Source: Desulfocapsa sp.
GTDB taxonomy: Bacteria; Desulfobacterota; Desulfobulbia; Desulfobulbales; Desulfocapsaceae
Direction: 5' to 3'
Length of the DNA stretch: 46,673 nucleotides
NCBI GenBank assembly: GCA_024763035.1
Contig: JANTGG010000010.1
Span: 1-46,673 of the forward strand
The notes beneath the pieces are model-generated. The model had not been told where the DNA came from and did no database searches. It was given only the letters and a program-made list of their open reading frames with translations. The first letter of the stretch is position 1. Each line of letters begins with the position of its first letter. Position numbers and translations under genes: made by a program. This document shows, piece after piece, positions 1 to 46,673 of the stretch.

Positions 1-63
1 CCTGCGAGCGATTCAAGTTGTTGCCAGACCTGAAAAATCGCTCGCAGGGGCGAGCTCCTACAG
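1..63. repeat. REP-like palindromic element, copy A
   Basis: A perfect 13-bp inverted repeat (CCTGCGAGCGATT at 1-13, its complement at 36-48) encloses a 22-nt loop, and is followed by GGGCGAGCTCCTACAG. Read on the minus strand the edge resembles the GTAGGAGC...GCGA style of REP elements known from pseudomonads. A second element at 17559-17617 shares 17 of 21 positions along the right arm and tail, all four differences being transitions. The element starts at the window edge and may continue outside it. It lies downstream of the HNH gene, a usual place for REPs. That it is dispersed genome-wide is inference. Confidence 0.6.
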
Positions 64-293
64 CTCCATTTTGCATTTACCTGAGCTTCAGCTTACAAAC
101 AAAGTATGGAACGTGGCATTTTCATACCAATTATTCTTGTATATATCCACTATATTCTTTCCGGCAGGCAAAGTAATTCCTGACTATCACTGAGACCCAG
201 GGAGACACAAAATAACACGGAGGAATCAATAAGATCTACCATAGCCTGCAGGGACGAAATCTTACGTGGAGTAGAAGATACCTTTTCCCGGTC

Positions 294-599
294 CTACTTC
301 AGACGTTTTTCCTTAAGGTACTCCTCCCATTCCAGGGGCAGCATACTTTTTTTTCTGCTGTTGCAACTTTTGCAGCAGGGTACGATATTATCTTTGCTGC
401 TTTTACCGCCCCGGGAAAGGGGCAGCAGGTGATCCATGGTGAGTTCTTTAAATTTCACTTTTTTTTCACAAAAATAACATCTTCCCGATGCTGTTTTCTG
501 CTGCCACCAGCGACTTTTACGAAGATCCCTTGCCTTTGCCCGTTCCCTGCGGATTTCCGCATCATCCGGGGCGTCAAAATCGAAAAACTCCCTAGGCAT
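294..599 (-). CDS. HNH endonuclease family protein
   Basis: A 101-residue protein. The HNH nuclease core is visible: a CYFC pair near residue 42, then LTMDHLLPLSRGG with the catalytic-type His, then the Asn and a second cysteine pair in CCKSCNSRK. The two Cys pairs should bind a structural zinc, and the His-Asn-His set a catalytic metal for nicking or cutting nucleic acid. An upstream in-frame ATG at 665 exists, but I chose ATG 599, which overlaps the folC stop (GATGCCTAG) and has GGAG about nine bases upstream. The gene therefore reads as translationally coupled to folC. Lone small HNH proteins are common and their targets usually unknown; no methylase, toxin or integrase is beside it. Family assignment is firm, role is not. 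Confidence 0.85.
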   Translation of the reverse strand: MPREFFDFDAPDDAEIRRERAKARDLRKSRWWQQKTASGRCYFCEKKVKFKELTMDHLLPLSRGGKSSKDNIVPCCKSCNSRKKSMLPLEWEEYLKEKRLK

Positions 600-1926
600 C
601 AACCAGTTCTCCAAGAAGAATCTTTCTGGAAGCTCCCACCAGATACAATGAACCGGCAATAACAATCAAATCATCAACCTGTGCCGTCTCCTCGGCAAAA
701 GTGAGAGCTTCTTCCACAGTGGGTTTCACAACACATCTGTGCAGAAGATGGGCCGGTACATTTTCCTTCAACTGTTCCGGAGCAGCCGATCGTTCTCCCA
801 CGGGCTTTGTGAGTATAATAAGATCTGCACATTCCGCTGCAGGAGGCAGGGTCTGCTGCAGATCTTTATCTGCCATTGCCCCCCAGACCAGAATCAGCTT
901 TGCATACCTGCATTCAGTTATAAGGGTCTGTACCAGACTTTCCACACCCGCAGGATTATGAGCACCATCGAGCAGAAAAGAGACCGTGCTGTCACTCCCC
1001 GCATCCTGGGCAAGCCTCCTGCTTGTTCGCTCAAGGGTAAAAGACTCCAGTCGTCCCGGCCATGAAACCGCTGTCAGACCGTCGCGGATCTGCTCCTCCG
1101 ATATCTCCACACCGTGTTCCTGTAAAAGGACAATAGCAGCAATGGCAAGGGAAGCGTTCCCCTTCTGATAATTCCCCTTCATGGAACAATGCAGGTTTCT
1201 GTACGATACCGGCGAAAAGGAATCTGCTGCCTGCCAGTTCCAGCTGCCATCGTCATTCACCGTTATATGAAATGTTTCACCAAAAAGATACAGAGGTGCC
1301 CCCACTTCCCTGCATTTTTCCGTTACCTGTGTAAGCCCCGCATCCTGCGTAACAGCAGAAACCAGCGGTACAGCCGGCTTGATAATACCCGCCTTTTCAA
1401 AAGCCACTTCAGCAATGGTGTTGCCAAGATATGCCTCATGATCCATACTGATATTGGTGATAATCGAGACCAGAGGCGTCACGATGTTCGTGGCGTCAAG
1501 CCTGCCGCCAAGACCGGTTTCAAGTATCACAAAATCAGGATCCTCTTCGGCAAACCAGAGAAAAGCCAGGGCTGTGGTAAACTCAAAATAGGTAATCTTT
1601 TCCCCGGCAAGCACAGAACGTATTTTCTCAGAAAGTTCAGCAAATTTTCTTTCACTGATAAAGCTCCCGTTAATCCGAAAGCGTTCACGTACAGAGCTGA
1701 GATGGGGAGAAGTGTATAATCCGACACGATATCCGGCATGGCTGAGCAGGGTGAGCAGGGTAGCACTGACAGAGCCCTTACCATTCGTGCCCGCCACATG
1801 CACAATGTTCAAACTCTGTTCAGGATTTCCCACCTTTGCCATAAACGAACGCATGGCATCGAGTCCGAGCTTGATCTTGTGGAACTGCAGACTGTCGAGA
1901 TAGTCCCAGGCTTGCTGATAATTCAT
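592..1926 (-). CDS. folC: Folylpolyglutamate synthase / dihydrofolate synthase
   Basis: Cytoplasmic Mur-ligase-like enzyme that adds glutamate to folates (and, in bifunctional members, to dihydropteroate). The P-loop GTNGKGS is at about residues 46-52, followed by the TSPHL folate-loop motif, the ETGLGGRLDATN motif and MDH in the central domain, and LLDGAHNPAG in the C-terminal domain. At 444 residues it is of normal family length. I start at ATG 1926 (MNYQQAWDYL), which matches where family members begin; an in-frame ATG at 1968 would overlap the 3' end of the helicase gene, and neither has a good ribosome site. It sits between the helicase and the HNH gene on the same strand with almost no gaps, so it is probably co-transcribed with both. 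Confidence 0.95.
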   Translation of the reverse strand: MNYQQAWDYLDSLQFHKIKLGLDAMRSFMAKVGNPEQSLNIVHVAGTNGKGSVSATLLTLLSHAGYRVGLYTSPHLSSVRERFRINGSFISERKFAELSEKIRSVLAGEKITYFEFTTALAFLWFAEEDPDFVILETGLGGRLDATNIVTPLVSIITNISMDHEAYLGNTIAEVAFEKAGIIKPAVPLVSAVTQDAGLTQVTEKCREVGAPLYLFGETFHITVNDDGSWNWQAADSFSPVSYRNLHCSMKGNYQKGNASLAIAAIVLLQEHGVEISEEQIRDGLTAVSWPGRLESFTLERTSRRLAQDAGSDSTVSFLLDGAHNPAGVESLVQTLITECRYAKLILVWGAMADKDLQQTLPPAAECADLIILTKPVGERSAAPEQLKENVPAHLLHRCVVKPTVEEALTFAEETAQVDDLIVIAGSLYLVGASRKILLGELVDA

Positions 1927-1945
1927 AACTATTGTGAAACCCACA

Positions 1946-4147
1946 TCAGATGAGGGAGAGTTTGGCATAGTCCAGGTGCAGGGTTTTTATGCCGTGACGT
2001 TCAAAAGCAACATCAACAGAATGTCCCTGCCCGCTCTTTTGAACTGTTCCTTCGCCAAAGAAGGGATGCTTTACCCGCATGCCTTCTTTCAGATCTTTTG
2101 CTGACAACTTTTTGTGTTGATTCTTCTTTTTCTTTTTTACGGGATATGCCGGTACAGAAGAGACCCCGCTGCCAGCAAAAGGGGGGGCGAACGATACCCG
2201 ATTGTTGTCCACCTCCAGTCGCTGGAAAAGCCCTGCCCGGAGTTCGGATAGAAAAGGAGACATCCCCACCCGTTTAAACTTCCTGTCCGGAGTCATGAGT
2301 TGCCGTGGATAGGTGAGAAAGAGATATTTACGTGCCCGTGTAGCTGCCACATAAAGAAGCCGCCGCTCCTCCTCAAGCTGCTCCCCGATTCCCGCCATCT
2401 GGTGGGGAAATCGACCCTCTGCCAGCCCCATCACAAAAACAGCATCCCACTCCAGCCCCTTTGAGGAGTGGATGGTGGAAAGGATCATCCTGTCTGCCTG
2501 TGATTTTTGATCCTGTCCGGTCTCGGGTGGATCCAGGGTGGTGTCATCAACAAAGGACTGTACGTCGTCATAGCCGCTGATAATTGCCTTTAACTGGTCA
2601 AGATCCCGTTGCCGTTTGGGAAAATCGTCCCGATAAATCTGTTCAAAAAGGGGCTGATAGTATGCCATGATCAACTCAAACAACACACCGGGAGCAGTTT
2701 CCGCTTCCATATCCCGAAAAAGACGAACCAGCTTTTTCATCCCCTCCTTCCAGGTTTTCCCGGCAGGATACTCAGCAAGGGCCTGTACAACAGCATCACT
2801 GCTGGTGACCGCATGGGCAATTTTTCCGGCAGTTTTAGGGCCGACTTTATTGAGCTGCAGCAGGATACGATTCCAGGAAAGTGAATCCCGCGGGTTTACC
2901 TGCAGCCGCAGAAAGGCAATCACATCTTTCATGTGAGCGGATTCTGTAAGTTTCAACCCGCCTCGTTTTTCAAACTTCACCCCGCAGGAGTTCAGTTCGA
3001 GTTCCAGTTTATAGGAATGAAAACCCGATCGAAAGAGAACCGCAATATTTTCAAGATCAATCCCCTGCCCCTGCAGCTCCGTAATTTTTTTTCTCACAAA
3101 AAGTGCCTCCTCCCGCTCATCATATCCTGCAAACAGCACGGGTTTCAGCTTTCCTTCTATATTTGTAAAGAGCGTTTTTGTGTATTTCTCAGCGGCGTTT
3201 CTGATAATATCGTTGGTGAGCGAAAGAATGGGCTGACTGGAACGGTAGTTTTCCTCAAGTTTAATGATTTTTGTATCGGGGAACACTTTGGGAAAGCGCA
3301 TGATATTATAAAAATCAGCACCCCGAAAAGAGTAAATGGACTGGGAATCGTCCCCCACCACCATCACGTTGTCATGACCATGGGCAAGAAGACGGACAAT
3401 ATCCGCCTGAATAAGGTTGGTATCCTGATACTCATCCACCATAATATGGGAATAGCGGGCAGCAATCTCCTCCTGCGCTTCAGGGACTTCTGACAGCAGA
3501 CGCTTCCAGTTTACCAGCAGATCATCATAGTCCATCAGCCCGTTGTTCAGCTTGAACTCTTTATAGTGTTTGTCGAGATTGAGGATCTCATCGACATGCT
3601 CACTGAGATGGGAATACTGATCGTAGATAAGATCATCTATGGCAATGGATTTATTGACAGAACCCGAGAGGATATTGATAAGCACCCGCTTAGTGGGGAA
3701 CTGTTTGTTTCTGCCGCTGAGCCCGAGCGATCCTTTTAACAGATTAATGATCCCCTCGGCATCAGCGCGGTCAATAATGGTAAAGCTTGACCCAAACCCG
3801 AGATAATGCCCGTACCGCCGCAGCAGCATATTACTTATTCCATGAAAAGTACCGCCGGTCACCCTCCCGCAGGAATCGTTGAGCAGGTTACCCGCACGCC
3901 AGAGCATCTCCTGGGAGGCTTTTCGGGTGAAAGTGAGCAGCAGAATCTTTGCCGGAGCAACCCCCTGTTCGAGAAGGTGGGCAACCCGATAGACAAGCGT
4001 TCTGGTTTTACCGCTGCCGGCCCCTGCAATAACAAGCAGTGGCCCCTCGGTGGAGGTTACCGCCTGACACTGGGCAGGGTTTAACTCATCAAGGTTCACA
4101 GAGGCTGCGCCCTGTCCCGCTTGTGTATGCATGGAATCAGTATTCAT
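1946..4147 (-). CDS. UvrD/PcrA-like superfamily 1 DNA helicase
   Basis: A 733-residue ATP-dependent 3'-5' DNA helicase. Motifs occur in order: Q-motif LNPAQCQAV, Walker A GAGSGKT at residues 42-48, motif Ia TFTRKAS, motif II DEYQDTN, motif III GDDSQSIYSFRGAD, motif IV region ENYRSSQPIL, motif V STIHSSKGLEWDAVFV and motif VI YVAATRARK. A C-terminal tail with FGEGTVQ resembles the Tudor-like C-terminus of UvrD/PcrA, which contacts RNA polymerase. The family works in nucleotide excision and mismatch repair and in clearing recombinase from DNA. Start is ATG 4147, with a weak GGGGG just upstream. The gene diverges from the small ORF at 4280 and leads a run with folC and the HNH nuclease. UvrD, PcrA and Rep cannot be told apart by eye. 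Confidence 0.93.
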   Translation of the reverse strand: MNTDSMHTQAGQGAASVNLDELNPAQCQAVTSTEGPLLVIAGAGSGKTRTLVYRVAHLLEQGVAPAKILLLTFTRKASQEMLWRAGNLLNDSCGRVTGGTFHGISNMLLRRYGHYLGFGSSFTIIDRADAEGIINLLKGSLGLSGRNKQFPTKRVLINILSGSVNKSIAIDDLIYDQYSHLSEHVDEILNLDKHYKEFKLNNGLMDYDDLLVNWKRLLSEVPEAQEEIAARYSHIMVDEYQDTNLIQADIVRLLAHGHDNVMVVGDDSQSIYSFRGADFYNIMRFPKVFPDTKIIKLEENYRSSQPILSLTNDIIRNAAEKYTKTLFTNIEGKLKPVLFAGYDEREEALFVRKKITELQGQGIDLENIAVLFRSGFHSYKLELELNSCGVKFEKRGGLKLTESAHMKDVIAFLRLQVNPRDSLSWNRILLQLNKVGPKTAGKIAHAVTSSDAVVQALAEYPAGKTWKEGMKKLVRLFRDMEAETAPGVLFELIMAYYQPLFEQIYRDDFPKRQRDLDQLKAIISGYDDVQSFVDDTTLDPPETGQDQKSQADRMILSTIHSSKGLEWDAVFVMGLAEGRFPHQMAGIGEQLEEERRLLYVAATRARKYLFLTYPRQLMTPDRKFKRVGMSPFLSELRAGLFQRLEVDNNRVSFAPPFAGSGVSSVPAYPVKKKKKNQHKKLSAKDLKEGMRVKHPFFGEGTVQKSGQGHSVDVAFERHGIKTLHLDYAKLSLI

Positions 4148-4188
4148 GCCCCCACACTACCACACACTCTTTTTCCCCGCAACGTCGG

Positions 4189-4216
4189 TTGACAGAACGT
4201 TCAGGCGGTTTATAAT
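4189..4216 (+). promoter_or_regulatory. Sigma-70-type promoter for the 4280 gene
   Basis: Exact consensus boxes: TTGACA at 4189-4194 and TATAAT at 4211-4216, with a 16-bp spacer. Predicted start is near 4223, giving a leader of about 57 nt. The leader holds a small hairpin (ATTCCGT 4235-4241, loop CACA, ACGGAAT 4246-4252) ending next to GGAG. Confidence 0.7.
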
Positions 4217-4279
4217 AACGTGAAATTTTGAAAAATTCCGTCACAACGGAATGGAGACCAATTCAACCAATACGACATT

Positions 4280-4672
4280 ATGGATACCGCAAAAATAGAT
4301 GCCATTTTCACCCGGGATACTTTAAGCACTCTTTTTCCAAAAGAACGAACTGATGATTTCTTTGATGCGCTCTTTGGTGATGCCAGTGAAGGGGCATACG
4401 ATATAGAACTCGCCTATGGCGGAAACAATGGTGAACAGCTGGTGATGGAACTCCACCTGCATGAGCGCCCGGGCTGCTGCCTTGCCTGCAACCTGACCCA
4501 GGGACTGCCCCAGGTTTTCAGCCGGCATCCGATCATCAATGTTTCTGGTCTGGTGAACGATATTGACGAACTACTCGGCGATGCAACAAGCTGTAAGGAA
4601 TGGAGTCTTGGCTTTACCGAACAGCGAAGCAAGGCACTGCACGTTATTCCCATAAATATTACCCTGGAATAA
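4280..4672 (+). CDS. Conserved small protein of deltaproteobacteria, function unknown
   Basis: A 130-residue soluble protein with no signal peptide or membrane segment. It has an acidic N-terminus, a motif LFPKERTDDFFDALFGD near residue 18, the pattern HLHERPGCCLACNLT near residue 60 with cysteines at CCLAC, and a C-terminal LHVIPI strand. I recall near-identical family members in sulfate reducers that carry the misleading database name pancreas/duodenum homeobox protein 1; nothing in the sequence supports a homeodomain. The Cys pair plus nearby His residues could bind a metal, but this is inference. It is a single-gene unit with its own consensus promoter (4189-4216) and a shared terminator (4703-4747). 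Confidence 0.85.
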   Translation: MDTAKIDAIFTRDTLSTLFPKERTDDFFDALFGDASEGAYDIELAYGGNNGEQLVMELHLHERPGCCLACNLTQGLPQVFSRHPIINVSGLVNDIDELLGDATSCKEWSLGFTEQRSKALHVIPINITLE

Positions 4673-4702
4673 GCCGTTCTTTCTTTTAACAAACGGATTC
4701 AC

Positions 4703-4747
4703 AAAAAAAGGGGCTCGATTCTTTAAAAGAACCGAGCCCCCTTTTTT
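4703..4747. terminator. Bidirectional intrinsic terminator
   Basis: GGGGCTCG at 4710-4717 pairs with CGAGCCCC at 4733-4740, and the stem continues after one mismatch with TTCTT/AAGAA. A-run on the left and T-run on the right give a U-tract on either strand. It lies between the convergent 4280 gene and the diguanylate cyclase and should end both. Confidence 0.9.
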
Positions 4748-4770
4748 ACTTTTCTACCTGCTATTGGGAG

Positions 4771-5784
4771 TTATGCAACACTCACCCGTGATCGGCCTTC
4801 AGCTTTAGCGTTGTAGAGAATATCGTCAACCCGTTCCATCCACTGATCCAGGCTCTCACCATTCTGCCACTGTGCCATGCCGATGGAAACACCCAGTCTG
4901 GTATCAGCATCCGCCCGGATATCAAGATCACTTACTGCCTGACAGAGTCGCTCGGCAAGGATTCTGCCGCTGTCACGATCTGTACTGTCCATGACCAGAA
5001 TAAACTCATCTCCACCGATACGGACAAGGAGGTCTGTGGTACGAACACCCTTTTTAAAGACCTCGGCGACCTGTTTTAAAACTTTATCACCCTGCTGATG
5101 TCCAAGGTTATCGTTGATCTGTTTAAAGTGATCAAGGTCAAGAGATGCCATGGTGACAGCACGGTTGTGACGCCTGGCGGCATCCATGATCTCCACGATA
5201 CGTTCATCAAAAACCCTGCGGTTGGAAAGGCCTGTGAGGGCATCCTTGCGTGCACTGTCAAACAGCTCTTCGTACTCCAGAGCCCGGCGAAGCGATTCGG
5301 CAAGAATCAGGAGTGACTCATTAATCAGATTAATCTCGTTATCGCTTAATGCCACATCATCTTTTAATATGATAAGGATACCGGAATCTTCTGCAGTCTC
5401 AATCAGCCACTTATGACCGTAGCGTCCGTCTTCACTGACGCAACAGCTGATATTCCGATCGGAATGATTAAACAGTTCTTCAGCAAAAGCCATTATGGAA
5501 CGTCTTTTAGGACCATGTCCCGAGCAGAACAGGTGTTTTTTATCACGCGACTGATTTTTATAACCAATCAATTCATGTTCAACATGGGGCATGAGCCAGA
5601 TGGAATACGCCTCAATCATGCCGGCAAGTTCAAGAACTCCTGCCATACGGGCATGCAGTTTATTCATCAGATCAAGTCGTTCTGTCTGGCGTCTGAAATG
5701 ATCCAGTTCCACCATGACCTGATCAAATTCACCGTCATGACGCCCGATTGAATTGTCTTCTTGCATGGATGTTATAATACTCAT
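4771..5784 (-). CDS. GGDEF diguanylate cyclase
   Basis: A 337-residue protein that should make cyclic-di-GMP from two GTP. The C-terminal GGDEF domain starts at DALTGLSNRR (about residue 185) and carries an intact GGDEF in RIGGDEFILV near residue 260. Five residues before it lies RTTD, the RxxD inhibitory I-site, so product feedback is expected. The N-terminal half (about residues 20-170) has no membrane segment and looks like a cytoplasmic GAF-like sensor, with scattered Cys and His; this domain call is weak. Start ATG 5784 has AGGGA eight bases upstream. It diverges from nagZ across a 670-bp regulatory region containing a 17-bp inverted repeat about 70-120 bp upstream of this start. Confidence 0.95.
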   Translation of the reverse strand: MSIITSMQEDNSIGRHDGEFDQVMVELDHFRRQTERLDLMNKLHARMAGVLELAGMIEAYSIWLMPHVEHELIGYKNQSRDKKHLFCSGHGPKRRSIMAFAEELFNHSDRNISCCVSEDGRYGHKWLIETAEDSGILIILKDDVALSDNEINLINESLLILAESLRRALEYEELFDSARKDALTGLSNRRVFDERIVEIMDAARRHNRAVTMASLDLDHFKQINDNLGHQQGDKVLKQVAEVFKKGVRTTDLLVRIGGDEFILVMDSTDRDSGRILAERLCQAVSDLDIRADADTRLGVSIGMAQWQNGESLDQWMERVDDILYNAKAEGRSRVSVA

Positions 5785-5854
5785 TATCAGTTCCCTGTAT
5801 TGGATTAATTTTCAGTTACTCTTGTATCGACTGATTGAATAAAAATATTTAGTG

Positions 5855-5902
5855 CCTTACAGATAATTTTCCTATTTTTTTTGCAGAAAATTATCTGTAA
5901 GG
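5855..5902. repeat. Perfect 17-bp inverted repeat upstream of the diguanylate cyclase
   Basis: CCTTACAGATAATTTTC at 5855-5871 is perfectly complemented at 5886-5902, with a 14-nt loop. The T-tract sits in the loop and not after the stem, so it is not an ordinary terminator. It could be a large operator or an RNA hairpin in the cyclase leader. The rest of 5785-6137 shows no gene. Confidence 0.8.
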
Positions 5903-6137
5903 TGCTCCTTCCCCAGCTGAGTACTGAAAAGAATGCCGCAGTACATACCGTTAACCGGGATGCATTTTTTTCAATCAGCCACAACTATGCAAATAATATT
6001 CCAAAAAAACACCACAAACTTCATTTTTGAATATTTTCCACAGGTTAGTATTGTGTTTTCTTGAATTTAATTACTCTGTTCAAAATTATGACATTCATGC
6101 CGCCTCCAGACAGACTCACCCCCCCGCCTCCATCCCC

Positions 6138-6179
6138 ATATTGTCATTTTTTTGACAATATTACAGTATAGCGTATAAT
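6138..6179 (+). promoter_or_regulatory. Consensus promoter with overlapping operator-like dyad for nagZ
   Basis: TTGACA at 6152-6157 and TATAAT at 6174-6179, with a 16-bp spacer, form an exact sigma-70 promoter pointing at nagZ. A perfect dyad ATATTGTCA (6138-6146) / TGACAATAT (6153-6161) overlaps the -35 box, so a dimeric regulator bound there would block RNA polymerase. Predicted transcription start is near 6186. Confidence 0.65.
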
Positions 6180-6185
6180 TCCCGA

Positions 6186-6457
6186 ACGTTAACAGTTTCA
6201 TTTTTGTTACTGTCTTTTACTCCAAAGGATGCTACAGTTTAAAAATGATGTTTCGGAATAACCGGCAAAACACAGATAAGGGCAATTCTACTGGCAGACC
6301 GGTTCGGGATATCACTCACGGAACCGGGCTCCTGCAGTTTCATCGCACGCGTATCTGATCAACAGCTGTAGCTCTGAAAATATTGCAGCCTGAACAGGTT
6401 TCCACCTCCGGGCTGAAACAAAGGCGTTAGCTGTACTGCCGCCATACAGCATGGAAA
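6186..6457 (+). other. Long structured leader upstream of nagZ
   Basis: About 270 nt of untranslated leader contains several hairpins readable by eye: CCGGTTC 6299-6305 with GAACCGG 6321-6327; a nested pair CAGCC 6386-6390 / GGCTG 6411-6415 enclosing AGGT/ACCT; and GCTGTA 6430-6435 / TACAGC 6445-6450 just before the start region. TACAGC could instead pair with an upstream GCTGTA at 6365-6370, giving two exclusive folds. A 15-codon ORF starts at ATG 6451 and overlaps the nagZ start. I recognise no known riboswitch class. Confidence 0.4.
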
Positions 6458-7549
6458 ATGCAAATATCACACAGAACGCACACTCGCATGGACATTGAAC
6501 AGCAGATAGGACAACTCTTCCTGATTGGTTTTCAAGGAACAGCAGTGACTGAAGACTCTCCCATAGTAGAAGATATCAGGCTACGAAACCTGGGCGGCGT
6601 CATTCTTTTTGACCGATTCCTTGCCGGAAAACAGCCGCAAAACAACATCATCAGTGCCTCCCAGGTTCGTTCCCTGACGCACTCACTCCAAGGGTATGCA
6701 GATTGCCCGCTGCTTATTGCGGTCGACCAGGAAGGGGGGCTCGTAAAACGTCTGAAACCTGCCGCAGGCTTTCCGGAAACAGCAAGTGCACAAACACTTG
6801 GAGACACTAATGATATCAGCCAGACCCGTATCCATGCTGCCTGTACTGCGGCGATGCTCAGTGAAGCAGGAATAAACTTCAACCTCGCACCGGTGGCTGA
6901 CCTGAACATCTATCCTGCAAACCCGGTAATCGGAGCACTTCAGCGAAGTTTTTCAAGCAGCAGTGATACCGTTATCACTCATGCCTCGCAGTGGGTTGCG
7001 GTCCACAAAAAACAAAACATCCTCTCCTGCCTGAAACATTTTCCCGGTCATGGCAGCTCGAGGACTGATTCCCATCTTGGATTTACCGATATCAGCAGCA
7101 GCTGGAACAGGGAAGAACTGCTGCCGTTTCAAAGTCTGATACGCTCAGGGCATGCCGATTCCATAATGCTTGCCCATGTTTTCCACAAAGAACTTGATCC
7201 CACATTTCCCGCAAGTCTTTCTCCGGCCGTTGTCACAACACTTTTGCGCGAACAGCTGGGATTTGATGGACTGCTGCTCACCGACGACATGCAGATGAAA
7301 GCAATCACCAATGCCTACGGTCTGGAAGAAGCTGTCTGTTTTGCCCTTGCGGCCGGGGTGGATATGATTATTGTTGGAAATAATCTGGATTATGATCCGC
7401 ACATATTACAAAAGCTGATATCAGCCGTCCTGCAGGCAGTAAAGGAAAAGAAGATCTCTGAAGAGCGGATACAGCAGGCATGGAAACGGGTACAGCTGGC
7501 AAAAGAAATGCTCAGGGGAAAGAACAATGACTTCAATGCAGCATGCTGA
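6458..7549 (+). CDS. nagZ: Beta-N-acetylhexosaminidase (glycoside hydrolase family 3)
   Basis: A 363-residue cytoplasmic enzyme of the NagZ type, which removes N-acetylglucosamine from anhydromuropeptides during peptidoglycan recycling. Visible landmarks are IGQLFLIGF near the N-terminus, DQEGG near residue 90, the conserved KHFPGHG followed by DSH at about residue 193 (the loop with the acid/base His) and LLTDDMQMKAI near residue 272 with the nucleophilic Asp. No signal peptide is seen, fitting NagZ rather than a secreted beta-glucosidase. Start could be ATG 6458 or ATG 6488; the latter fits the family N-terminus (MDIEQQIGQLF), and neither has a clear ribosome site. It overlaps the downstream TM2 gene by 23 bp. 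Confidence 0.92.
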   Translation: MQISHRTHTRMDIEQQIGQLFLIGFQGTAVTEDSPIVEDIRLRNLGGVILFDRFLAGKQPQNNIISASQVRSLTHSLQGYADCPLLIAVDQEGGLVKRLKPAAGFPETASAQTLGDTNDISQTRIHAACTAAMLSEAGINFNLAPVADLNIYPANPVIGALQRSFSSSSDTVITHASQWVAVHKKQNILSCLKHFPGHGSSRTDSHLGFTDISSSWNREELLPFQSLIRSGHADSIMLAHVFHKELDPTFPASLSPAVVTTLLREQLGFDGLLLTDDMQMKAITNAYGLEEAVCFALAAGVDMIIVGNNLDYDPHILQKLISAVLQAVKEKKISEERIQQAWKRVQLAKEMLRGKNNDFNAAC

Positions 7550-7949
7550 GGAAACACACAGCCCGCTTATCGGCTATATCCTCTGGATATTCGGTTTTCT
7601 CGGGTCGCATCGCTTCTATTACGGACGAAAAATATCAGGAACGATCTACTTTCTCACATTCGGATTGTTTTTTATCGGCTGGTTTATCGATCTGTTTCTT
7701 ATTCCCGGCATGAGCAAAGAGGCGAGCAATACCTATCAGGCAGGACCTGTGGATTATGATATCGCCTGGATACTCCTCACTTTTCTTGGGATATTCGGCA
7801 TCCATCGCTTTTATCAGGGGAAGTGGATATCCGGGATCCTGTATCTGCTGACAGGCGGATTTTTTATGGTGGGGATAATCTATGATTTCTGGAATTTAAA
7901 CGAACAGGTCAGTCTGGTGAACACAGAACAGCAATACGGAGAACAGTAA
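7527..7949 (+). CDS. Double TM2-domain membrane protein
   Basis: A 140-residue inner-membrane protein made of two TM2 units. The first (about residues 12-55) and second (about residues 78-123) share the pattern W-x-F-G-F-L/I-G-x-H-R-F-Y, then G-x-x-x-x-G-x-x-Y-x-L, then a second hydrophobic helix ending in an acidic turn (FIDLF, IYDFW). TM2 proteins usually have one such unit, so this is an internal duplication. Function of the family in bacteria is unknown. It overlaps the nagZ end by 23 bp and has AGGGG a few bases before ATG 7527, so translation is probably coupled to nagZ. Confidence 0.88.
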   Translation: MTSMQHAEETHSPLIGYILWIFGFLGSHRFYYGRKISGTIYFLTFGLFFIGWFIDLFLIPGMSKEASNTYQAGPVDYDIAWILLTFLGIFGIHRFYQGKWISGILYLLTGGFFMVGIIYDFWNLNEQVSLVNTEQQYGEQ

Positions 7950-7964
7950 AAAAGCAGGTACGGA

Positions 7965-9002
7965 TTATTTCACCCGCTCGAATACTTCTTCAACCTTGGC
8001 ATAATTATCGAGGAACAGCTCCACAACATAGGGGTCAAAGTGAATGCCCTTCTGTTCAACTATTACCTTCCTGGCTTCCTCAAGGGGCCATGCCTCTTTG
8101 TACGGTCGTTTAGAAGAAAGAGCATCAAAGACATCACATAACGCTGCAATCCTGCCGAAAAATGGTATCTCCTCCCCCTTCAGACCAAGGGGAAATCCCG
8201 TTCCGTCCCACTTCTCATGATGGGTGAGAGCAATAAGATGGGCCATATTCATCAGCTCGTTATCAGCACCATATAAAAGATCTGCTCCGATCAGGGTGTG
8301 CCGTTTCATCTCTTCAAATTCGTCGGGCGTAAGGGTTCCCTTTTTATGCAAAATGGCATCACTGATCCCCAGCTTGCCAATATCATGCATGGCAGAAGCA
8401 TGAAAGAGCAGGGTCAGCTCATGCTCCTTGGCGCCATGTGCCCGCCCGAGGATTACGCAATAATGTGCCATTCGGGTAATATGCCGACTGGTCTGATGGT
8501 CATGGTACTCAGCCGCCTGTACCAGTCTGTTGGTGATCTCGATCTGTGTTTCCCTTAGCTCCCGTGTACGTTCAAGAACCATTTCCTCCAGCTCGTCGCG
8601 ATGTTTCTGCAACTCACGCTGGGCGACGCGCAGGGCAATATGGGTCTGCACCCTTGCCTTGACAATCACCGGGTTCACAGGCTTTATGATATAATCAACA
8701 GCGCCGAGAAGAAAGCCACGAGTTTCATCCTTCTCCTCATTCATGGCAGTTACAAAAATTACCGGAATATCAACGAAGTTTTCATCTTCCTTCAGCCTTT
8801 TACACACCTCATACCCGTCCATATCAGGCATCATAACATCAAGCAGAATCAGATCGGGCTTCTTTTCGTGGACTGCTTTAAGGGCATCAGGACCATTGGT
8901 TGCAACAATAAGCTGATAGCTTTCGCGCAGTGTCCCCACTAGAATTTTTATATTTGCAGGGATATCATCGACAAGAAGGATGGTGTTACGCTCTTTGTTC
9001 AC
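7965..9002 (-). CDS. Response regulator with HD-GYP phosphodiesterase domain
   Basis: A 345-residue RpfG-like protein. Residues about 5-122 form a receiver with the phospho-acceptor Asp in LILLDVMMPDMDG and the Lys in YIIKPVN. A coiled-coil linker (about 125-165) leads into an HD-GYP domain with HASAMHDIGKLGI and HHEKWDGTGFP, expected to hydrolyse cyclic-di-GMP. The canonical GYP reads GFP here, a conservative change. The start is GTG 9002: its GTG overlaps the stop of the hybrid kinase (GTGA), with GGGGAG upstream, so the two are translationally coupled. It is the probable output of the kinase encoded immediately upstream. Confidence 0.95.
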   Translation of the reverse strand: MNKERNTILLVDDIPANIKILVGTLRESYQLIVATNGPDALKAVHEKKPDLILLDVMMPDMDGYEVCKRLKEDENFVDIPVIFVTAMNEEKDETRGFLLGAVDYIIKPVNPVIVKARVQTHIALRVAQRELQKHRDELEEMVLERTRELRETQIEITNRLVQAAEYHDHQTSRHITRMAHYCVILGRAHGAKEHELTLLFHASAMHDIGKLGISDAILHKKGTLTPDEFEEMKRHTLIGADLLYGADNELMNMAHLIALTHHEKWDGTGFPLGLKGEEIPFFGRIAALCDVFDALSSKRPYKEAWPLEEARKVIVEQKGIHFDPYVVELFLDNYAKVEEVFERVK

Positions 9003-12000
9003 GCGGTATTCTCCCCTTTCATAATTTGACGGCGAATCCTTCGCAGAAAATCAGAAACACGCTCAAAATTATAGTTGCGCAGTTGATTTTCCATACGCAC
9101 CATCTCCTCGTCAATACCTTCAGCTGAAAAAAGTGCTTTTTTCTCGAGCCAGTACTCTTCAGCGACCGGATCGTACTCTTCCACCATCTTCTTCAGTTCA
9201 TCGAGCACTTCAATCAACTCTTCAGTAGTGGCTTCAGAGACAATTTGCGCCGTATTCCCGGCAATCATATTCTCACAGATCTCCTCGAGTTGTTTCATAC
9301 TTTCTGCGAGCTGGACAAGGGCAGTCGCCACCGAATCCAGGTACTCATCCTGGACAGACATCAGGCCGATGTCTGTTTCTCCCTGTGAGTTTATCATTTC
9401 CTTGATTGCCAGTTCAAATTTCACACTGATATCCTGCAGCTGGTAGGCTGAAAGATTTGCAGCAGATCCTTTCAGGGTATGAATCTCGCGTGCCGCCGCC
9501 TGCAGATCCTCACGAATCAGAGCGGGCATTTTTGCAACGACTTCATTACCAAAACTGTGCAGATCCTGCAGCATCCGTACATAGGAGTTCAGATTTCCTG
9601 CCATCCGGGCAACACCGGATTCCACATGGATGCCCGGCAAGGTATCAGGGTAATCATGCTTGCCCTCGCTTCCAGTAATTGCCGACAAACCGTTACGCCG
9701 CATGGTTTCCATATGCTCAGGTCTGGTCCAGCGGGTGAGCACAGAAAACAGGAGCTCGGGTGTAATGGGTTTTGCCACATAATCATTCATGCCTGCCTGC
9801 AGACATTTATCCCTGTCACCCTGCATGGCATGGGCGGTAACTGCAATAACGGGGATTTCGTTTAACACCGGATTGGCACGAATAACTTTTGTCGCCTCAT
9901 ACCCGTCCATAACGGGCATCTGCACATCCATCAGCACTCCATCAAATTCATCACCACGATCCTGCAGAATATGAACGGCCTCTTCTCCGTTATTCGCCAC
10001 CTCGACAATAATCCCGACACTCTCGAGCAATTCCCTTGCAACATTCTGATTGATTCTGTTGTCTTCTGCAAGAAGAATACGCACACCTGCCAGATGGTCA
10101 GAACTGACAAGACTTCGGATATTTTCTTCCCGCTCTTCAAGGCTTGCGTGCATCGCCTCGGGATGATTGAAAATCTCCATAATGGTATCGAAGAGCAGAG
10201 ACTGCTTCACAGGTTTGGTCAAAAAGTAGTCCACTCCCACTTCACGTGCCATCACCATTTCCCGATCACCACCAAACGCTGTCATCATAATAATGGGGAT
10301 CTCATCGGCACCTTCCAGCTGACGGAACTTCCGCACACACTCAATACCATCCACCTCCGGCATCCGCCAGTCCACCAGGAAGAAATCGTAACGACTGAAG
10401 TCTCCCTGCAGCAGTTGGTTTGCCTCCTCACAAGAAGACACCACATCAATTTCAAAGTGGAAGGATTCGAGCATCTTGGTGGTGATACATCGGGCCGTGG
10501 CATTATCATCTATGACCAGTCCCCTCAGCCCCCTGATGGTTGCCGGGACAAGGTATTGGATTTCACGGTCTTCCGGCTGTCTGGAAAATTCTGCAGTAAA
10601 GAAAACCGTTGTTCCCTTGCCCGGCTTGCTGTCCACCCAGATCTCTCCGCCGTGCAGATTCACCAGGCGGCGGCAGATTGAAAGTCCGAGACCTGTGCCG
10701 CCGTATTCCCGTGTGGTGGAACCGTCTGCCTGGGTAAAAGGATCAAAAAGGGTTTTATACTGTTCCTCCCGGATACCAACTCCCGTATCACTGATGGAAA
10801 AGAGAATACGGATGCTGTCATCAGTTTCCGAATCGATGGTAGCATGGACAAAGATTTCGCCATGTTCGGTAAATTTAATAGCATTGCCCAGAAGATTAAT
10901 AAACACCTGTTCAAGACGAAGCGGATCGCCGAGAAGTGCTCCGGGAATACCGGGTTCGCAGGCGATAACAAGTTCTATATTTCTTGCTGCAGCTTGGTCA
11001 CTGAAAAGATCTGCGAGCTTATCAAAGAGCTGCGGCAGATGAAAACCAACGTTTTCAATACGGATCTTTCCAGCTTCGATCTTGGAGAAGTCAAGGATAT
11101 CATTAATAATTGCCAGCAGAGATTCGGCAGAAGAGCGAACCGTCAGCAGGTACTCCCGCAGCTTGGGACTCAGTTTTTTATTGAGAGCCAAGCCAACCAT
11201 TCCAATAATGGCATTCATCGGGGTGCGGATCTCATGGCTCATATTGGCAAGGAAACTGGACTTGGCATCATTGGCAGTCTGTGCCTCCACCATTGCCCGT
11301 TTCAGTTTTTCAGTCCGTTCCCGTACCAGATCATGCAGGGAATCGTTGAGATCACGCAGTTCGGAATCCCGTTCCCGCACGGCAATGCGCATGGCTTCAA
11401 ACGCCGACGCCAGCTTACCGATCTCGTCCCCGGAATCCACACTGACCTGATGGCTGAAATCACCATTTTTCATGGCATCAGCAGCCGTTACCAGATCTTC
11501 AACTTTTTTTGCCCACCTGCCGATCAATTGATAAATAAGAAAAATCCCCAGCCCCACCGCAAGACATGCGGCAAAGAGTGATACCAGTGACTGTTTAAAC
11601 TGTGCCCGCCGCACTGCTTCACTGGACAGAGCAACCAACACCTTACCCACTTCGTCTTTTGAGATATCACTATCGGCAGGAACGGTCCATTCATTTTCCA
11701 GCTCATTTGCCCGGAAATAAATGGGGTGGGAAACAACCAGAGAGCCGGCAAAAGTGTCATTTAAGGAAAAAGCTGCAAAGGCAGTCTCGTCCAGTATACG
11801 CTTTGCCACGATTTCATTCTTCTCATTAAAAATAAGAAGAAACTGCACCTGGGTATTCCACAGGAAACCGCCAAGCAGCCGGTCAAGCTCCTGATTATCC
11901 TGAACAATCATGGGAAGCTCTGCCGCCTGTGCAAGTCCCTGCACAATGGCCTCACCCGCCCGTTTCTGCTCGGAGGCAATCAGGTTGTTTGTCTGAAAGA

Positions 12001-12133
12001 TATTAATTACGGTGGCAAGACTCAGACTGACAAGAACAACAAAGATAATAAGAAGCGTGGCCTTACCGCGAAGGGAGATTTTCTGGTAGTTAAGAATGGT
12101 TTTGTACCGCTTATCTGAGATTCCCGATAACAC
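8999..12133 (-). CDS. Hybrid sensor histidine kinase (HAMP-HisKA-HATPase-REC-REC-Hpt)
   Basis: About 1045 residues. An N-terminal membrane helix, a periplasmic sensor segment (about residues 45-180), a second helix and HAMP are followed by HisKA (SHEIRTPMNAIIGM), an ATPase domain (N-box LGNAIKF, FDPFTQADGSTTREYGGTG), a first receiver (Asp in FFLVDWRMPEVDG), a second receiver (Asp in GVLMDVQMPVMDG) and a C-terminal Hpt (IHTLKGSAANL). This is a phosphorelay of the BarA/TorS type in the inner membrane. No ATG fits the N-terminus: candidates are GTG 12133 (used here) and TTG 12148, both overlapping the 3' end of the binding-protein gene. Gene order makes the upstream periplasmic binding protein its likely sensory partner and HD-GYP its likely target. 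Confidence 0.93.
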   Translation of the reverse strand: MLSGISDKRYKTILNYQKISLRGKATLLIIFVVLVSLSLATVINIFQTNNLIASEQKRAGEAIVQGLAQAAELPMIVQDNQELDRLLGGFLWNTQVQFLLIFNEKNEIVAKRILDETAFAAFSLNDTFAGSLVVSHPIYFRANELENEWTVPADSDISKDEVGKVLVALSSEAVRRAQFKQSLVSLFAACLAVGLGIFLIYQLIGRWAKKVEDLVTAADAMKNGDFSHQVSVDSGDEIGKLASAFEAMRIAVRERDSELRDLNDSLHDLVRERTEKLKRAMVEAQTANDAKSSFLANMSHEIRTPMNAIIGMVGLALNKKLSPKLREYLLTVRSSAESLLAIINDILDFSKIEAGKIRIENVGFHLPQLFDKLADLFSDQAAARNIELVIACEPGIPGALLGDPLRLEQVFINLLGNAIKFTEHGEIFVHATIDSETDDSIRILFSISDTGVGIREEQYKTLFDPFTQADGSTTREYGGTGLGLSICRRLVNLHGGEIWVDSKPGKGTTVFFTAEFSRQPEDREIQYLVPATIRGLRGLVIDDNATARCITTKMLESFHFEIDVVSSCEEANQLLQGDFSRYDFFLVDWRMPEVDGIECVRKFRQLEGADEIPIIMMTAFGGDREMVMAREVGVDYFLTKPVKQSLLFDTIMEIFNHPEAMHASLEEREENIRSLVSSDHLAGVRILLAEDNRINQNVARELLESVGIIVEVANNGEEAVHILQDRGDEFDGVLMDVQMPVMDGYEATKVIRANPVLNEIPVIAVTAHAMQGDRDKCLQAGMNDYVAKPITPELLFSVLTRWTRPEHMETMRRNGLSAITGSEGKHDYPDTLPGIHVESGVARMAGNLNSYVRMLQDLHSFGNEVVAKMPALIREDLQAAAREIHTLKGSAANLSAYQLQDISVKFELAIKEMINSQGETDIGLMSVQDEYLDSVATALVQLAESMKQLEEICENMIAGNTAQIVSEATTEELIEVLDELKKMVEEYDPVAEEYWLEKKALFSAEGIDEEMVRMENQLRNYNFERVSDFLRRIRRQIMKGENTA

Positions 12134-13082
12134 GGGCCTGTTGCACAACTGCGGCAGGAAGGGAGATCCCCAGCCTGTCGGCGACTATCATATTCACGGC
12201 AAGGTTTACACCTGCCATCTCCGCCTTCTTGGGCTTATTCGGATGGCCAAATACCTGCTGCACAAGTGCTGCTGCATACTCTCCCTGCAGAGCCGGGTCT
12301 GCCTCAAGACCAAGAAGTGCCCCGGCCTTCACAAAAGATCCCGAGAACCCGAAAACCGGCGTATTATTCCGCAAAGAGGCAAGGAGAAGGGCCTTCACCG
12401 TACTGCGGTTATATACCGACGAATCCGCCGCGGTCCAGATCAGATCGACCTGCTGATTGAAGAGTTTCTGGATTGCCTTTGCCATGGAACCGGAGGCATC
12501 AATGTTGATTGCCTGCAGCCGCCACCCTTCCGGCAACTGCTCCTGCACTTCGACAAGGGAACGTACACTTTTAGGAGATGTGGAACGATAAAGCATACCG
12601 ATTGTTTTCAAATCCGGCAAGGCCTGTCTGATCAGGGAGAATTGCTCGTTGACCGGCAGCGTAATGGAAACTCCCGCCACATTATCCAGCCTGCCTTTTA
12701 AACCGATCAACTCCGGTTTTGCAACCATACAGTATACCAGAGGGGTCTTCCCTGCCAGGGTGGAGTTCAGGACGTCGGCTGCCCGTGAGCCGATGGCCAC
12801 CCAAACGACCTTGCTTGTTCCGGAAACAGGTGCCGGCAAGCCATCCTTTATGGCATCAAGGGTGAAGGACTGGATGAGAACCGATTGTTTTTTCAGCATA
12901 TTGGTCAGGGCATCGGCAGCCGTCACATACGGACCGGCACCTGAGCTGACAACCACACGGACTATGTTCTGCCCTGCACTACAGTTCAATAGTGAAAAAA
13001 AGAAAAGGAAACAGCAGCACAACGAGATCAGCCCCGCCCGCTTCAGTGGATTCTTTTTCTTCTTCTGCATTGGTCTCATCAT
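12111..13082 (-). CDS. ABC-type periplasmic substrate-binding protein (ABC_sub_bind/TrpX-like)
   Basis: A 323-residue exported protein: a Lys-rich start, then a hydrophobic stretch around residues 15-35 ending near SLLNCSAG (a poor lipobox, so either a lipoprotein or cleaved signal). The mature part has the two-lobe pattern of the ABC_sub_bind family, with VWVAIGSRAADVL, LVYCMVA, GVSITLPVNEQ, TIGMLYRSTSPKS and a C-terminal AGVNLAVNMIVADRLG. No permease or ATPase is encoded with it. Instead it lies 13 bp after a TonB receptor and overlaps a hybrid kinase, which suggests a sensory accessory role rather than transport. Start ATG 13082; an ATG at 13070 is possible. Confidence 0.88.
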   Translation of the reverse strand: MMRPMQKKKKNPLKRAGLISLCCCFLFFFSLLNCSAGQNIVRVVVSSGAGPYVTAADALTNMLKKQSVLIQSFTLDAIKDGLPAPVSGTSKVVWVAIGSRAADVLNSTLAGKTPLVYCMVAKPELIGLKGRLDNVAGVSITLPVNEQFSLIRQALPDLKTIGMLYRSTSPKSVRSLVEVQEQLPEGWRLQAINIDASGSMAKAIQKLFNQQVDLIWTAADSSVYNRSTVKALLLASLRNNTPVFGFSGSFVKAGALLGLEADPALQGEYAAALVQQVFGHPNKPKKAEMAGVNLAVNMIVADRLGISLPAAVVQQARVIGNLR

Positions 13083-13095
13083 ATCAGAAATGGGC

Positions 13096-15105
13096 TTAAA
13101 ACCTGAACTGCATCCGGCAGAAAAATGTCCTGCCCGGGGTCACAGTATTATCCGAAACTTCTGTCTCATTAACGGCATCATGATCCTCTTCAAGCAGATC
13201 CATCACCCCGATCATCATTTCACCTTTCCCTGCAAACAAACTTCTGGTGACTGTCAAATCAAGTTGATTTACCGGATCAACACTGCTCCCGCCGACATCT
13301 TCATAGACGATGTCAGAATAGGCGTACTGCCCGTTAATCGTCCAGTTGCTGTCAACAAACCAACGCAGTTTCACACCGACTTTATTTTTTGCCGGCAGAA
13401 AAGAGCGTATGGACTGATTCTCATATTCCGTCTCAAATTCATTGTAGGCATACCAGACACTTCCCAGTACAGGACCGGAGCTGTATTCGAGTTCCAGCTC
13501 ACAGCCGTATCCCTCAGCATCCCCTGTATTGTCGACAAAGAGCTTCAGCAGGGGCACTCCGCCGACGGTTCCATCCATCTCGCCGCGAGCGCCGATGAGA
13601 TCCTTGTACCACATATAGTACAGATTTCCCTTAAATTGAAGGGAATCTCGAATTTTCCAGTTATATCCACTCTCTGCCGACCATGCCTGCTCGGATTTCA
13701 TATCAGGATCAACTGAAAAACTCAACCTGAAACCATCTGTACTTCCTGAGAAAATAGCATTTCTGATAAAACCGATGGGCTGTCTGTATGATTTTGCAGC
13801 ACTGAAGCGCAGCACATGCTTCATCCCGGTATCCAGACCGTAGAGTGATGTGAGCCTGCCGGACCAATCGGTATCACCTTCCGAGAAATAATCTCCGCGC
13901 AGCTGTATTTCAAAGAAGAGCTGTTCATCAAACTGATAGCGATCACTGCCGAACAGCCCGAACCAGTTCTCCCTGCTGTATTCATCGGAAAGGGTGAAAA
14001 CGCCATCTTCTTCCGGACGTGAGGAAATCGAGGTGGTCTTTACATTCCCCCCCACAACAAGAGAGTGATGTTCAACTCCTGCGATATCCACCTGCCCCTC
14101 AATATCATGCTCATCCAGCTGATATCTTGCCCCGCCATAGGACGGGCGATCCATATCCTGATATCGTCCGGCATACCTGAGATACGCAGACGTCCCGGAG
14201 TTAAATTCCTTTTCAGCACGCAGATAGCCGTTCACCGAACTCATATCATTTTCATTCTCTACGAATACACCCTCGGTGGCAAAGGCACCGTCATCGGTCT
14301 GAGTTGTTCCTGCGCCCATCACCAGTTTGATATCAGAGTCTGTACGATATGTCAGTTCGCCCCGGGCAAGGGCCTGTCTCTGATAATCACGGTTGGTGGA
14401 ATTCTCTTCAAGATCAAGGGCATCGGCGGATGATTTAGTCTCATTATACCCGGTGGAAAGCAGCCAGCTCCAGTTGCCGGCAGTGTCGGCATAACGGAGC
14501 TGTGAAGATGAATCTCCATATTCACTGATGGTACTTGTGGCAAACAGCCCGGTTACATCTTCTGGTTTCTTGGTAATGATATTAATTACACCGGAAAGGG
14601 CATTGGCACCCCAGGCTGCACCACCAGGGCCGCGGACAATCTCAATACGGTCGATATCTTCCATCATTACAGCGATTGAAGAAAACTCGGGTCCGCCAAA
14701 TGCGGCACTGTCTGCGGGCATACCGTCAACCAGCGTCATCATCCGGTCTGAGAATGTTCCCTGCAGACCACGGATTCCGACACCATAACGTGTCCTGCTC
14801 ACCTGCATGACATCAACACCTGGAGCATACCGGAGAGCGGCTGAGATAGATGTATGACCTCCGTAATGAAGATCGTCTGACTTTAAGACACTGACGGGGA
14901 CAGAAAGAAGATTGGCAGGCTGTTTCTGTCTGGAGGCGGAGACCACCAGATCCATATCCTGAAAAAGGAGCAGTTCGTCAACCTCGCTGAAATCCTCGGG
15001 GATCTCGGCACAGGAAAACGATGCAGATAGAAGAAGTGCAACAAGGGAAGGAACGACGACCTTTCCCTTTACACACTGATTAAGAAGGCGACCCAGGCAG
15101 ATCAT
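13096..15105 (-). CDS. TonB-dependent outer-membrane receptor
   Basis: A 669-residue receptor. A signal peptide (residues about 10-33, ending SFSCAE) precedes a TonB-box-like region (MDLVVSASR), a plug domain (SVLKSDDL through SGVINIITKKPEDV, including RGLQGTFSDRM and IEIVRGPGGAAWG) and a 22-strand-type barrel ending in the C-terminal FRF, an aromatic outer-membrane insertion signal. The ligand cannot be read from the sequence: there is no nearby siderophore or cobalamin gene. The leader carries a terminator-like hairpin (15134-15164). It heads a same-strand run with a binding protein, hybrid kinase and HD-GYP regulator. Ribosome site GGAGG lies just upstream of ATG 15105. Confidence 0.95.
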   Translation of the reverse strand: MICLGRLLNQCVKGKVVVPSLVALLLSASFSCAEIPEDFSEVDELLLFQDMDLVVSASRQKQPANLLSVPVSVLKSDDLHYGGHTSISAALRYAPGVDVMQVSRTRYGVGIRGLQGTFSDRMMTLVDGMPADSAAFGGPEFSSIAVMMEDIDRIEIVRGPGGAAWGANALSGVINIITKKPEDVTGLFATSTISEYGDSSSQLRYADTAGNWSWLLSTGYNETKSSADALDLEENSTNRDYQRQALARGELTYRTDSDIKLVMGAGTTQTDDGAFATEGVFVENENDMSSVNGYLRAEKEFNSGTSAYLRYAGRYQDMDRPSYGGARYQLDEHDIEGQVDIAGVEHHSLVVGGNVKTTSISSRPEEDGVFTLSDEYSRENWFGLFGSDRYQFDEQLFFEIQLRGDYFSEGDTDWSGRLTSLYGLDTGMKHVLRFSAAKSYRQPIGFIRNAIFSGSTDGFRLSFSVDPDMKSEQAWSAESGYNWKIRDSLQFKGNLYYMWYKDLIGARGEMDGTVGGVPLLKLFVDNTGDAEGYGCELELEYSSGPVLGSVWYAYNEFETEYENQSIRSFLPAKNKVGVKLRWFVDSNWTINGQYAYSDIVYEDVGGSSVDPVNQLDLTVTRSLFAGKGEMMIGVMDLLEEDHDAVNETEVSDNTVTPGRTFFCRMQFRF

Positions 15106-15133
15106 ACAACCTCCATCAAAACAAATTAGCTAA

Positions 15134-15164
15134 CAAAAAAAGATACATCCGGGCCGGCAGATGC
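15134..15164 (-). promoter_or_regulatory. Terminator-like hairpin in the TonB receptor leader
   Basis: On the minus strand GCATCTG (15164-15158) pairs with CGGATGT (15051-type arm at 15151-15145) around a CCGGCC loop, with two wobble pairs, followed by ATC and seven T residues (15141-15135). It lies about 30 nt before the receptor start, where it could act as an attenuator. A competing stem TGCT-GGAA-AGCA overlaps its 5' arm. The remainder of 15106-15436 shows no gene. Confidence 0.5.
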
Positions 15165-15436
15165 TTTCCAGCAGAACACTCTCACCCGTATAGAAATATA
15201 ATGTTACCCTCAAATCTAAATTTTTTAAAGGGATATCTGAATATATCTATTATAATTGCAATCAGATAAGACTGCCTCTCAAAAGATGTTCATTCTTAAC
15301 TTTACTGTCTGTAGAGGGGTTACGTAAATGCAGGCGGTTTAGGGATAATTTCACCTGAAATCATTTTTCTTTTTACCGGACACTCGATATGGAGTAAAAG
15401 AACGTCTCACAGATTTTTTTTCACTCACACTATACG

Positions 15437-15721
15437 ATGACCATGGATCCTTTTCCCAAACCTTTCAGCTGTAAAGAAAAAGCTCAGATAGACTACCCCT
15501 GTTCCTGGCTCTATAAAGTCATTGGTTTGGATGAGGAACATCTGAGAAAAGCCATAGAAACTGTATGCGGCACAAAAAACCTGCTTATTACCAGATCCCA
15601 CACCAGTTCCGGCGGCAAATACTGCAGTCTCAATGTAGAGCTGATTGTGGAAGATGACTCCAGTCGCCTCGCCCACTACCGGAATCTTAAGAACCATGCG
15701 GCAGTAAAGGTCGTTCTCTAA
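15437..15721 (+). CDS. DUF493 (YbeD-like) family protein
   Basis: A 94-residue cytoplasmic protein. The pattern IDYPCSWLYKVIGLDEE near residue 18, followed by a beta-alpha-beta body ending in LKNHAAVKVVL, matches the small ferredoxin-like DUF493/YbeD family, whose E. coli member has a regulatory-type fold and no settled function. Start is ATG 15437 or 15443; neither has a strong ribosome site. It is followed after 22 bp by an unknown gene on the same strand and diverges from the TonB cassette, sharing a 330-bp intergenic region with it. Confidence 0.8.
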   Translation: MTMDPFPKPFSCKEKAQIDYPCSWLYKVIGLDEEHLRKAIETVCGTKNLLITRSHTSSGGKYCSLNVELIVEDDSSRLAHYRNLKNHAAVKVVL

Positions 15722-15743
15722 CACACAGCAACAAGGAATTTTC

Positions 15744-16253
15744 ATGGACACCCCGGATCAAAAAGCCTCCCGGCTCATTCCCGTTCTTCGTGAAGGAGTG
15801 GCGGTAATTCAGATGATTTTTTTTAAAGAACTCAAAGCGGTCATTGAGAAAAAACATCCTGACAAAGATGCTACCACACGAACAATGCTCACGGGTGCTG
15901 TCACCAATGAGTTGTTCGGTACACAGAATCAGGAAACAAAATTCCAGGATTTTTGCCGAAAACATCGGGGAGAAATCGAACAGGAGATGATAAGCCTCTC
16001 TCAGGAACTCGCAGAATTTACTCCATTTCTTGCCGATGCCCTGCGCATCCAGACGCTGTGCGACCATCAGGAGGGATTACACTCCGAAGAGGTTTTAAAA
16101 CTTGCCGAAAGCTGTCGCCTCCTCCCAAAGGATCGTGAATTGCCGCTGCCTTCAAGCTTTATGGCCACGGTTCGTGAGCTTGGCAAAAAGCACAAGCTGT
16201 TAATTCCTCCCGTTGAGATCAATCAAGAGGAGGAGCAGACACTGCTTCAGTAA
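15744..16253 (+). CDS. Conserved hypothetical protein
   Basis: A 169-residue soluble, charged, mostly helical protein that I do not recognise. It has no signal peptide, membrane segment or obvious catalytic motif; a short MLTGAVTNELFG element near residue 48 and two Cys residues near residues 87 and 105 are the only landmarks. AAGGA lies eight bases before ATG 15744, supporting translation. It is 22 bp downstream of the DUF493 gene and about 100 bp upstream of the BMP-type binding protein, so it may be co-transcribed with either. Confidence 0.75.
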   Translation: MDTPDQKASRLIPVLREGVAVIQMIFFKELKAVIEKKHPDKDATTRTMLTGAVTNELFGTQNQETKFQDFCRKHRGEIEQEMISLSQELAEFTPFLADALRIQTLCDHQEGLHSEEVLKLAESCRLLPKDRELPLPSSFMATVRELGKKHKLLIPPVEINQEEEQTLLQ

Positions 16254-16352
16254 CAGATCACTGTTCAGGCTCAGCCGGATTCTTTTTGCCTGCAAGATCC
16301 CGATTCTGCAGCGAACATAGACCACTACTTCATCTACCAAGGAGACTCAAGG

Positions 16353-17537
16353 ATGAAACACACTGTAACAGGAACAGCATTGGTATTTTTTGCCGCTCTG
16401 GCACTGCTCTTTCTGCCGGACCATGGACACGCCTCGGAGAAAGGATTTACTTTCGGACTGCTCATGGTCGGCCCTGCCAACGATCACGGATGGAGTCAGG
16501 CTCACTTTGAGGCGGGCAAGGCCATCGAAGAACGAATCCCCGGTACCAGGATGATCTATATCGATAAAGTCAATCCTGCAGACAGACCGGGCGTCACGGT
16601 CCCTTTTCTGGTGGACGACCTGATCTCCAAGGGTGCAAAACTGATTATCGGCAACTCTGATGATATGACCGACGGTATTATGGAAGCGGCAATGCTGCAC
16701 CCGGAAGTCAAATTTGTCCATATCTCTGGTGACTCCGCTCTTGATCCCGACTCTCCGGAAAACCTCGCAAACCTCATGGGACGAATGGAATACGGACAGA
16801 TGATGGCGGGATTTGCAGCGGCAATGAGCAGCAAAACAGGGAAAATTGGCTACCTTGGTCCTCTCATCAACGATGAAACAAAACGCCTTGCTGCCTCCTG
16901 CTACCTTGGTGCCCGTTATGCCTGGACCCGGATCTTGAAAAAAGATCCCGCGGCCCTCACCTTTAAAGTTTCCTGGATAGGATTCTGGTTTAATATCCCT
17001 GGTGTAACCTCCGATCCGACTCAGGTTGCCAAGAATTTCTTCGACTCCGGCTTCGATGTGGTTATTTCCGGAATTGACACCACAGAAGCACTGATCGTTG
17101 CCGACCAGAAGAAGAAGGAAGGGGCTGATGTCGCCGCAATTCCCTACGATTTTCAGGGAGCCTGCAAAACTGCACCCGATGCCTGTCTCGGCGTCCCCTA
17201 TTTCAACTGGATTCCCGGCTATACATATTATATCAAGGCTGCTGTGTCCAACAAATGGAAGAAAGAATGGATCTGGCTCGGTCCCGACTGGAGCAGCATG
17301 GACGACACAGACACCTCTTCCATCAACTTTCTAAATGGTGCTGCACTCTCTGGTGATGCCTCGGATGCGCTGTCCAGCTTTGTCAAAGGGCTGGGTGACA
17401 AATCCATAGTCCTCTTTCAGGGACCGCTTAACTTTCAGGACCACAGCGTCTTCTTAAAAACAGGAGAGACTGCCACTGATCAACAGATCTGGAATCTTCC
17501 CCAGCTTCTTGAAGGTATGGAAGGAACGTCCAGATAA
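16353..17537 (+). CDS. BMP-family (PnrA/Med-like) ABC substrate-binding protein
   Basis: A 394-residue exported binding protein. A signal peptide (residues 1-27, ending GHAS) precedes the BMP fold: FGLLMVGPANDHGWSQAHFEAG near residue 33, AKLIIGNSDD, VKFVHISGD, a GRMEYGQMMAGFAA segment and KIGYLGP. BMP proteins bind nucleosides or related small molecules for uptake. The ribosome site AAGGAG lies about ten bases before ATG 16353. It is the first gene of a complete importer with a two-domain ATPase and two permeases; a REP-like element sits in the 190-bp gap before the ATPase gene and may lower downstream expression relative to the binding protein. Confidence 0.93.
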   Translation: MKHTVTGTALVFFAALALLFLPDHGHASEKGFTFGLLMVGPANDHGWSQAHFEAGKAIEERIPGTRMIYIDKVNPADRPGVTVPFLVDDLISKGAKLIIGNSDDMTDGIMEAAMLHPEVKFVHISGDSALDPDSPENLANLMGRMEYGQMMAGFAAAMSSKTGKIGYLGPLINDETKRLAASCYLGARYAWTRILKKDPAALTFKVSWIGFWFNIPGVTSDPTQVAKNFFDSGFDVVISGIDTTEALIVADQKKKEGADVAAIPYDFQGACKTAPDACLGVPYFNWIPGYTYYIKAAVSNKWKKEWIWLGPDWSSMDDTDTSSINFLNGAALSGDASDALSSFVKGLGDKSIVLFQGPLNFQDHSVFLKTGETATDQQIWNLPQLLEGMEGTSR

Positions 17538-17558
17538 GCCCGGTACTGTACAGTAAAA

Positions 17559-17617
17559 GGCCCCCGCAAGCGACCTTTTCTATCACTGATCGCCTGCAGG
17601 GGCAAGTTCCCCTGTAC
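17559..17617. repeat. REP-like palindromic element, copy B
   Basis: CCCCCGCAAGCGA at 17561-17573 pairs with TCGCCTGCAGGGG at 17590-17602 (11 of 13 positions) around a 16-nt loop, followed by CAAGTTCCCCTGTAC. The right arm and tail match copy A (1-63) at 17 of 21 positions, all four differences being transitions. It lies inside the BMP transporter operon, between binding protein and ATPase genes, a classic place for REPs that stabilise upstream mRNA. Confidence 0.6.
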
Positions 17618-17728
17618 TTTATATGTTCCAGTTTTTTTAACACCTGCATTTCCATCCCGGGCGAGTAGCGTTACCCTATCATTCTGACATCACTGTAACA
17701 CCACAATCCAAAGTCTCCACTCCCCTTC

Positions 17729-19189
17729 ATGGACGTAGAATTCAAACATATAGGTAAACGCTTCGGGGCGGTACAGGCACTCAAGGATATCAATCTCAGA
17801 GCGATATCCGGTTCCATTCACGGACTGATCGGGGAAAACGGAGCGGGAAAATCCACTCTTATGAAAATCCTTACCGGCTATCAGTCCCGAAGTGAAGGTG
17901 CGATTTTCATAGACGGCAGCAGGGTGGAACTCAAGTCCCCTGAAGAGGCCGCCGACCTTGGTATCGGAATGCTCTACCAGGAACCCATGGATTTCCCCTC
18001 GCTCACGGTTCTTGACAATTTTTCCCTTGGCTGCCCGCCACAGTCTGAAAGCCATCTGCGGAGATCACTGCTTGAACTTTCCACACGATTTGCTTTTCAC
18101 CTTGTCCCTGAACAAATGGTGGAACTCCTCACCGTAGGGGAACGACAGCAGATCGAGCTGCTGCGCCTGATCCATTGCAAAACCCGTATTCTCATACTTG
18201 ATGAACCTACCACAGGAATTTCTCCTGCCCAGAAGGAGGCTCTTTTCCCGGTTTTGAAACAGTTGACCGAAGAGGGCATGACAATCCTCCTCGTCTCTCA
18301 CAAACTCGAGGAGGTAGCTGCTCTCTGCAATGAGGTCACTGTATTGCGGCACGGACGCATCACCCACCACACCAAAGCACCTTTTCATTTTCCAGAGCTG
18401 CTGCACGCCATGTTCGGCTCAATTCCAGAACATGACGACAAGGAAGCACCACGAGACACCGGAGATGTGGTGTTGTCTTTTCATACCGTTGAAGCCGAAG
18501 GGGAACGACTGGGGCTGCACGGCTGCACGCTAAACGTTCGTGCCGGAGAAATAATCGGTCTTGCCGGACTCGATGGTGCCGGGCAATCCACACTGTTGCG
18601 TCTTGCCGCGGGTCTTACTTTTCCTGAGCAGGGAGACGTGACACTCTTTGGCTCCGTCCTTCCCCGTAACAGCAGTGCCAGTCATATTGCTCAGCGGCAG
18701 CAAACGGCTTTTCTGCCGGCAGACAGACTTGAGGAGGCACTGTTTCATGACATCAGCCTCAGTGAGCATTTCAGCTTGAAAGAACACAACCCGCCGTTTC
18801 TGCAATCCGGGAAAAAGAGCTGCAGGCAGGCAGAAAAAGACATCGCCACCTTTTCCATTAAGGGAAAGGCAGAAGACATGGCAAAGGATCTCTCCGGTGG
18901 CAATCAGCAACGCCTGCTCCTGGCACTGCTCGATCCAGAATCCCGGCTTGTTCTTCTTGAAAACCCCACAAGGGGACTGGATATCCGGTCTGGTCAATGG
19001 GTGTGGCAGTACCTGCGAAATGAGCTTCCTCCCGACACCGCCATTCTTTTTTCGTCACCGGAGCTTGACGAGATTCTGCATTACAGCAACCGTATCCTTG
19101 TTTTCCATGATGGTGAGATTGTCCTTGATAGCGACGTACACAACACCAATCACGATGCCGTCGCAGCCGCCATGACAGGGGTACAGTGA
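17729..19189 (+). CDS. ABC importer ATPase with two nucleotide-binding domains
   Basis: A 486-residue ATPase of the sugar/nucleoside type (NupO/YufO-like). Domain 1 has Walker A GENGAGKST near residue 36, Q-loop MLYQEP, signature LTVGERQQ and Walker B ILILDEPTTG. Domain 2 has Walker A GLDGAGQST, with Gln in place of Lys, signature DLSGGNQQR and LENPTRGLD. A degenerate second Walker A is usual in this family, so the gene is not broken. It energises the two permeases that follow at once (19193 and 20206). The start ATG 17729 has no evident ribosome site; the gene follows the binding protein after a REP-containing gap. Confidence 0.93.
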   Translation: MDVEFKHIGKRFGAVQALKDINLRAISGSIHGLIGENGAGKSTLMKILTGYQSRSEGAIFIDGSRVELKSPEEAADLGIGMLYQEPMDFPSLTVLDNFSLGCPPQSESHLRRSLLELSTRFAFHLVPEQMVELLTVGERQQIELLRLIHCKTRILILDEPTTGISPAQKEALFPVLKQLTEEGMTILLVSHKLEEVAALCNEVTVLRHGRITHHTKAPFHFPELLHAMFGSIPEHDDKEAPRDTGDVVLSFHTVEAEGERLGLHGCTLNVRAGEIIGLAGLDGAGQSTLLRLAAGLTFPEQGDVTLFGSVLPRNSSASHIAQRQQTAFLPADRLEEALFHDISLSEHFSLKEHNPPFLQSGKKSCRQAEKDIATFSIKGKAEDMAKDLSGGNQQRLLLALLDPESRLVLLENPTRGLDIRSGQWVWQYLRNELPPDTAILFSSPELDEILHYSNRILVFHDGEIVLDSDVHNTNHDAVAAAMTGVQ

Positions 19190-19192
19190 AGT

Positions 19193-20209
19193 ATGAAGCA
19201 ACTAAGTGCAGACATAGTTCTCGGCATCCTGCTGGTGCTCACCTTCACCTCCCTTGTACTCCTCGCAGCAGGTGCACCGGTCTTTGCCGCTTTTCAAAAC
19301 ATCTGGCTGGGTTCGTTTGGCTCCTCCATGAAAATCGGGCAGGTGCTGAATGTCTGTATTCCCCTGATTATCTGTTCCTGTGGCCTACTATTCACCTTCC
19401 GGGCAAATCTCTGGAATATCGGTATTGAAGGACAGATCATCATGGGTGCCATCGGTGGTATGGCGGTGCTCCGTATGGACAGTATAAGCAACCCCACCCT
19501 TCTTCTCCCCCTTGCCTTTATTGCTGCAATGGTAACGGGCGGACTGTGGGGACTGCTGGCGGGACTGCTGAAGACGCGGGGCGGGGTCCACGAGATCTTC
19601 GGTGGCCTGGGGCTGAACTTTGTTTCCCAGGGCTTTATACTCTGGCTTATTTTCGGCCCCTGGAAACGTCCGGGAATTGCCTCCATGAGCGGTACAGAGC
19701 TTCTAAAACACAAACTCTGGCTCTCCACACTGCCCGGATGGCGAATCGCCATTGCAGGACTTGTTATCGCAGGCATTGTCTTCCTTCTCACCTGGCTGCT
19801 GCTCGAAAAAAGCAGGCTCGGTCTGAAACTAAAAGCAATCGGTCAAAACCCGCGTGCCGCTCTGCTTTACGACATTTCTCCGGAGGGCTATTATCTTCTC
19901 TCCATTGCACTTGCCGGAGCCTGTGCCGGTATGGCAGGTTTCTTACAGATTACTGCTGTATATCACAGACTGATCCCAAACATCTCCAGTGGATATGGCT
20001 ACCTCGGACTGCTCCTGGTCATGCTTGCAGGCTATCGAATCGGTCCACTTCCCCTGCTTGCTCTCTTTTTTGCCGGTTTAAATGTTGGAGCGATTCAGCT
20101 CCCCATTGTGCTGCAGCTTGACTCTGCTCTTTCAGGTGTCATTCAAGGGTGTTGCGTACTCAGCGCCCTCTTTATTCTGGGACTTGAAAAAAAGAGGCGG
20201 CAGAAATGA
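19193..20209 (+). CDS. BMP-type ABC transporter permease 1
   Basis: A 338-residue inner-membrane protein of the branched-chain/nucleoside permease class (BPD_transp_2), with about nine to ten hydrophobic helices. The TFRANLWNIGIEGQIIMGAIGG segment near residue 65 is the typical permease landmark (N-G-EGQ pattern), and KAIGQNPRAALLYDIS near residue 212 is the coupling-helix EAA-like loop. It starts three bases after the ATPase stop and shares an ATGA overlap with the second permease, so the operon is translationally tight. Confidence 0.93.
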   Translation: MKQLSADIVLGILLVLTFTSLVLLAAGAPVFAAFQNIWLGSFGSSMKIGQVLNVCIPLIICSCGLLFTFRANLWNIGIEGQIIMGAIGGMAVLRMDSISNPTLLLPLAFIAAMVTGGLWGLLAGLLKTRGGVHEIFGGLGLNFVSQGFILWLIFGPWKRPGIASMSGTELLKHKLWLSTLPGWRIAIAGLVIAGIVFLLTWLLLEKSRLGLKLKAIGQNPRAALLYDISPEGYYLLSIALAGACAGMAGFLQITAVYHRLIPNISSGYGYLGLLLVMLAGYRIGPLPLLALFFAGLNVGAIQLPIVLQLDSALSGVIQGCCVLSALFILGLEKKRRQK

Positions 20210-21189
20210 TTGCAGATCTGCCCGTTTCAGTATTGATTGCCTCTGTCCTTGCGGCCAGTGCGCCGCTTATCATAATTGCCCTTGGTGAGACTCTCACCGA
20301 AAAGAGCGGAGTGATCAATCTTTCCCTGGACGGTGTTGTTCTCTTTTCCGCCATGGCAGCCTTTGCTGCAGCAAAAGAAACTGGCTCACTCGGTGCCGGT
20401 TTTCTGGCTGGCGGATGTGCAGGAATGATCACGGGGCTTATCGTCGGGTATCTCAGTATCTACCTGCATCTGTCCCAGGTGGCAGTGGGCTTTGCCCTCT
20501 CTCTGCTCTGCCGGGATCTTGCCTATTTCCTCGGCAATCCCTACAGTCGCATTCAGGGCCCGACCCTGCTTGCTGCCAGGCTGCCATTTCACGACACTCT
20601 GCCATCCTTTTTGCAAAATATCCTCAGCCAGCCGCTTACAGTGCCTGCCGCACTCACACTAATCGCTCTGCTCTGGTATTTCTTCAACGCCACACGATCA
20701 GGACTTGCCCTGCGTTCTGTTGGTGAAAATCCGGCGGCTGCTTTTGCAAGAGGTCTTAATCCAAACAAAGTGCAGATGCTTGCTGTCCTTGCAGGATCAT
20801 TTCTGGTCGGGCTGGGAGGAGCGGCATATTCTCTCTCCCTGAAACCCGGCTGGGGACGTCCGCAGGGTGCGGAAGGTATCGGCTGGATCGCCCTTGCCCT
20901 TGTAATATTCGGGGGCTGGCATCCATTGCGGGTGGCACTTGGGGCGATGCTTTTTGCCTTTTTACAGGTGAGCGGAATCAGTCTCCAGAATATCTTTCCG
21001 AGCATTCCTGCCCAGGTCTTCCAGACAGCACCTTTCCCGCTGATGATCTTCACACTGATCTTTATGCACTACTCCACTCGAAAAAGCAGAATCAGTACCA
21101 AACCAGCGAACAGACTGCAGAGACGCCTGGGACTTCTGTTTATGTCAAGGGCCCCAAAATCTCTTGGAAAAAGTTACCAGCAGGAATAA
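20206..21189 (+). CDS. BMP-type ABC transporter permease 2
   Basis: A 327-residue membrane protein, the second permease of the importer. It shows TLTEKSGVINLSLDGVVLF near residue 30 (the family ESGVxNLGxEG position), the loop RSVGENPAAAFARGLN near residue 165 and about nine helices. It overlaps permease 1 by four bases (ATGA) with GAGG upstream. It is the last gene of the operon and converges on the pabB-pabC gene with only 32 bp between stops; I see no intrinsic terminator there. Confidence 0.93.
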   Translation: MIADLPVSVLIASVLAASAPLIIIALGETLTEKSGVINLSLDGVVLFSAMAAFAAAKETGSLGAGFLAGGCAGMITGLIVGYLSIYLHLSQVAVGFALSLLCRDLAYFLGNPYSRIQGPTLLAARLPFHDTLPSFLQNILSQPLTVPAALTLIALLWYFFNATRSGLALRSVGENPAAAFARGLNPNKVQMLAVLAGSFLVGLGGAAYSLSLKPGWGRPQGAEGIGWIALALVIFGGWHPLRVALGAMLFAFLQVSGISLQNIFPSIPAQVFQTAPFPLMIFTLIFMHYSTRKSRISTKPANRLQRRLGLLFMSRAPKSLGKSYQQE

Positions 21190-21221
21190 CAGCTTCCCCT
21201 CCATGCCTCCAATCCGAACGA

Positions 21222-23132
21222 CTATGCAGGCACAAGCTGCACACGAACCAGACCACGCACAGAGTTACAACAATAGAGGGCATCTGCCCGCAGAAGATCG
21301 TCATGGTGCAGGACCTGTTCCCGCAGGGGAACACTTCCTTCCAGCAGATTCTGACGCATGGTTCCGGAAAGCAATCCGGATTGTACAGGCGGAGTGACGT
21401 AATGGCCGTCAAGAAAGAGGATCACATTGCTGATGCAGCCTTCACTCAGCTCCCCCCGCTCATTGAGAAAAAGAACATCGAAAAGACCTTCCTGCTGCGC
21501 CCACTTAAATTCACTTTGAAAAAGATCACGATTGCTGGTCTTGTGATACTGCCAGACAGAAGTTGAATCCACCTGTTTACCGGATAAACGCACTTCAGGC
21601 AAAGCCTCCGATACACTGGCGGTCCCGCCCGGCAGCTCACCTGTTTGCGGACTTTCACACGACAGACTCGTGGTTTCAATGAATCCATCCTTGTGCAGGG
21701 CAATCCGCAGCCGGACTGCTCCCGCCGTAAATGTTCGGCTCAACTCTTCTAGTCTTGCAAGCAGCGTCTTTTCATCGTAATGAAAACAGAAAAATGCGGC
21801 AGAATCACGCAGGCGCCGCAGGTGTCTGTCAAGGAGCCAGTAGCCTGTTCCCGGCTCAAACAACAGCGTCTCAATAAGATAAAAGGGAGGGACAGGCTGT
21901 GTCAAAAAATGTCCCTTCAAAAGGCACTCTTCCCATTCCCCGGCAGGGTCGGAGTCAGAAACGATTCCGGATCCTATCCCCATCTGCCCTTTCCCCTCCT
22001 CCAGGCAAAGGGTACGGATAGGAACATTAAAGACCGCATTTCCCCCGGGAGAAAAATATCCCACTGCCCCCGTATAGACACCACGTCTGTGTGTTTCCAG
22101 TTCTGCAATGATCTCCATGGTACGGATCTTCGGAGCACCGGTCACCGAACCGCAGGGAAAAAGAGCACGAAACAGCTCAACAAGAGGCACCCTGTCCAGA
22201 ATATTGCCTTTTGCTGCAGCGTGAATGGAAGAGGTCATCTGCAGCAGACTCTCGTAACGTTCCACATCAAACAGGGAATCGGTGACCACCGTTTCATCAC
22301 CGGCTGAACGCATGAGATGCCCAAGGTCATTGCGCAACAGATCGACAATCATCACGTTTTCACTTCTGTTTTTCGCATCCCGGGCAAGTAGCTCAGCCTG
22401 ACTCAGATCATCCATAAGGGTCAGTCCACGTTTCATTGTTCCTTTCATGGGACGAACCCGGACAGTGTCACCTTCCACAGCAAAAAACAGTTCGGGGGAA
22501 AAAGAACAGATATACTGCCCGCCGCAACGCAGCAACGCCCCGTAAGCAACAGACTGATTGTAGCGTAGTGTCCGATACAGTGCCTCAACTGAACCGGAAA
22601 AATCAAAGAGAAGCTTTAACGTGTAGTTTACCTGATAGGTGTCACCGGCGGCGATGTAGCTTTTTATTCTTTCAATGGCCTGCAGGTATTCATCTTTTTT
22701 CCGGGACAGTGTCAGATTGGAAACACTGAAATCTGCAGCAGGCTCAACATCGCGTGCAAAGGGAAAATCGGTTTCACCCGTCTGATGATTAAAGAAAAAA
22801 GGTTTATCATAAACACCAAAAGAGGCAATAGGTGATAAGGAGTCGTTCTGTCTGGAGATCCTGGAAAAACACGCCGGATCAAGCAGTGAAGAAAACTCAT
22901 AGGCTGTCCAGCCTGCCAGATACCTCCCCTGGACAAGCTGTTTTTCAAGCCTTTTAAAAAACTGTTCCGGATCATCACCTGAAAAACACTCCACCCGCTC
23001 AAGGGGATGCATAAAAAGCATTGAGCGGGTATTAGCCGCATCACTGCGGGACGTGTCCAAAAAGACATAATCCTCTTCCTTCTGCAGACAGGTCAGAAGA
23101 GAGCCAAGCTGTTTATGCGATATCGGTATCAT
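21222..23132 (-). CDS. Fused aminodeoxychorismate synthase component I / aminodeoxychorismate lyase
   Basis: About 636 residues joining two folate-pathway enzymes. The N-terminal two thirds is a PabB (chorismate-binding) domain with YLQAIERIKSYIAAGDTYQ, SPELFF, RPMKGTMKRG and PCGSVTGAPKIRTMEII. The C-terminal third is a PabC-type class IV aminotransferase fold with TLLFEPGTGYWLLDRHL, YHKTSNRDLF (the catalytic-type Lys) and NERGELSEGCISNV, which would release 4-aminobenzoate from aminodeoxychorismate. I chose ATG 23132 (MIPISHKQLG); a GTG at 23177 is in frame but would put a C9 run into the N-terminus. The gene stands alone, converging on the transporter operon. Confidence 0.92.
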   Translation of the reverse strand: MIPISHKQLGSLLTCLQKEEDYVFLDTSRSDAANTRSMLFMHPLERVECFSGDDPEQFFKRLEKQLVQGRYLAGWTAYEFSSLLDPACFSRISRQNDSLSPIASFGVYDKPFFFNHQTGETDFPFARDVEPAADFSVSNLTLSRKKDEYLQAIERIKSYIAAGDTYQVNYTLKLLFDFSGSVEALYRTLRYNQSVAYGALLRCGGQYICSFSPELFFAVEGDTVRVRPMKGTMKRGLTLMDDLSQAELLARDAKNRSENVMIVDLLRNDLGHLMRSAGDETVVTDSLFDVERYESLLQMTSSIHAAAKGNILDRVPLVELFRALFPCGSVTGAPKIRTMEIIAELETHRRGVYTGAVGYFSPGGNAVFNVPIRTLCLEEGKGQMGIGSGIVSDSDPAGEWEECLLKGHFLTQPVPPFYLIETLLFEPGTGYWLLDRHLRRLRDSAAFFCFHYDEKTLLARLEELSRTFTAGAVRLRIALHKDGFIETTSLSCESPQTGELPGGTASVSEALPEVRLSGKQVDSTSVWQYHKTSNRDLFQSEFKWAQQEGLFDVLFLNERGELSEGCISNVILFLDGHYVTPPVQSGLLSGTMRQNLLEGSVPLREQVLHHDDLLRADALYCCNSVRGLVRVQLVPA

Positions 23133-23242
23133 ACTCAAATGCGAATAATAAAAGGGGGGGGGAAGTTTCCATGTCACCCTTCTAGCAGGTAGTCTTGGAA
23201 TTTCAAGAAAAAAAATTCCTGCAATTCTCTTCCATTCAACTC

Positions 23243-23271
23243 TTGCGTCTGTTAAAAAAATATTCTATATT
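23243..23271 (+). promoter_or_regulatory. Putative promoter of the CBS-nifJ unit
   Basis: TTGCGT at 23243-23248 and TATATT at 23266-23271, with an ideal 17-bp spacer. Transcription would start near 23278, leaving a leader of about 240 nt before the CBS gene. Confidence 0.45.
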
Positions 23272-23299
23272 GTTTGATTCTGCGTTACTATTTTCCAGT

Positions 23300-23375
23300 T
23301 AGGCACCAGATGGTCTCGTATTTCCAGCACTGGTAACGAATGGTAGACCGGTATAGGTACCTTGCTGGTGTTTTA
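23300..23375 (+). other. Structured leader upstream of the CBS-ACT gene
   Basis: Nested complementary segments: GGTCT 23312-23316 with AGACC 23345-23349, CGT 23317-23319 with ACG 23336-23338, and CCA/TGG around a GCAC tetraloop at 23324-23333. CCAGCA 23324-23329 can instead pair with TGCTGG 23363-23368, which is followed by TGTTTTATT. Two exclusive folds, one of them weakly terminator-like, are therefore possible. No known riboswitch recognised. Confidence 0.35.
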
Positions 23376-23521
23376 TTACCACTTAAAAACACACTACTCT
23401 CGTATCTTCGTGTTTTTCATGACTGGAATGAGGGAGTAAAGCACTAATTGGAACTCTCATATTCTCATAGATTAAGGTACTCATTATTTCATTATCTGCA
23501 CCATAGAATGAAGGAGGAAGT

Positions 23522-24205
23522 ATGCTGATAAAAGATTGGATGGCAACCACCATACTCACCGTGGATGCCAACACCTCGGTCATGCGGGCCGGAAGAACCA
23601 TGAAAGACAACGCAATCAGAAGACTGCCCGTTGTCTCCCAGGGAAAACTCGCCGGAATTATCACGGATCGTGACCTGAAAGAAGCATCTCCTTCTTCCAA
23701 AACAGAGATGGATATGCACGAAATGTACTATCTTCTTTCAGAGATGAAAGTACAGGACGTTATGACCGACGACCCGATCTGCCTGAACCAGAACGATACC
23801 CTTGAAAAAGCCGCCGTGGTCATGCTCAGTGAAAAGATCTCCGGTCTTCTTATCGTCGATACCGAAGATAACCTGGTGGGACTGCTCTCGGAATCTGATG
23901 TGCTGCGCGGCTTCATCCACGCAACAGGAATCCAGGACGGTGCCTTTCAGATCGTCATGGATATGTCCGATGCCGGAGGCTCCGTATCCAGACTCATCGA
24001 TGTTCTGCGTCAAAACAGAGCACGGGTTCTTTCCATTCTCACCTCATTTGATGATGCCCCTGCAGGATCCAAACGGGTTTCCGTGCGTATCATGCCGTAT
24101 AACGGTGAAATCGACGAATTAACCACCGAGCTCCAGAAACTTGATGATTGTACCATCGTCAGCCAGGGCATTGACGACCTGAAGAATTTACCAAAAAAAC
24201 ATTAA
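23522..24205 (+). CDS. CBS-domain pair with C-terminal ACT-like domain (AcuB-like)
   Basis: A 227-residue cytoplasmic protein. CBS 1 (about residues 7-55) has IRRLPVV and GIITDRDL; CBS 2 (about 78-132) begins VQDVMTDDPICL and has GLLIVD and GLLSESDVLRG. Residues about 145-220 form an ACT-like regulatory domain (GSVSRLIDVLRQNRARVLSI). Proteins of this plan bind adenine nucleotides through the CBS pair and are often called AcuB; their targets are mostly unproven. GGAGG precedes ATG 23522 at ideal spacing. nifJ follows after 61 bp on the same strand, which suggests a role in sensing energy state at the pyruvate/acetyl-CoA step. Confidence 0.9.
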   Translation: MLIKDWMATTILTVDANTSVMRAGRTMKDNAIRRLPVVSQGKLAGIITDRDLKEASPSSKTEMDMHEMYYLLSEMKVQDVMTDDPICLNQNDTLEKAAVVMLSEKISGLLIVDTEDNLVGLLSESDVLRGFIHATGIQDGAFQIVMDMSDAGGSVSRLIDVLRQNRARVLSILTSFDDAPAGSKRVSVRIMPYNGEIDELTTELQKLDDCTIVSQGIDDLKNLPKKH

Positions 24206-24266
24206 TATCAAAACAAACCCAAAAAAAACAAACACTATCTTATTAACCAACTAAGGAGATCTCCCA

Positions 24267-27200
24267 ATGTCGAGAAAAATGGTCACAATTGATGGCAACC
24301 AGGCATGTACCCACGTCGCCTACGCCACCAGTGAAGTTATTACCATCTACCCCATTACGCCTTCTTCACCAATGGCTGCTGAGGCAGATACCAAAGCCAC
24401 AGGAAAACAGGAAAACATCTGGGGATCCATCCCGGTTGTAACCCAGATGCAGTCTGAAGGTGGTGTTGCAGGTTCCCTGCACGGATCACTTTCCACAGGC
24501 GTGCTGTGTACCACTTTCACCGCATCCCAGGGTCTTCTTCTGATGATCCCCAATATGTACAAGATTGCCGGTGAGCTTACCCCCACCGTCTTCCATGTGA
24601 CAGCACGCTCCATTGCTGCCCAGGGACTTTCCATTTTTGGCGACCATGCCGACATCTATGCAGCCCGTCAAACCGGCTGGGGTATGCTCTGCTCCCAGAA
24701 TGTTCAGGAATGTATGGATATGGCCCTGATTTCAACTCAGGTTTCCCTTGCCTCCCGCATTCCTTTCATCCACTTCTTTGATGGTTTCCGCACCTCCCAC
24801 GAAATCCAGAAAATCGAGGAGCTGACCACAGATGATATGAGTGCCATGATCGACGAAGATCTGATCATCGAACATCGTAACCGTGCACTCACCCCGGACC
24901 GCCCGACCATGCGCGGTACTGCTCAAAATCCCGATGTCTATTTCACAGGTCGTGAGACCGTGAATAAATTTTATGCCGCCACTCCCAAAATTGTCCAGGA
25001 CACCATGGACAAATTCGCAGGAATCACCGGGCGTCAGTACCACCTTTTTGATTACTACGGATCCCCCGATGCAACTGACGTGGTTGTCATGATGGCATCC
25101 GGTTGTGAAACCGTCTCTGCCACCATCGACCATCTGGTATCCGAAGGAAAAAGTGTTGGTCTGGTAATTGTCCGTCTCTTCAGACCGTTTGACTGTAAAG
25201 CCATGGCCAATGCCCTGCCTTCCACAGTTGAGCGCATCACTGTTATGGATCGCACCAAAGAGCCGGGATCTGCCGGCGAACCGCTTTACCTCGATGTCCG
25301 GGCCGCAATCGGCGAAGCCACCGAGAACAACACTGCCGCCTACCAGCCCCTTATCCTTTCCGGACGTTACGGACTGGGTTCTGCAGAGTTCACCCCCAGC
25401 ATGGCAAAAGCCATCTTTGACAACATGGCAGCAATGGCTCCTAAAAACCATTTCTGTGTTGGTCCAAATGATGATGTTGCCGGAACCAGCCTTGACTACG
25501 ATCCCGACTTCTCCATTGAAGGCGACGACGTATATCGTGCCATGTTCTATGGTCTGGGATCAGACGGTACCGTTGGTGCAAACAAAAACACCATCAAGAT
25601 TATCGGTACGGAAACGGATAACTCCGCACAGGGTTACTTTGTTTACGACTCTAAAAAATCCGGTTCCATTACCACCTCCCATCTGAGATTCGGGAAAAAC
25701 CAGGTTGTTGCTCCCTACCTTATTAATAAGGCAAACTTCATTGCATGCCATAATTTCACCTTCCTTGATCAGTATGACATGCTTCGTAACCTGGAAGAAG
25801 GCGGAACATTCCTGCTCACCACCAGTTTCAATGCCAAGCAGATCTGGAAGGAACTGCCCTCTAACGTACAGAAAGACCTGATCAACAAGAAGGCAAAATT
25901 CTACATCATTGACGCCCTCTCACTGGGTCAGGCCCTTGGTCTTGGTGCACGCATCAACATGATCATGCAGACTGCCTTCTTCCTTATCTCCGGTATCATC
26001 ACCGAGAAAGAGGCAATCACTGCCATCAAAAATGCCATCAAGAAGACCTACGGCAAGAAAGGCGAAAAGGTCGTCAATATGAATTACGAAGCTGTTGATG
26101 CCGCTGTGAAAAACATCGTCAAGGTGAAACTTGCCAAATCCACCAACGGTCATGAGATGCCTCCCACCGTTCCCGCATCGGCACCTGACTTTGTGAAAAA
26201 CGTTACTGCCAAGATGATCGAAGGTAAAGGCGACCAGGTTAAAGTCTCCGAGATGCCAAACGACGGAACCTGGCCCACTGCCACCACCCAGTACGAGAAA
26301 CGTAACATCGGCGTGCATGTACCCGAATGGATTCCCGAGAACTGCATCCAGTGTGGCCAGTGTTCGCTTGTCTGTCCCCATGCTGCAATCCGCATAAAAG
26401 TAGGAAAAATGGTTAAGGCTCCCAAAAGCTTTAAATCCATTCCTGCTGTTGGAAAGGCATTCAAGGGAGCAAAATTTGCCGTTCAGGTCTTCACCGAGGA
26501 CTGCTGTTCCTGTACACAATGTATGGACGTATGTCCCGGCAAAAAAGGAAAGAAAGCACTGGAGATGGTTCCCAACTCTGAAAAGATCCGCAACGTCCAG
26601 TCAAAAAATGTTGACTACTTCCTGGCTCAGCCGGAAGTCGCACCAACGGATGTCAACCCTGCCACCATTAAAGGAAGCCAGCTGCTCCGTCCGCTGTTTG
26701 AGTTCTCCGGTGCCTGTGCCGGCTGTGGCGAGACCCCATATATCAAGCTCGTTACCCAGATGTTTGGTGACAGAATGCTGATTGCCAATGCCACCGGCTG
26801 TTCCTCCATTTACGGCGGCAACCTGCCCACCACCCCGTACTGTAAACGTGAAGACGGACGCGGACCCGCATGGGCCAACTCTCTCTTTGAAGACAATGCG
26901 GAATTTGGTCTTGGTATGCGTGCCTCCGTTTCCAAACTTGGTTCTCAGGCTGTAGAGCTGATGGAGAAAGCTGTTGCAGAAAAATTGATCACCAAGAAAA
27001 TGGCGACTGATATCAACAAAGCAGCCCAGAAGAGTCAGTCCGATATCGAAGCACAACGCGATCGTGTCGCCAAGCTGAAAGCCAAACTGGAAGGATCAGA
27101 CAGTGTAGTCGCCAAACGCCTTCTCGGCTGTGCCGACTACCTTGTGAAAAAATCAGTATGGATCTTCGGTGGTGACGGCTGGGCGTATGATATCGGATAC

Positions 27201-27806
27201 GGCGGACTGGACCACGTTCTTGCTTCCGGCGAAAATGTAAACGTGATGATTCTTGACACCGAAGTGTATTCCAACACCGGTGGACAGATGTCCAAGTCCA
27301 CGCCCCGTGCAGCAACTGCCCAGTTTGCAGCAGGCGGAAAGAAAATGCCCAAGAAAGATATCGGTATGATCTTTTCCACCTACGGTAACGTCTACGTGGC
27401 AAAAATCTCCATGGGTGCCAATCCGACCCAGGTTGCCAAGGCCATTGCAGAGGCAGAAGCCTATGACGGTCCATCCCTCATTATCGCTTACGCGCACTGT
27501 ATCAACCACGGCATCAATATGACCAAGGGTCTGCATCAACAGAAAAAGGCTGTTGCATGTGGTCACTGGCCGCTGTACCGCTACAACCCTGATCTTGAAG
27601 CAGCAGGTAAGAACCCTCTCTCCATTGACTCCAAAGAGCCTACAATGACTTTTGAAGAGTATGCATTGGGCGAAAACCGCTACCGTATGCTGAAGATGAT
27701 GAATCCTGAGCATGCTGAAGAGCTTATGGAACAGTCTCAGAACGATGTGACCAAGAGCTGGAAATTCCTCCAGTCCCGGGCTGCATCCCTTGATCCTGAG
27801 AAATAA
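24267..27806 (+). CDS. nifJ: Pyruvate:ferredoxin (flavodoxin) oxidoreductase, single chain
   Basis: An 1179-residue enzyme that oxidatively decarboxylates pyruvate to acetyl-CoA and reduces ferredoxin. Domains in order: pyrimidine-binding domain (YPITPSSPM near residue 30), a central domain, a Rossmann-like domain II (VVMMASGCETV), the inserted 2x[4Fe-4S] ferredoxin domain (CIQCGQCSLVCP and CCSCTQCMDVCP, residues about 690-765), the fourth-cluster/TPP region (FSGACAGCGETPY, about residue 815) and the TPP-binding GDGWAYDIGYGG with a later Cys near residue 1090. Full family length. The ribosome site AAGGAG before ATG 24267 is excellent and codon choice is strongly biased, as expected for an abundant catabolic enzyme. 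It is closed by the terminator at 27881-27927. Confidence 0.97.
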   Translation: MSRKMVTIDGNQACTHVAYATSEVITIYPITPSSPMAAEADTKATGKQENIWGSIPVVTQMQSEGGVAGSLHGSLSTGVLCTTFTASQGLLLMIPNMYKIAGELTPTVFHVTARSIAAQGLSIFGDHADIYAARQTGWGMLCSQNVQECMDMALISTQVSLASRIPFIHFFDGFRTSHEIQKIEELTTDDMSAMIDEDLIIEHRNRALTPDRPTMRGTAQNPDVYFTGRETVNKFYAATPKIVQDTMDKFAGITGRQYHLFDYYGSPDATDVVVMMASGCETVSATIDHLVSEGKSVGLVIVRLFRPFDCKAMANALPSTVERITVMDRTKEPGSAGEPLYLDVRAAIGEATENNTAAYQPLILSGRYGLGSAEFTPSMAKAIFDNMAAMAPKNHFCVGPNDDVAGTSLDYDPDFSIEGDDVYRAMFYGLGSDGTVGANKNTIKIIGTETDNSAQGYFVYDSKKSGSITTSHLRFGKNQVVAPYLINKANFIACHNFTFLDQYDMLRNLEEGGTFLLTTSFNAKQIWKELPSNVQKDLINKKAKFYIIDALSLGQALGLGARINMIMQTAFFLISGIITEKEAITAIKNAIKKTYGKKGEKVVNMNYEAVDAAVKNIVKVKLAKSTNGHEMPPTVPASAPDFVKNVTAKMIEGKGDQVKVSEMPNDGTWPTATTQYEKRNIGVHVPEWIPENCIQCGQCSLVCPHAAIRIKVGKMVKAPKSFKSIPAVGKAFKGAKFAVQVFTEDCCSCTQCMDVCPGKKGKKALEMVPNSEKIRNVQSKNVDYFLAQPEVAPTDVNPATIKGSQLLRPLFEFSGACAGCGETPYIKLVTQMFGDRMLIANATGCSSIYGGNLPTTPYCKREDGRGPAWANSLFEDNAEFGLGMRASVSKLGSQAVELMEKAVAEKLITKKMATDINKAAQKSQSDIEAQRDRVAKLKAKLEGSDSVVAKRLLGCADYLVKKSVWIFGGDGWAYDIGYGGLDHVLASGENVNVMILDTEVYSNTGGQMSKSTPRAATAQFAAGGKKMPKKDIGMIFSTYGNVYVAKISMGANPTQVAKAIAEAEAYDGPSLIIAYAHCINHGINMTKGLHQQKKAVACGHWPLYRYNPDLEAAGKNPLSIDSKEPTMTFEEYALGENRYRMLKMMNPEHAEELMEQSQNDVTKSWKFLQSRAASLDPEK

Positions 27807-27880
27807 GACAGACTGCACCTTCCCTGCCCGTTATCCTGTTCCTGACAGATAACGGTTGGGGAACAGCTGCCCGTCAAAAC

Positions 27881-27927
27881 AAGAAAAGGGACAGTGGAAG
27901 AAATACTCTTCCACTGTCCCTTTTCTT
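27881..27927. terminator. Very strong bidirectional terminator after nifJ
   Basis: A perfect 21-bp stem (27881-27901 with 27907-27927) with a five-base AATAC loop. The core pairs GACAGTGGAAGA with its complement, and the A-rich and T-rich ends provide U-tracts for either strand. It lies between nifJ (plus) and the YkgJ-type gene (minus). Confidence 0.95.
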
Positions 27928-27955
27928 TATTCTACCGTATTTTCTCTCTTCACTG

Positions 27956-28909
27956 CTACAGGTCGGGATCAACCTCCTCACCGCGATCTTTTTTCATCTG
28001 TTTATAATCACTGACGGACTGTCGTATTGAATCACCCTGACGTTCCTGTATCTCCTTCACCTTCGCCTGGACTTTCTCTTCTTTTATGTCCAGACCCTCG
28101 GCACCAAAGAGAGCGTTGGCGAGATATTTAAAAGAAAAGAGCATCAGCTCCACATCATCATTTTTGATTTTTTCAATGGTTTCCTCATCGATGATATAGG
28201 TATCAAGAAAAGAGGACTCAAAGATAAATCTGCGAAAATGATCCAGATCTGTAGAGGCCATAAAGAACATGCGCTTTGCCTGATCGGAAAGAGATGCCTG
28301 ATGTCCAAATGATTTGCGGCGCATAACAAGACGCAGCCAGTCTTTATTCATCTCATCACGAACATCAACTCCCTGATCAGCACGCCACTCGGCAACCGTC
28401 CATTCCTTGTCCTCTTCAAAGCCCTTGCAATGATCTTCCTTTACCACAAAGAAGAATTTTTCCTCGTCCTTATGATCGGCACCAGCCCCCATGCCTCCCT
28501 GTCCTTCGTGAAAATCAGCCATTCCAACAGGATAATAACGGCAGGCGGAAGGGCGGTCAGTGTAGACCGTACATCCTTCCGGCGTAACAAAAGGACAGCG
28601 GTTTTCATCTTCAGTGAGTTTCAGAGCGACACCCGGCATATCAGTCTTTTCGAGATAGACAGGAGTCGTGTACAGCTGCAGAAATTCATGGGCAGGAATC
28701 TCCAGACGTTTTTTCAGCATCAGGATATCATAGGGGGTCAAAATAATTTTGATACCACCGCAACAGGCAGTAAAACATTTCACCCCGGGATGACAACGGA
28801 ATTTTATTTTACTCTCAAGCGTTAACTTCTTCGGCATAATATTGGAGGGGTTGGTAACCCCCTTGCCAAACAACGTTTTTTCTTTAGCATTCATATCTTT
28901 TTCACTCAT
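27956..28909 (-). CDS. YkgJ-family cysteine cluster protein
   Basis: A 317-residue cytoplasmic protein. The YkgJ (zinc or iron chelating) signature is a set of cysteines: CHPGVKCFTACCGG near residue 42, then CPFVTPEGCTVYTDRPSACRYYP near residue 105, and a further Cys in EDHCKGFEE. The C-terminal half is helical, charged and family-specific, ending in a run of Lys/Glu. Start ATG 28909 has AGGTG upstream at good spacing; the frame stays open to 28996 but without support. The function of the family is not established. Single gene, closed by the shared terminator at 27881-27927. Confidence 0.88.
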   Translation of the reverse strand: MSEKDMNAKEKTLFGKGVTNPSNIMPKKLTLESKIKFRCHPGVKCFTACCGGIKIILTPYDILMLKKRLEIPAHEFLQLYTTPVYLEKTDMPGVALKLTEDENRCPFVTPEGCTVYTDRPSACRYYPVGMADFHEGQGGMGAGADHKDEEKFFFVVKEDHCKGFEEDKEWTVAEWRADQGVDVRDEMNKDWLRLVMRRKSFGHQASLSDQAKRMFFMASTDLDHFRRFIFESSFLDTYIIDEETIEKIKNDDVELMLFSFKYLANALFGAEGLDIKEEKVQAKVKEIQERQGDSIRQSVSDYKQMKKDRGEEVDPDL

Positions 28910-29306
28910 TCCCACACCTTTTTTTATGTAAAATTGAAGAGTATTCTCTTTTGTATTCAGGGGATCAGTCACACGAACCTCATATACTAAACACATAGGA
29001 GGACAGTGTCAAACCTATTTCAGCAACTGATTACCCTGAGAGCTGTGGAATTGGGCATTCCTATCCAACACCGGTGATGAATGCTAAGCCGAAACACTTT
29101 TCAGTATCCCTTAAGGGATGTATGTGCCCTGGTGATGCGTATAACATTCCATCATTAAAACAGATACGTAACTGACTGTTCCTACAACATCTTTCCAGAG
29201 GCAAGACACTAATATCTTGCCATTTACCAGGAATTGACTATATTCTTCAGTCACAGTGAATCCTTCCTCCGGTACAGTTCCGGTCTTTCTGATACAGGTA
29301 CAACAC
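28910..29306. other. Intergenic region, no gene seen
   Basis: Divergent region between the YkgJ-type gene and a small plus-strand ORF. It holds a perfect 14-bp palindrome ATCCCTTAAGGGAT (29106-29119) and a small hairpin GGCAAGA 29200-29206 / TCTTGCC 29215-29221 without a T-run. I found no convincing ORF or RNA gene. Confidence 0.5.
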
Positions 29307-29501
29307 ATGAAACTCTTTGTCCGCCCCGTGGATTTTTCCCGAGTACAGACTCTGGTTTATCATCTTCCCGAAGGTCCCACGCTTAACCTCCCCCCTGAAG
29401 GGATCGCAGAATTTCTGGAACTTGAGCTTGATGTCGGACATATCTGCGACACTTCTGATATCGACGGCGTTGTTCATTTTTTCCCCAGGGGAAATGCCTG
29501 A
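29307..29501 (+). CDS. Small hypothetical protein upstream of the PHP gene
   Basis: A 64-residue ORF starting MKLFVRPVDF, with a CAGG about eight bases upstream of ATG 29307; the frame extends back to 29256 without support. The sequence is acidic and strand-rich (VYHLPEG, LELELDVGHI, VVHFFPRGN) and has no membrane segment or known motif that I can name. It ends 33 bp before the PHP phosphatase on the same strand. Codon use looks like the neighbours. It could be real or chance; conservation would decide. Confidence 0.5.
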   Translation: MKLFVRPVDFSRVQTLVYHLPEGPTLNLPPEGIAEFLELELDVGHICDTSDIDGVVHFFPRGNA

Positions 29502-29534
29502 GCGCATTCCTTTTCCATCTGTTCCATTTCTTTC

Positions 29535-30317
29535 ATGAATGCTTTTCCATATCGGGTGCCTGTCCTCTCCGACGGTCACGTTCACACCAGATACTGCCAT
29601 CATGCCTCCGGTGAGATGGAGGAGTATGTCCGTTGTGCAATCGACAAAGGTCTGCAGGAAATCTGCTTCCTTGAACATATGGAGGCGGGGATTCACTACT
29701 TTGAAAGCACCTGGCTCAGCGAGGCCGATTTTGATATCTATTTTGCAGAAGGAAAACGTCTACAGGAAACCTACAGAAAATCCATACGGGTACTTCTGGG
29801 AGTTGAGGTCGGTTATTCACCGGATCACGCGGAGGAACTTCTGCAGCGGCTTGGACAACGGCAATGGGATCGAATTGGGGTATCCTATCACTTTATGGCA
29901 AATCCGGATGGCGGTCATCACCTGAATATTGTCAGCAGAAAAGAGGAAAACATACGGGCTGTCAGTCAGGCAGGATGCGAGAAAGTTCTGGACAACTATT
30001 TCGAGACATTGACAGAAGCGGTTCACACACTTCCGGGTACAGTACTGTGTCATCTCGACGCAGCCCTTCGTTTTCAGCCCGACTGCAGCATTGATCACCG
30101 CCGGCTTGCACAAATACGAACACTCCTGGCAGCAGTGAAAAAAAACAACATGTCCCTTGAAATAAACACCTCAGGTTTTCCCATCCGTGGAGAGCAGTTT
30201 CCTGCAGACTTTATTCTCGAAGAAGCAGCTGCATGGGGAATCCCGTTTCTTGCGGGATCAGATGCCCACAAACCGGAAGATGTGGGCAGGGAATTTCAGC
30301 GGCTGCAGAACAACTGA
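29535..30317 (+). CDS. PHP-domain phosphoesterase, histidinol-phosphatase-like
   Basis: A 260-residue metal-dependent phosphoesterase of the PHP superfamily. Metal ligands are visible as DGHVHTRYCHH near residue 13, the Glu in CFLEHME near residue 46, the GVEVGY motif near residue 96, the His in VSYHFM near residue 120, and the C-terminal GSDAHKPEDVG. This is the HisK-type histidinol-phosphatase pattern (the last dephosphorylation before histidinol oxidation), but PHP proteins also act on other phosphates and no other his gene is nearby. No ribosome site is seen before ATG 29535. It converges on the HEAT-receiver gene with 10 bp between stops. Confidence 0.88.
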   Translation: MNAFPYRVPVLSDGHVHTRYCHHASGEMEEYVRCAIDKGLQEICFLEHMEAGIHYFESTWLSEADFDIYFAEGKRLQETYRKSIRVLLGVEVGYSPDHAEELLQRLGQRQWDRIGVSYHFMANPDGGHHLNIVSRKEENIRAVSQAGCEKVLDNYFETLTEAVHTLPGTVLCHLDAALRFQPDCSIDHRRLAQIRTLLAAVKKNNMSLEINTSGFPIRGEQFPADFILEEAAAWGIPFLAGSDAHKPEDVGREFQRLQNN

Positions 30318-30327
30318 GGGACAAGCA

Positions 30328-31944
30328 TCACAGATATTCGTCCATGGCAGCCTTCAGTGTTTCCGCATTAAATGGTTTCTGCATAACCTTATTCACACCA
30401 GCAGCATAGGCTGCCTCGTTATCATTTACCTCATTCTGTGTTGTCACCATAATAATCGGCAGCTCTTCGGCTGAATATTTTTTACGGATCTCAGCAGACA
30501 TCATAATACCAGTAATCTCAGGCATATTCAGATCTGTCAGAACAATGGCGGGTTTCTCATTCTGCAGCCATTCGATGGCAGTTACCGGAAACTCAAAAAG
30601 AACAGGCTCAAAACCAAGTTCATGGAGGGTCGCCTTGTATATATTCAGAATCATCCGGGAATCGTCAACGGCAACGACCTTCACTTTCGTGCCTACCTCC
30701 TCTTCCCCTTTCAATTTCCTGGCAAAATCCTCAAAGCCGTTGGCATTGAGAATTTCTATATAATGCTTCAGCGTATCCTGATGGGTATGGGGAAGATAGA
30801 TAAGAGCCAGTTCCTGAAAAAAATCCTCCGGCATAAGACTCAGGAAGACTTTATCCACCTGGGCATTAACTATAATCTTGGTGATATGCCGTGCCTCATC
30901 ATCCATTGAACGAAGGAGGTTCTTAATACCCGCCGTCAGGATATCGGAATAGTTACGGTCAATGGCACGGGCAGCTGCCACACAGACATGATCCTCCCGG
31001 TCGGTAAGACCTGCTGTCAGCGTATAGGCACCCTTTCTAAGGGGTAAAAGAGCCAGGGCCTCGTAGGCGGCAAAACGGATATTGGCATTTTTCGGATCTC
31101 TGCCCAGCAGCTTTCTGATGGGCATAATAGCAGATTCATCTTTTATATCGCCAAGGACATTGAGGGTGTGAATAACAAAATCCGGATCGTCATGGAGAAG
31201 ATTATCGATAAGTGCCGGTACAGATTTGGCACCGATCCGGACAAGCTCCTGTTTTGCGTAGATACGCATGTGAGCATGATGGGAGCGCAGAGTGTCGTTC
31301 AGTTTTTCCAGGGAAACCGGATCCTGCACATCGGCAAAGATGGAGAGGATCATATAGTCGATCTCATTGTCCGTTCCCATCCGTTCAGCCAGACGATGCA
31401 TGGCAGTGGGCGTTCCCACCAACCCAAGTGCCTGGATGGCAGTAATAATAAGATCCCGATTTGCAGCATAAAGGAAATCGGTGAGGGTATTGATTGCCTG
31501 GGGATCACCTATCAGTCCCAAGGTTTCGATGATCAGATTAATCTCCGGTTCATCCTGAGAATTGGCGACAAGATACAGGAGTGCCGGCACTGCCTCTTCA
31601 AAACGCAGTTCGCCTGCAACATGTATCAGATGGGTCTTATCTTTGATGCTGGTGTCAGAGAGAAACTCGATGAGCATCTCCGGATAGGCGAGAAGATTGG
31701 AAAGCAGAGTCTCTTTTATAATCGGCAGTGCATCCACAATCTCCACATGTTCATTCATGAGATGCAGAAGGATGGGTACGGTAAAAGATACCTCACCACG
31801 GGATAATTCATAGATCAGTCTGTTCTGGGTTTTCTGGTCAACGTCTCCAAGATGTGAAAGGACAAGTTTCGTCTTCAGGGTATCCCCTGTTTTGATATTA
31901 TCCCGTATCTCTTCAACCATGTGCTGGGTATTCAACTCTGCCAT
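30328..31944 (-). CDS. HEAT-repeat protein with C-terminal receiver domain
   Basis: A 538-residue cytoplasmic fusion. Residues about 1-390 are repeated helix pairs of the HEAT type (for example EEAVPALLYLVAN, PQAINTLTDFLYAANRD, KSVPALIDNLLHDDPD, ESAIMPIRKLLGRDP). Residues about 415-535 form a CheY-like receiver: acidic pair in VKVVAVDDSRM, phospho-acceptor Asp in AIVLTDLNMPEITG, Thr in IIMVTTQ and Lys in VMQKPF. The HEAT solenoid probably binds a protein partner and the receiver switches it. AGGGAG lies six bases before ATG 31944. No kinase is encoded beside it. This order is unusual and the output is unknown. Confidence 0.9.
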   Translation of the reverse strand: MAELNTQHMVEEIRDNIKTGDTLKTKLVLSHLGDVDQKTQNRLIYELSRGEVSFTVPILLHLMNEHVEIVDALPIIKETLLSNLLAYPEMLIEFLSDTSIKDKTHLIHVAGELRFEEAVPALLYLVANSQDEPEINLIIETLGLIGDPQAINTLTDFLYAANRDLIITAIQALGLVGTPTAMHRLAERMGTDNEIDYMILSIFADVQDPVSLEKLNDTLRSHHAHMRIYAKQELVRIGAKSVPALIDNLLHDDPDFVIHTLNVLGDIKDESAIMPIRKLLGRDPKNANIRFAAYEALALLPLRKGAYTLTAGLTDREDHVCVAAARAIDRNYSDILTAGIKNLLRSMDDEARHITKIIVNAQVDKVFLSLMPEDFFQELALIYLPHTHQDTLKHYIEILNANGFEDFARKLKGEEEVGTKVKVVAVDDSRMILNIYKATLHELGFEPVLFEFPVTAIEWLQNEKPAIVLTDLNMPEITGIMMSAEIRKKYSAEELPIIMVTTQNEVNDNEAAYAAGVNKVMQKPFNAETLKAAMDEYL

Positions 31945-32181
31945 AAACTCCCTCTATTTCACATTACAAGCAACTCTGCATTTCACACATGCATAAGGAT
32001 TGATCTCACCATTAGCAAAAGGTAGATATGAGACTTGTACCTTCGCAGGAAATTATTCTCAAAACAAAAAAGAAACCACCTGAACAAAAAAAATTCTGTT
32101 CCGCTCCCAATTGATCAAGAACGATTTTTAAATATACTATCATAAAAGAAACAGCACTGTCCAGAACGGACAAAAAGAGAA

Positions 32182-32222
32182 ACTAAAAAAATGGGCAGGA
32201 GGAAAAAGGAATTCCCCCTGCC
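32182..32222 (-). terminator. Intrinsic terminator of the CoA-disulfide reductase gene
   Basis: On the minus strand GGCAGGGGG pairs with CCTCCTGCC (arms 32222-32214 and 32202-32194, one mismatch), followed by a T-run over 32190-32184. It starts 16 bp after the stop codon at 32238. Confidence 0.85.
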
Positions 32223-32237
32223 GGAGAGTACCCGTCA

Positions 32238-33962
32238 TTAAGATGGATACCAATCTATTCCAATGCGACGCATCATATTAAAACCACCGCTCAGCACCAG
32301 ACTGTTCTCATACCCAACGCTGTTAAGAAAACTCTGAATCTCAAAGGACCGGGTCCCCGCATCACAGAGAATAATCATGGTCTTGTCATGGGGCAGTTCA
32401 TTGTAACGCTCCCGAACCTCATTATAGGGGATGGCGAGCCATTTCTCCGCCCCGAACTTCTCCACACACGGACCAGCCTCCAGGGGGTGCCTGATATCAA
32501 GAGCAAGCCAGTTATCCTGTGTGGACTCATCGTCCATCCAGCTCAGAAAACTCTCGATACTGGTCTTTCTGAGACGACCGTCACAAAGATTATCGGCGAC
32601 ATAGGCAACCGCGTTGATGGAGTCAATGGCTGCAGAAAAAGGAGGAGCATACGCCATTTCGAGGTTGGCAAAGTCATCAATGCTTGCTCCCATGGAGATG
32701 TACGCTGCAGCAGCATCGATACGGGCAGAGATACCATCCCCCATGGGACCAAACCCCTGGAGCCCCAGCACCTTTCTGGTTCGGCGATCAAATACCATCT
32801 GAAAACAGACGATTGCCTCTGTCGGGAAGAAATGGGCACGATCAGACGGAGCAGTAAGTGCCACATCTGCGTCATAGCCCTCTGCCAGTGCCACCTCAAG
32901 GCTCAGTCCGGTAGCCCCCACACACACATCAAAGGCCTTCATGATAAAACTGCCCACAGCCCCTTTGAATTTACTGGGGATACCTGCCATATTATCGCCA
33001 GCCACCCTGCCTTCTTTATTGGCAAGAGAACCCAGTGGAGCATAAAATTTCTTTCCGCTGACCTGGTGCATCACCTCAACGCAGTCACCAGCGGCATAAA
33101 TGGAAGGATCGGACGTCTGCATCCGCTCATTGACGACGATGGCCCCCATGGGAGAAAGCTGCAGTCCGGCTTCACCTGCAATTTCCGAACGGGGTCTGAC
33201 TCCTGCCGCCATAATAACGATATCAGCATCAATGGTACGATTTCCGGTACGCAGTCCGGTAACCTTTCCATCTTCTCCAAGGATCTCCTCAGCTCCCTCA
33301 CCAAGAAAGATATCCACCTCGTTGTCACGCATGTGTTTCGTGACCATGGAAGCCATGGGGAAATCCACAATACGCGGCAGCACCTGGGGCATAAACTCCA
33401 CAATGGAAGTTGTCACTCCCCAGAGATCCTTGAACGCCTCAGCCATCTCAAGGCCAATGGCACCACCACCGATTACCACAGCTTTATCGACCTTGCCGGT
33501 GGCAATACGTTTTTTGATCTCGATGGCCTTATGCAGATCGGAGATGGTGAAGACACCGTCAAGGTCTGCTCCAGGTATGGGAAGGACAAAGGGTTTTGAG
33601 CCGGTGGCTATCATCAGGATATCGTATGGGATATCAGCTTTCTCTCCACTGGCAACATCCTCAACATTGACACATTTTTCTTTGCGGTCGATACCAAGGG
33701 CACGGGTGCCGCTCTTTATGGTGATCCCCTTGGCATTTTTAAAGAATTCTTCATTGCGAACCATGTGAAAGCTTGTGGAGCGAAGCTCTGATTCGTCGGA
33801 AACATCACCGGAGACATAGTAGGGGATTCCACAGCCGCCATAGGAGATAAGAGTGTCCTGATCAATGATTGTGACATCAGCATCCTGCATCAGCCGCTTC
33901 ACACGACATGCCGCCTTAGGACCTGCAGCCACTCCGCCAACAATTACAATTTTCTTACCCAT
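32238..33962 (-). CDS. CoA-disulfide reductase / NAD(P)H polysulfide reductase with rhodanese domain
   Basis: A 574-residue flavoprotein of the CoADR-Rhd/Npsr family. The FAD site VIVGGVAAGPKAA is at the N-terminus; the active-site Cys is residue 44 in SYGGCGIPYY; the NAD(P)H site VVIGGGAIGLEMAEA is near residue 162; and AAGDCVEV is the second FAD motif. The C-terminal 100 residues are a rhodanese domain with the loop LCDAGTRSFE carrying the persulfide Cys. The family reduces CoA-persulfide, CoA-disulfide or polysulfide, fitting a sulfur-metabolising anaerobe. GGAGG precedes ATG 33962. It is a single-gene unit with its own terminator. Confidence 0.95.
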   Translation of the reverse strand: MGKKIVIVGGVAAGPKAACRVKRLMQDADVTIIDQDTLISYGGCGIPYYVSGDVSDESELRSTSFHMVRNEEFFKNAKGITIKSGTRALGIDRKEKCVNVEDVASGEKADIPYDILMIATGSKPFVLPIPGADLDGVFTISDLHKAIEIKKRIATGKVDKAVVIGGGAIGLEMAEAFKDLWGVTTSIVEFMPQVLPRIVDFPMASMVTKHMRDNEVDIFLGEGAEEILGEDGKVTGLRTGNRTIDADIVIMAAGVRPRSEIAGEAGLQLSPMGAIVVNERMQTSDPSIYAAGDCVEVMHQVSGKKFYAPLGSLANKEGRVAGDNMAGIPSKFKGAVGSFIMKAFDVCVGATGLSLEVALAEGYDADVALTAPSDRAHFFPTEAIVCFQMVFDRRTRKVLGLQGFGPMGDGISARIDAAAAYISMGASIDDFANLEMAYAPPFSAAIDSINAVAYVADNLCDGRLRKTSIESFLSWMDDESTQDNWLALDIRHPLEAGPCVEKFGAEKWLAIPYNEVRERYNELPHDKTMIILCDAGTRSFEIQSFLNSVGYENSLVLSGGFNMMRRIGIDWYPS

Positions 33963-34070
33963 AACAAGCCTCCACGAAGAATATGAAAAAAACAGACAGT
34001 ATTTAATGTTTTACTACGACGCTTGCAAATGAACAATATATAGGGAGAAATTACAAGGAGAAAAGAATGA

Positions 34071-34092
34071 CAGAGGGGCGGTCGCCCCCTCA
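34071..34092 (-). terminator. Weak intrinsic terminator after the FetB-type gene
   Basis: On the minus strand GAGGGG and CCCCTC pair around a short GC-rich loop, starting within the stop codon of the permease gene; the following T-tract (CATTCTTTT) is poor. It may end the long division-cluster transcript. Confidence 0.4.
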
Positions 34093-34890
34093 TTTTACTG
34101 TGCTTAAGTTCTCGAGAACAAGTCGTTCCCGATCATCAAAAAGCAGGCGGCTTATCCACCAGATGGCTGCAAGCACCCCGAATCCTGTACCTGTAGCGAT
34201 AAGGAACATGATAAGGATCTGGTACTTGACCGCATCTAAAGGTGATGAACCGCCAAGGATCTGTCCGGTCATCATTCCCGGCAGACTGACCACACCGGCA
34301 GCCGCCATGGAGTTAATGATGGGAATCATGCCGGTACGCATGCAGTCTCTTCTGATATCACCACTTGCCTCCTGCCAGCTTTGTCCAAGGAGCAGCCGCT
34401 GTTCCACCAGAGATCGCCGGGCATACATCTCGGAAGTCAACCTGTCTGAAGCCAGTGCGACCCCGTTCATGGTATTCCCGAGGAGCATACCGAGAAGAGG
34501 AATGGCATACTGGGGCGTATACCAGGGCTCCACCCCAACCATCACAGTAAGAGCAAGAAAGGTGACGGTGAAAGAAGAGATAAGCATGGAACCGGTGGAA
34601 ACAAGATATCCGTTTACTCCCGCAAGTCTGCGTTTCTGTCGTGCCCTTACTTCATACCCTGCCACCAGCAGCATTATCAGGGACATAAATGCAACCAGCG
34701 GAAAACTGGCCGACGCAAAAAGCCCTTTAAGAACCAGACCGATAAGAAGCAGCTGAACCGTCATCCGCAGCCCGGACAAGAGCATTCGTCTTTCCAGACC
34801 CAGACGGATATGATAACTTGACGCAGCAAGGAGGAGCAGTAAAAATGCGGCGAGACAGAGATCAGACGCAGTTAAGGAGATTACATGCAT
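34090..34890 (-). CDS. fetB: FetB-type (UPF0014) ABC exporter permease
   Basis: A 266-residue inner-membrane protein with about six to seven helices. Landmarks of the UPF0014/FetB family are visible: LRMTVQLLLIGLVLKG near residue 42, the RARQKRR basic loop, PLLGMLLGNTMNGVALASDRL near residue 133 and SLPGMMTGQILGGSSPLDAVKYQI near residue 205. E. coli FetAB exports iron and protects against peroxide stress; the metal in this organism is inferred only. Its start shares one base with the FetA stop (TGATG), so the two are translationally coupled. Last gene of the long minus-strand run. Confidence 0.92.
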   Translation of the reverse strand: MHVISLTASDLCLAAFLLLLLAASSYHIRLGLERRMLLSGLRMTVQLLLIGLVLKGLFASASFPLVAFMSLIMLLVAGYEVRARQKRRLAGVNGYLVSTGSMLISSFTVTFLALTVMVGVEPWYTPQYAIPLLGMLLGNTMNGVALASDRLTSEMYARRSLVEQRLLLGQSWQEASGDIRRDCMRTGMIPIINSMAAAGVVSLPGMMTGQILGGSSPLDAVKYQILIMFLIATGTGFGVLAAIWWISRLLFDDRERLVLENLSTVK

Positions 34891-35543
34891 CAGCGTTTTT
34901 CCTCCGTAAATCCATGGTTGTGAAGCGTAAGCGTTTTGTGGGCAACGCGTCCAAGCTGATCCAGATCATGGCTGACCCAGAGACATATCATATCCTCCTG
35001 ACAACAGAGCTCCTTCACCATCTCTTCCACCAGAGATGCTGTTTTCAGATCAAGGGCAGATGTGGGTTCATCAAGGAGCAGCACCATTGGATTCAGAACA
35101 AGGCTGCGTACAAGTGAGAGTCGCTGTCGCTCACCCGTAGAGAGTCGGCTGACCTGCCACTTGCCGACATCATCTCCAAATCCGAGTTTGCGAAGTCTTA
35201 CACGCGTCATTTCTTCGGTAAGCCCTGATGGGAAATGGGGTGCCACCGTATCGTACCACCAGAAAGATTCAGCAGGAACCATGGCAACCCGTCTTCGCCA
35301 CTGCGGAGCTTTCACCGAGGAACACGCCTGCCCGTCAAGCCAGCATTCGCCGTCATGTGCTATCACATCGGCAACAGCACGCAACAGCTGTGTTTTACCA
35401 ATACCGGAACGTCCGGTAATCCCCACACACTCACCATGGGATGCATGCAGGCTGAAAGGACCGCTATCAAGAAAGCAGAGCCGGTCAATATGCAGACCGC
35501 TTCCCGCATCAGGGGAGGATAATGGTGAATGTACTTCCGTCAT
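34890..35543 (-). CDS. fetA: FetA-type ABC exporter ATPase
   Basis: A 217-residue ABC ATPase. Walker A GRSGIGKTQ is near residue 43, signature RLSTGERQRLSL near residue 133, Walker B VLLLDEPTSALD near residue 155 and the switch His in WVSHDLDQ near residue 190. A Trp-rich Q-loop region (AESFWWYDTV) fits FetA/YbbL. It pairs with the permease that follows and its start overlaps the kinase stop by 35 bp; AAGGAAA lies just before ATG 35543. Its placement behind a sensor kinase makes it likely that both are expressed together. Confidence 0.9.
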   Translation of the reverse strand: MTEVHSPLSSPDAGSGLHIDRLCFLDSGPFSLHASHGECVGITGRSGIGKTQLLRAVADVIAHDGECWLDGQACSSVKAPQWRRRVAMVPAESFWWYDTVAPHFPSGLTEEMTRVRLRKLGFGDDVGKWQVSRLSTGERQRLSLVRSLVLNPMVLLLDEPTSALDLKTASLVEEMVKELCCQEDMICLWVSHDLDQLGRVAHKTLTLHNHGFTEEKR

Positions 35544-36969
35544 TTTCCTTAGATTTCACTGTAAGTGTTCCATGATGCTGTTCAACAATATTCTTGGTGA
35601 TGGCAAGTCCAAGACCGGTTCCACGGTTTTTTCTGGTAAAGAACGGTTTAAATATCTGCGAAACAGTCTCTTCATCCATCCCCATTCCCGAGTCCCGGAT
35701 ACTTACAAAGACAGAACCGTCCTCTTCAACGATTCCACTGCTCACCCTGAGTGTTCCTCCGTCAGGCATAGCCTGAATGGCGTTCACCAGTAAATTCAGT
35801 AGAGCCCTGTAAATCAGATCCGAGTCAATACTGATCCTGCCGATCAGAGTATCAAATTCCGTTTCCAGTCGAATATCGTTTTCTATCAGTTTCGGCTCTA
35901 CAAAGCCCAGCGCCTGACGAAGGGTGTCATGGATATCCACCGGAGCAGGTTTTACCTTCTGCGGTCTGGCAAAGTCAAGAAATTCCATAACAATACCATT
36001 TAGGCGGGTGGTTTCCGAGATGATGATCTCTGTCAGATTTTCGCTCCCCGGGGCAATCTTCTTGATGCGTTTATGAAGAATCTCAGCGGTGGAACGGACT
36101 ATCCCCAGTGGGCTCTTAATCTCATGAGAGACCGTGGCCACCATGGTACCCAGATGTGCCAGCCGTTCGGCATTGTTGAGTTTTTCCTCCAGACGCAGCC
36201 GTTCGTGAACCCGACGCTCCATAATTCTGTCTGCCCGCCCGACTATGGTGCGCAGGACGAGGAAGAGGATCCCCATCACCAGAGAAGAGACCATGATAAT
36301 TCTGCCCTGCAGGCGAATAATGGCGGCATATTCCCTGGAGAGGTCCTGAGTAATCTCAATGACCCCCATAACAGGGGCGAGTCCCTTGGAATCATCACGC
36401 ACCTGCCGAAAGGGAACAAAGCTCTTCAGGCGGCAATATGCAGACTGTGCCCCGGGTAGCAGGCTGAAAACCGAACCACTGGAGATGATCTGGGAATTTG
36501 CCTCCCCTGCAAGTGCCTTGGTGTATTCAATCCCGCCAACGCCCTTTTTCCCAACCTGCTGCGCCTCTGTTGAGTAGGAAATAATGTTAACGGTTGAGTC
36601 ATAGATGGTCACCGCCTCCATCTTCATTCCTTCCGTTGTGTTTCGTACCACTCTGTCAAGGCGTTGGAACTGCACGGGGTTGGAAAGGGCGATCTTGCCA
36701 AACCGAACAACGGTGGGAAGGACAAAGCGCCGGAACACCTGCTGGTTGAGGTTCTCTGCAAGGAGAAGTGAATACGCCTCAGACTGTTCGAGCATCACCT
36801 CGCGGGCATGGTTGGAAATAACCCAGGAAAGAAAGAGAGTAAAGATAAGAATAACACCAAGACTGGAAAAGGAAAAATACTTCACCAGCTGAAAAGGCAT
36901 AAGCCCTGCCCGCAGTCGTTCGAGATGTTCCGGATCGTTACTTGTGTATGATTTCTCGGTTTTAGTCAT
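35509..36969 (-). CDS. Membrane sensor histidine kinase (orphan)
   Basis: A 486-residue inner-membrane kinase. Two membrane helices (about residues 30-50 and 240-262) flank a periplasmic sensor of about 190 residues. The cytoplasmic part has the H-box VSHEIKSPLGIVRSTAEIL, the N-box NLLVNAIQAM, DSGMGMDEE and GTGLGLAITKNIVEQHHG. No response regulator gene is adjacent. ATG 36969 overlaps the radical SAM stop (ATGACTAA), so I prefer it to a longer frame reaching 37065. Downstream, it overlaps fetA. Signals sensed are unknown; the link to the metal exporter is inference from gene order. Confidence 0.92.
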   Translation of the reverse strand: MTKTEKSYTSNDPEHLERLRAGLMPFQLVKYFSFSSLGVILIFTLFLSWVISNHAREVMLEQSEAYSLLLAENLNQQVFRRFVLPTVVRFGKIALSNPVQFQRLDRVVRNTTEGMKMEAVTIYDSTVNIISYSTEAQQVGKKGVGGIEYTKALAGEANSQIISSGSVFSLLPGAQSAYCRLKSFVPFRQVRDDSKGLAPVMGVIEITQDLSREYAAIIRLQGRIIMVSSLVMGILFLVLRTIVGRADRIMERRVHERLRLEEKLNNAERLAHLGTMVATVSHEIKSPLGIVRSTAEILHKRIKKIAPGSENLTEIIISETTRLNGIVMEFLDFARPQKVKPAPVDIHDTLRQALGFVEPKLIENDIRLETEFDTLIGRISIDSDLIYRALLNLLVNAIQAMPDGGTLRVSSGIVEEDGSVFVSIRDSGMGMDEETVSQIFKPFFTRKNRGTGLGLAITKNIVEQHHGTLTVKSKENDGSTFTIILP

Positions 36970-38647
36970 TGCAGACACCACATCGCCGACATTTGTCAGT
37001 ATCGCAGGCGACTGTTGTTTTTTCCCGAAAACTCTTCTGATATTCCTGCCACAGATAGTCATCATTGATGGAATGATCTACAATGGACCAGGGCAGATAC
37101 TCATCTTCCTCATAGTGATGCAGGACAAAAAACTCAGCACGCAGATTGTTTTTACGCATTGCCTGTTTCCATGGAATACCATGACTTGCCATACTTGCCA
37201 AGACTTTCCCCAGCCGCCGGTCACCACGTGCCAGCACCGCCTGAAACAAAACAGATTCCGGTTTGTCATGGTTCATCCTCACGTTGGCTTCGCCGCGCAG
37301 ACCATTTTTCAGGAAGCGAATCTTATCTTTCATCGATTTTACAACGTCTGCAGCAGACATATCCTCCCCGGCTGTGACCATAGGGCTGCCGAAAGGATGG
37401 AACTGAAAAGGGGTCCAGGGTTTTGGTGCAAAACAATTCACAGAAAGGGTAATTTCACATAACCTTCCCCGCTTGCGACCTGCCGGCAACATCACCTCCT
37501 TTATTTTTTTTATCAGCTCAAGCATCTCCTCCAGATCGTCATAGGTCTCTGTGGGCAGCCCAATCATCAGGTAAAGTTTTAACTTATACAAGCCTGCTTC
37601 AACCAGGCGTCTGGCTGCAAGGAGCAGATCGTCCTCTGTGAGATTTTTATTAATCACCCTGCGCAGCCTCTCTGAAGCACCGTCTGGAGCAATGGCAACA
37701 CTTTTCAGACCACTTGCACCAAGCAGCTCAAGAAGTGGTCCGGATATCCGATCCGCCCGCAGGGAAGAAAAAGAAAGGGCACAGCTGCTGTCGAGAAGGT
37801 ATGAGGAAAGGGCTTCGAGTTCCTCCCTTTTCGCCATCTCCATACCAAGCAGTCCCACCCGGGTCACCGCCCTCCCACGTTCTTCAAGCCCGCGGATCAC
37901 CGCATCTGCCCCCCACAGCCTGGGCGGTCTGTAAATAAACCCCGCGGCACAAAAGCGACAGCCCCTGGAACAGCCACGACCAAGTTCAGTGAGATACAGA
38001 CTGGAAAACTCTGCCCGGGGATTGAGAAGTTGGGAATGGGTTGCCCTGCTAAGCGTTGCAAGACTGTTTTTGGGAATGCGTTCAGGCAGACCATCTGCGG
38101 GAACGGATCCGCTCTGTCGGCCGTCTTCTCCATAAATAGGGGTGTGCAGTGCAGGTGCATAGGCACCATGAACACGCCTGCTGAGCAGGTGCAGCAGGTC
38201 AGGTTTAGCTGTTTTCTGCAGATGGTCAGTGAGAATGGGGATAAGATCCGGCAACACCGGTTCTGCTTCACCCAACAGAAAAAGATCGGTAAAGGGAGCA
38301 AGGGGTTCAGGATTCATAAAGGTGGCAACACCGCCACCAATAACAAGGGGGTTCGTTCTGGCAGCGGGAGCATCTCCTCTTTCCCTGGCAAAAAGCGGTA
38401 ACCCGCCGGCAAGGAAGAGACGCAGGAGATTCACATAATCATGTTCAAAACTTATGGAATAAAAGATATAAGGAAAATCAGAAAGGAGCCTTCCGGATTC
38501 AAAGGAGCGAAGCGGAACAGCAGGACTTTCGGGGAGAAAAAAACGTTCGCACACCAGATGCTCATATTCGTTCAGCAGTGAATAAACGAGCTGGAAGCCA
38601 AGGCTGGACACCCCGACCTCATATCGATTAGGATAAAGAAGAGCCAC
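36962..38647 (-). CDS. Radical SAM protein with N-terminal B12-binding-like domain
   Basis: At least 561 residues. The N-terminal part (ALLYPNRYEVGVSSLGFQLVY, LVIGGGVATFMNPEPLAPFTD) resembles the B12-binding-like domain of class B radical SAM enzymes; the core has the [4Fe-4S] motif CSRGCRFCAAGF at about residue 225, followed by VGLLGMEMA and YLMIGLPTETYDDLEEM. It ends in a Cys-rich tail (CDTDKCRRCGVC). Its substrate is unknown. The only standard start codon in frame is GTG 38647, but the open frame continues upstream with DLSHLLDLESGTYLKKW, which looks like family N-terminus, and then reaches an A8G5 run without any ATG, GTG or TTG. The true start or a frameshift needs attention. Confidence 0.88.
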   Translation of the reverse strand: MALLYPNRYEVGVSSLGFQLVYSLLNEYEHLVCERFFLPESPAVPLRSFESGRLLSDFPYIFYSISFEHDYVNLLRLFLAGGLPLFARERGDAPAARTNPLVIGGGVATFMNPEPLAPFTDLFLLGEAEPVLPDLIPILTDHLQKTAKPDLLHLLSRRVHGAYAPALHTPIYGEDGRQSGSVPADGLPERIPKNSLATLSRATHSQLLNPRAEFSSLYLTELGRGCSRGCRFCAAGFIYRPPRLWGADAVIRGLEERGRAVTRVGLLGMEMAKREELEALSSYLLDSSCALSFSSLRADRISGPLLELLGASGLKSVAIAPDGASERLRRVINKNLTEDDLLLAARRLVEAGLYKLKLYLMIGLPTETYDDLEEMLELIKKIKEVMLPAGRKRGRLCEITLSVNCFAPKPWTPFQFHPFGSPMVTAGEDMSAADVVKSMKDKIRFLKNGLRGEANVRMNHDKPESVLFQAVLARGDRRLGKVLASMASHGIPWKQAMRKNNLRAEFFVLHHYEEDEYLPWSIVDHSINDDYLWQEYQKSFREKTTVACDTDKCRRCGVCND

Positions 38648-38790
38648 CGGCAGCCGGTCTGTCCATTTTTTCAGGTACGTGCCGGATTCAAGGTCAAGCA
38701 GGTGTGAAAGATCCGCCCCCTTTTTTTTCTGTCTGATAAGTCAATCCCCGCAGAAGGTCTTCTCTCACAGCATCCGGAGTCAGTCTCAAC

Positions 38791-40023
38791 TCAGTTTGCT
38801 TTTTTCCGCAGATAGGTGGGTGTTTCCATATGCGCCTCGTCCCAGGGTTTTCGTTCCGTTTTCCCCTGACCACTCTCTCCCGAAGTGATCCCGTGATTTT
38901 CAAAATTATTAAAATTCGACGAGCTGAAAAGTGCCGCCCCTTTCGGTTTGTTCGGCTGAGCTGTCTGAGTATTCTGTACGGGCTCCGGTCTTGACTCTTC
39001 ACTGGTATCAATGGTGTTTTTGGCAGGAACTTTCACCTGAACCAGTTTTTCCTTTTTGGAGACCACCTCTCCAACACCGGTTGCAATCACCGTTACATGC
39101 AGTTCGTCACCCAGAGCTTCATCATACACTGCCCCGATGACCACTTTTGCCTCATCATCCACCTTGTCATGGATCAAGGCGGAAACTTCCATAAACTCTG
39201 CCATGGTAAAGCTTTCTTCCGAAGCAGAGATATTAATCAACAGACCGCGTGCCCCGTCTATACCGACATCTTCAAGGAGTTGATTGTCAATGGCACGCTT
39301 GGCGGCTTCTGTTGCCCGTGTTTCGCCCGCAGCGACCCCGGAACCCATAATAGCGGGTCCAACTTCCCGCATAACCGTTCGCAGATCGGCGAAATCAGCA
39401 TTCATCATGCCGGGAACATTAATCAGATCCGTAATTCCCTTTACCGCCTGCAGCAGAACCTTGTCTGCCATGGTCAGCATGTCGGATAGCTTGGAGTTTT
39501 TCTGCATCAGGGAGAGCAGCCTGTCATTTGGTACGGTGATTATGGTATCGGCATACTTGCGCAGCTGCTCCCATCCGCCTTCGGCATTGCGCATGCGGAA
39601 CTTGCCCTCAAAGTTAAACGGCTTGGTAACAACCGCCACCGTGAGCGCTCCCATCTCCTTACTGGCTTTGGCAACAATGGGCGCAGCCCCGGTACCGGTA
39701 CCGCCGCCTAATCCGGCAGCGACAAAAACCATGTCTGCCCCTTTGAGGCTGTCCTTTAGTTCTTCAAGGGATTCCTGGGCGGCAAGTTCTCCAGTTTCCG
39801 GATCCGCTCCCGCACCAAGACCCTTCGTGATATTTGGACCGATCTGCAGACAGATATCAGCTTTGGACTGGGCCAGTGCCTGTTTGTCTGTGTTGGCAGT
39901 GATAAATTCCACACCCTGCAGACGATCAGTCACCATCGTGTTAATGGCATTCCCGCCACCACCACCGACACCTATCACTTTAACAACTGCAACCCCTTCT
40001 GTTTCAGCCATTCTAAACGGCAT
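38791..40023 (-). CDS. ftsZ: Cell division protein FtsZ
   Basis: A 410-residue tubulin-like GTPase that forms the division ring. It shows VIGVGGGGGNAINTM near residue 16, the tubulin signature GLGGGTGTGAAPI near residue 110, the T7 loop NADFADLRTVM and a C-terminal tail after a variable linker ending WDEAHMETPTYLRKKAN, whose conserved peptide docks FtsA and other partners. I start at ATG 40023, with AGGGAG six bases upstream; the open frame extends to 40077 without support. It follows ftsA after a 126-bp gap that carries a promoter-like site and a 9-bp dyad. Confidence 0.97.
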   Translation of the reverse strand: MPFRMAETEGVAVVKVIGVGGGGGNAINTMVTDRLQGVEFITANTDKQALAQSKADICLQIGPNITKGLGAGADPETGELAAQESLEELKDSLKGADMVFVAAGLGGGTGTGAAPIVAKASKEMGALTVAVVTKPFNFEGKFRMRNAEGGWEQLRKYADTIITVPNDRLLSLMQKNSKLSDMLTMADKVLLQAVKGITDLINVPGMMNADFADLRTVMREVGPAIMGSGVAAGETRATEAAKRAIDNQLLEDVGIDGARGLLINISASEESFTMAEFMEVSALIHDKVDDEAKVVIGAVYDEALGDELHVTVIATGVGEVVSKKEKLVQVKVPAKNTIDTSEESRPEPVQNTQTAQPNKPKGAALFSSSNFNNFENHGITSGESGQGKTERKPWDEAHMETPTYLRKKAN

Positions 40024-40081
40024 AACCACTCCCTTAATCAAGAAATCCGTAGCGTTACCGATACGGCATATCCACAAAATC

Positions 40082-40121
40082 TCAGTAGATCAAGTATAGC
40101 ATCTACTGATTCCCCCTGAAA
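40082..40121 (-). promoter_or_regulatory. ftsZ promoter candidate with a dyad spanning the -10 box
   Basis: On the minus strand TTTCAG (40121-40116), a 17-bp spacer and TATACT (40098-40093) form a promoter-like pair in front of ftsZ. A perfect 9-bp inverted repeat (TCAGTAGAT at 40082-40090, ATCTACTGA at 40101-40109) brackets the -10 box. It could be an operator, or a hairpin followed by AGATTTTG acting as a weak attenuator between ftsA and ftsZ. Confidence 0.5.
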
Positions 40122-40149
40122 CATTTTTTTCCCCAATAACGGAAAAAAA

Positions 40150-41412
40150 TCACATGATTTTTCTAAACCAGCCCTTCATCCTTCCCATCATGGAACTCTC
40201 GCTGTATCGCCTGTCAACATTATGCTGTCTGCCATACATAACAAGCCCCACTCCAGTGGTACAACGAGGCGTACTGACCTCCTCCACCCGACCGCCGACA
40301 TGGGACGGAAATCCGATACGCACGGGCAGATCAAATACCTGTTCGGCAAGTTCCACAAGGTTTGCCAGCAGTGCTGTTCCTCCGGTGAGCACGATGCCGC
40401 CGTTAATTCTATTCTTCAGACCGCAGTTGATCAGATCCTGATTAATCATTTCCAGGATTTCAACCATTCTCGCCTGCACAATATCAACGAGAACTTTCTG
40501 GGTCACCTTACGCGGCTCCCTGTCTCCCACTGTCGGCACATCAACCACATGATTGGGTTTGATGATGGAGGAGATGGCACTGCCGTAATCCTCCTTCAAA
40601 CGTTCAGCGTCCTGAAGCGGCGTGCGAAGCCCGATGGAGAGATCGTTGGTCAGGTTGTGTCCGCCAAGACCTATCTCACAGGTATGCCGGATCGTGCCGT
40701 CACAGAATACGGCAAGATCGGTGGTACCACCGCCGATATCAAGCAGGGCAACTCCGAGTTCCATTTCATCCAGACTGAGCGTCGCATGAGCAGAAGCAAT
40801 GGATTCGAGTACCATATCCGCAACTTCCAGCCCTGCCTTCTGACAGCATGTGTACAGATTATGAACAGCACCCATATCTGCTGTGACAATATGCACATTT
40901 GTCACCAGACGAACACCCGTCATCCCAAGAGGATTCTGGATACCGGTGTGGTCATCAACCATGTACTCCTGGGGCAGCACATGAATAATCTGCTGATTCT
41001 CGGAAATTTTTACGGTGCGGGCGGCACTGATAACATCCGCCACATCACTTTCCCGTATCTCCCTGCCGTTAATGGCCAGAATACCGGGGCTGTTAAATCC
41101 CTTGATATGGTTACCGGCAATCCCCACGTAAACGGTGGACAAATCGCAGCCGGCAGATTCTTCCGCCTGCAGCACAGCTTCTCTGATGGACTTGACGGTT
41201 GCCTCAATATTTACAACCACTCCCTTCTTCAGCCCCACTGAAGGAGCAGTACCTATTCCGATGATATCGATGGCATCATCATAGACCTCCCCCACCACAC
41301 AGCAGATCTTTGTGGTGCCAATATCAAGCCCGACAACCAGTTCCCCCGGTTCCCGCCGTTCTGCCCGTTCTTCCATCTCTATCCCGTGCCCAACTTCCAT
41401 CTCATCTTCCAT
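40150..41412 (-). CDS. ftsA: Cell division protein FtsA
   Basis: A 420-residue actin-like ATPase that tethers FtsZ to the membrane. Landmarks are VVGLDIGTTKICCVVGE near residue 28, the inserted 1C subdomain, LLDIGGGTTDLAVF near residue 222, VLTGGTALL near residue 355 and a C-terminal amphipathic helix (MGRMKGWFRKIM) that binds the inner membrane. An acidic N-terminal extension of about 25 residues precedes the fold. ATG 41412 is six bases after the ftsQ stop, so it is coupled to ftsQ. Confidence 0.97.
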   Translation of the reverse strand: MEDEMEVGHGIEMEERAERREPGELVVGLDIGTTKICCVVGEVYDDAIDIIGIGTAPSVGLKKGVVVNIEATVKSIREAVLQAEESAGCDLSTVYVGIAGNHIKGFNSPGILAINGREIRESDVADVISAARTVKISENQQIIHVLPQEYMVDDHTGIQNPLGMTGVRLVTNVHIVTADMGAVHNLYTCCQKAGLEVADMVLESIASAHATLSLDEMELGVALLDIGGGTTDLAVFCDGTIRHTCEIGLGGHNLTNDLSIGLRTPLQDAERLKEDYGSAISSIIKPNHVVDVPTVGDREPRKVTQKVLVDIVQARMVEILEMINQDLINCGLKNRINGGIVLTGGTALLANLVELAEQVFDLPVRIGFPSHVGGRVEEVSTPRCTTGVGLVMYGRQHNVDRRYSESSMMGRMKGWFRKIM

Positions 41413-41418
41413 AAGCCC

Positions 41419-42399
41419 CTACCCTGTACTGCTTCGTGCAACCAGCACCTTATTATCCTGATAATCCATACGAATATATGCAACTTTTTCAATCAATGAA
41501 CCGCCACGCCGTTTCTGGTACAGCACTTCCAGTACCTTCCACAGCTGGACGTACTTATTATTTATTTTTCCCCTGCCAAAATAAATCGGGAAAGGATGCT
41601 TCACCAGATACACTATCAGGCCCCCCTCTTCTGTCAGATGAATCTCCGAGATATTCTGTACTGGAAGATTGGGGTTATTTCGTTTCGTCAGTTTTAAAAA
41701 GAGCAGCACGTCCGCCAGCATCTCTTTTTTTCTGCTACTGCCTTCGATGCTGTCCAGTCCTGTGATAACAGGAAAGTCGAGGGCCTGTCCCTGCATCACT
41801 GCGCTAAAAATCTGCCCCTTGCGGTTCAGATAGGAAAAGCTGTTTGTTTCCCCGCAGACGACCAATGCCTCGGGATGGTGTTCCTTTACCCGGACAACCA
41901 GACCATCCGGCCACACCCGTTGGATGGAGACGCTTGCGACCCAGGGATGCTGCAAAAGCCGATCTTTCAGGTCAGCGGGATCAAGGGTCAGCATATTCAA
42001 CTGATAGCTGATGCCTGCAAGTTTTTTTAACTCGGCGGAACTCGTTGCCCGACAGCCGGTGATTTCGATCTTTTGAATCCGGAAATACTCCCAGTCGTCG
42101 AAGATTCCCTGCAGGGGTCCCATAAGAATCTGCTGTCCCATCCAGGCAAAAGCTGCAACAACAATACCTGCCAGCAGCACATTCCTGACAACTTTCACGA
42201 CACTTCCCTTCCGGGAAGCAGTCCTTTGGTCCCGATGTCTGAGAAGTCTCTCCTTCAAACTCTTCTTACCTACCTCTGCACCCACGTATCTGGCAGTGTA
42301 ACGCGGCTGTTTCTGCATCTTCTCAGAATAGGCCGTTACACTCCCCTTTTTTTTCCGCCTCCGTCCAGACAGTTCTTTTATTTTTTGCAATACACTCAT
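41419..42399 (-). CDS. ftsQ: Cell division protein FtsQ
   Basis: A 326-residue bitopic membrane protein. A long, very basic cytoplasmic N-terminus (about 70 residues) precedes one membrane helix (VVRNVLLAGIVVAAFAWMG), then a POTRA domain (RIQKIEITGCRATSSAELKKLAGI) and the beta domain with WVASVSIQRVWPDGLVVRVKEH. It links the FtsZ ring to the peptidoglycan synthesis complex. The basic tail is longer than in E. coli. It lies nine bases after murB, in the standard dcw order. Confidence 0.93.
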   Translation of the reverse strand: MSVLQKIKELSGRRRKKKGSVTAYSEKMQKQPRYTARYVGAEVGKKSLKERLLRHRDQRTASRKGSVVKVVRNVLLAGIVVAAFAWMGQQILMGPLQGIFDDWEYFRIQKIEITGCRATSSAELKKLAGISYQLNMLTLDPADLKDRLLQHPWVASVSIQRVWPDGLVVRVKEHHPEALVVCGETNSFSYLNRKGQIFSAVMQGQALDFPVITGLDSIEGSSRKKEMLADVLLFLKLTKRNNPNLPVQNISEIHLTEEGGLIVYLVKHPFPIYFGRGKINNKYVQLWKVLEVLYQKRRGGSLIEKVAYIRMDYQDNKVLVARSSTG

Positions 42400-42408
42400 T
42401 ATTTTCTC

Positions 42409-43332
42409 TTACAAAAAATGCACTTCACTTTTTAACAGAATACCACACTCTTCCACTACCTTATCCTGCACAATCCGCATAAGCCGCAGGACATCATCTG
42501 CCGTCGCCGCCCCTCTGTTTACCAGGAAATTTGCATGTACCTCCGAAATCATTGCATCCCCGCAGCATCTGCCCTTTAAGCCTGCCGATTCAATCAACCG
42601 TCCCGCCGAATCTCCCGGCGGATTCTTAAAAAATGAGCCGCAGTTTTTCACTCCTTTGGGCTGTTTTTGTTCGCGTCTTTCCCGGTACTGCCTGCAGGTA
42701 TCAGCTATCTCCTCCTGCACCCCACGCTGCAGCAGAATGTCCGCTGCCAGCAGGAAATAGCTTTTGCCATATACATCCAGGTTATTCCACGATCTGTAGG
42801 AGAAATCCAACTGCTCTTTCTCCAGATGAACACGCTCAGCCGTTGTATCCATCGTGTCCAGACGAAGGAGAACATCTGCCATCTGTCCTCCCCAGGCACC
42901 CGCATTCATAACCACCGCACCTCCCAAACTGCCGGGTATCCCCGCCGTAAACTCCAGACCGGCATAACTGTTTCTGCTGCACCAGTTCAGGAGCTTTGTC
43001 AGGCTGCATCCGGATCCGGCCCGAACAACCACAGTTTTTGTGTCGGCATCAAGCAACTCTATCGTCGAAAGCCCCTTTCCGGGAAGCAGCACAATTCCCT
43101 TGAAACCGGCATCCCGTACCAGCAGGTTACTGCCCCTGCCGATAAATCGATGGGCAATTCCGTTTTGGGCAAAAAACTGCAGCAGAACTCCCAGCTCTTC
43201 GGGACTTTCCACCGTGATCACGCCCTCAGCCGGACCACCTATTCCAAAAGAGGTAAAAGGAGCAAGTGAACAGTCCCACAATACCGGGTTTACTGTGAGA
43301 CCGTCCACTCTTTCCTTAACCCTTTGATCCAT
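42409..43332 (-). CDS. murB: UDP-N-acetylenolpyruvoylglucosamine reductase
   Basis: A 307-residue FAD enzyme that reduces UDP-GlcNAc-enolpyruvate to UDP-MurNAc. The FAD-binding part has APFTSFGIGGPAEGVI, FIGRGSNLLV near residue 62 and GIPGSLGGAVVMNAGAWG near residue 130; the catalytic Ser lies in KNCGSFFKNPPG near residue 230, and the late acid in SEVHANFLVN. ATG 43332 follows GAGG at good spacing (a GTG at 43335 is directly before it) and the ribosome site overlaps the murC stop codon. No ddl gene separates murB from ftsQ here. Confidence 0.96.
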   Translation of the reverse strand: MDQRVKERVDGLTVNPVLWDCSLAPFTSFGIGGPAEGVITVESPEELGVLLQFFAQNGIAHRFIGRGSNLLVRDAGFKGIVLLPGKGLSTIELLDADTKTVVVRAGSGCSLTKLLNWCSRNSYAGLEFTAGIPGSLGGAVVMNAGAWGGQMADVLLRLDTMDTTAERVHLEKEQLDFSYRSWNNLDVYGKSYFLLAADILLQRGVQEEIADTCRQYRERREQKQPKGVKNCGSFFKNPPGDSAGRLIESAGLKGRCCGDAMISEVHANFLVNRGAATADDVLRLMRIVQDKVVEECGILLKSEVHFL

Positions 43333-43342
43333 CACTTCCGCC

Positions 43343-44716
43343 TCAGCGAATCATTTCCACAAGTGCCTCACCCGCAGAGACAATATTGCCGGCACCAAGA
43401 GTCAGAACAAGATCCCCTTCCTGCAGTTCAGGATGCAGAGTTTTTGCAAGATCCCTGACCTCAGCCACATAGCGGGTCTGTCGCTGACCATGTTTTTTTA
43501 CCTCGTCAAGAAGAATCTCTGTGGAAATCTCATCAGTTGCCTCCTCACTCGCCGCATAGATATCTGTCATCACAAGAATATCTGCCCGATGGAATGCTGT
43601 CTTAAATTCATCAAGGAGTTTCAGCGTACGACTGTATCTGTGGGGCTGAAACAGGACTATCAGACGTTTCTGCGGCCACGCCTCTTTTATGGCTGCAAGT
43701 GTTGCCCGTATCTCCGTAGGATGATGTCCGTAATCGTCAAGGACAGTAATCCCGTGCCCCTCCCCTTTAAGCTGCATCCTCCGCTGTACCCCCTCAAAAC
43801 TGGCAAGGGCACGGCGGATAACAGCAAATGGAATATCAAGTTCACGTCCCACACAGATTACGGCAAGTGCGTTGTGGACGTTGTGTTTTCCAGGAAGTGC
43901 CAGATCTATGGTTCCCAGCACTTCTCCGCGAAAACGTACGGTAAACTCTGCCCTGCCGTCTTTTGAAACTATATCTTCCGCCGAGAGATCCGCCTGTGCC
44001 GTAAAGCCGTAGGTAATCTTCCGCTTCCTTATCTCAGGGAGGATATCTGCTATATTTTCATTATCCAGACAGAGGATCGCTGCCCCGTAGAAGGGAACTT
44101 TATCTATAAATTCCAGAAAGGTTCGTTTGACATGATCGAGATCATCATAATGATCCATATGTTCCCGATCGATATTCGTGACAACTTCCAGAACAGGTGA
44201 GAGTTTCAGGAACGAGCCGTCACTCTCATCGGCCTCTGCCACCAAGAAATCCCCCAATCCGAGTTTGGCATTACCGCCCAGGCTGTCCACCTTACCGCCA
44301 ACAACGATGGTCGGATCCAGACCTGCCTCACTCATCATCCAGCTGACCATGGAGGTGGTGGTTGTTTTCCCGTGACTCCCAGCTATGCCGATACCGTATT
44401 TTTTCAGCCGCATCAGCTCGGCAAGCATTTCTGCCCGCTGTATTACAGGAATCCCTGCAGCAAGGGCTGCAACAACTTCCGGATTGTTTTTGGAAATTGC
44501 AGAAGAAGTAACAACCACATCCGCCCCCTCCACCCAGCTGTCTTTATGTCCCTGGTGGATTTTACCGCCGAGAGCTGCAAGGTTTCTGGTAATAAGGGAA
44601 TCGTTCAGATCTGAGCCTGACACCTGATAGCCAAGATTCAGCAGGAGTTCGGCAATGCCGCTCATACCGATACCGCCGACACCAACAAAATGAATTTTAT
44701 GAGTTTTATTATACAT
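43343..44716 (-). CDS. murC: UDP-N-acetylmuramate-L-alanine ligase
   Basis: A 457-residue cytoplasmic ligase that adds L-alanine to UDP-MurNAc. The N-terminal Rossmann domain has HFVGVGGIGMSGIAELL, the ATP site is GSHGKTTTTSM near residue 115, followed by EADESDGSFL, NIDREHMDHY and the C-terminal DDYGHHPTEIRATL and FQPHRYSRT. All Mur ligase landmarks are intact and the length is normal. It begins 12 bases after the murG stop, in the standard cluster order. Confidence 0.97.
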   Translation of the reverse strand: MYNKTHKIHFVGVGGIGMSGIAELLLNLGYQVSGSDLNDSLITRNLAALGGKIHQGHKDSWVEGADVVVTSSAISKNNPEVVAALAAGIPVIQRAEMLAELMRLKKYGIGIAGSHGKTTTTSMVSWMMSEAGLDPTIVVGGKVDSLGGNAKLGLGDFLVAEADESDGSFLKLSPVLEVVTNIDREHMDHYDDLDHVKRTFLEFIDKVPFYGAAILCLDNENIADILPEIRKRKITYGFTAQADLSAEDIVSKDGRAEFTVRFRGEVLGTIDLALPGKHNVHNALAVICVGRELDIPFAVIRRALASFEGVQRRMQLKGEGHGITVLDDYGHHPTEIRATLAAIKEAWPQKRLIVLFQPHRYSRTLKLLDEFKTAFHRADILVMTDIYAASEEATDEISTEILLDEVKKHGQRQTRYVAEVRDLAKTLHPELQEGDLVLTLGAGNIVSAGEALVEMIR

Positions 44717-44728
44717 AAGCAGCTGGTA

Positions 44729-45835
44729 TCAGTTTCCGCATTTTCCGGTTATACAGTTCAGACATTCGTCCACAATTCGTTCTGCAGCATGGGGAAAGGC
44801 CTTCTTTCGCATGGCCATCCCCATCTTCTTCAGCCGTGCTTTCTCTGTAACAAGCTCTGTAAGAGTATCTGCCAGTTTTGAGGCTGTCAGCTCTCTTTCT
44901 CTAAACATCAGAGCCCCGCCACCCTGTACATAAAACTCTGCATTTTTTTCCTGATGGTTATCAGCGGCGTAGGGATAGGGAATAAGAATTGCCGGTTTCC
45001 CGAGAACAGCCAGTTCGGCAAGGGTGGTTGCTCCCGCCCGTGAAACCAGCAGATCCGCCTTTGCATAAACCGCTGCCATATCGGTAAAAAACGGTGCGAC
45101 CTCTGCATCTATGCCCTTTTCTTTATAGGAAGACGTCACCATTTCTGCGTCATTTGCTCCGGTCTGATGGATAAGCCTTACTGTTTTCAAGGCTTCACCG
45201 CCCACTGCGAATGCCTCAGGAAGCAGTTCATTCACCCGATGTGCACCGAGGCTGCCGCCAAGCACCAGAATCGTTATCCTTCCACCTTCTTCTCTTTCCT
45301 CTTTTCCGGCAAGCTCAAGAATCCCGCTGCGTACCGGATTCCCGGTAAGAACTGTCTTTTTGAGCGGGAACTGTTTTTCACTGCCGGGTAACGACAGGCA
45401 GATCCTGGCAGCAAGAGCACCGAGCTTTCTGTTGGCAAGCCCCGGTATTGAATTCTGTTCATGGATAAGGGTTGGTTTTCCCATAATCCTTGCCATGGCA
45501 ATGACCGGACCCGTTACATACCCCCCCACACCGAGAACAAGATCCGGCCTGAAACGAATAATATGCAGCATCGCCTCCAGGCAGGAGAGGGGGAGAACTG
45601 CCACTCCTTTTAGAAGAGAAAAGAAATTTTTTCCCTTCAGCCCCATGGAATGAATGGAAGCAGTGGCATAGCCATACTGCTCAAGTGCGGTACTGTCCAT
45701 TTTTCGTTTTGTTCCCACAAAGAGAACCTGACTGCCGGGGATACGCCGGCATAATGCCTCCGCAGCTGCTATTGCCGGAAAGAGATGTCCTCCTGTGCCG
45801 CCGCCTGTCAGCATAAGGCGAATGGGAGCAGTCAT
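44729..45835 (-). CDS. murG: Undecaprenyl-PP-MurNAc-pentapeptide GlcNAc transferase
   Basis: A 368-residue peripheral membrane glycosyltransferase that makes lipid II from lipid I. It has the two glycine-rich loops LTGGGTGGHLFPAIA near residue 8 and VLGVGGYVTGPV near residue 97, HEQNSIPGLANR near residue 124, and SRAGATTLAELAVLGKPAILIPYPYAADNHQ near residue 260. ATG 45835 shares an ATGA overlap with the murD stop; a GTG at 45841 is the longer alternative. Normally ftsW lies between murD and murG; the overlap shows it is absent here. Confidence 0.96.
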   Translation of the reverse strand: MTAPIRLMLTGGGTGGHLFPAIAAAEALCRRIPGSQVLFVGTKRKMDSTALEQYGYATASIHSMGLKGKNFFSLLKGVAVLPLSCLEAMLHIIRFRPDLVLGVGGYVTGPVIAMARIMGKPTLIHEQNSIPGLANRKLGALAARICLSLPGSEKQFPLKKTVLTGNPVRSGILELAGKEEREEGGRITILVLGGSLGAHRVNELLPEAFAVGGEALKTVRLIHQTGANDAEMVTSSYKEKGIDAEVAPFFTDMAAVYAKADLLVSRAGATTLAELAVLGKPAILIPYPYAADNHQEKNAEFYVQGGGALMFRERELTASKLADTLTELVTEKARLKKMGMAMRKKAFPHAAERIVDECLNCITGKCGN

Positions 45836-46673
45836 AAACACACCGCCTCTTTCTGATCTACCCGGAGTTTCATTACAGCCCGTGTAAAGACATCACCACG
45901 TTCTCCGTAATTTGCAAACATATCAAAACTGGCACATGCCGGCGCGAGGAGCACAACATCACCTTCCCGGGCAAGCTCATTTGCCAGTACAACGGCCTCT
46001 TCCATGGAATCTGCGCGCCGGCAAGGACTTTTCCCATGCAGGATTTTTTCGAGGGAATCCGCCGCTTCACCAATAAGGATTACTGCCTTCACCTTCTCCT
46101 CTACAGCAGCACAGAGGATAGAAAAATCTTCCCCTTTTTCCTTGCCCCCTGCAATAAGTATTACGCGGCCGGTAAAGGAACGCAGGGCACTGAGTACAGC
46201 ACCGCTGTTGGTTGCCTTGGAATCATCGAAATACCTGACACCACCCAGTTCCCTTACAAGCTGCAGACGATGGGGGGCATGGGTAAATGTCTGCAGTCCC
46301 CTTTCGATCCCTGCCTGATCACAGTGCAGAAGTACCGCCGCAAGTATGGCTGCCTCAGCGTTGAGTCTTCCGGTGCGGGAGTCCAGCTCTGAACCTTTGA
46401 GTGAGTAGATTTCTTCTCTGCCGCCATCCCGGGAAATCACCACACTCTTTGTATTTCCCGCCCTGCCAAAGGTCACTATCTGTTCATCGTTTATATAATT
46501 CTTTAGCAGCCTGACAAGCTCGGGGTCATCATAGACAAGCGCTATGTCGCCCTCTTTCTGCCTGGCAAAAAGATTTAGCTTTGCCGCAGTATAGGCCGCC
46601 ATCGTTTTGTGCCGGTCGAGATGATCTGCGCTGATATTTAAGAGCACACCCACATCGGGACGAAATGTACCGG
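45832..46673 (-). CDS. murD: UDP-N-acetylmuramoylalanine-D-glutamate ligase (5' end outside window)
   Basis: The C-terminal 280 or so residues of MurD, which adds D-glutamate to UDP-MurNAc-L-alanine. The frame is open to the window edge, where it begins within the GTFRPDVGVLLNISADHLDRH region; the N-terminal domain and ATP loop lie outside. Visible landmarks are the central-domain NISADHLDRH, GVRYFDDSKATNSGAVLSAL with the Lys and Asn typical of MurD, ILIAGGKEKGEDFS and the C-terminal LLAPACASFDMFANYGERGDVF. It ends in an ATGA overlap with murG. Confidence 0.95.
   Translation of the reverse strand, partial: GTFRPDVGVLLNISADHLDRHKTMAAYTAAKLNLFARQKEGDIALVYDDPELVRLLKNYINDEQIVTFGRAGNTKSVVISRDGGREEIYSLKGSELDSRTGRLNAEAAILAAVLLHCDQAGIERGLQTFTHAPHRLQLVRELGGVRYFDDSKATNSGAVLSALRSFTGRVILIAGGKEKGEDFSILCAAVEEKVKAVILIGEAADSLEKILHGKSPCRRADSMEEAVVLANELAREGDVVLLAPACASFDMFANYGERGDVFTRAVMKLRVDQKEAVCL

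Follow-up and report, generated by a model that had tools for sequence, protein, structure and literature searches.

A substrate-binding protein (SBP) encoded between an outer-membrane receptor and a hybrid kinase, with no transporter in the same run of genes, raises the question of what such a protein serves. The case considered here lies in a 46,673-nucleotide stretch of a Desulfocapsa sp. genome (contig JANTGG010000010.1), which was analyzed as a whole and is called the window below. Our reading is that the cassette is probably an SBP-gated phosphorelay of the GacS/BarA type, for which we infer the SBP:kinase contact, the ligand, and the sign of the resulting change in cyclic-di-GMP (c-di-GMP).

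Four genes on one strand

The cassette is a tight run of four minus-strand genes, and the spacing and domains that the first-pass annotation described are all in place. The first gene encodes a TonB-dependent outer-membrane receptor (669 aa; 13096..15105; Pfam Plug, 1.4e-17) and is followed, after a 13-bp gap, by that of the lone SBP (323 aa; 12111..13082; PF04392 (ABC_sub_bind), 2.7e-20). The hybrid kinase (1049 aa; 8999..12148), which contains HAMP, HisKA, HATPase_c, two Response_reg, and Hpt domains, overlaps the SBP gene by 38 bp when read from a TTG start and by 23 bp when read from a GTG at residue 6; its true start is uncertain, as relatives align only from about residues 15–25 (about residue 17 for L003). 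A 4-bp overlap, GTGA, then joins the kinase to a response regulator with an HD-GYP domain (345 aa; 7965..9002; Response_reg and HD_5). A promoter and terminator scan returned numbers near the shuffled level (15 against a mean of 10.7, sd 3.7; 10 against a mean of 8.8, sd 2.9), and a search of the whole window for a riboswitch as a clue to the ligand gave no Rfam match at gathering score.

Only the Plug domain, starting at residue 69, is recognized in the receptor by Pfam, and the domain scan found no N-terminal signalling domain ahead of it. The nearest PDB relatives by sequence are BtuB and the colicin I receptor, while the score against the NCBIfam TOL_0244 family (176.7 bits) is under the cut-off of 645. 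FecA-FecR-FecI is a system for cell-surface signalling by a TonB-dependent transducer. The window resembles it in placing a TonB receptor beside a signalling system; however, its run has neither a FecR nor an ECF sigma gene, its receptor has no signalling domain, and an SBP and a kinase are found instead.

The SBP has one N-terminal hydrophobic segment (residues 16–34) and likely carries a signal peptide. It matches PDB entries 3lkv (7e-16) and 3lft (2e-11), and scores 86.6 bits against the TrpX equivalog, under the cut-off of 390. Its description as a lone binding protein holds for the four-gene run, in which the domain scan found no ABC permease or ATPase, but that description left unmentioned a divergent ABC importer of the BMP type (16353-21189), complete and equipped with an SBP of another family, that starts about 1.2 kb from the cassette. 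As a permease family, PF06541 proved to be the wrong partner; the neighbours of transport-type PF04392 SBPs show a TrpY-type permease of about 300 aa, and TrpY searches therefore replaced it. The TrpY query finds nothing in the window's genome (G000, a 92%-complete draft), though 24 of the 56 genomes covered do have matches. The ABC partner elsewhere in the genome that the first-pass annotation named as a refuting condition was thus not seen for this type of permease. An adjacent SBP gene without its own permease, the arrangement of an SBP-gated kinase, is what this draft genome contains.

Among 77 other SBPs, a TrpY permease adjoins 12 (11, with L119 fused, plus L124 assigned by eye), and these TrpY-linked SBPs show no overlap with those linked to a kinase or to a receptor. 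In a phylogenetic tree that omitted four SBPs shorter than 240 or longer than 420 aa, 11 of 11 TrpY-linked SBPs fall in one 14-row clade (support 95/88). The window SBP belongs to a 67-row clade with no TrpY-linked member, whose support of 97/79 is slightly below the strong-support mark; three kinase-linked SBPs (L054, L123, and L073) lie outside this clade. The window SBP thus shares its Pfam family with the SBPs of TrpXYZ-type importers, but differs from them in its separate clade and in having neither an adjoining TrpY-type permease or ATPase nor such a permease in the draft genome.

The window regulator combines a receiver with an HD-GYP domain, as RpfG does, and its best-matching HD-GYP structure in the PDB is PmGH (4mcw, 3e-54). 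It has both the HD and HHE motifs (HDIGK at 206 and HHEKWDGTGFP at 261). GYP is replaced by GFP, and the third-metal ligand Glu of PmGH is Gln170 in the window; 8 of the 9 orthologues shown also have Gln here, and one has Leu. The HD-GYP output of the cassette is probably c-di-GMP breakdown.

The detector domain of the kinase

According to hydropathy, the kinase has two transmembrane (TM) helices (residues 30–48 and 187–205) that enclose a periplasmic segment (residues 49–186) and are followed by HAMP, HisKA, HATPase, two REC domains, and Hpt; the phosphorelay motifs searched for are present. The periplasmic segment is an sCache_4 (GacS/BarA-type) detector domain (11591..12004, minus strand) that scores 28.0 bits in isolation, above the cut-off of 22.1, and 21.2 bits, slightly below it, within the full-length kinase. 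A profile of 37 such detector domains matches PDB 5o7j at 1.6e-8. The kinase contains the HAMP-HisKA-HATPase-REC-Hpt series of a GacS/BarA-type unorthodox kinase plus a second receiver, and its best NCBIfam match is BarA (PRK11107) at 518.5 bits, under the equivalog cut-off of 890. Scores against TorS (448.8 of 676.5 bits) and LuxQ (346.7 of 1200) are also under their cut-offs.

Two TM helices around a loop of 136–173 aa are found in 45 of 48 SBP-adjacent kinases. At E 0.01, sCache_4 matches 22 of 41 full-length kinases (the window, two of ten orthologues, and all 38 others) and 31 of 37 isolated loops (the window, four of ten orthologues, and 32 of 37 others, with L051, L054, L059, L068, and L123 left out). 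The orthologue and distant loops are homologous when compared as profiles (hhalign 97.3%, 1.8e-11). Taken singly, 10 of 37 distant loops match at E < 0.01, and none of seven non-adjacent two-TM kinases does so; two further kinases of the original nine controls (L045 and L055) were dropped because they follow an SBP. All 28 sCache_4 matches found across 56 genomes in the order follow an SBP match at 123–261 bp, and nine of the 28 are orthologues of the window kinase; the count is threshold-dependent, as the SBP-less kinases of genomes G006 and G018 fell short of the threshold. Phylum-wide, a PF04392 SBP adjoins at least 19 of 48 sCache_4 matches, window included (at least 13 from the list plus 6 of 20 fetched loci, with 15 matches outside the fetch and no ORF from L149).

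These positions bear on a different account, which treats the kinase as an ordinary sensor of the BarA/GacS type responding directly to a small molecule or to the envelope, while the SBP and receptor form a scavenging pair that is either regulated by the kinase or merely its neighbour. We consider this account unlikely, although several observations speak for it. Among the control genomes, E. coli has an sCache_4 match and no PF04392 match. Within the genus, G006 and G018 have open kinase and HD-GYP genes and lack the receptor and SBP, with a 64-residue SBP piece remaining in G018. The sensor domain in these two genomes is still constrained (91% identical, dN 0.050, dS 0.57), and relaxed selection on it after SBP loss was looked for and not seen. 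The kinase may therefore sense alone or with another SBP, and the persistence of a constrained sensor counts against SBP gating. Adjacency is also not proof of function, since in a Pseudomonas study three SBPs whose genes lie near those of the AgtS and AruS kinases gave no sign of activating these kinases (PMC11113362).

Set against the ordinary-sensor account are the 28 of 28 sCache_4 matches directly behind an SBP and the genome without a TrpY-type permease match for the SBP to work with. In addition, a 2017 study of the GacS detector, which describes its signal as unknown, saw no binding by any of the candidate molecules it tried (PMC5595915). All 37 of 37 SBP-linked domains also lack the CitA/DcuS-type Arg-His anchor. 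This argument from the CitA-type pocket is weakened by that study, in which GacS Arg94 is dispensable and shows no conservation across the genus, and ligand binding is assigned to a different site (PMC5595915).

Conservation and recurrence of the pairing

An SBP orthologue is present in 12 of 20 genomes of the genus, with the kinase adjoining in all 12 and the HD-GYP gene behind the kinase in 11; in the twelfth (G019) the contig ends first. In G011 the receptor is only a broken piece. The gene order, whose conservation in relatives was one of the tests that the first-pass annotation had set, is thus kept in the genus, and groups of receptor, SBP, and kinase are also found in further families of the phylum. 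Order within the genus is by itself weak evidence, as the flanks are syntenic as well. One such flanking gene encodes a 169-aa protein of no known family (15744..16253, plus strand), divergent from the receptor gene and kept beside the cassette at L034–L037, L041, L043, L044, and L158–L160; Pfam searches with this protein and three relatives, taken to E 5, gave no match.

The divergent BMP-type importer offers another possible partner, for which the SBP would gather substrate, making the cluster an uptake system to which a two-component regulator is attached. The importer adjoins the cassette in the window, L037, L041, L043, and L044, and its start is seen before the contig ends in L034 and L036. 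However, it has its own SBP of a different, BMP-type family, the cassette of G002 (L035) stands without it alongside, and most SBP-kinase pairs fetched elsewhere have no ABC ATPase nearby, all of which makes this partnership improbable.

The pairing was followed through the phylum in stretches fetched for 39 of 94 other SBP matches (mostly the best-scoring), for the second SBP of the window's own genome, and for all 56 other matches of a further SBP search (53 stretches). A kinase is directly downstream of 37 of 77 other SBPs (38 when counted as the next same-strand ORF); for control ORFs taken from these stretches the figure is 8 of 313 (Fisher 1e-22). SBP rows are absent for L045, L055, L098, L106, L117, and L131 (a contig-end piece, displacement by an overlapping ORF, or a profile miss), and the L091 SBP is a duplicate; because the ORFs of SBP-less rows were kept in the control pool, the control rate can only rise. 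A TonB receptor lies within three ORFs of 40 of the 77 SBPs, and 29 have both kinase and receptor. That the four genes stand together by chance, kept in place by local synteny alone, would fit the co-conservation of cassette and flanking genes within the genus, but is highly improbable and largely refuted by the control-ORF comparison. Receptor-SBP-kinase groups recur at other places and in other families, and a receptor match lies within 10 kb of at least 27 of 82 non-orthologous SBP matches.

In a plasmid collection, searched for the module beyond the phylum, the sensor domain has no match. The SBP has 12 records there, and the two examined (Salinivibrio) are SBP-permease-ATPase operons. Of the 2723 receptor-match records, four were examined; two are unannotated, and the other two list no SBP gene, although in one of the latter a hybrid kinase lies about 3 kb away.

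The output end of the cassette is more variable. HD-GYP is the output at 1 of 77 other SBP loci (L099, an independent SBP, kinase, and REC-HD-GYP run), and the other scanned outputs are NtrC-like, LuxR-type, or bare receiver regulators. Together with the two genomes that have the kinase and HD-GYP alone and one genome that has the HD-GYP gene without the other three, this speaks against the earlier proposal of one complete four-part sensor. That interpretation is supported in its gene order and in the missing TrpY-type permease, and not as a fixed four-part machine.

Proposed mechanism and significance

In the SBP-gated phosphorelay that we favour, a ligand that passes porins poorly would enter through the TonB receptor and be bound by the SBP, which has no permease of its own. 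The loaded SBP would then dock on the sCache_4 detector and alter its geometry, and phosphate would pass from His305 via the receivers and Hpt His890 to the HD-GYP protein, arriving at its receiver. This would shift phosphodiesterase activity and hence the c-di-GMP level; that ligand binding lowers it is a guess. This front end may serve different outputs in other lineages.

SBP-gated kinases such as LuxP-LuxQ and TorT-TorS are already known, and the cassette would be a variant of them. Like them, it places the gene of a periplasmic binding protein next to that of a hybrid kinase whose sensor part is periplasmic; unlike these systems, its SBP is of the PF04392 (TrpX-like) family, its detector is an sCache_4 domain, and its run includes a TonB receptor. 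With GacS, BarA, and LetS, the kinase shares an sCache_4 domain between two TM helices, followed by HAMP-HisKA-HATPase-REC and Hpt. It differs from them in its second receiver (GacS and BarA have one receiver fewer), in the SBP gene directly upstream, and in its HD-GYP output, GacA and UvrY being LuxR-type regulators. Among the open-licence PMC papers listed in literature searches, and as judged from titles and the opening lines of abstracts, none describes this arrangement.

The occurrence of sCache_4 behind a permease-less SBP across the order supplies a cheap hypothesis for the GacS signal, namely that the ligand is a protein. A speculative and rather unlikely extension is that sCache_4 detectors in general are docking sites for ligand-loaded SBPs instead of, or in addition to, pockets for small molecules; Desulfobacterota would still encode the SBP and TonB receptor beside the kinase, and lone GacS/BarA kinases would use SBPs in trans or have lost them. 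Independently of this extension, the TonB receptor, lone SBP, and sCache_4 kinase would constitute a recurrent sensory module that reaches from the outer membrane to the cytoplasm and accepts interchangeable outputs.

Conservation and loss of the cassette

The four genes and spacings described in the first-pass annotation proved correct. On the minus strand, gene calls and domains give a TonB receptor (13096–15105), a PF04392 substrate-binding protein (SBP, 12111–13082), a hybrid kinase (8999–12148) and a REC-HD-GYP protein (7965–9002), separated by a 13-bp gap and then two overlaps; no published description of this arrangement was found in the open-licence literature searched. The kinase contains transmembrane (TM) helices at residues 30–48 and 187–205, HAMP, HisKA (His305), HATPase, two receivers and Hpt (His890), and its true start is uncertain because relatives' alignments begin only at about residues 15–25. 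Among named relatives, the closest one found for the window's genome is a Desulfocapsa sp. MAG (L003).

Of the 20 genus genomes, 12 carry an SBP orthologue (E 1e-30 or better); of 36 others, none does. The kinase directly follows it in all 12, the HD-GYP gene follows the kinase in 11 (the remaining contig stops before that point), and the receptor lies upstream in nine of the ten genomes with a long enough contig, two of those nine being cut by contig ends. In G011 the receptor is reduced to a piece with a stop. Identity to the window declines from inside to outside: 83–88% for HD-GYP, 63–78% for the kinase, 53–67% for the receptor and 41–65% for the SBP. Flanking genes are likewise syntenic in the genus, and conservation there is therefore weak proof on its own. 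A 169-aa protein (15744–16253, plus strand), matching nothing in Pfam up to E 5, is retained at the cassette site also in G004, which has HD-GYP but lacks the other three genes (receptor, SBP, kinase).

HD-GYP orthologues (E 1e-100) occur in 14 of the 20 genus genomes. In G006 and G018, HD-GYP and an open kinase frame of 1035 aa remain, and receptor and SBP are absent apart from a 64-residue SBP remnant in G018. Their sensor domains share 91% identity and are still constrained, as dN is 0.050 and dS 0.57. No other result weighs as heavily against an obligatory four-part machine as these SBP-less kinases. The annotation's reading of the genes as one sensor from outer membrane to c-di-GMP is supported only in part. 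The kinase in these genomes either senses independently of an SBP or uses another one, and the latter is possible, since each genome has a further receptor-SBP-kinase cassette at another locus (L049, L053).

Putative HD-GYP output and its alternatives

The window HD-GYP protein has intact HD and HHE motifs, with GYP reading GFP. The third-metal Glu ligand of PmGH (4mcw), the nearest HD-GYP structure, is replaced by Gln in the window protein, as it is in 8 of 9 orthologues compared. Judged from its sequence, the protein likely has phosphodiesterase activity. Phosphate transfer from kinase to HD-GYP is reasonably likely, and that c-di-GMP would fall, rather than rise, is somewhat less likely than not. 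A GGDEF diguanylate cyclase (4771–5784, minus strand) lies three genes from HD-GYP, with two between, and L035, L037, L043 and L160 have one in the corresponding region.

Several relatives (L035, L037, L039, L041, L158–L161) have a further hybrid kinase downstream of HD-GYP, with PAS in the three scanned, and the window has none there; elsewhere HD-GYP may therefore answer to two kinases. Other SBP-kinase loci scanned have NtrC-like (L144), PAS-LuxR (L046) or receiver-only (L047, L050) regulators. A second SBP-kinase-HD-GYP run is found in another family of the phylum (G177, L099:2734–7199), where genes for an SBP, a 163-aa protein, a kinase with HAMP and GAF domains and a REC-GAF-HD-GYP regulator succeed one another on one strand, with no receptor before the contig end. 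This kinase ORF begins just before HAMP, so the sensor part may sit in the 163-aa ORF.

Sensor domain of the SBP-linked kinases

Of 48 kinases encoded immediately after an SBP, 45 carry a 136–173 aa loop between two TM helices. The GacS/BarA-type periplasmic detector domain sCache_4 matches 22 of 41 full-length kinases at E 0.01 and 31 of 37 isolated loops, including the window's (28.0 bits, cut-off 22.1). Orthologue and distant loops are homologous at profile level (hhalign 97.3%, E 1.8e-11). Against the orthologue profile, E < 0.01 is reached by 10 of 37 distant loops when each is compared individually, and by 0 of 7 two-TM kinases not behind an SBP. The loop profile has one significant structure match, 5o7j (1.6e-8), labelled histidine kinase and named in the text of the GacS detector paper (PMC5595915).

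In a domain-first search of the 56 genomes, all 28 sCache_4 matches (window-kinase orthologues account for nine) lie 123–261 bp behind a same-strand SBP match (chance expectation about 0.00015 per place), a figure bound to the threshold because the SBP-less G006 and G018 kinases gave no match. The link is looser phylum-wide: at least 13 of 48 (window included) among the matches listed, with six more among the 20 fetched of the other 35. In L146, a phosphonate-type SBP (PF12974, 3681–4643) directly precedes an sCache_4 kinase, so sCache_4 detectors may also have partners in an SBP family other than PF04392.

According to PMC5595915, GacS Arg94-His97 is the counterpart of the ligand-anchoring pair in CitA and DcuS, biofilm formation requires His97 and not Arg94, Arg94 is not conserved across Pseudomonas, the authors favour a different ligand site, and none of the tested small molecules bound the detector. 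The window kinase has Ile and Lys at these positions, mapped by counting along the loop-profile/5o7j alignment, and the Arg-His pair occurs in 0 of 37 SBP-linked domains. Its absence would be compatible with a domain that reads a protein. We regard the SBP-to-kinase step as probably real; caution comes from three Pseudomonas SBPs encoded near AgtS/AruS kinases, for which PMC11113362 reports no role seen in kinase activation.

Branches of the PF04392 SBPs

As the SBP's permease family, PF06541 was the wrong partner, and TrpY was queried instead. It matched in 24 of the 56 genomes searched, and not in the window's genome (a 3.3-Mb draft in 209 contigs, 92% complete) or cassette-bearing G001 (98% complete), G016 and G019. 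Divergent from the cassette lies a complete BMP-type ABC importer (16353–21189, plus strand) with tandem ATPase, two permeases and its own SBP from a family other than PF04392; it often adjoins the cassette in the genus, G002 (L035) being an exception. Just one further PF04392 SBP turned up in the window's genome (G000:C65, L073:1451–4424); a kinase follows it too, and neither a TonB receptor nor a TrpY permease lies near. Tandem PF04392 matches, two to four per long open frame, occur at G236:C17:60475–64053 and, in frames of about 940–1004 aa, in G226, G131, G060, G150, G096, G171 and G069; one (L119:943–3804) also matches the TrpY profile, which suggests multi-SBP-permease fusions.

We fetched 93 stretches around SBP matches (order: 39 of 94 other matches plus the second SBP of the window's genome; phylum: all 56 other matches of an even sample), yielding 88 distinct SBPs, 77 non-orthologous to the window's. 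Among these 77, the next same-strand ORF is a kinase in 38, and kinase and receptor are both present in 29. Under a 200-bp limit, 37 SBPs have a kinase directly downstream, and among 313 control ORFs 8 do (odds ratio 35, p 1e-22); 40 SBPs have a TonB receptor at most three ORFs away, compared with 36 of the 313 controls (p 2e-13). That the receptor supplies the ligand is an even call, and kinship with TrpX weakly suggests an aromatic compound.

A TrpY-type permease follows 11 of the 77 SBPs (in L119 as a fusion), or 12 if L124 is counted despite a spurious short ORF in between; no kinase comes directly after any of these 12, and no receptor is close by. In the SBP tree, all 11 TrpY-labelled rows fall inside one 14-row clade (support 95/88), and a 67-row clade (97/79) holds the window SBP and no TrpY-labelled row, with kinase-linked L054, L123 and L073 placed outside it. 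Neighbour counts and tree together thus place most of these PF04392 SBPs in one of two branches, one for transport and one linked to sensors and receptors.
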